Assembly: GCA_016782405.1 (NCBI GenBank)
Contig: JADHYO010000004.1
Span: 1-34,187 of the forward strand
Length of the DNA: 34,187 nucleotides
Origin: Candidatus Aenigmatarchaeota archaeon
GTDB taxonomy: Archaea; Aenigmatarchaeota; Aenigmatarchaeia; QMZP01
Direction of reading: 5' to 3'
In this document: positions 1 to 34,187 of the stretch, piece after piece
Numbering within the stretch: position 1 is the first letter of the stretch
Layout of the letters: the number at the start of each line of letters is the position of its first letter
Position numbers and translations under genes: made by a program
The notes under the pieces: generated by a model
Told to the model about the DNA's origin: nothing
Database searches by the model: none
The model's input: only the letters and a program-made list of their open reading frames with translations

Positions 1-126
1 CATGCAATTTCATTCAATGTTCCAATTCTACTTAATTCTCTACCCATACGAATGAGCGTACTTCTAATTTGGATTATTGCCGGTTTGATAATTTACAAAT
101 ATGATAAGCAGCGGAATTTCCTTTAA
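1..126 (+). CDS. C-terminal fragment of small membrane protein (cut by window start)
   Basis: Frame 1 open from base 1 to TAA at 124-126; ends MSVLLIWIIAGLIIYKYDKQRNFL, a TM helix plus basic tail; stop codon lies inside the attC-like R'' box. Confidence 0.55.
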   Translation, partial: HAISFNVPILLNSLPIRMSVLLIWIIAGLIIYKYDKQRNFL

Positions 127-195
127 CTAAGGCTTATGAGAAGTGGCTCCGCCACTTGGGTGACTGAAAGGAACATCATAAGCAATGTTAAAGGA
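119..195. repeat. attC-like structured element 1
   Basis: TCCTTTAAC / GTTAAAGGA outer arms, GGCTTATGA / TCATAAGC inner arms, AAGTGGC-tcc-GCCACTT apical hairpin. Confidence 0.7.
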
Positions 196-253
196 GCGAA
201 ATTGTGAGCCAGCGAGTGAAACGAGCGTGAGTCGGCGGCGAAACGTTTAAGAA

Positions 254-592
254 TTGAACATATTAACTGATATTATGGATGATGGTATAGTGACTGGTAG
301 CAAGGATTTCCTTGGAATGAAAAAAGGTTCATTCATCAAATATAAGAATAGGACTTGTGACGTTGAAAGTCACCCAATTACATTAGAAAGCAGGCGATTC
401 GGTGAATTTACTGATCCGGATGGAAACGAGGGTGTTATATTGGAGGGGATGATTCACCATAAAGTGCCTTGGACTTATGATTTAACAGAAATGCGACGAA
501 TTTATTGTGAGAGTTTCAAACTTCCCAAAGGGGCTGTACATATATACAGAAAAAAGACAATAGAAACAACAGTCATAGATTTGATCGAATAG
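254..592 (+). CDS. hypothetical protein (cassette ORF 1)
   Basis: 112-aa ORF (TTG start at 254 or ATG at 275), bounded by inverted repeat TCGGCGGCGAA (232-242) / TTCGCCGCCGA (603-613). Confidence 0.6.
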   Translation: MNILTDIMDDGIVTGSKDFLGMKKGSFIKYKNRTCDVESHPITLESRRFGEFTDPDGNEGVILEGMIHHKVPWTYDLTEMRRIYCESFKLPKGAVHIYRKKTIETTVIDLIE

Positions 593-615
593 CATTTCTA
601 AATTCGCCGCCGATT

Positions 616-695
616 TCCTTTAACTAAGGCTTATCGACAGCTTCCCTTCGGGAAGTTGGGGCGAACCTGTGAGCTCGATAAGCAATGTTAAGTGA
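616..695. repeat. attC-like structured element 2
   Basis: TCCTTTAAC / GTTAAGTGA, GGCTTATCGA / TCGATAAGC, hairpin CAGCTTCCC-ttc-GGGAAGTTG. Confidence 0.7.
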
Positions 696-755
696 CCCGA
701 AGAATTTATTCTGAGGGCGAGCAGACGAAGTCTGCGAGAGTAAAAAGCGTCCCCT

Positions 756-1130
756 TCAAGAACGAAGCCAAGTTTCTGCTTCTTGTTTTGTCAAAAAATC
801 TCTACTGACAAAAGTATTGGAAGGATCATCTTGTTTTACGGTTGGTTTATTGCTAACAAATGCAAATCTTTCTACACCAACCTCATTATAACCCGCTACA
901 ACGTTCTTATTGCGCCAATCAATAATTTCAGGACTTAACTCGTAATTGAAGTCGCGCATATCAACAAGAAGTCTTTTGGTCTTCCTTAATTTTACTGTTT
1001 CAATCCATTTGAGTGCACAATGCTTAAAGTCATCATCTGTGAGATTTTTTGTCTCCTTTTTAAAACAAAGCTCTAGAATCCCATCAGATTCAGAAACCGA
1101 TATGAATTGATTATTGAAATATACTTCCAT
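756..1130 (-). CDS. SpoIIAA/STAS-like hypothetical protein (cassette ORF 2)
   Basis: 124-aa ORF; flanked by inverted repeat AAAGCGTC (744-751) / GACGCTTT (1188-1195). Confidence 0.6.
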   Translation of the reverse strand: MEVYFNNQFISVSESDGILELCFKKETKNLTDDDFKHCALKWIETVKLRKTKRLLVDMRDFNYELSPEIIDWRNKNVVAGYNEVGVERFAFVSNKPTVKQDDPSNTFVSRDFLTKQEAETWLRS

Positions 1131-1198
1131 ACAGCTATAACTAGTTTAATATATTAATAATATTTTTGAGAAGGCAAATGTCTAGGCGACGCTTTATT

Positions 1199-1275
1199 TC
1201 ACTTAACTAAGGCTTATGACTTGTTGCTTTAGCAATAAGGGCGACCTTGGGAGCGTCATAAGCTATGTTAAGTGA
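1199..1275. repeat. attC-like structured element 3
   Basis: TCACTTAAC / GTTAAGTGA, GGCTTATGAC / GTCATAAGC, hairpin TTGTTGCT-tt-AGCAATAA. Confidence 0.7.
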
Positions 1276-1606
1276 CCGAGTTGTGTGCAACTCGGCCAGC
1301 CTCTGAAGGAGGCTGAGAGTCGCTGGTGGAGGGTTGTAAAAAAGCTGGTATGTACTCTCTGGTTAATCGATTATCATAATCAGGGAGATATAGCATACGG
1401 GGCCAATCCATTTCATCAAAGTATCCCACAGCCTGTGGTTTTCCTTCAACCCTTATATCAGCAATCAAAGGTTTGCGGCTTCCTGAATCTCCCGGGGGAT
1501 AAACCTTAAAACCAGCTTGAAGTAATCCATTCTTAAACGTTTTCCCTTCCTGCAAACCATCAAATGAATAACATTTAATTTCTCTCATATTTTTAATTAA
1601 CCACAA
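1268..1606 (-). CDS. hypothetical protein (cassette ORF 3)
   Basis: 112-aa ORF; stop codon inside the GTTAAGTGA box of element 3; flanked by TCGCTGG (1320-1326) / CCAGCGA (1628-1634). Confidence 0.5.
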   Translation of the reverse strand: MWLIKNMREIKCYSFDGLQEGKTFKNGLLQAGFKVYPPGDSGSRKPLIADIRVEGKPQAVGYFDEMDWPRMLYLPDYDNRLTREYIPAFLQPSTSDSQPPSEAGRVAHNSVT

Positions 1607-1636
1607 AATTTATAAATACCACCGTAGCCAGCGATT

Positions 1637-1690
1637 TCACTTAACATCGCTTAAACGCATTGCGTTTAATGTCACTGTGAGGGGTTTTAG
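1637..1690. repeat. terminal/degenerate attC-like element with perfect palindrome
   Basis: TCACTTAAC followed by TTAAACGCA-t-TGCGTTTAA hairpin; lacks the GTTRRRY arm. Confidence 0.45.
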
Positions 1691-1716
1691 GCGAAGTTTT
1701 TTTCGTTTAAAAACAG

Positions 1717-2643
1717 TCACTGCTGGCTCTCCAGGGAGATGTGCTTGATTTCTAGTTTTTCTTCTCTTTTTGCGCGGATCCCCTTGCGGAGCATTATTAG
1801 GCGCTTTTTTGGGCCTGGGACACTGCCTGAAACAATCAGGTAAGATCCTTTCAACTGGCCGAAGTGTGTCCAGCCACCCTTTGGGGTCAGGGATTCGCCG
1901 AACTTGAGGATTTGTTTGTTGTACTCTGTCCTAGTTTGGAATCCCATCTGGCCTGCCATTGCTACAGAATTGGGAAGTATACGGGCAACGCCGCGCGGGC
2001 CCATAACACCAACGTGGCGGCGCTTCTTTTTGGCTTTTCTGTTGCGGATAGTTACACCGAACCTTTTGACAGGGCCTTGGAATCCTTTGCCTGTTGAAAC
2101 AGCTCTAACATCAATGAATTCACCTTCCTTGAAAATTTCATTGGCTTTAAGTTCCTTTCCAAGGAAAGCTTTAGCCTCGTCCCAACCACCTTTAACAGGG
2201 AGTTCAAAGAGATCTGGTTTTTTCTTGCCAGTGGCTTCGCGTGGTTTTGTGTGAACAACCAAGCGAAATTCGTCTCCCTCTAAGGACTTTTTTGTTTTCT
2301 TTGGGGTAGATGTTTTCCTGGGGAGGTCCTTTGAGATGGAATCGGCCCAGACTATACCAGTGTCGCGGAGGCCTTCAGAAGTTTTTTTGTATGCTTTTAT
2401 TCCTGCAACCACGAGTGGTGGGACTGCCAGGACTGTGGCGGGGAGGAACACTTCCTTGCCATGGCGTGGGGAGCCTTTTCTAACATTGACAACAGAGACT
2501 TGGGTCATGCCAGCTTTGTATCCAGCAAAGCCTAGCAAGCCTTTGCCTTCTGGCAGGGAGCCCATCTTGGGATGGATCCTCTTTGCTCGCTTCTTGGGCC
2601 AGAAGGCCCTACTCCCAGCAACTGGTTTGTGTCCTTTTGCCAT
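1717..2643 (-). CDS. rpl3: ribosomal protein L3 (uL3)
   Basis: N-terminal PKKRAKR...GFAGYKAGMTQV and C-terminal domain match archaeal L3. Confidence 0.95.
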   Translation of the reverse strand: MAKGHKPVAGSRAFWPKKRAKRIHPKMGSLPEGKGLLGFAGYKAGMTQVSVVNVRKGSPRHGKEVFLPATVLAVPPLVVAGIKAYKKTSEGLRDTGIVWADSISKDLPRKTSTPKKTKKSLEGDEFRLVVHTKPREATGKKKPDLFELPVKGGWDEAKAFLGKELKANEIFKEGEFIDVRAVSTGKGFQGPVKRFGVTIRNRKAKKKRRHVGVMGPRGVARILPNSVAMAGQMGFQTRTEYNKQILKFGESLTPKGGWTHFGQLKGSYLIVSGSVPGPKKRLIMLRKGIRAKREEKLEIKHISLESQQ

Positions 2644-2662
2644 ATTACACCTTTTTTAATTA

Positions 2663-2977
2663 TTACCTCAACTTTACTGCTGTCCCATAAACCAGGATTT
2701 CAGCAGCTGATTTCATTACCTGGCTGGTGCTGAAGCGGATATTTATCACAGCATCAGCCTTTAGCTCAACTGCCTGGTCTTCCATCCGCTTTAGGGCTTC
2801 CTCACGTGCTTCCACGAGCATCTCTGTATACTCCTTTAGCTCGCCGCCTACAATCTGGCGGAGTCCAGAGACAATGTCCTTGCCAAACCACTTGGCGCGG
2901 ATGGTGTTTCCTTTCACCACTCCCAATATCTCGCTGATTTGCTTTTCTGGGATTGAATCAGTTGTTGTTGTTATCAT
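2663..2977 (-). CDS. YbjQ/UPF0145 family protein
   Basis: MITTTTDSIPEKQISEILGVVKGNTI...ADAVINIRFSTS motif. Confidence 0.85.
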   Translation of the reverse strand: MITTTTDSIPEKQISEILGVVKGNTIRAKWFGKDIVSGLRQIVGGELKEYTEMLVEAREEALKRMEDQAVELKADAVINIRFSTSQVMKSAAEILVYGTAVKLR

Positions 2978-2981
2978 AATA

Positions 2982-3377
2982 TTACACCCTTCGGCCGCGG
3001 CGGCCGCCTTTCTTTCTGCAACCATCATGTGCGATTGGGGTTACATCCTCGATCGCTCCAATCCTTAGGCCTGCCCGCACTAAAGCGCGGATTGCAGGTT
3101 GGGCTCCTTGGCCAGGCATTTTCTTTTTCTGGCCTCCCTGGGCCCTGACCCTCAAATGAACACCAGTAATGCCGCGTGAAAGCGCTTCCATTCCAGCTCG
3201 TCTGGCTGCCTGCATGGCAGGATAAGCCATTCCTTTGTCTTTGGATCTGGATGTTGCCATCCCGCCTGAGTAGCGGGCAATTGTTTCAGCTCCAGTAAGG
3301 TCTGTAATATGAATAATTGTATTGTTGACACTTGAGTAAATGTGTGCAACACCCCATTTTGGTTTTTTCTCTGCCAT
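2982..3377 (-). CDS. rps11: ribosomal protein S11 (uS11)
   Basis: [25 protein letters not shown]...[13 protein letters not shown]. Confidence 0.97.
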
Positions 3378-3379
3378 AC

Positions 3380-3904
3380 TTACTCCTCTCCTCCCTCATC
3401 TGCCTGTTCAGGTGCAGCAGCCACGCCTCTTCGGGTAGGGGGTTTGGGTTGCTTGAATGATGATTTAATTGCAGATTCTTCTTCCACAGTAACAATGTAT
3501 GAAGGGAATACGGTCTTCCGGCCTTTCACTCTCACAAAACCATGGACAATTGACTGTCGGGCTTGTTTAGTTGTTTTGGCCATTCCAGCCTTGAACACAA
3601 TTGTTTCCAACCTTCTTTCAAGAAGGTTACTTACGGTCAAACCAAGTACATCATCCAGGCTGGATCCTTTGGGGAGAAGCCCAAGCTTTGCAAGCTTCTT
3701 CAATAGAATTTCCTCTTTCTCTTTGTCACTAACTGAAATAAGTTTTCTTGCTCGCTGACGGAATCCGCGGACCATTTCTTCTGCTATCCATATTTCCTTT
3801 TTTCTTCTCAAGCCGTAGCTTTTCTTCAGCTCCTTACCCTCTTTGAGTTGTTCAGTATCATACGGGCGCTTGGGCCTCTTGAATCGCTTTCTGAGTTTTT
3901 TCAT
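3380..3904 (-). CDS. rps4: ribosomal protein S4 (uS4)
   Basis: S4 domain: [32 protein letters not shown]. Confidence 0.96.
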
Positions 3905-3908
3905 AACA

Positions 3909-4388
3909 TCACTTCTTCTTTGCCTTTGCGGGTTGTTGCTTTGATCTGCTCACCCCAACCGTCTTCCCCTTGCGGAATGAACCGCGGGTGCGCTGCCCAC
4001 GGACCGGAAGGCCGGCAGCGTGCCTGATACCTTTGTATAGGCGAAGCTTCTTCATCATGTTCAGGTCTGTTCTCTTGGCAAAATCCAGGGCAGATGCACT
4101 AACATGCTTGTCTGTTCCTTGTATTAGATCCTTCCTCCTGTTCAGCATCCAAATAGGGAGAGAGAATTTCTGTGGGTTCTGAATAATTTCAGCTAGTTTA
4201 TCAAGTTCTTCCTGTGACAATGATGAAAGCTTTTTGTCCCCAAGCCCTGAAATCTTGGATATTGCATTACTAAACATAAACCCAACGCCGGGGATCCGCC
4301 TTATTGCTGCTTTTACTGGCTTGTCCCCTTCCAGATTGGTCTCTACAAGCCTTATTATGTTCCCGGTCTTACCTGCTTTCCTTTCCAT
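3909..4388 (-). CDS. rps13: ribosomal protein S13 (uS13)
   Basis: YKGIRHAAGLPVRGQRTRGSFRKGKTVGV. Confidence 0.96.
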   Translation of the reverse strand: MERKAGKTGNIIRLVETNLEGDKPVKAAIRRIPGVGFMFSNAISKISGLGDKKLSSLSQEELDKLAEIIQNPQKFSLPIWMLNRRKDLIQGTDKHVSASALDFAKRTDLNMMKKLRLYKGIRHAAGLPVRGQRTRGSFRKGKTVGVSRSKQQPAKAKKK

Positions 4389-4484
4389 ATCATCACTAAT
4401 GCATCCATTATTTATATATTATAAGCTCCCTAAAGGGATTTTATAAGGGGCGCTCTTTTAAAGCATCTTACATAAGAAGTGGCT

Positions 4485-5204
4485 ATGAAAGTCCAAGTAC
4501 ACACACTGCATGGGGAAAAGAGGGGAGAAATTGCCCTGGGAAAGGCTTTTTCCACTCCGATAAGGGAAGATATTATTAGAAGAGCCTTTCTTGCTGAATC
4601 TTCACTGAAAAGACAGATCCGCGGAGCAGACCCACTAGCGGGCAAAAGGACGTCTGCGCATTATCACGGTCTTAGAGGATACAGATGGTCAATGATGAAC
4701 AGGGAGATGGCAAGGATGAAGAGAATTCATGGTCAAGGGTTTCTCAATTACACTGCACGATTTGTGCCCCAAGCAACAAAGGGGAGGAAAGCACACCCCC
4801 CAAAGACAGAGAAAAATTGGGAAAAGAAAATCAACAACAAGGAGCGGATTTATGCGTTGCTTTCTGCTATTTCAGCCTCTGCAAAGGGGATGGTTGTTGT
4901 AGAGGACAATTTTCAGGAGCTGAAAAAAACCAAGGAAGTTGCTGCTGCCCTGGAAAAGCTTGGCATTATTTTCAAGGAAAAGAAAACAATCCGTTCGGGT
5001 AAGGGGACTCGCAGGGGAAGGAAATACAAAAGGTCGCGTGGGCCATTGATTATTGTAGCTAAAGACAATAAAGTGCCCAGTCCTCCAGGGTTTGATGTGA
5101 AGATACTCAAAGACTTACAGGTCTCTGACCTTGCTCCAGGAGGCAATCTAGGAAGGGTGTGCATCTGGACGCGCTCTGCTGCTGAGGAGGCAGGGAAATT
5201 ATGA
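4485..5204 (+). CDS. rpl4: ribosomal protein L4 (uL4)
   Basis: archaeal L4/L1e: HGLRGYRWSMMNREMARMKRIHGQGF. Confidence 0.95.
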   Translation: MKVQVHTLHGEKRGEIALGKAFSTPIREDIIRRAFLAESSLKRQIRGADPLAGKRTSAHYHGLRGYRWSMMNREMARMKRIHGQGFLNYTARFVPQATKGRKAHPPKTEKNWEKKINNKERIYALLSAISASAKGMVVVEDNFQELKKTKEVAAALEKLGIIFKEKKTIRSGKGTRRGRKYKRSRGPLIIVAKDNKVPSPPGFDVKILKDLQVSDLAPGGNLGRVCIWTRSAAEEAGKL

Positions 5205-5566
5205 AAGAGAAAAAACCAAAAACAAAGGAGAAGCCTGTGAAAGATGTAAAGGAAAAACCCAAAGTAAAGGAGAAGTTGCCAAAAAAACCAGTAGCAGAGG
5301 AGGCTTATGATCCTTGGAAAACGTTGCTGCACCCGCACTTGGCCGAGAAGGCAATGACAATGGTGGAACTGCAGAACAAACTAACGTTCATTGTCAACAA
5401 AAAAGCCACCAAGGGAGAGATTGCAGAGGCAGTTGAGAAAGGCTTCCATGTTGAAGTTCAGAAAGTTAATGTTGAGGTTACAATGAAAGGCCTGAAGAAG
5501 GCGTATGTTACACTGGGTCCAAAACATTCAGCAGCTGACATTGCGACCAGGCTTGGCATGATATAG
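5201..5566 (+). CDS. rpl23: ribosomal protein L23 (uL23) with Lys/Pro-rich N-terminal extension
   Basis: HLAEKAMTMVELQNKLTFIVNKKATKGEIAEAVEKGF. Confidence 0.93.
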   Translation: MKEKKPKTKEKPVKDVKEKPKVKEKLPKKPVAEEAYDPWKTLLHPHLAEKAMTMVELQNKLTFIVNKKATKGEIAEAVEKGFHVEVQKVNVEVTMKGLKKAYVTLGPKHSAADIATRLGMI

Positions 5567-5574
5567 GTGAGCGT

Positions 5575-6237
5575 ATGGGAAAGAGAATTATTCAGCAGAG
5601 AAGAGGGCGCGGTTCATCCACCTACAGGGTTCCTGAGAAATCATTCAAACCCCACATCATATATCAGAACAAGAAAGGTGTGGTGAAGGACATTGTCTCC
5701 AATCCACTCTCTGACGCACCGTTGGCAAAGATTGAATACGATGATCATTCACATGGCTATATTGTAGCTCCTGAGGGAATTAAGGTGGGGGACCACTCAC
5801 ATGAAAGGGTTTTTCCGCTTTCAGAAATAAAGGAGGGAAGCCACATCTGCGCAATAGAAACATTCCCACATTCTGGCCCCAAGCTCTGCAGGAGCCCAGG
5901 GACTTTTGCTGTTCTTGTTTCCAAAGGAAAGAAATCAGTTGTTCGCCTTCCAAGCAGGGAAAAGAAAACGCTTCATCCAAGCTGCCGCGCAATAATTGGG
6001 ATTCCAGCAGGTGATGGCCGCGCAGAGAAACCTTTTGTGAAGGCTGGTTCCAAGTCACATGCAATGAAAGCAAGGGGCAAGCTCTACCCCAGGACCTCTG
6101 GGAAGGGGATGAATATTGTTGACCACCCTTATGGTGGGTCAGGTCACGGCAAGGTGAGGAGGCCTGTTTCCCGTCATGCTCCGCCAGGAAGGAAGGTTGG
6201 GACAGTTTCCCCCAGGAGGACAGGGAAGAAGAAATAA
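5575..6237 (+). CDS. rpl2: ribosomal protein L2 (uL2)
   Basis: GRGSSTYRVP...MNIVDHPYGGSGHGKVRRPVSRHAPPGRKVG. Confidence 0.97.
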   Translation: MGKRIIQQRRGRGSSTYRVPEKSFKPHIIYQNKKGVVKDIVSNPLSDAPLAKIEYDDHSHGYIVAPEGIKVGDHSHERVFPLSEIKEGSHICAIETFPHSGPKLCRSPGTFAVLVSKGKKSVVRLPSREKKTLHPSCRAIIGIPAGDGRAEKPFVKAGSKSHAMKARGKLYPRTSGKGMNIVDHPYGGSGHGKVRRPVSRHAPPGRKVGTVSPRRTGKKK

Positions 6238-6260
6238 ATTGTTTTCGGTTAATTTTAATT

Positions 6261-6647
6261 ATGAGAGTAAAAATAAAAGATTTCAAAAATAGGGCAGAAT
6301 CACTGGGAGGAAAAGTTAGAATAAAGAGAGATCAAAGTATAGGAGACTATCTCCTGCAGATAGGAAACAAGTACGGCCTTTTTACTGAATATACGTTTTT
6401 AAAGAAGAAGCCTGGTATTGGTCTTAATTATCTGAATAGTGTCTACAAAATGCTAGACCTTGCTTCTAGGTATCTTGATGAGGAAAGCCTTGGAGATAAT
6501 ACAGATAAAGCAAGGTTAAAAATAGATGGTCTGAGTCGCTTAATAATTAATTATATCTTCAACCCAAGGGACAAAGAGACTTTAAGCTCAATGGACGATA
6601 ATATTAATGATATCATGAAATTGGTTGATGAAACAGTTGAAGGATAA
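6261..6647 (+). CDS. hypothetical protein inside ribosomal operon
   Basis: 128-aa ORF in tight spacing between rpl2 and rps19; no family recognised. Confidence 0.6.
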   Translation: MRVKIKDFKNRAESLGGKVRIKRDQSIGDYLLQIGNKYGLFTEYTFLKKKPGIGLNYLNSVYKMLDLASRYLDEESLGDNTDKARLKIDGLSRLIINYIFNPRDKETLSSMDDNINDIMKLVDETVEG

Positions 6648-6648
6648 T

Positions 6649-7029
6649 ATGCCTAAGTTTATATTCCGCGGGAAAACATGGGAAGAGATCCAGGATATGG
6701 ATTTGAAGGAGTTTCTTGAGATAATGGACTCTAGGCAACGAAGGTCCTTGAAGAGAGGCTTTACTGACGCTCAGAAGGCGTTGCTCAGGAACATTCAGGC
6801 TGACAGGAAGAAGTTTCACAGAACAAAATCCAGACAGATGATTATAATCCCGGAAATGGTTGGGGTAAGGATTGGAGTTCACAGTGGGAAGGAATATGTT
6901 CCTTTGGACGTAAAACCTGAGATGCTTGGCAGGAGGTTGGGGGAATTTGTTCCTACAAGGAGAATGGTGAAGCATTCTGCACCAGGTTTCGGTGCAACCA
7001 AGTCCTCCAAGTTCATACCTTTGAAGTGA
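6649..7029 (+). CDS. rps19: ribosomal protein S19 (uS19)
   Basis: FHRTKSRQMIIIPEMVGVRIGVHSGKEYVPLDVKPEMLG. Confidence 0.95.
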   Translation: MPKFIFRGKTWEEIQDMDLKEFLEIMDSRQRRSLKRGFTDAQKALLRNIQADRKKFHRTKSRQMIIIPEMVGVRIGVHSGKEYVPLDVKPEMLGRRLGEFVPTRRMVKHSAPGFGATKSSKFIPLK

Positions 7030-7033
7030 TGTA

Positions 7034-7303
7034 ATGATGTTCTCAGAACCTGAACTTAGGGTCGGGATTGTTGACCAATGACTTGTACCCACATATATTG
7101 TTGAATTGCGTAAAAATGGCGAGAGAACACATAAAAGATTAAAAGGGGAAACCGCAATAAGAAGATACATAAGTTCCCTTGAAGGGAAATATGCGGTGAT
7201 AAATGACGGGGCAGGCGGGCTCCCACTTGGAATGGATAATTTAAGGGATCTAGGTCTGCTGGAGGAAGAGTATGCAAAAATATGTAAAGAACCCGAAACC
7301 TGA
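7034..7303 (+). other. ORF with one in-frame TGA (possible interrupted gene; shorter TTG-start ORF at 7106)
   Basis: MMFSEPELRVGIVDQ*LVPTYIVELRKNGERTHKRL...KICKEPET; same frame on both sides of TGA 7079-7081. Confidence 0.4.
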
Positions 7304-7655
7304 GAAGTCTGTTCGTGTGTTTGGCAGGGGCTTGAGAATCTCCAGTAAATCTTCTGCTATTGTTTGCAAAGTCCTCACTGGGAAGAGCCTCCCAAAAGGG
7401 CAATCCCTTTTAGAGGGGTTGATTTCCCGGAAACAAAACCTCAGCGGGAAGTATTACACTAATGTGGTTGAGGAGCTTTCTAATTTGCTCAAGATAGCTG
7501 AAGCAAATGCAGAGTTCAAAGGCCTTTCCCCAGAGAGGATGTTCATCCATGCTTCAGCCCACCAAGGCTTCACATTCCAGACCCCGAGAAGGTTCAAGCT
7601 TCGCGGCCGCCAAAGAAAGATTTCACATATTCAGCTTATTCTAGAGCAGAGATAG
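7272..7655 (+). CDS. rpl22: ribosomal protein L22 (uL22)
   Basis: RMFIHASAHQGFTFQTPRRFKLRGRQRKISHIQLILE. Confidence 0.93.
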   Translation: MQKYVKNPKPEKSVRVFGRGLRISSKSSAIVCKVLTGKSLPKGQSLLEGLISRKQNLSGKYYTNVVEELSNLLKIAEANAEFKGLSPERMFIHASAHQGFTFQTPRRFKLRGRQRKISHIQLILEQR

Positions 7656-7690
7656 CACGCCTGTAGTTATCCCTTTAAAAACACAGGTCG

Positions 7691-8422
7691 CTACCTGAAA
7701 GAGACCCATAATCTTTCAAACACTGAGCGTTGAGTATCTACCATCTCCTTATTCTGGATGACTATACCTATTATTTCCTCTTCTTTCATCGTTAAAAACG
7801 CAATTTTGTTTTTGTAGATAAAGTTTGCTGTGTTAATTTTAAAATCTTCAGGTAAAAACCTAATTTCCCTCAATTCGGATTTATCTTTCTTCTTGTACTT
7901 CACAATAAACTTTGTTCTTTCTTGAAGGATTCTTGTTGAAATTTTATGACTCACACGCCTCTTTATCCACCTAGGGAAATAGTAATGAAGAGTCTCAAAT
8001 ATCTTTGCCGAGTTAAGCTGTAATATTTCATTTGGATTTGATTTTATTATATCATCCAGAATGGTTTTGAGTCCAGATTTCCCCTCATACATTTGAAAAC
8101 TTGGTTTTTCTTTAACTGATTTTCTTAAGGCTTCTAATTCTGGTAAGACCAGTTTCAAGTTGTCTTTTCGTTCCTCCAACATTCTAATTAACTTATGAGG
8201 ATCAGTAGCTTCATAATACCTTACTCCTGATTTGATAACATGGGAAACTAATCCTCTCTCTGAAAGTGTTTGTAAAATTTCATATGTGGTTGTCCGAAGC
8301 ATGCCTGCTTTCTTTGCGATTTCATTTGCTTTAGCGTTTCCAATCTTTAAACTGGCAAGATAAACCTTAACTTCATTATCACTTAATCCATATTCCCTTA
8401 AAACCTGTTCTTTGTTAATCAT
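7691..8422 (-). CDS. TrmB-family transcriptional regulator
   Basis: LREYGLSDNEVKVYLASLKIGNAKANEIAKKAGMLRTTTYEILQTLSERGLV winged helix. Confidence 0.85.
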   Translation of the reverse strand: MINKEQVLREYGLSDNEVKVYLASLKIGNAKANEIAKKAGMLRTTTYEILQTLSERGLVSHVIKSGVRYYEATDPHKLIRMLEERKDNLKLVLPELEALRKSVKEKPSFQMYEGKSGLKTILDDIIKSNPNEILQLNSAKIFETLHYYFPRWIKRRVSHKISTRILQERTKFIVKYKKKDKSELREIRFLPEDFKINTANFIYKNKIAFLTMKEEEIIGIVIQNKEMVDTQRSVFERLWVSFR

Positions 8423-8473
8423 ATTCTTCTATTATGCTTCCGTATTTAAATATTCCGTTTTTGTAGTAAATAT

Positions 8474-9430
8474 TTGACGACACAATATAATAAACCCAAA
8501 TTTAGAACTATAGAAATGACCAAAAACGATGACATTAGGACCAATTTAGATAAGTTTGGGAAGAGGGGATGGGCTCTGAAACCATATGACATGTGGGGTT
8601 CAGATAAGCCATGCCCACCTAGATTAGTTGTAAATCCGTATAAGGGATGTACATTTCAACATCAATATTGTTATATTGCTCCGCCAGCATATCGTCAAGA
8701 TGGGTTTCGGACACATTTACAGGATAGAATAAGAAAGGCAAAAAAATTGGGATTGGATAAACTAGTGGTCATGGTATCATCAAGTACAGACCCATTTCAA
8801 CCCATTGAAAGTAAATATAGAGATTCTCACTATGCTCTTCAAGAGCTGTTGACTAATGATTTCCCTGTGCTTGTAATGACTAGAAATCCCCAAACACTTT
8901 TAGAAGAAGATTACTTGGAGATTACTCGTCACCCTAAATTAAACATTGATGTTTCTATCCCATCTTTAGAAGAAAACAATCCTGACTCAATCTATTACAG
9001 TCCAATTGCAGCACCGCTTAATGAGACGTACGACGTAATGAGAAGGCTTACGTATATGGGAAAGAATGTAAGGGTAAAAATTGAACCAGTCGTTCCAACA
9101 GCAAATGGTATAGATGGGCAGAGTAGAGAGGAGTTAGATGAAATAGTTGGAAGATCCGTCGAAGCTGGGGTTAAGATGATAATCTCCAAAACAATGAGAT
9201 TAAATCATAGTGTGCCTCGTGAAATGTATGAAAAACTCATCGGATATTATGAAAAGAATGGTATTAACGAAGGATCAACATTGGCTCTATCGATTGATGT
9301 TAGAAAAGAACTTTTACAACCAGTTTTGGATGCATGTGAGGAACATGAAATTGATTTTTGTTCATGTGTTGATTCTGATTCGCTGGATGGGGATAATTGT
9401 CGCGTTTGGGTTCCCGATCATTGCAGATAA
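8474..9430 (+). CDS. radical SAM (SPL-like) protein with degenerate cluster motif
   Basis: VVNPYKGCTFQHQYCYIAPPAY...VMVSSSTDPFQPIE...VLVMTRNPQTLLEED; TTG start at 8474 or ATG at 8516. Confidence 0.8.
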   Translation: MTTQYNKPKFRTIEMTKNDDIRTNLDKFGKRGWALKPYDMWGSDKPCPPRLVVNPYKGCTFQHQYCYIAPPAYRQDGFRTHLQDRIRKAKKLGLDKLVVMVSSSTDPFQPIESKYRDSHYALQELLTNDFPVLVMTRNPQTLLEEDYLEITRHPKLNIDVSIPSLEENNPDSIYYSPIAAPLNETYDVMRRLTYMGKNVRVKIEPVVPTANGIDGQSREELDEIVGRSVEAGVKMIISKTMRLNHSVPREMYEKLIGYYEKNGINEGSTLALSIDVRKELLQPVLDACEEHEIDFCSCVDSDSLDGDNCRVWVPDHCR

Positions 9431-9498
9431 TAAAAGACTTGGGTTCACTCCATAGGGTCGGCAGTAACTATTTAAAACAGCGATCACTAAGGAAAGGT

Positions 9499-10296
9499 AT
9501 GCTCAAGCAGTACTTTGTGAATCAGGGTCTCAAGGAGGTCCAGATAGAGGATTTTATTAGGAAGAAGTATCCCAATGCAAACTACTCCAGAATGGAGTTG
9601 CAGAGGACCCCTTTGGGAATAAAGATTGTTATTTACTCTTCATCCCCAGGAAGGATAATTGGCAGAGGGGGGAAGACCATCAATGAAATTACTGAGATTC
9701 TTAAGGAGAAATTTAATCTGGAGAATCCCCAGGTTGATGTCAAGGCAGTGCAGAAACCGGACCTTGACGCAAGGATAGTTGCGAAACAGATTGCCTCTAC
9801 TTTGGAAAGGGGGTTTAACTTCAAGAGAATCGGTAACATTATGCTCAAGAGGGTGATGGCAGCCGGGGCAATCGGTGCCCAAATAATGATCTCTGGAAGG
9901 GTTTCAGGGGGAAAGGCAATGAGGGTCAAGTTCATTGACGGTTATCTGAAGCATTCTGGGGAGCCAGCAAAAACCATGGTGGACTATGGGTTTGAGGAGA
10001 TCTACCAGATGGGAAGGTCCAAACCAGGTAAGGTTGGGATCAAGGTGAAAATAATGAGGGAGTTCCAGTTAATCACAGGGGAGAAAAAATACTCCCTGAA
10101 AGACATTATGCCTGGGGCAAGGGCTCCAGAACCTGTTGCTGAGGATGAGAAACCTGCAAAGGAAGCAGTGAAAAAAGAGCCTGCAAAAAGCCCAGCAGGG
10201 AAGAAGCCTGCAAAGGAAGCAGTGAAAAAACCAGTTAAAAAAGAGCCTGCAAAAATCCCAGCAGGCAAAAAGCCAATCAGGGGGGAGAAGGCTTAA
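9499..10296 (+). CDS. rps3: ribosomal protein S3 (uS3) with repetitive Lys/Pro/Ala C-tail
   Basis: KH domain SPGRIIGRGGKTINEITEIL and S3 C domain. Confidence 0.95.
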   Translation: MLKQYFVNQGLKEVQIEDFIRKKYPNANYSRMELQRTPLGIKIVIYSSSPGRIIGRGGKTINEITEILKEKFNLENPQVDVKAVQKPDLDARIVAKQIASTLERGFNFKRIGNIMLKRVMAAGAIGAQIMISGRVSGGKAMRVKFIDGYLKHSGEPAKTMVDYGFEEIYQMGRSKPGKVGIKVKIMREFQLITGEKKYSLKDIMPGARAPEPVAEDEKPAKEAVKKEPAKSPAGKKPAKEAVKKPVKKEPAKIPAGKKPIRGEKA

Positions 10297-10333
10297 ATAC
10301 AAGCTTTTTATATTATTAAGTGTCTTATTGCAT

Positions 10334-10534
10334 ATGTCAATTTTAAGAACAAAGGACATGCGGAAACTTGGAGAAAAAGAAATTGAAAAACGGCTTGCTG
10401 AGCTTAAGTTAGAGATGGCAAAGGAGCGGGCCAATATTTCTATCGGAGCCACAACTGCCTCCCCTGGAAAGATAAGGGAGATAAGGAAGACAATTGCACG
10501 AATCAATACCATAAAAAAGGAGAAGATTGGCTAA
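10334..10534 (+). CDS. rpl29: ribosomal protein L29 (uL29)
   Basis: LGEKEIEKRLAELKLEMAKERA...PGKIREIRKTIARINTI. Confidence 0.92.
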   Translation: MSILRTKDMRKLGEKEIEKRLAELKLEMAKERANISIGATTASPGKIREIRKTIARINTIKKEKIG

Positions 10535-10839
10535 TGATTGGTATTTGTCCCAAGTGTGGATTAAACAAGGAACTTTGCATTTGCGAGTCCCTAGCAAAGG
10601 AAAAAGAAAAAATAAGGGTTTCAGGGATAAAAAGGCGGTACGGAAAGTTCATCACTATTGTTCAGGGCATGAGCAAGGATGTTGAACCCAAGAAAGTTTT
10701 GAAGGAACTCAAGACCAAGCTGGCCTGCGGTGGAACACTCAAAGATGGTGTGATAGAGCTTCAGGGTAACCACAAGGACAGCATAAAGAAGATCCTGGTA
10801 AAGATGGGATTCCAGGAAGACCAGATTAATGTTGGTTAG
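10534..10839 (+). CDS. translation initiation factor SUI1/eIF1
   Basis: RRYGKFITIVQGM...KKVLKELKTKLACGGTLKDGVIELQGNHKDSIKKIL. Confidence 0.95.
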   Translation: MIGICPKCGLNKELCICESLAKEKEKIRVSGIKRRYGKFITIVQGMSKDVEPKKVLKELKTKLACGGTLKDGVIELQGNHKDSIKKILVKMGFQEDQINVG

Positions 10840-10893
10840 AATCGCACTCTAAAGAGGTATTAACGTATTAAACACCGCGAGGCAACTATTTTT

Positions 10894-11172
10894 ATGATAT
10901 CACCTAAGAACCTGGTCCGCCATGAATTGATTGGCCTGAAGGCCAGTGTTGAAAAATCAACCAGCGCCTCTACGGTTGGGTTGGAAGGGAAAGTGGTTGA
11001 TGAAACAAGGCAAACCCTCACTATTGAAGTGAAGGGGAAGGAAAAGAATCTTGTAAAGGAGCAATGCGCATTCCTTTTCACTATCCCCTCAGGGGAAAAG
11101 GTCTTGGTGGATGGAAAAGTCCTCGTGGCGCGGCCTGAGGACAGGATTAAGAAGAAGCTCAAGCGATGGTAA
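10894..11172 (+). CDS. rnp1: RNase P protein component 1 (Rpp29/Pop4)
   Basis: HELIGLKASVEKSTSASTVGLEGKVVDETRQTLTIE. Confidence 0.88.
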   Translation: MISPKNLVRHELIGLKASVEKSTSASTVGLEGKVVDETRQTLTIEVKGKEKNLVKEQCAFLFTIPSGEKVLVDGKVLVARPEDRIKKKLKRW

Positions 11173-11202
11173 GGTTTAAAAGCTGCAGGAAGAATAATCC
11201 TT

Positions 11203-11526
11203 ATGAAAAAATCAATAGGCTTGGATGTAGAACCTCCCAAAAGGGAGTGCACAGACAAGAAGTGTGTATGGCATGGTTCCCTTCCTGTTAGAGGAAAGGC
11301 TATCACAGCTATTGTGAAATCTGTCAAGGCACAGCAAACTGCAGTGGTTGAGTGGCACTACAACAAGTTTATCCCCAAGTATGAACGATATGAAAGGAGG
11401 AAAATACACTTCCACGCACATAACCCCGATTGCGTAAAGGCAAAGGAAGGGGAAAGGGTGGTAGTAGTAGAATGCAGGCCATTATCCAAGACCAAGAGTT
11501 TTGTTGTGGTAGGTCCTGCAAGGTGA
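11203..11526 (+). CDS. rps17: ribosomal protein S17 (uS17)
   Basis: CVWHGSLPVRGKAITAIVKSVKAQQTAVVEWHYNKFIPKYERYERRK. Confidence 0.95.
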   Translation: MKKSIGLDVEPPKRECTDKKCVWHGSLPVRGKAITAIVKSVKAQQTAVVEWHYNKFIPKYERYERRKIHFHAHNPDCVKAKEGERVVVVECRPLSKTKSFVVVGPAR

Positions 11527-11531
11527 TGATT

Positions 11532-11930
11532 ATGAAAGCTGTTTCTTCTAAGGTGACAAAGACCCTCATGCCTGAGACAACCCTGGTCTGTGCAGACAAT
11601 TCCGGTGCAAAAATACTGCAGATCATATCTGTCCGCGGGTACAAAGGGACAAGGAGGACAAAACCCAAGGCAGGTGTGGCAAGCCCTGTTAACTGTCGAG
11701 TCTACCGTGGGAATGAGAAGGTCAGGAAGCAAGTTCATAAAGCAGTGATTATTCGCCAGCGGAAAGAGTACAGGCGCCCGGACGGGACAAGGATATCCTT
11801 TGAGGACAATGCTGCAATCCTGGTAGATGATAAAGGGGAGCCAAAAGGAACCCTGATTAAAGGTCCAGTAGCCAAGGAGGTGGTTGAGCGTTTCCCAATT
11901 ATAGGAAAGCTCGCCAATATTATAGTATGA
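11532..11930 (+). CDS. rpl14: ribosomal protein L14 (uL14)
   Basis: TLVCADNSGAKILQIISVRGYKGTRRTKPKAGVAS. Confidence 0.95.
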   Translation: MKAVSSKVTKTLMPETTLVCADNSGAKILQIISVRGYKGTRRTKPKAGVASPVNCRVYRGNEKVRKQVHKAVIIRQRKEYRRPDGTRISFEDNAAILVDDKGEPKGTLIKGPVAKEVVERFPIIGKLANIIV

Positions 11931-12253
11931 GCACAATAACATTTGAGGACTTCCAGAAGCTTGATCTGAGGATTGGGACAATTGAAAGTGCAGAGAGAGT
12001 GGAGGGAGCAGACAAACTCCTTAAGCTGGAGGTCTCCCTTGGAAGTGAATCCAGGACGTTGGTGGCAGGGGTTGCGGAGAGTTACAGACCCGAGGAGCTT
12101 CCAGGAAAGCAGATTGTTGTGCTGGTAAACCTTGAGCCCAAGACATTGCGCGGTGTTGAGTCAAATGGTATGCTTTTCGCAGCAGTTGCAGATGGGAAAC
12201 CAGTGCTGCTGCAGCCAGACAAGGAGGTTCCAGCAGGAACAAAGGTGAGTTAA
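11927..12253 (+). CDS. tRNA-binding domain protein (MetRS beta/CsaA-like OB fold)
   Basis: FQKLDLRIGTIESAERVEGADKLLKLEVSLG...VVLVNLEPKTLRGVESNGMLFAA. Confidence 0.9.
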   Translation: MSTITFEDFQKLDLRIGTIESAERVEGADKLLKLEVSLGSESRTLVAGVAESYRPEELPGKQIVVLVNLEPKTLRGVESNGMLFAAVADGKPVLLQPDKEVPAGTKVS

Positions 12254-12729
12254 TGAAGCAAAAGTGGTCAAGTTCATGGAAGAGCAGCTCGCAACCGAGG
12301 AAGCAGAGAAAGTTCAGGCATAACGCTCCGCTACATGTGCGCCACAAATTCCTTGCAGCCCATCTTTCTGCAGATTTGCGGAAGGAGACAGGGAAGCGTT
12401 CGCTGCCCCTTAGGAAAGGGGATGAGGTCGTGGTGCTTCGCGGTGGCTCCCGTGGGGTTAGGGGATCAGTGGAGTCAGTGGACCTCAGCCGCGGAAGGGT
12501 TACAGTGGATGGTATTAAGGTGAAGAAAGTTGATGGTTCTGAAGTTTCCAAGCCGCTGAATCCTTCCAATTTAATACTTACCAAGCTTAATCTTGATGAC
12601 AAGAAAAGGAAGGCAATCCTTGAGAGGAAAAAACTTCCCGGGGAAAAAGAAAAACCAGCAAAGAAGGAAAAAGAAAAACCAGTGAATGAGGAAAAGAAAG
12701 AAAAGTCTGCAGAGGAGGCGAAGAAATGA
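12253..12729 (+). CDS. rpl24: ribosomal protein L24 (uL24)
   Basis: LPLRKGDEVVVLRGGSRGVRGSVESVDLSRGRVTVDGI KOW motif; Lys/Glu-rich tail. Confidence 0.94.
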   Translation: MKQKWSSSWKSSSQPRKQRKFRHNAPLHVRHKFLAAHLSADLRKETGKRSLPLRKGDEVVVLRGGSRGVRGSVESVDLSRGRVTVDGIKVKKVDGSEVSKPLNPSNLILTKLNLDDKKRKAILERKKLPGEKEKPAKKEKEKPVNEEKKEKSAEEAKK

Positions 12730-13496
12730 ATGAGTTGGTGTTAGCCCGGGATGCTGCCCATCTGGCAGGTGGTGTAGCCATAAAATATTATGGCAAACCA
12801 CTTGAAACAATAAGCAAAGGTGGGGTTGATTTTTACACAAAAGCTGATACTGAAGCAGAGAACGCGGCGCGGGAATTGCTGAAGCAACATTCAAAATACC
12901 CGATTTTTGGTGAAGAGTCTGGAGGAGACCGTGATGCAAAAGAACTGTGGGTAGTGGATGCTATTGATGGAACCATTAGTCATAATTCAGGGTTGACATC
13001 TTGGGCTTCTGTAGTCTGCCTGGTTGACGGTGATACTGCAAAGGTCTCTGCTGTTTATATTCCAACTGCTAAGGAAATGTATTATGCTGAGAGAGGCAGT
13101 GGTGCAATGTTTAGGGGGTATGAGGCACAACCATTGCCAATAAAAACAACTGAGGAGGAAGACCCGACAAAGCTTATAGTGGGTTTTGATTTGGGGTATG
13201 AAGGTAGGGGCTGGAAGCTTGACGGAGTGAAATCGTTTGCTGGGGATGTTAGGTATCCCATTGCTGTGGGTAGTGCTTCTGTGGGGGCATCCCTTGTGGC
13301 TGCTGGGAAATTGGGTGCTTATATTATTTGGGATGTTGATATTAACGACACCCTACCCGGGGCATTGTTGGTTGAAGAGGCTGGCGGGTGTGCTGTGAAT
13401 GAGCGGGGGGAGCAGTTTACCCGAAATGACAGGACGCTGATTGCAGCTGGAAACGAAATGATAAAAGGTTTTATCCTTGGAAAAATAGGTGAATGA
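12726..13496 (+). CDS. inositol monophosphatase family protein
   Basis: FGEESGG...WVVDAIDGTISHNSGL...WDVDINDTLPGALLVEEAGG. Confidence 0.9.
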   Translation: MNELVLARDAAHLAGGVAIKYYGKPLETISKGGVDFYTKADTEAENAARELLKQHSKYPIFGEESGGDRDAKELWVVDAIDGTISHNSGLTSWASVVCLVDGDTAKVSAVYIPTAKEMYYAERGSGAMFRGYEAQPLPIKTTEEEDPTKLIVGFDLGYEGRGWKLDGVKSFAGDVRYPIAVGSASVGASLVAAGKLGAYIIWDVDINDTLPGALLVEEAGGCAVNERGEQFTRNDRTLIAAGNEMIKGFILGKIGE

Positions 13497-14203
13497 TTAT
13501 GGCGCATTTAAAGAGATACAAGATGCCCGGGTTCTGGGGACTTGGGGTGAAGGGTGGGACCTTTGTGGTTAGACCAAGGGGTCCGCATTCTAAGGGCTTC
13601 TGCATCCCGCTGCAGGTTGCAGTAAGGGACCTCCTTGGGTATGCAACATCTGCAAAGGAAGCAAAGAGTATAATTTCCCAGGGAAAAATACTGGTGGACA
13701 AGAAGCCACGCAAAGACAGTGCATTTGCAATAGGTTTTATGGATACAGTGGAGATTCCTGGTTCTGGAAAATCCTGGGTGGTGGATGTTGGAAGCAAAGG
13801 GCTGTTCCTTAAGGAATCCCCTAAGCAAGAAAGCAAGCTATGCAAAATTATAGGGAAGACATCTGTGAAAGGTGGGAAGAATCAGCTAAACCTTCATGAC
13901 GGAAGGAATATTATTGCTGCAGGGGAAAAATACAAAACAGGTGACACCCTGAAGATTTCATTGCCAAAGCTTGAGGTTCTTGATCACTTCCCGCTAAAAA
14001 AAGGAAGTGATGCAATAATTGTTTCAGGGAAAAATATGGGTGTTCGTGGCACAATAACAGCCATCACAGAAAGGAAATACATGCTGGAAAAAGCTGCAGT
14101 AACATTGGATGCTGATGGGAAGAAGGCTGAAACCCTTAGAAAATATGTTTTTGTCATTGGTGGCAAAGGTGCAGCAAAGCCTGGGAAGGGAGAGGTGAAG
14201 TGA
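13493..14203 (+). CDS. rps4e: ribosomal protein S4e
   Basis: GPHSKGFCIPLQVAVRDLLGYATSAKEAKSIISQGKILVD. Confidence 0.95.
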   Translation: MIMAHLKRYKMPGFWGLGVKGGTFVVRPRGPHSKGFCIPLQVAVRDLLGYATSAKEAKSIISQGKILVDKKPRKDSAFAIGFMDTVEIPGSGKSWVVDVGSKGLFLKESPKQESKLCKIIGKTSVKGGKNQLNLHDGRNIIAAGEKYKTGDTLKISLPKLEVLDHFPLKKGSDAIIVSGKNMGVRGTITAITERKYMLEKAAVTLDADGKKAETLRKYVFVIGGKGAAKPGKGEVK

Positions 14204-14207
14204 TATC

Positions 14208-14732
14208 ATGAATCCGATGAAAGACCTTCGTTTGGAGAAGGTGACCCTCAATATGGGCGCAGGTGATTCTGCCCCGCGTTTGGAAGCCTCCAAGAAGGTG
14301 CTTGCAGTTCTTACAGGAAAGAAGGTGGTTGTTACAAAGACATCAAAGAGGACAACATTTGGAACCCCAAAGAAGAAGGCGATAGGGGTGAAGGTAACAC
14401 TTCGCAAGAAGGAGGCTGTAGAGCTTCTCCAACGGCTCATGAAGGCGGTTGAGGCTAAGATAAAACCTTCTCAGTTTGATAGTAGCGGGAATTTCTCATT
14501 TGGTATAAAGGAATATATTCATATCCCAGGGGCAAACTATGATCCTGACATCGGTATTCTTGGTTTGGATGTGGCAGTCACATTAGAAAAGCCAGGCTTC
14601 CGGGTTAAGAGAAGGGCAAAGAAAAAATCTGTGGTGGGAAAGGGTCACACAATCAGCAAGGAAGAGGCAATAAAATGGGCAGAGAAATTCGGTTTCATTG
14701 TAAAGGAAGAAGAGGAGGAAACCTTTTATTAA
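14208..14732 (+). CDS. rpl5: ribosomal protein L5 (uL5)
   Basis: LRLEKVTLNMGAGDS...FGIKEYIHIPGANYDPDIGILGLDVAVTLEKPGFRV. Confidence 0.96.
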   Translation: MNPMKDLRLEKVTLNMGAGDSAPRLEASKKVLAVLTGKKVVVTKTSKRTTFGTPKKKAIGVKVTLRKKEAVELLQRLMKAVEAKIKPSQFDSSGNFSFGIKEYIHIPGANYDPDIGILGLDVAVTLEKPGFRVKRRAKKKSVVGKGHTISKEEAIKWAEKFGFIVKEEEEETFY

Positions 14733-14750
14733 AGGGTTTCAAAAGAAATT

Positions 14751-14972
14751 ATGAGTTACGAAAAGAACGTGAAGCAGGTGGAAAACAAGCCGCTCAAGCT
14801 CTCCCGTCTTGAACGGTTCAACCTTTCCAAGAAAAGGAAGTTTGGGAAAAACACTCACAAGTGCCGTCGCTGCAGAAGGACAGGTGGCGTGATTAGGCAG
14901 TATGGGTTGCTCTACTGCAGGCAATGTTTCAGGGAGGAAGCAGAAAAATTGGGGTTCAGGAAATATAGTTGA
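14751..14972 (+). CDS. rps14: ribosomal protein S14 (uS14, zinc form)
   Basis: [35 protein letters not shown]. Confidence 0.95.
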
Positions 14973-14980
14973 GGTATAAT

Positions 14981-15358
14981 ATGAGGCATGATACTCTCGC
15001 AGATGTGTTTTCAATAATAAAGAACACAGAGGAGATTGGAAGGAAGCAGGCAATAGTGCCTTCCAGCAATCTCGTGAAGAACGTTCTTCAAATTATGCAA
15101 GAACATAAGTACATAGGGAAATTTTCCCCTACAAAGGAAAACAAAATAAGTGTTGAGTTGGTAGGGGCAATCAATGACTGTAATGTTGTCAAGCCAAGGT
15201 TTTCTGTTGATAAAAGTCAGTTCATAAAGTGGGAAAAAAGGTTTCTGCCTGCGCACAGCAAGGGTATACTCATACTTTCCACAACTCATGGGGTCACAGA
15301 CCACCAAAAAGCAAACAAACAGGGGGTAGGGGGACAACTTCTTGGTTTTGTTTATTAA
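14981..15358 (+). CDS. rps8: ribosomal protein S8 (uS8)
   Basis: DTLADVFSIIKNTEEIGRKQ...GILILSTTHGVTDHQKA. Confidence 0.94.
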   Translation: MRHDTLADVFSIIKNTEEIGRKQAIVPSSNLVKNVLQIMQEHKYIGKFSPTKENKISVELVGAINDCNVVKPRFSVDKSQFIKWEKRFLPAHSKGILILSTTHGVTDHQKANKQGVGGQLLGFVY

Positions 15359-15393
15359 GGAGTCATTTCATTATTATAATATCTGCTCAGGGG

Positions 15394-15666
15394 ATGCATA
15401 TGAAAGAAATATATGAAGAAATTCAAGTTGCGATAAAGGGAAAGAAGGTTGTAATAGGTTCCAGAGAAACCTTGAAAGAAGCGAAGAAAGGGGAAATAAA
15501 AGTGGTTATCCACTCTTCCAACATCCCTGATTCGCTGCAGAAGGATTTGGCGCGCTATTCTGAAGCCTCTGCGCTTGATGTTAAGGCATTTGACGGGGAC
15601 TCTGTTAGGTTAGGGCAGGTTTGCGGTAAACCTTTCAGCATACTTGTTATTGGAATAAAGAAGTGA
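15394..15666 (+). CDS. rpl30e: ribosomal protein L30e
   Basis: GKKVVIGSRETLKEAKKGEIKVVIHSSNIPDSL. Confidence 0.9.
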   Translation: MHMKEIYEEIQVAIKGKKVVIGSRETLKEAKKGEIKVVIHSSNIPDSLQKDLARYSEASALDVKAFDGDSVRLGQVCGKPFSILVIGIKK

Positions 15667-16076
15667 AAAATATGGATGTAAAACTTTCAACACAGAACAT
15701 CAGAACAATTGCCATGTTCGAGAAGGTGACAAAAGTTAATGCAAAGGACTGCATAATCACTGACAACGCGCTGTATTTCCTTGTGGACATGGAGAAGGCA
15801 GGGATGGCTATAGGGAAGAACGGGGCAAACATAAAGGAACTTAGGAGAATTTCAGGGAAGCATGTCAAGATTTTCCCTTATTCACCAAACCTTGAGGAAT
15901 TTATAAAGAACATAATCCCAAATATAAAATCAGTTGACATAACCGACAAAAGGGTCACAATTTCAGTTCCGCACGAGGACAAGCTAACAGTGATAGGGAA
16001 GCACGGGGAGAATATCAACGCAATGCGGGACATGTTGAAAAGGCATTTCGATGTGGAAAGCCTTAAGCTGAGGTAA
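15663..16076 (+). CDS. nusA: NusA-like KH protein
   Basis: FEKVTKVNAKDCIITDNALYFLVDMEKAGMAIGKNGANIKELRRISGKHV. Confidence 0.93.
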   Translation: MKNMDVKLSTQNIRTIAMFEKVTKVNAKDCIITDNALYFLVDMEKAGMAIGKNGANIKELRRISGKHVKIFPYSPNLEEFIKNIIPNIKSVDITDKRVTISVPHEDKLTVIGKHGENINAMRDMLKRHFDVESLKLR

Positions 16077-16080
16077 TTGA

Positions 16081-16722
16081 ATGATAATCAAAATGAAGAA
16101 AAAAGGAAAGGATAGGATGGACTTTGTACTGGAAGGGGTTTCAATACCATTTGCTAACGCCCTCAGGAGGGTAATGGTTTCTGAAATACCTGTCCTCGCA
16201 GTGGAGTGGGTAGATATTAATGATAACACTTCCCCTATCTTTGACGAGATAATTGCACACAGATTAGGGCTTCTGCCTCTGGTTTTTGACCCAGCCAAGT
16301 TTAAATTCCAGGAAGACTGTTCCTGCAAGGAAAAGGGTTGCCCATCTTGCCAGGTAACATTTGTATTGGAGAAGAAAGGGCCTTGCATGGTCACTTCAGG
16401 TGACCTCAAATCTTCCAACAAGGATGTAAAGCCTACTGATAAGGGTTTCATAATTGCTGAATTACTGCAGAACCAATTTATCAGTCTGGAGGCCACTGCC
16501 AAGCTAGGGACAGGGAAAGATCACGCGAAATTCCAGGCAGCCAATACCTCTTATCAGAATCAGCCTGAAATGAAAGGCGGGGAAGTGAACACAAAACCTG
16601 AATCATTCCTCTTCCATGTTGAAACAATTTCCGGCCTTACCCCACAATATATCGCAGAGAAAGCAGGGGAAATCCTAGCAGAAAAAGCAGCTGCGTTCAA
16701 AAAGGAAGCAGCGAAGTTGTGA
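16081..16722 (+). CDS. rpoD: DNA-directed RNA polymerase subunit D
   Basis: PFANALRRVMVSEIPVLAVEWVDINDNTSPIFDEIIAHRLGLLPL; CSCKEKGCPSC cluster. Confidence 0.94.
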   Translation: MIIKMKKKGKDRMDFVLEGVSIPFANALRRVMVSEIPVLAVEWVDINDNTSPIFDEIIAHRLGLLPLVFDPAKFKFQEDCSCKEKGCPSCQVTFVLEKKGPCMVTSGDLKSSNKDVKPTDKGFIIAELLQNQFISLEATAKLGTGKDHAKFQAANTSYQNQPEMKGGEVNTKPESFLFHVETISGLTPQYIAEKAGEILAEKAAAFKKEAAKL

Positions 16723-16807
16723 TTTCCAGCTATATTAAGAAGCTTTAGACACCTCTTCATACCTCTTTTATATCTTCCTTCCAAAGAAACAATGAAGAGG
16801 GAAGGCT

Positions 16808-18034
16808 ATGGCAGAAAAGCTGGGTGTAGTGAAAGAGCTCCTGGGGGATGCTGATATACGCGAATTTGCATACCAATGGTTTGAGGGAAAAAACGATGAT
16901 TCCATCAGGCAGGTATATAGACTCCTAAGGCAGTACGGGCTGAGCAATGAAAAAATAGCAACTCATGCCCCACTACTCGGAAGAGACCCAGAATCCATAA
17001 AAAACAATCACCAATACCTAAAAACCCTTGGACTCACCGACAGAAAAATAGCATCCCAAGCCTCACTGCTAAGAAAAGACCCAGAATCCATAAAAAACAA
17101 TCACCAATACCTAAAAACCCTTGGACTCACCGACAGAAAAATAGCATCCCAAGCCTCACTACTCGGAAGAGACCCAGAAACAATAAAAAACAATCACCAA
17201 GCCCTCAGGGACTTAGGACTCACCGACAGAAAAATAGCATCCAGAGCTGAATTAATCGGAAAAGACCCAGAAACAATAAAAAACAATCACCAATACCTAA
17301 AAACCCTTGGACTCACCGACAGCAAGATAGCAACATGTGCCTATTTGCTCGGAAGAGACCCAGAAACAATAAAAAACAATCACCAAGCCCTCAGGGACTT
17401 AGGACTCACCGACAGAAAAATAGCATCCCAAGCCCAACTACTCGGAAGAGACCCAGAAACAATAAAAAACAATCACCAATACCTAAAAACCCTTGGACTC
17501 ACCGACAGCAAGATCGCATCCAGAGCTGAATTAATCGGAAGAGACCCAGAAACAATAAAAAACAATCACCAATACCTAAAAAACCTCGGTCTTACCGACA
17601 GAAACATATCAACCAATGCCCATTTGCTCGCAAGAGATCCAGAAACAATAGAAAGATATTATCAATACCATGTCGGACTGCTCAGGGAGGATTACTTGGA
17701 TAGGGGTTCAGGAAGAGAGCTGATTCTCAGTCATGCTTCATTATTAGGGATTCCGCCAAAAACCATGGAAGCCAATGTGCAATATCTCTCATCAATCGGA
17801 ATAGATTACCACAATGGGTTTTTACTGGGGTCCAGGCCGAGCACAAAGAGAAGAAAACTAGCGTGGATGTTGAGGGAACTGTTTGATTACAGGGACATTC
17901 CTCGTGATCATAAAAGGGAGGTAATAGGTCGTTTGTACCATTTTGTCAGGGAGAATCCGAGAATTTTGGCTAAGTCATTGCATTCCCTGGAGAGAAGCAT
18001 GGATAAACTGAGGGAAAGAATACAGGAATATTAG
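16808..18034 (+). CDS. mTERF-like tandem-repeat protein
   Basis: 31-aa units LGLTDRKIASQASLLGRDPETIKNNHQYLKT. Confidence 0.8.
   Translation: MAEKLGVVKELLGDADIREFAYQWFEGKNDDSIRQVYRLLRQYGLSNEKIATHAPLLGRDPESIKNNHQYLKTLGLTDRKIASQASLLRKDPESIKNNHQYLKTLGLTDRKIASQASLLGRDPETIKNNHQALRDLGLTDRKIASRAELIGKDPETIKNNHQYLKTLGLTDSKIATCAYLLGRDPETIKNNHQALRDLGLTDRKIASQAQLLGRDPETIKNNHQYLKTLGLTDSKIASRAELIGRDPETIKNNHQYLKNLGLTDRNISTNAHLLARDPETIERYYQYHVGLLREDYLDRGSGRELILSHASLLGIPPKTMEANVQYLSSIGIDYHNGFLLGSRPSTKRRKLAWMLRELFDYRDIPRDHKREVIGRLYHFVRENPRILAKSLHSLERSMDKLRERIQEY
16980..17650 (+). repeat. 93-bp tandem coding repeats
   Basis: successive near-identical blocks of GACCCAGAAACAATAAAAAACAATCACCAATACCTAAAAACCCTTGGACTCACCGACAG. 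Confidence 0.9.
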
Positions 18035-18125
18035 GTAATTTCTCCACAAGTATCTTAACATCCTTGTCAGGGGAACTGACACAGGTCCCAACAGAAGCAG
18101 CAAATGCGTTCCTGCCGAAGCTCTA

Positions 18126-18137
18126 TATTTATATAAA
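18126..18137 (+). promoter_or_regulatory. candidate TATA box upstream of rps12
   Basis: TATTTATATAAA about 24 nt upstream of ORF start 18161. Confidence 0.5.
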
Positions 18138-18160
18138 CATATCCCTAAAGCTATAGAACT

Positions 18161-20116
18161 ATGGGTCAATTCGGCGCTCGACAGATGGGGAAAAGAAGGA
18201 AGAAGTACAGGTGGTCTGCCAGCCGAAGGAAGAGGCAGCTTCTAAAGCTCTGGGCTAAGGACCCTCTCAAGGGATCACCTAGAGGGAAGGGGATTGTTCT
18301 CAAGAAGAAGGGAGTGGAACAAAAGCAGCCGCACTCTGGGATTATCAAGTGTGTTTCGCCAAGCACAAAAGTCTATTTAAGCAGTGGCTGCTGCATGGAG
18401 ATTAAGAGAATGGAAAGAAAATGGAAAAACAATGAGGTTTTCTGTTATGACAACAAAATAACGTCTTCGGGTCTTGTTGATTTTTTCAAGCTAAAAAAAA
18501 GCGATGCTTCTAACAGGACCTCATACAAAATTATTACTGATACCGGCAGAAAATTAAGGGCAAGCGGTGACCATCCCATGTATTCCGAAAGAGGAATTAT
18601 TGAACTAAATAATGTGAAAAAAGGAGACAAGCTGGCAGTCATGCCTTCAACTCCTGTTGAATATAAAACCAGCGCAAAAATAATTGCTGATTCTGGGGCT
18701 GTGGAAAGGCACATACCAAGCAATTCCAATGCTAAAACAGCTTTAAAAAATCTTGCCAAATCAAACCTTCTGCCCTTAAGGATGGATAATCCAAAACTGC
18801 CAAAAATAATAAGAATCATGGGTCATCTGTTTGGTGACGGCACTCTGTACAAAGTAATAGACAAATATGGGCATACCCAGGCAAGAGTAATATGCTCAGG
18901 TAGCATCGAAGACCTGAAAGAAATCAAGGCAGACATAGAATCTATTGGATTTCACACCACACCAATATACACAAAAAAATCCGAAAGCAGCATCACAGCA
19001 CATGACGGAAAAGTGAGAGTAATTAAAGGCTACTCTAGCTGCTTTGCTTGTGCGTCTTTGGGATTTGTCGCTCTTCTGGAGTTTTTGGGGGTTCCGAGCG
19101 GTGATAAGACAAGCAAGCCTTTTGATATCCCGAAATGGATAAAAAAAGGGCCTCTATGGGTAAAGGAAGAATTCCTTTCCTCTTATTTTGGGAGCGAATT
19201 GGAAAAGCCCCGGACAGGCCGGAAAGGAAAGACATTCCATCCGCCTTCCTTGGCATTCAGCAAGACAGAATCTGCTATGGAATCAGGAAGGGCCTTTGCA
19301 GAGTCCCTTGAAGAAGTCCTTTGCGAATTTGGGGTAAATATATCCAATATAAAAGAAAGCAAATGCGCCATCAGAAAGGACGGGTCAAAGACTTACAGGC
19401 TTACAATTTACATTGCCTCAAGCCATGGAAACCTGAAAAATCTGTTTGGAAAAATCGGATACAGATACTGCAAAAAAAGGCAGACTTTAGCCATGCACGC
19501 ATTGGCCTATATAATGCACCATCAAAACAGAATGAAAGAATCAAAAAAGGCATACATGAGGGCAATGCAGCTGAAGTCAAGAGGGAAAGACGTATATGAT
19601 ATTATATATGAGCTCAAAACCAAAAGGGATTATTTTGATGTGTCAGAATCCCAAATAAAACACTGGTTTTTTAATGACATATCAGACACGGATAAGCTTG
19701 GCAGAACATTGAGAATCCCTCCATTTGAAAGCTGGAGAAAGAAGGCTTCTGAAGGGCTGAATGATGGGCTTGTCTGGGAAAAGGTCATAGGCATTGGTAC
19801 AATAAAGTGCCCCAAATTATATGATTTAACCACAGAAAAAGATTCGCATAATTTCTTTGCCAATGGTTTTTTGACAGGGAATTGTGTGCGTGTCCAGCTT
19901 TCCAAGAACGGAATCCCTGTTACAGCCTTTGTCCCTGGAACAGGTTCAATAAAGTTTATTGATGAGCATGATGAAGTCCTGCTCGAGGGCCTGAACGGTA
20001 GTCAGGGCGGTGCTGTTGGAAGTATGCACGGTATAAAGTACAAGGTTGTTGCAGTTAATGGTGTGAGCCTTTCAGAGCTGGTAAAGGGCAAGAAGGAGAA
20101 GCCAAAGGGTGCATAA
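18161..20116 (+). CDS. rps12: ribosomal protein S12 (uS12) precursor containing an intein
   Basis: N-extein ...[21 protein letters not shown] and C-extein [36 protein letters not shown] are contiguous in S12 families. Confidence 0.95.
18350..19882 (+). mobile_element. 511-aa LAGLIDADG intein in S12
   Basis: N-terminal [13 protein letters not shown], block [11 protein letters not shown], endonuclease motifs [11 protein letters not shown] and [11 protein letters not shown]-terminal [14 protein letters not shown] followed by Cys. Confidence 0.95.
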
Positions 20117-20117
20117 C

Positions 20118-20882
20118 ATGACTGAGCAAAAAATTCCCAAGCCAGTTGAAGCGGTCCCTGCAGCAGAGGCGTCAGCAGCAAAGCCTCCTGAAAAGCCAGT
20201 TGAAGCGGTCCCTGTAGCAGTTGCTCCTGTAGCAAAGCCTCCTGAAAAGCCAGTTGAAGCGGTCCCTGCAGCAAAAACTTCTGGGAACAAAATACTTCTT
20301 TTTGGTAATTGGGATTTGGGTGGGGTTGCTGTCAATGACCTTGGATTGAAAAGGTATGTTAACATTTCCCCTGTTGTTGTGCCCCGTTCAGGTGGACGCT
20401 ACGGAACAATCCAGATTCAGAAAGACAAGATAAACGTTGTGGAGCGGTTCATCAACCGACTCATGGTTCCAGGTCACCGGGGGAAGAAACACAAGTACAC
20501 ATCAGGGAGGTGCACAGCTTCTACTAATGCTATTTACCTGGCTGTCAAGGAAGCGTTTGGGATTATTGAGAAAAAAACCAAGAAGAATCCTGTCCAGGTT
20601 ATGGTTGATGCTATTGAGAATGCAGCCTTCCTTGAGGAGATTGCATCTTACCGCCTTGGTGGTATTATTGCCAGGCAGTCTGTTATAGTCTCACCGCAGC
20701 GGAGGCTGGATCTTGCACTCCGATACTTGACTCAGGGGATTTATCATTCAGGCTTTGGAAAGAAAGGCTCTCTTGCAAGGAACATCGCTGAAGAGCTAAT
20801 TGCTGCAGCAGGTAAGGACCCAAAGAGCCACGCAATCAGGGAGAGAAACAGAATCGAGAAAGAAGCTGAAGGCGCTCGCTAG
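20118..20882 (+). CDS. rps7: ribosomal protein S7 (uS7) with repetitive N-terminal extension
   Basis: INRLMVPGHRGKKHKYTSGRCTAS...; N-terminus carries repeated PEKPVEAVP units. Confidence 0.95.
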   Translation: MTEQKIPKPVEAVPAAEASAAKPPEKPVEAVPVAVAPVAKPPEKPVEAVPAAKTSGNKILLFGNWDLGGVAVNDLGLKRYVNISPVVVPRSGGRYGTIQIQKDKINVVERFINRLMVPGHRGKKHKYTSGRCTASTNAIYLAVKEAFGIIEKKTKKNPVQVMVDAIENAAFLEEIASYRLGGIIARQSVIVSPQRRLDLALRYLTQGIYHSGFGKKGSLARNIAEELIAAAGKDPKSHAIRERNRIEKEAEGAR

Positions 20883-20917
20883 GTTTTTGGAAAAAATAAA
20901 AAATGCGGGGGGGAGGA

Positions 20918-20962
20918 TTTCCGTCACCGTTTTTGGGTGCAGCCTTTTTCCAAAAGGATGCG
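20918..20962 (-). other. tRNA-Leu T-loop intron (45 nt, position 59/60)
   Basis: BHB helix TTCG/CGGA, bulges AA|C and AA|T; restores T loop TTCGAAT. Confidence 0.8.
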
Positions 20963-20994
20963 TTCGAACCCCCGAAGGCACTAAGCCACAGGAT

Positions 20995-21050
20995 ATCTCA
21001 GGGCATGTTCTGTCATATGGGATTTCTCCCTCAACACACTTAAGTATCCT
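20995..21050 (-). other. tRNA-Leu intron 2 (56 nt, position 37/38)
   Basis: BHB helix CTTA/TGAG, bulges AG|A and AT|A. Confidence 0.7.
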
Positions 21051-21057
21051 CTTAAGT

Positions 21058-21085
21058 TTAGCACACGTGGCTATCACCACGATGT
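21058..21085 (-). other. tRNA-Leu intron 1 (28 nt, position about 30/31)
   Basis: BHB helix GGCA/TGCT, bulges GG|A and AA|A; internal CGTGG/CCACG hairpin. Confidence 0.7.
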
Positions 21086-21168
21086 CCTGCCCCGTTGGCC
21101 ACTTGGGTACCCCCGCTGAAATTGGAGGGACAGATGGTTTCAGATTTTGAGGTCTGCCATTTCTCCAG

Positions 21169-21240
21169 GGTCGCTACAGGGATTTGAACCCTGACCAAAG
21201 GCTCCACAAGCCCGTATGCTACCATTACACTATAGCGACC
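21169..21240 (-). tRNA. tRNA-His(GUG)
   Basis: G-1 with GTCGCTA/TAGCGAC acceptor, anticodon loop TTGTGGA, T arm CAGGG-TTCAAAT-CCCTG. Confidence 0.85.
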
Positions 21241-21998
21241 ATGCTTAATTATGATTCCTTTTATTTTAATTGATGTGCTACCTCAAAAGCGAGGGCGGGA
21301 AAGTATTTAAAGGGAGATTGCAATATAATCATTACTGCCTACGGGCGGAACGAGTTTAGGCGACTAGGCGATGACAATTTTTCCACCGGATTACCGGTGA
21401 TAATGAGAGCTTGACTGAATTGTTAAGTTTGATGTATACCTTTGTGACGGAAATATCCCATTGGAAAACAATAACAAGGAGTACAAAACCGCCAAAAATA
21501 ACAAATCCGGTTGATCCCGCCGGAGGTGACTGCTATCCGAATCCGGTTTAGCTATGCAAGTCTGGGGTTAAACCCAGGCATACTGCTCAGTAACGCGTAG
21601 TCAATCTGCCCTTGGGCTTGTTCTAATCCCGGGAAACAAGACCGTTCACTTGGACAATTGGATTAAGTGAACCTTCTTTCTACTGGGGCCGAGGAACAAA
21701 TAGGCAAAACTTGCTGGAATGCTGTTTTGCTGAACTAAGGATGAGACTGCGACCTATCAGATTGTTGCTAGGGTAATGTCCTGGCAAGTCTATAACGGGT
21801 ACGGGCCTTGAGAGAGGGAGCCCGGAGTTGGATTCTGAGACAAGAATCCAGGTCCTACGGGACGCAGCAAGCGCGAAACTTCCACAATGCACGCAAGTGT
21901 GATGGAGGGATTCGGAGTGCTTTCTCTTTTTGAGGAAGCTTTTGTGCACTCTAAATCAGTATACGAATAAGGGGTGGGTAAGACGGGTGCCAGCCGCC

Positions 21999-22038
21999 AT
22001 GTTAATGGTAACTTTATTTTTAGCCATTGACACGGTAA
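21999..22038 (+). other. 16S intron, 40 nt, approx E. coli 526/527 (530 loop)
   Basis: BHB helix GCCG/CGGT, inner 9-bp helix TGTTAATGG/CCATTGACA; splicing restores GCCAGCCGCC|GCGGTAATAC. Confidence 0.9.
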
Positions 22039-22247
22039 GCGGTAATACCCGCGCCCCGAGTGGTCACCACGTTTATTGGGTTTAAAGCATTCGTAGCCGG
22101 TTCAATAAGTTCCTAATGAAACCGGAGGTAGGGCCTACGGGCTATGCTTCTAGCATGAAATCCCTTAGCTAACTAAGGGGCTTGTTGGGAATACTATTGG
22201 ACTAGGGACCGGGAGAGGTGTAGGGTATTCCGGGGGTAGTGGTAAAA

Positions 22248-22284
22248 CGCACTGCTTGCGCAGGCGCAGCAAGTGGGCTTGCAA
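22248..22284 (+). other. 16S intron, 37 nt, approx E. coli 696/697 (690 loop)
   Basis: BHB helix GTAA/TTGC; restores GGTAAAA|TACTTTAATCCC. Confidence 0.85.
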
Positions 22285-22489
22285 TACTTTAATCCCCGGA
22301 GGACCACCTGTGGCGAAGGCGCTACACTAGAACGGATCCGACGGTCAGGGATGAAAGCTAGGGGAGCAAAGCGGATTAGATACCCGCGTAGTCCTAGCTG
22401 TAAACGATGCCCGCTAGACATTGGCACTCTTACGGGGGGTGCCAGAGTCGTAGGGAAACCGTTAAGCGGGCCGCCTGGGAAGTACGGTC

Positions 22490-23119
22490 ATGAATCTAGG
22501 AATATTAGACCTCGAGTCAATAATGACTATGAACTTTTCAGAGATTGACTCAAAAGCATATATTGCAGGAGTGATTGGTGGGGATGGTCACCTTAATAAA
22601 AACTTTATACAGATAGATGGTGACTCCCCTCAATGGTTACAAACAATTAATACACTGTTCACTACCTGCTTCAACAAACAGGGAAGAGTATATCACAAGA
22701 AGGGAAGTCGTGGATACCGATTATACATATCATCACGATCCCCTGTCCATTATTTTCATGAAAAATGGAATATACCCTTCGGTAAGAAAAGCAAAATTAT
22801 TGAGCCACCCAGGTCGTTAACCCAAGAACGCGAATTAAAGTCATTCCTTATAGGATGGTTTGACGCTGAAGCACATGTCGAACATTGGAAACATCCAAGG
22901 ACAAAACGGATATATCTGAGAATCCAATTCAAAACGAAAAGCGAATCAATACGAAATTTTCTTTTGACGATTCTCCAAGATAGCGGTGTCAATGCAAGTG
23001 TCTATAAGGACAATGAAGGAAGTTTCAGACTTCAAATAGGTTCAAGAAATGATATTACCGAATACAAGCAAAATTTCATTTTTTTGCATCCAAAAAAATC
23101 AGAACTATTGAATTCCTAG
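22490..23119 (+). CDS. LAGLIDADG homing endonuclease (16S intron ORF)
   Basis: YIAGVIGGDGHL and FLIGWFDAEAHV motifs. Confidence 0.9.
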   Translation: MNLGILDLESIMTMNFSEIDSKAYIAGVIGGDGHLNKNFIQIDGDSPQWLQTINTLFTTCFNKQGRVYHKKGSRGYRLYISSRSPVHYFHEKWNIPFGKKSKIIEPPRSLTQERELKSFLIGWFDAEAHVEHWKHPRTKRIYLRIQFKTKSESIRNFLLTILQDSGVNASVYKDNEGSFRLQIGSRNDITEYKQNFIFLHPKKSELLNS

Positions 23120-23130
23120 ATTCACCGGAA
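22490..23130 (+). mobile_element. 16S intron, 641 nt, approx E. coli 897, encoding LAGLIDADG protein
   Basis: Inner helix TGAATCTAGGAAT/ATTCCTAGATTCA; restores CGGTC|GCAAGGCTGAAAC. Confidence 0.93.
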
Positions 23131-23305
23131 GCAAGGCTGAAACTTAAGGGAATTGGCGGGGGAGTACACAAGGGGTGGAGGCTGCGGTTTAATTCGATTC
23201 AACGCGAGGAACCTTACCAGCGGCGACAGCAGAATGAAGGTCAGGCTGAAGGTCTTACCAAACAAGCTGAGAGGAGCTGCATGGCCGTCGTCAGTTCGTG
23301 TCGTG

Positions 23306-23345
23306 AGAATATTGTTTTCACGTCATGAGAACCGTGTTCCGATAC
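23306..23345 (+). other. 16S intron, 40 nt, approx E. coli 1079
   Basis: BHB helix GTCG/CGAT, bulges TG|A and AC|A; restores TCGTG|AGGTGTCC. Confidence 0.88.
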
Positions 23346-23368
23346 AGGTGTCCTGTTAAGTCAGGTAA

Positions 23369-23411
23369 ACAGCTAGACGACTTTATTTTATATGTCGTCT
23401 TTCTGGTCTAT
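23369..23411 (+). other. 16S intron, 43 nt, approx E. coli 1102
   Basis: BHB helix AGGT/GTCT, hairpin AGACGAC/GTCGTCT; restores GGTAA|CGAACGAGACCC. Confidence 0.88.
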
Positions 23412-23678
23412 CGAACGAGACCCATATCCTATGTTGCAACCTGTCCCTCCGGGGGCGGGGCACTCATAGGAGACCGCTGCTGATAAAGCAGAGGAAGGAA
23501 TGGTCGACGGCAGGTCCGTATGGTCTGAATCCGCTGGGTTACACGCGGCCTACAATGGCTGGGATAATAGGATGCCACCCTGTAAGGGGGAGCCAATCCT
23601 CAAACCCAGTCCAAATCCGGATCGAGGGCTGCAACCCGCTCTCGTGAAGCCGAAATCCCTAGTAGTCGCTGGTCATCA

Positions 23679-23729
23679 AGCACCCTTTTAGAAAAAGGCT
23701 GCACCCAAAAACTAAAAGAGTGCGTGAAA
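23679..23729 (+). other. 16S intron, 51 nt, approx E. coli 1363
   Basis: BHB helix TCAT/GTGA, inner helix GCAC/GTGC; restores CGCTGGTCATCA|TCTAGCGGCGAATA. Confidence 0.88.
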
Positions 23730-23786
23730 TCTAGCGGCGAATATGTTCCTACTCCTTGCACACACTGGGCTCAGAAAAACAGAAAA

Positions 23787-23796
23787 GCTTTATAAC
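23787..23796 (+). promoter_or_regulatory. candidate intron-internal TATA box
   Basis: GCTTTATAAC about 22 nt upstream of ATG 23818. Confidence 0.35.
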
Positions 23797-23817
23797 ACAT
23801 GAAGACAATAAGTCTAT

Positions 23818-24567
23818 ATGAAGCGTGCAAGATACCTAAGGTTAGTAGCTCTTTGTCTCTCGGATGGTGGAGTTGGTTTCAGTAGTGGAACAAAGTATAT
23901 CCACTTTACAAACCAATCTCCTATCCTATTGGATCTTTTTAAAAAAGAGATTAGGAAATTCTCCAACTCTAAAATCCATAAACAAATTAAGGAAAGGGGG
24001 ATTACGTTAAGGGTTTTTGATAAAAATCTAGTGAAAAATCTCCTGGAAATATCACCAAATTTTAGGACCAAGCCAGTTGATCATCACCCTGTAAACAGAA
24101 AAATCCAGGAAATAACAACTCTTAACGGTATTAAATACCCAAAAATCAGAATTCCTAACGATATATTCATATCCAAGAGAGACAAATCAGAATTCCTTAG
24201 AATATATGCTTCATGCGATGGTTATCCATCTATATTCCCCAGGAAATATTCTTGGTCTGCGGTTGAAAGGATCGTAGCTATAGTGGCTCAACATCCGATT
24301 ATAAAGAAAAGAATCTCAGAGCTTCTGACAGAATTTGACATAAACCATAAAATTAAAATGTCAGGAGTCTTTATGCGAAGTAGAGAAGCTATTATAAAAT
24401 ATAAGGAAAACATTGGCTTTGTTGATGGTGTTAGAATGACAGGAAATTCAAAATTCTGGAAAGGCGTAACAAAAAACAAGGTTCTGGATATTATATCAAA
24501 ATCTTATGATATTAAATTCCCTTCAAAAGATAAAAGCGATGTTCTTCGTGTGTTAAAAAGTGTCTGA
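23818..24567 (+). CDS. LAGLIDADG homing endonuclease (16S intron ORF)
   Basis: LVALCLSDGGV and FLRIYASCDGYPS motifs. Confidence 0.85.
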   Translation: MKRARYLRLVALCLSDGGVGFSSGTKYIHFTNQSPILLDLFKKEIRKFSNSKIHKQIKERGITLRVFDKNLVKNLLEISPNFRTKPVDHHPVNRKIQEITTLNGIKYPKIRIPNDIFISKRDKSEFLRIYASCDGYPSIFPRKYSWSAVERIVAIVAQHPIIKKRISELLTEFDINHKIKMSGVFMRSREAIIKYKENIGFVDGVRMTGNSKFWKGVTKNKVLDIISKSYDIKFPSKDKSDVLRVLKSV

Positions 24568-24676
24568 AATCTTTCTGGGTTTAGGTGTAAACTGCCCGTC
24601 AAGCCAACCGAGTGGATTTATGGCGAGCTTCTGGTTCTTGCCAGAATCAAGTCATTTTTCTGCAAGGTGGGCTAAG

Positions 24677-24707
24677 AATCTTCTAAGGTTTCTTAGCAGG
24701 TTAGCAA
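24677..24707 (+). other. 16S intron, 31 nt, approx E. coli 1494/1495
   Basis: BHB helix GCTA/TAGC, bulges AG|A and AA|T, inner helix ATCTtCTAAG/CTTAGcAGGT. Confidence 0.85.
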
Positions 24708-24712
24708 TCGTA

Positions 24713-24782
24713 AGATGGCTAGATGGGCAAACTGACTGCTTCGGCAGGATGATAGTTTAGGGAACATTTAGTGGTCCGACAA
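24713..24782 (+). other. 16S intron, 70 nt, approx E. coli 1499/1500
   Basis: BHB helix GTCG/CGAC (H strand complete only after upstream intron removed), bulges TA|A and AA|A; restores AAGTCGTA|ACAAGGTAACC. Confidence 0.82.
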
Positions 24783-24920
24783 ACAAGGTAACCGTACGGG
24801 AACGTGCGGTTGGATCACCTCCTTATTTTGTTTCCACCGGGATTCCGAATTAGCGCAGGCTTTGCCTGTGTTTTCCGAAGTTGAGGGCCGATAGATCAAC
24901 GGTAGATCGCCTGCCTTGCA

Positions 24921-24965
24921 GCGCACCTTTTTAGAAAAAAGCTGCACCAAAAAAGTGAGCAAGTT
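24921..24965 (+). other. tRNA-Ala intron 1 (45 nt, position 37/38)
   Basis: BHB helix CTTG/CAAG, bulges CA|G and TT|A. Confidence 0.9.
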
Positions 24966-24987
24966 AGCAGGAGGCTGTGGGTTCAAA

Positions 24988-25034
24988 AGCACTTTCTTTA
25001 AAAAAAGAAAGCGCCCAAAGAAAAGGGCTGAACA
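24988..25034 (+). other. tRNA-Ala intron 2 (47 nt, T loop 59/60)
   Basis: BHB helix TTCA/TGAA, bulges AA|A and CA|T; restores TTCAAAT. Confidence 0.88.
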
Positions 25035-25085
25035 TCCCACTCGGTCCATTGCTTCAATCTAAAGCGCGCAGGGGTATACAAAAAG

Positions 25086-25096
25086 TTATATAAATA
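25086..25096 (+). promoter_or_regulatory. candidate TATA box between tRNA-Ala and 23S
   Basis: TTATATAAATA. Confidence 0.45.
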
Positions 25097-25114
25097 CAGA
25101 CTTCAATAGTTTGT

Positions 25115-25480
25115 ATTATTACATAGGAGCCACTTTAGCTGGACAGGGTCCTCCACATTTGGTGACAGCGGATATGGGGTGCAGCAGGTAGTAGGCAACA
25201 TCTATCTGGTTCTCTGGAGATGAGAGGCTGTTTAGAGCAACAGCTGTATACAGCTTAATGGCGTTCATGCTCATGCCTTTGGCATTGGGACTGGTCCGGT
25301 GTTCCAGAAGAACATCGAGCTGGTGAGATGAAGCGCCTCAAACATTGAGGTGTGGAATGAAGGGGAATCATGAAGAAAAAATACTGGCTTCTGACCCCCA
25401 AGCAAAAACTTGGGGTAATGAGGAAGTGAACACCATCTGAATTCCTTTAATGATTCATAGGTGAGTTATCTCGACCAAAC
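25115..25480 (+). ncRNA. unassigned structured spacer / candidate ncRNA upstream of 23S
   Basis: Hairpins GCTGTT/AACAGC, ATGCC/GGCAT, CCTCAA/TTGAGG, CCCCAAG/CTTGGGG; TATA box 5' of it; no coding potential seen. Confidence 0.3.
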
Positions 25481-26909
25481 AGTCTCGTGAAAACAGGACT
25501 GGACCAAACAAGGATTTTCGCGCTGTATGGTGGATGGCTTGGCTCAGACACCGATGAAGGACGTGGCAAGCTGCGATAAGCCCGGGCTAACCGCAAGCAG
25601 GTTTTGAACCCGGGATTTCCTAATAGGACTCCTCTTGTACTCCCGGAATTTATTCTGGGAGAGGGGACGCGGAGAAGTGAAGCATCTCAGTATCCGCAGG
25701 AAAAGAAATCAATTGAGATTCTGTTAGTAAGGGCGACTGAAAGCAGAGTAGGACAAACCGAAGCTGCGCTGAAAAGCGTTAGCGATGTGGGGTTCGGACC
25801 AGTGCTTGGCCCAGCTCCCTGATCTGAAGTTCCCTGGAAAGGGACGCCACAGACGGTGACAGCCCGGTAAGACAAAGGGAGAAGGTTAATAGCTGGTATC
25901 CAGAGTATGGCTGGTTAAATTTCTAGCCAGAATGTGGGGGACAATAACCTCCAATCCTAAATATAGTCTGAGACCGATAGCGTACTATGTACGGTGACGG
26001 AAAGCTGAAAAGAATCCTTAACAGGAGATGAAAAGATCCTGAAACCATACAGTTATAGGTTGATATGGCCTGTAGTATCTGTTCCGAAGGAAACGAGGAA
26101 CAGTTTCAGGTTATATCGTCCGTTTTGAAACACGCGGCAAGGAGTTTACCTCTGTGGCGAGCCGGAAGGCATAGCGAAAGCGAATCTTCCGCAGCCTTGC
26201 AAAAGGCCAGGGAAGTGGGTATGAAAGTGCCCAAGTCACTGGGGTAAGACCCGAAACCGGACGATCTAGCCCTTGGCAGTGTGAAGTCCTCCGAAAGGGG
26301 GATGGAGGCGCGTTAGCAGTACTGAGATTCAAATCGTTTGCGTGACCTGGGGCTAGGGGTGAAAAGCCAATCGAGTTCGGTGATAGCTGGTTCCTCTCGA
26401 AATGGGCCCCAGCCCAGCCTTGCTTGAGACAGGTAGAGTGGTAGAGCTACTGATCAGGTAACCAAGGGGAGAAATCCCCAGTTGCTTTGTCAAACTCCGA
26501 ATACTTTACCGTCGTAGAAAGCAGGAGTGCGGAAACGGGGTAAGCTCGTTTTCCGAAAGGTAGAGAAGCCTTCTCAGGGTTAAGGTCCCTAAATGCTTGT
26601 TAAGTGATGAAGAGAGTTCCTAACCACAAACAGTGGGAACGTTGGCTTAGAAGCAGCCATCGCATAATGAGTGCGTAACAGCTCACCCACCGAGGTTAGG
26701 TGCCTCGAGGATGGACGGGACTAAACAAGCTACCGATACCTTGATCCTCCCTCTTAGAGGGAGCGAAGTAGAGAGGTGTTTTATGAGGGCAGAAGCTTTT
26801 TCGTAAGGGAAAGTGGACCTCATAAAAACAAGAATCTTGCTGAAAGTAACAGCGAAGTAAGGTGAGAATCCTTACCACCTAAAGGGCTAGGGTTCCTCAG
26901 CAACGGTCA

Positions 26910-27158
26910 TCGAGAAAACTACTTTAATAGTGAAAACAATAAATCGCATGGATTCCAAAAAAATTCTGGAAATTGTTAAAAAATGGAACATCAATTATAC
27001 TCCGGAATTTCGCGGATTTCGTTGTGCCAAATGCCAGAAAAAAATGCACAAAGCATGGCATATTTGGCTTAATGAAGGCGGTTACAAAATTGAAGTTCAT
27101 TTCTGCAGAAAATGTGGAAAAGATATTGGACTTAAGTGATGTGGTTTTCTCGGCCGAA
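26910..27158 (+). mobile_element. 23S intron, 249 nt, encoding small zinc-ribbon ORF
   Basis: BHB helix CGGT/GCCG, inner helix CGAGAAAAC/GTTTTCTCG; restores CAACGGTCA|TCGGCTGAGGG. Confidence 0.9.
26930..27139 (+). CDS. small zinc-ribbon protein (intron ORF)
   Basis: FRCAKCQKKM...FCRKCGKDIGLK, two CxxC knuckles; GTG 26930 or ATG 26948. Confidence 0.65.
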   Translation: MKTINRMDSKKILEIVKKWNINYTPEFRGFRCAKCQKKMHKAWHIWLNEGGYKIEVHFCRKCGKDIGLK

Positions 27159-27186
27159 TCGGCTGAGGGTTAATGGCAATAGGAAC

Positions 27187-27194
27187 TTTATATA
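27187..27194 (+). promoter_or_regulatory. candidate intron-internal TATA box
   Basis: TTTATATA 31 nt upstream of ATG 27225. Confidence 0.4.
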
Positions 27195-27224
27195 CCTGGT
27201 AGCACAATAAATAACTGATGATAT

Positions 27225-28169
27225 ATGGAAATATTGAGGTTATTGCCCCCTGATACAAGAGTACAACTACAAAACTATTCGGAATTGGAGAAGCTCATAG
27301 ACACCCATAGAAATAATATAGAGAAAGTCCTTAAGCGTTCAAAGCAACAAATTTCTCTATATAAAAAAGGGAAAACGAAACTGAGCATAAAACAACTAAG
27401 AAAACTGTCAGAAATTTTCAATTTTAAATGGGAGACTAATATCGAAAATTTCGGTCTTGAAGCTTCTAAACATCTCATCAAATTACCAACAGAAATAAAA
27501 ATTTCTGAAAATTTAGCGTGGCTTCTAGGCTTTCATTCGACGGAAAATTCAGAAACACCTCACTCATTTGGTATTTGTAATTCAGATATCAGGTTAGTGA
27601 AAAAGGCAATAGATGTCATAAAGGAAATGAAATTCCCAGAAGAACTCATAAAAATAGAGGTCAGATATACCAAAGATATTGATATACAGAATCTTATACA
27701 AGAAGTTGTCAAGACTTTGAGTAGAGACGCGAAAACAGTCAACACAAGGAAGATGGAAGAAAAAAGTCTCACAAAAAAACCTTTGTATACAGCTCGTATA
27801 AACTCAAGACTAATAAAAGAAATATTTAACAATATGCATAATACAATTCTTGGGCATTTCAGTAAATTTCCACTACCAATTCAGAAAAGTTATATCAGAG
27901 GGATTTATGATGCAGATGGTTGGTTCAACAAAGCGAAGAAGATTATAGTTCTTGCTCAAAAAGAAGAAGAAACCATAGATTTTGTTTATGGTGCTTTAAA
28001 GAGATTTGGAATACGAACAAGGAAGGAATACTGGAAATATAGAGATTATCATGTTTGTGTTATTGTTCATGGTAAACAAGGGGAAAATCTAAAAAAATTC
28101 ATCAATATTATTGGTTTTTCTCATCAAGAAAAAGCTATCAGAATGAAGAAATTCCTATTGTCAGCTTAA
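27225..28169 (+). CDS. LAGLIDADG-family intron protein with HTH-like N-terminus
   Basis: SKQQISLYKKGKTKLSIKQLRKLSEIF HTH-like; LAWLLGFHSTEN and YIRGIYDADGWF motifs. Confidence 0.85.
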   Translation: MEILRLLPPDTRVQLQNYSELEKLIDTHRNNIEKVLKRSKQQISLYKKGKTKLSIKQLRKLSEIFNFKWETNIENFGLEASKHLIKLPTEIKISENLAWLLGFHSTENSETPHSFGICNSDIRLVKKAIDVIKEMKFPEELIKIEVRYTKDIDIQNLIQEVVKTLSRDAKTVNTRKMEEKSLTKKPLYTARINSRLIKEIFNNMHNTILGHFSKFPLPIQKSYIRGIYDADGWFNKAKKIIVLAQKEEETIDFVYGALKRFGIRTRKEYWKYRDYHVCVIVHGKQGENLKKFINIIGFSHQEKAIRMKKFLLSA

Positions 28170-28599
28170 GTCGGTCCTAAGGGTTGCCCTAACTGGAGCA
28201 ACTCGAAAGGGAACACGGTTAATATTCCGTGACTGAAAGAATACGTGCGGCGACGCAAGCCAGGTTCCTGACGCTTTGGGATATGCCAAGTGCAGTCATG
28301 CATTTAAATCATGAAGCCTTCTGAGTGTCGTAACGACGAGAAGAAGGTGAAGTGACGAAGGCCGCAAGGTTTGGCTGATTCCTGGAGCCCGTGAAAAGGG
28401 AACAGGGAAGAATTTCTTTCATCCGTACCGAGAACCGTCTCTGGTGCCCCTCGCTGAAAAGGCGAAGGTGTGTTAGGAGAAATCAGTCTAGGGAATTCGG
28501 CAAATTAGCCCCGTATCTTTGGTATAAGGGGTGCCTACTACCTTCCTTCGGGAAGAAAAGTAGGTCTCAGTAACAAGGGGGTTCCGACTGTTTAACAAA

Positions 28600-28637
28600 C
28601 ATTTCGACGTTCTTAAGGAACGTCTATCTGGGTAACA
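28600..28637 (+). other. probable 23S intron, about 38 nt (borders unresolved)
   Basis: Interrupts conserved TTTAAYAAAAACRTAG; hairpin GACGTTC/GAACGTC; no clean BHB found by hand. Confidence 0.5.
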
Positions 28638-28764
28638 AACGTAGGGGGCTGCTAGTCCGAAAGGATTTGTATAGCTCCTGAGGCCTGTCCAGTGCGGGTG
28701 TGTGAATCCTGGTTTCAACCGGGTTAAGCCCCCGTAAACGGCGGCGGTAACTCTGACCGTCTTA

Positions 28765-28812
28765 ACAAGCGGTCAAATGAAAGCCCGATATGATGGGCAA
28801 CGCTTGAGATAT
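28765..28812 (+). other. 23S intron, 48 nt
   Basis: BHB helix GTCT/AGAT, inner helix CAAGCG/CGCTTG; restores GTCTTA|AGGTAGCG. Confidence 0.9.
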
Positions 28813-28820
28813 AGGTAGCG

Positions 28821-28856
28821 TAAAGTCGTTAAGCTGGATAACAGCAAAGCCATGCG
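28821..28856 (+). other. probable 23S intron, about 36 nt (borders ambiguous)
   Basis: Interrupts conserved GGTAGCG-AAATTCCTTGTCG; GCGTAA direct repeats at both edges; hairpin GTTA/TAAC. Confidence 0.6.
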
Positions 28857-29157
28857 TAATCCCTTGTCGATTAATTGTCGACCTGCATGAATGGCTCAAC
28901 GAGATCCCCACTGTCCCAGACTGATGCCTAGTGAAATGAACGTCCTGTGCATACTCAGGAGACTTCTAGTGGGACGAGAAGACCCCGTAGATCTTTACTA
29001 CAGTCTGTAGTTGTGGTATAGGAACGGCTGTATAGAGTAGGTGGGAGCGCAGCACCCATTTCGTTAGGAATGGGGAAGGCGAAAGTGTAACACCACCCTG
29101 TTGTTTCTATACTGCTTACCTTTAGGGGAACAGCTGCAGATGGGTAGTTTGGCTGGG

Positions 29158-29199
29158 AGTCTGTTAGGGTTATTACTATCTATCCTACCAGACCAGCAA
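29158..29199 (+). other. 23S intron, 42 nt, P loop (approx E. coli 2252/2253)
   Basis: BHB helix GCTG/CAGC, inner helix GTCTG/CAGAC; restores TTTGGCTGGG|GCGGCACG. Confidence 0.9.
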
Positions 29200-29458
29200 G
29201 CGGCACGCCCTTGACAGGAAATCAAGGGCGCCCTAAGGTCACCTCATCGAGGTCAGAAATCTCGAGTAGAGTGCAAGCGCAAAAGGTGGCTTGATAGGAT
29301 CCCGGACAACAGATCTCTTCTGTAAGGAAGATTTCGGTTATAACGGATCCTAACACGAAAGTGTGGGCTAGCGACCCCCTGTGTCCTCATTATTGGGGGC
29401 CAGGTTCGCCAGAAAAGTTACCTCGGGGATAATGGAGTCGTGGCGGGCGAGAGTTCCC

Positions 29459-29514
29459 GTCTAGCTCTTGGACTTCTCATTAAGATTAAAAGCACCAAGC
29501 GCGTTGGAGAATAA
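29459..29514 (+). other. 23S intron, 56 nt, approx E. coli 2477
   Basis: BHB helix GTTC/GAAT; restores GAGAGTTCCC|ATCGACC. Confidence 0.82.
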
Positions 29515-29635
29515 ATCGACCTCGTACATTGCTTCTCCGCCGTCGGTTCGGCTCTTCCTGGACATGCAGCAGTGTCCAAGGGTGGAGGTGTTCACTCATC
29601 AAAGAGCCACGTTAACTGGGTTAAGTACGGTGCGA

Positions 29636-29668
29636 ACCTTTTGCGGACTTGTCCGCATTTGGGCATAA
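29636..29668 (+). other. 23S intron, 33 nt, approx E. coli 2598/2599
   Basis: BHB helix GTGC/GCAT, hairpin TGCGGA/TCCGCA; restores GGTGCGA|GCCAGTACGG. Confidence 0.85.
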
Positions 29669-29818
29669 GCCAGTACGGTCTTTATCTACTAGAAGTGTCG
29701 ATTGCCTGAGGGGAGGATACATTCAGTACGAAAGGAACAATGTGTTGTGGCCTCTGGTGTATCAGTTGTGGAAGCACTGCTGAGTAGCTACGCCATCGTG
29801 GATAAGCGCTGAAGGCAT

Positions 29819-29864
29819 TCAATAGTTTAACAGCTTTTGTTTTTGGCTCAAGCTGTTGGCCTAA
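29819..29864 (+). other. 23S intron, 46 nt, near 3' end
   Basis: BHB helix AGGC/GCCT, hairpin AACAGCTT/AAGCTGTT; restores GAAGGCAT|CTAAGCGCGAAGCC. Confidence 0.88.
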
Positions 29865-30263
29865 CTAAGCGCGAAGCCACCCCCGAAAAGAGGCAGTCAT
29901 TGCTCAAACTGCTAGGCGACTAGCGGCGAAGGCAGGAAGGTCCCGTAGACTACGGGTTTGATGGAACACGGGTGTACGCACCAAGGCAACGAGGTGTTCA
30001 GCTCAGTGTACCCAATCCCTGACAATCCTTGGTCAAAGGCTCGCTGTGTAAGCAGCCTGTCGGCTTAAGAGATAACTCACCATTGAATTTTTTTTCTGCG
30101 AAAATAAGCCCCACAAAGAGTGAGTCTGTCTAAATGCAAGAGTCCATATTGGGATAGGCCTAATTAAAATAAGGATAAATATTGATTAACAGCGTATAAT
30201 TGATGCGTAGCAATGAGGGTGAGTGTTATTAAAAAAGATGGAAATTTCACTCCAGCAGTTGGT

Positions 30264-30494
30264 TTATAAATAAATTGAAATCAACAACAAAATACCCAGT
30301 ACAAGCCCGTTTGCTATCAGAGAAAAGACCCATGTTACAAGTGATTTTCTCCAGCTTGTCATGAACATTAGTTTTATCACTGCTATATTGATTAGAAGTG
30401 ATATTACCAGTGTCACGAGCGAGTACACTGGGAACAATAACAGGAACAGTGATGTTATCAGCACGACAAGAACAGCTGTAGCAACAGATTTCAA
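30264..30494 (-). CDS. small multi-TM membrane protein
   Basis: 76-aa ORF, strongly hydrophobic throughout. Confidence 0.55.
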   Translation of the reverse strand: MKSVATAVLVVLITSLFLLLFPVYSLVTLVISLLINIAVIKLMFMTSWRKSLVTWVFSLIANGLVLGILLLISIYL

Positions 30495-30621
30495 ATATGT
30501 TCTTTTCCTGACATGAGCGAACCATGCCCCTACCCAGATAAAGAAAGCACTAACAAGAAAGAAAATAATCTCAAAAATAAAAATCTGAGGGTATCCCCTG
30601 TCACCAGCTGGAAGGCGTTTT

Positions 30622-30852
30622 CTAGGACCATCCCATACTCCTTTTCTTTTTGCTTTCTCTCTTTATATCTATTGGTATTAGCTCTGCTTCCCACTCCTTG
30701 AGAGCGATGTTTGTAGGGTCAAACCCGTCTGCTTCTTCAGGGCCGAGGTCAATCATCAGAGGGGATCCCTGGGAAATCTGTAATGCCCTGGCTGACACGA
30801 TCCTTACCTTCTCAAACTTGGAATATGAATCCTTGGGTCCCATTTCAATCAC
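30622..30852 (-). CDS. rpoK: DNA-directed RNA polymerase subunit K (Rpb6)
   Basis: SKFEKVRIVSARALQISQGSPLMIDL...PTNIALKEWEAELIPIDIKR. Confidence 0.88.
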   Translation of the reverse strand: MIEMGPKDSYSKFEKVRIVSARALQISQGSPLMIDLGPEEADGFDPTNIALKEWEAELIPIDIKRESKKKRSMGWS

Positions 30853-30901
30853 CTAAATCTAAAAGGAAAGAATAAAGGAAAGTTTATTTTAGTGAAGATT
30901 G

Positions 30902-30997
30902 TCAGCCCTCTTCTTCAGTGCTGTCCTCGCTGCTCTCTTCTTCATCTGTCTCTTCATTTTCGTCATCGCCTTCCTCTTCCATTTCCAGGAAATCCAT
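30902..30997 (-). CDS. 31-aa acidic small protein (not in ORF track)
   Basis: MDFLEMEEEGDDENEETDEEESSEDSTEEEG*; preceded by AAGGAGGTTGCT. Confidence 0.6.
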   Translation of the reverse strand: MDFLEMEEEGDDENEETDEEESSEDSTEEEG

Positions 30998-31041
30998 AGC
31001 AACCTCCTTACTTGTTATAGTGTTAACAAACACAGCATGAT

Positions 31042-32646
31042 TCAGTATTCCCTCCCTTCGGGTTGTGGGGGTGGAGTCCTTCCACCTCCAGATATGATTA
31101 TGTCATCAATCCTCAGTATCATCTCTGCTGCTTCAGCTGCTGACTTCACTGCCTGAAGCTTTATTTTCAGGGGCTCCACAACGCCTGCCTTAATCATGTC
31201 CTTAAACTCTCCTGTGAAAACATCAAGACCTGTGTTCTTGCTCTTCTCATGGGATGAGCGAAGCCCAGCAAGTTTATCAATTTGGTCAAGCCCTGCGTTC
31301 TCAGCAAGGCTTCTCGGAACAGATTCCATTGCAGTTGCAAATCCAATGATAGCAAGCTGCTCCCTTCCTTTGAAGCTTTCTGCATACTTCCTCAACTCCC
31401 TAGCGGCTTCAATCTCAGGAGCGCCACCCCCTGAAACAATCTTTCCAAGCTCAAGGGCAGAAGCAACTCCCTTGACAGCATCTGTTACTGCTCTCTCAGC
31501 CTCATCAACAACGTGCTCTGTCCCTCCCCTTAGGAGGATAGTGACTGCCTTGGGTTCCTTGCACTTCTCAACAAATATCATCTCATCTCCTGAAACCTTC
31601 CTCTCCTCCACAAGACCAGCATGTCCCAGGTCATCCTTATCAATTTCATTGATATTGGAAACAACCTTCCCTCCTGTGGCCTTTGCAAGAAGTTCCATAT
31701 CAGACTGCTTTACCCTTCTTGCAGCAAGCATGCCTAACTTTGCAAGAAAGTGCTGCGCAGTGTCATCAATACCCTTCTGGCACAGGACAACATTTGCCCC
31801 TGAGGACTTTATGCTTTCAACCATTTCCTTTAGGGCCTCCTCTTCCCTTTCAAGAAAGGCCTGCATCTTTTCAGGGGAATCTATTGAAATCTTTGCATCG
31901 CTCTCAAGATCCTTGACCTCAACTGCAGAATCAAGAAGAGCTATCCTTGCATCCTCTATCTTTCTGGGCATCCCTGAGTGAACCACCTCCTTGTCAAGCA
32001 GCATGCCTTCAATCAGACTTGAATCGTTCATGGAACCAGAGGCTTTCTTCTCAATCTTTATGCTGTCAGTATCTGTTCCTGCCATCTTCACAGCCCGCAC
32101 AGAAATCTTTGCCAATTCCCCAGAGGCTCTTTCTGCTGATTTACCTGTCATTGCTGTCTTTGCTATCTGCTCTAGGATGTCTTCATTGCTGATTTTCACA
32201 GGGATTGACATTTTGTCAAGAGTTTCAAGGACCCTTTCCCTTGCCAGCTGGAAGCCGTGTGTGATGACAGTTGGATGTACTTTCTGGTCCAGCAAGATTT
32301 CAGCCTGGTTCAGAAGCTCCCCCGCAAGAACAACAGCAGACGTTGTGCCGTCCCCCACTTCCTTGTCCTGAGTCTTTGCAATCTCTGCCATCATCTTGGC
32401 TGCAGGGTGCTCTATCTGCATCTCCTCAAGAATTGTAGCACCGTCATTTGTTATGACTATATCACCCATAGAATCGACCAGCATTTTGTCCATGCCTTTT
32501 GGTCCAAGAGTGGATTTAACAGCATCTGCAACAGCTTTTGCTGCTGCTATGTTATTCCTTTGGGCATCTCTCCCTCTGCTCCTTACACTGTCATCTGAAA
32601 GAATAAGGATGGGCTGCCCTCCTAGTTGTGCGATATTATTTGCCAT
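31042..32646 (-). CDS. thermosome subunit (group II chaperonin)
   Basis: [31 protein letters not shown]...[17 protein letters not shown]...[15 protein letters not shown]. Confidence 0.97.
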
Positions 32647-33150
32647 GCTACCTCTCTTTTATTTACCATAAAATGGAGGGGAAACAATAAGCCCCTCGCT
32701 ATTAAGTGAAAATATTAAAAATTCTGATACGGATTAAAGCCTGATTATTTTTTCTTGTTTTCCTTCTTCTTTTTCTTTGCCAATTGGACCACCTGAAAAT
32801 CCTATATACATTTTATGGATATAAAGCTATTTCAAAATTTCTTCAGGGTTATTACCTAATCAATGCCAGCTACGAGAGCATCGAAAGCATACCTGGCTTC
32901 CGAAACTGTCAGACAGCCTTGAGTAGGAGCCGCATTCCTGGCAGTATCCCTTCCAGTTATCTCTTCTTAATTCCATGTGCATCCTTTCGCCTCCTTCTTT
33001 CTTTCAGGTTGAAGAATTCCGTGAGTCTAGGAATACGGCTCATCATCACATCCCTCCTCCGGCCCCTCTTCTATTTTATCTTCCAACAAAATTCCATGCA
33101 TATTTCACCTCAAATTAAAACTGAGAATGGGTCATCCATATCCATATCAT

Positions 33151-33351
33151 TCACCATATCCTCAGTCTTGGGCGTAGTCCTTTCACGTGGTCCCATTCAA
33201 TACCCTCCTTATGCGTCACCCAGACGCACCTCCTGCATACCCATCCGTCATCGGTGGGTTGCAGAACCCTGTCATACCCTCCGCACGTGTCGCAGATATT
33301 AAAATCTGTGAATCCCGCAACTGGCGGTATTAGTTCAAGCAAGGCTTCCAT
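33151..33351 (-). CDS. putative zinc-ribbon small protein
   Basis: CDTCGGYDRVLQPTDDGWVCRRC. Confidence 0.5.
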   Translation of the reverse strand: MEALLELIPPVAGFTDFNICDTCGGYDRVLQPTDDGWVCRRCVWVTHKEGIEWDHVKGLRPRLRIW

Positions 33352-33546
33352 TTCTCCTCCTCTGGTGCTTTATCATTTGCACCATCGAATATGGCGATCA
33401 CCCTTAGAGTAGTCACCAATATTGAGAGTCAGAGCGGATTTATAAGCCTATTTCAAAATCAGTTCAGATTATTTCCAGAATTAGAACATAATCTGTTTTC
33501 GTGTTATGAAAAATGGGATTAATATTTACTAAGACAATAAGAAATT

Positions 33547-34187
33547 ATGACGATTGATTCATTCGGTCTTGTACCAGGGAAATTCATCCGCGGCAAATAT
33601 CAGATTTTGGAAAAACTGGGGGATGGATGGGAAGGTGAGGTTTATCTTGTTCGAGAAGTTTCAACAGGGATTGAAAGAACTGCCAAACTATTCTACCCAC
33701 ACAGAAACAAACACTTCAGATCCAGCAAATTCTACGCAAAAAAGCTGCACAAACTCAGGGAGTGTAATATAGTAATACAATATCATTTTCAGGATACAGT
33801 ATACCTCAGAGGCCAGAAAATAACATATCTCATATCCGAATTTATTGAGGGGGAGCTGCTTAGCGAATTTGTTGCACGTCAGCAAGGAAAAAGACTAAAC
33901 TATTTCATTGCATTGAAACTTTTACACAATTTATCCCAGGGGCTTGAAGAAATTCATAACCTGGGAGAATATCACGGGGATCTTCACACAGACAACATTA
34001 TAGTGGGCATGAAAGGTCTTGAGTTCGAGGCCAAGCTTCTGGATTTGTATAACCTGGGCAGCTCAAACGCCCCCCTGAGAAAGGATGACATAGTGGAACT
34101 AATACATATTTTTCATGAAATTTTGGGTGGTAATAAAATGTACTCAAAATTGCCAAAAGAAATCAAGAACATTTGCTGTGGTCTAAA
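33547..34187 (+). CDS. protein-kinase-like protein, truncated by window end
   Basis: LEKLGDGWEGEVYLVRE...EYHGDLHTDNIIV...AKLLDLYNLG; no stop before window end. Confidence 0.8.
   Translation, partial: MTIDSFGLVPGKFIRGKYQILEKLGDGWEGEVYLVREVSTGIERTAKLFYPHRNKHFRSSKFYAKKLHKLRECNIVIQYHFQDTVYLRGQKITYLISEFIEGELLSEFVARQQGKRLNYFIALKLLHNLSQGLEEIHNLGEYHGDLHTDNIIVGMKGLEFEAKLLDLYNLGSSNAPLRKDDIVELIHIFHEILGGNKMYSKLPKEIKNICCGL

Follow-up and report, generated by a model that had tools for sequence, protein, structure and literature searches.

What are the two insertions that break the 16S rRNA gene of this Aenigmatarchaeota archaeon within a few nucleotides of each other in the decoding helix, do they have to leave the transcript in a fixed order, and do they serve the RNA that they interrupt? 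The window, i.e., the whole stretch of 34,187 nucleotides that was analysed, contains full-length matches to the archaeal SSU and LSU rRNA models; the exons and introns mapped between 24591 and 24826 lie on its forward strand. Near its 3' end, the 16S gene reads GGGCTAAG (24669-24676), 31 nt of insertion (24677-24707), TCGTA (24708-24712), 70 nt of insertion (24713-24782) and ACAAGGTAACC (from 24783). The exon at 24591-24676 corresponds to about A1398 to G1494 of E. coli, whose numbering is used here; A1492 and A1493 stand just upstream of the first insertion (intron 1, 1494/1495). The micro-exon UCGUA comprises U1495-A1499, the second insertion (intron 2) falls at 1499/1500, and the last exon (24783-24826) carries the anti-Shine-Dalgarno end.

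Both insertions follow the bulge-helix-bulge (BHB) rule, applied here as a 4-bp central helix (H) flanked by two 3-nt bulges cut 2|1. Intron 1 has, as the sequence-only reading had proposed, a complete H (GCUA/UAGC, 24671-24674 with 24702-24705); the bulges are AG|A and AA|U, its outer helix is absent and a competing hairpin is 2.6 kcal/mol better. Intron 2 follows the rule once intron 1 is out: the CGAC at 24777-24780 then pairs with G24676 and 24708-24710 (H GUCG/CGAC, bulges UA|A and AA|A), and this motif is repeated in other introns at the same site. The intron 2 cut may be shifted by -1 or +1 nt with an unchanged product; the 5-nt exon was chosen among these sliding cuts because of the 2|1 rule. 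The junctions are backed by relatives. Excision of intron 2 restores the conserved rRNA as read in intronless genomes, and the intronless 16S of one relative (G035) aligns over both flanks, the gap being the 5 nt alone. Around 1494-1499, intronless relatives read AAGTCGTAACAAGG or the family variants GTCGCC, GTCGCA and GTCGTC, which agree with the intron-adjoining exon letters in the same families. Intronless members of other families, for example those of f16 with GTCGCCACAAGG, show exactly the exon letters that the splice sites predict, an independent check of the junctions. Judged from the sequence, helix h44 is interrupted by two separate EndA-type (BHB) introns, and the earlier description of a five-nucleotide exon between two introns, joined into conserved 16S sequence, holds in full. 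Such an exon illustrates how finely archaeal splicing can dissect a functional RNA. Since introns of this kind break up the site to which the 1492R PCR primer binds, 16S surveys are likely to miss the organisms carrying them.

As a side observation, the mature 16S of genomes from families f13, f16 and f17 has GTCGCA, GTCGCC or GTCGTC at 1494-1499 as opposed to GTCGTA, a change at the usually universal positions 1498-1499.

Intron 2 harbors a module resembling one half of a C/D guide RNA. The inner helix P1 (5' strand 24714-24723, 3' strand 24767-24776) leads into the guide GATGGGCA (24722-24729), antisense to 16S U1400-C1407 (24593-24600), in which G24727 occupies the N+5 position opposite C1402 (24595), the nucleotide predicted to be methylated. 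It is followed by a D'-like box CUGA (24732-24735), a putative kink-turn stem CUGC-UUCG-GCAG (K-stem, 24736-24747) and a C'-like box AUGAUAG (24749-24755). The same architecture, namely P1, GAYGGGCR, two nucleotides, D'-like NUGA, hairpin stem and C'-like RUGAN, is common to 17 introns at this site drawn from seven families (f1, f3, f4, f5, f20, f22 and f24). The D'-like box is NUGA in 16 of them and UCGA once; the G.A/A.G tandem between D' and C' is kept in every one. The pair D'1-C'6 is Watson-Crick in 14/17, with exchange between A-U and U-A (shuffle P = 0.0018, shared descent ignored), and P1 and the K-stem are paired with many compensatory pair types. Compared with the consensus boxes CUGA and RUGAUGA, most of the other introns combine UUGA or AUGA with AUGAY, while the boxes are canonical in f16. 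In the f1 introns, intron 2 of the host genome (G000) included, terminal C and D boxes cannot be made out clearly and the C'/D' half alone is evident; in f16 introns plausible terminal boxes were spotted by eye. Because the terminal boxes are unclear, intron 2 is described here as working like a C/D guide rather than as a canonical C/D sRNA. The first three nucleotides of the guide double as a P1 strand, so the duplex amounts to 8 bp, of which 5 are uncontested if P1 is fully closed. A mismatch, A.C1399, borders it in 16/17 introns; in L038, the pairing extends over ten nucleotides with no mismatch (1398-1407). A second antisense element, GUGUGC against 16S 1394-1399, occurs in about half of the introns and was set aside; it often has a partner within an internal hairpin.

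The target of the module, 16S 1400-1407, is the h44 strand across from the intron insertion. The guide pairs with position 1400 in all 17 cases, as A-U with U1400 in 14 and as G-C with C1400 in three (P = 0.001, descent ignored), and the constant spacing between guide and D'-like box places C1402 at N+5 throughout. When the upstream rRNA was scanned in this register with the introns shorter than 300 nt (1190 positions for 14 of them, 195 for L019 and 477 for L036), C1402 was the top target in 16/16. Another module, GGCUUGAC followed by a CUGA or CUAA box, is found in introns of f16, f20 and f24, and A1408 ranks first as its target in 5/5; the f16 introns bearing it have the boxes CUGA...AUGAUGA. 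Overall, the best target falls within 1396-1410 for 18 of 76 10-mers preceding D-like boxes versus 111 of 1911 elsewhere (P = 7e-7). The antisense match of any single intron against shuffles gives P of about 0.001-0.12; the case for a guide rests on conservation, register and covariation, the match of a single intron being weak. Both nucleotides have precedents. C1402 is 2'-O-methylated in E. coli, with the equivalents Cm1639 in yeast, Cm1703 in humans and Cm1645 in Arabidopsis, the last made by a C/D snoRNP (PMC11542601); in S. acidocaldarius and N. equitans, A1408 is among the predicted C/D targets (PMC4644070).

Free-standing counterparts were sought as well. None with an exact CUGA turned up in intronless genomes. 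A search across the phylum for an sRNA with GAYGGGCRGT plus STGA gave four matches; judged from the flanks, one lies in rtcB-like coding sequence, one on the antisense strand of 16S, and two in what looks like other unrelated sequence. Separately, a guide-like GGAGGUGA or GGAGGTGA precedes a KTGA box in three f16 introns at 1499/1500 (L028, L030 and L032); it is antisense to the anti-Shine-Dalgarno end of 16S and would target C1535.

The best overall explanation is probably that these are BHB introns, the second of which acts as a C'/D'-like methylation guide directed at 16S; we put this at roughly two in three. It draws on the introns, the exon, the BHB motifs, the conserved module, its register and the covariation, all of them read from sequence. 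With slightly less assurance, we consider it likely that an rRNA intron guides fibrillarin, before or after excision, to nucleotides on the opposite strand of h44 (C1402, and A1408 in other families) and in this way would couple splicing with methylation. Splicing, RNP assembly, methylation of the intron 2 target and the splicing order are what we infer. L7Ae would bind the kink-turn of intron 2, Nop5 and fibrillarin would join it, and C1402 would be 2'-O-methylated, whether by the intron acting in cis while still part of the precursor or by its circular form acting in trans after excision; EndA and RtcB would then excise intron 2 and join the exons. The host genome (625 kb, 65% complete) encodes Nop5, L7Ae, EndA and RtcB. 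Fibrillarin was not found in this 65% complete genome; it is present in 149/158 relatives and in 40/40 high-quality genomes of the phylum. As an aside, the gene of the splicing ligase, rtcB (G000 C5:8089-9432, L183), contains an insertion of about 30 nt with an in-frame TAG; this insertion folds into a hairpin resembling a BHB and may be an intron of the ligase's own mRNA.

If true, this would be the first case known to us of an intron inside an rRNA guiding the modification of the same rRNA, an intron-borne counterpart of the eukaryotic snoRNA for the same nucleotide, and it would offer a selective reason for introns to persist where the ribosome is most conserved. A literature search, with most subscription journals outside it, returned no report joining rRNA introns with C/D guides.

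The strongest competitor, which we nevertheless regard as unlikely, is that the intron serves as a splicing or folding chaperone: the GGGCR stretch would keep the 5' strand of h44 (1400-1407) off 1494-1500 so that the BHB can form, L7Ae would stabilise the kink-turn, and methylation would not be guided. The guide target is indeed exactly the strand that competes with the exon half of the BHB in mature h44, and conservation as well as covariation at 1400 are explained equally well by either model. Still, a chaperone leaves two features unpredicted: the constant distance of two nucleotides between guide and D'-like box, and a second module that has canonical CUGA/AUGAUGA boxes and exact A1408 register. 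Moreover, the mini-introns L011 and L033, located at the same site, lack the guide module and presumably splice there all the same.

How the intron is distributed bears on another, still less probable possibility, that of ordinary mobile BHB introns devoid of function, whose conservation reflects homing and recent common descent. Pattern searches detect a BHB intron at the intron 2 site in 27 of 160 Aenigmatarchaeota genomes, 17 of which have the guide module in it, and the 16S is uninterrupted there in about 32 relatives; within the order of the host, the intron is present in most genomes whose 16S end is readable, and three are uninterrupted. In L008, a group I intron (RF00028, 70 bits) occupies the site and there is no BHB intron; the window gives no group I match (RF00028) at the gathering score, and a scan of the introns for known Rfam families yielded the group I intron of L008 and nothing else. 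Mobility would account for the intron-free relatives, the use of the same site by a group I intron, the long ORF-bearing introns found there in L015, L029, L034, L037 and L089 (recognised by eye from length and sequence) and the LAGLIDADG genes in other introns of the window. It fits less well with P1 and the K-stem changing pair by pair across 17 introns while guide and boxes stay fixed, with a guide that tracks 16S position 1400, and with short module-bearing introns that have no endonuclease genes. Two further observations concern the same collection of 16S ends. In L027, L029 and L033, the gene appears to be broken once more after ACAAGGTAGCCGTA, about 14 nt past intron 2, so that the exon in between is again very short; the several extra 16S ends of G028 (L022-L026) are probably bacterial or organellar contamination.

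The sequence-only reading had also argued for an obligatory, proofreading-like order in which intron 1 must leave before intron 2 becomes a substrate. Its starting point is correct: the last A of intron 1 stands in the place of G1494, hence only three pairs remain in the intron 2 H (G1494-G1497 with CGAC; AUCG/CGAC) as long as intron 1 is present, and four form afterwards. In a local fold, the pair probability of this helix rises from about 0.05 with intron 1 to 0.57 without it, and the same break recurs in a second genome. At the same time, in the unspliced RNA the 3-bp BHB of intron 2 can be forced at only 2.0 kcal/mol above the minimum, compared with 2.6 for intron 1's own BHB; since neither the remainder of 16S nor proteins or temperature enter such folds, they are weak evidence either way.

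The endonuclease argues against a strict requirement. The catalytic EndA of the host (391 aa, L002 877-2052) is a whole-length homologue of the ARMAN-2 epsilon2 EndA (PDB 4fz2/9w2k, E = 3.3e-104); in the alignment, its Tyr/His/Lys triad is conserved, as is the Tyr-Lys in the ARMAN-specific loop (ASL), and epsilon2-type enzymes cleave relaxed BHB motifs (PMC12397907; PMC4033280). A second EndA-like protein of 192 aa apparently lacks the catalytic lysine, as judged by eye. Comparison with relatives points the same way. The arrangement with intron 1 is rare and is known, besides the host, only from L035 (G110, another family), with 31 nt at 1494/1495, a TCGTA exon and intron 2. There, intron 1 itself has an H with 3/4 pairs (GCUA/GAGC), so three-pair helices appear to be tolerated, and removing intron 1 brings no rise in the predicted pairing of intron 2. 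In L015, L036 and L037, the upstream intron lies 2 nt earlier (1492/1493), leaving a 7-nt exon AGUCGUA and an entire GUCG; the ordering constraint is thus missing in three of the five double-intron genes. Finally, were the last nucleotide random, the pair would be lost three times in four; two breaks in two cases therefore call for no selection. Neither the obligatory order nor its proofreading role is therefore borne out, and we regard them as improbable; removal of intron 1 before intron 2 is inferred as a weak preference, not a necessity. Intron 1, rarely present, splits the exon half of the central helix of intron 2; a 5-nt exon is left, and earlier removal of intron 1 would be favoured, not enforced.

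An assembly artefact or an rRNA pseudogene is scarcely credible: the assembly is fragmented and 65% complete with a single copy, but the full-length SSU and LSU models match around the introns, the exons splice to conserved sequence, and the double-intron layout recurs in another family (L035).

Individual elements of this arrangement have counterparts in other systems. The BHB introns in 16S of Thermoproteales (PMC4496867) share EndA-type sites, hairpin introns below 50 nt, LAGLIDADG introns and the occurrence of several closely spaced introns within one gene (loci 901/907/908/919 and 1205/1213); in the available part of that account, the listed loci stop at 1391, 1494 and 1499 are absent, and no guide module is described. 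The multi-intron tRNAs of Thermoproteales (PMC4033280) likewise combine several BHB introns in one short RNA with broad-specificity endonucleases, whereas here the host is an rRNA and the exon between the introns measures 5 nt. A BHB intron that doubles as a guide for its host RNA is known from archaeal pre-tRNA-Trp (H. volcanii, Pyrococcus sR50; PMC7994747, PMC4090602), where it acts as a C/D guide on that same tRNA; intron 2 differs in its 16S host, its putative decoding-centre target (C1402, A1408) and its f1-type form, in which the C'/D' half alone is evident. The Arabidopsis C/D snoRNA AtU43, which directs 18S Cm1645 (PMC11542601), shares the nucleotide equivalent to C1402 and the N+5 rule but has a gene of its own rather than being an intron of the modified rRNA. 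Archaeal group I introns at SSU/1498 (PMC6125680) use a practically identical insertion site, where L008 has one, whereas intron 2 has a full BHB and no group I match.

The window contains further insertions. A third intron of the decoding helix (23766-24590, about 1397/1398; H ACAC/GTGT, bulges AC|T and AA|A) holds a LAGLIDADG ORF (23818-24567) and ends 2 nt ahead of the guide target. Upstream in 16S, the insertions at 22488-23130, 23309-23408 and 23670-23733 comprise one LAGLIDADG intron and several mini-introns. The 23S gene is interrupted at 26912-28168 (with a LAGLIDADG ORF, 27225-28169), 28766-28853 and 29457-29514, and the second of these insertions contains GATGGGCA (28792-28799), identical to the guide word of intron 2. 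Between 16S and 23S lies a tRNA-Ala(UGC)-like gene (24885-25055) that neither ARAGORN nor Rfam detected and that is broken by two mini-introns. The first of these introns resembles a 16S mini-intron near 23679-23730 (GCACC-TTTTAGAAAAA-GCTGCACC-AAAA), a likeness that suggests intron transposition. Outside the rRNA genes, the uS12 gene (18161-20116) has an intein inside, with Pfam matches to S12 and an intein splicing domain.
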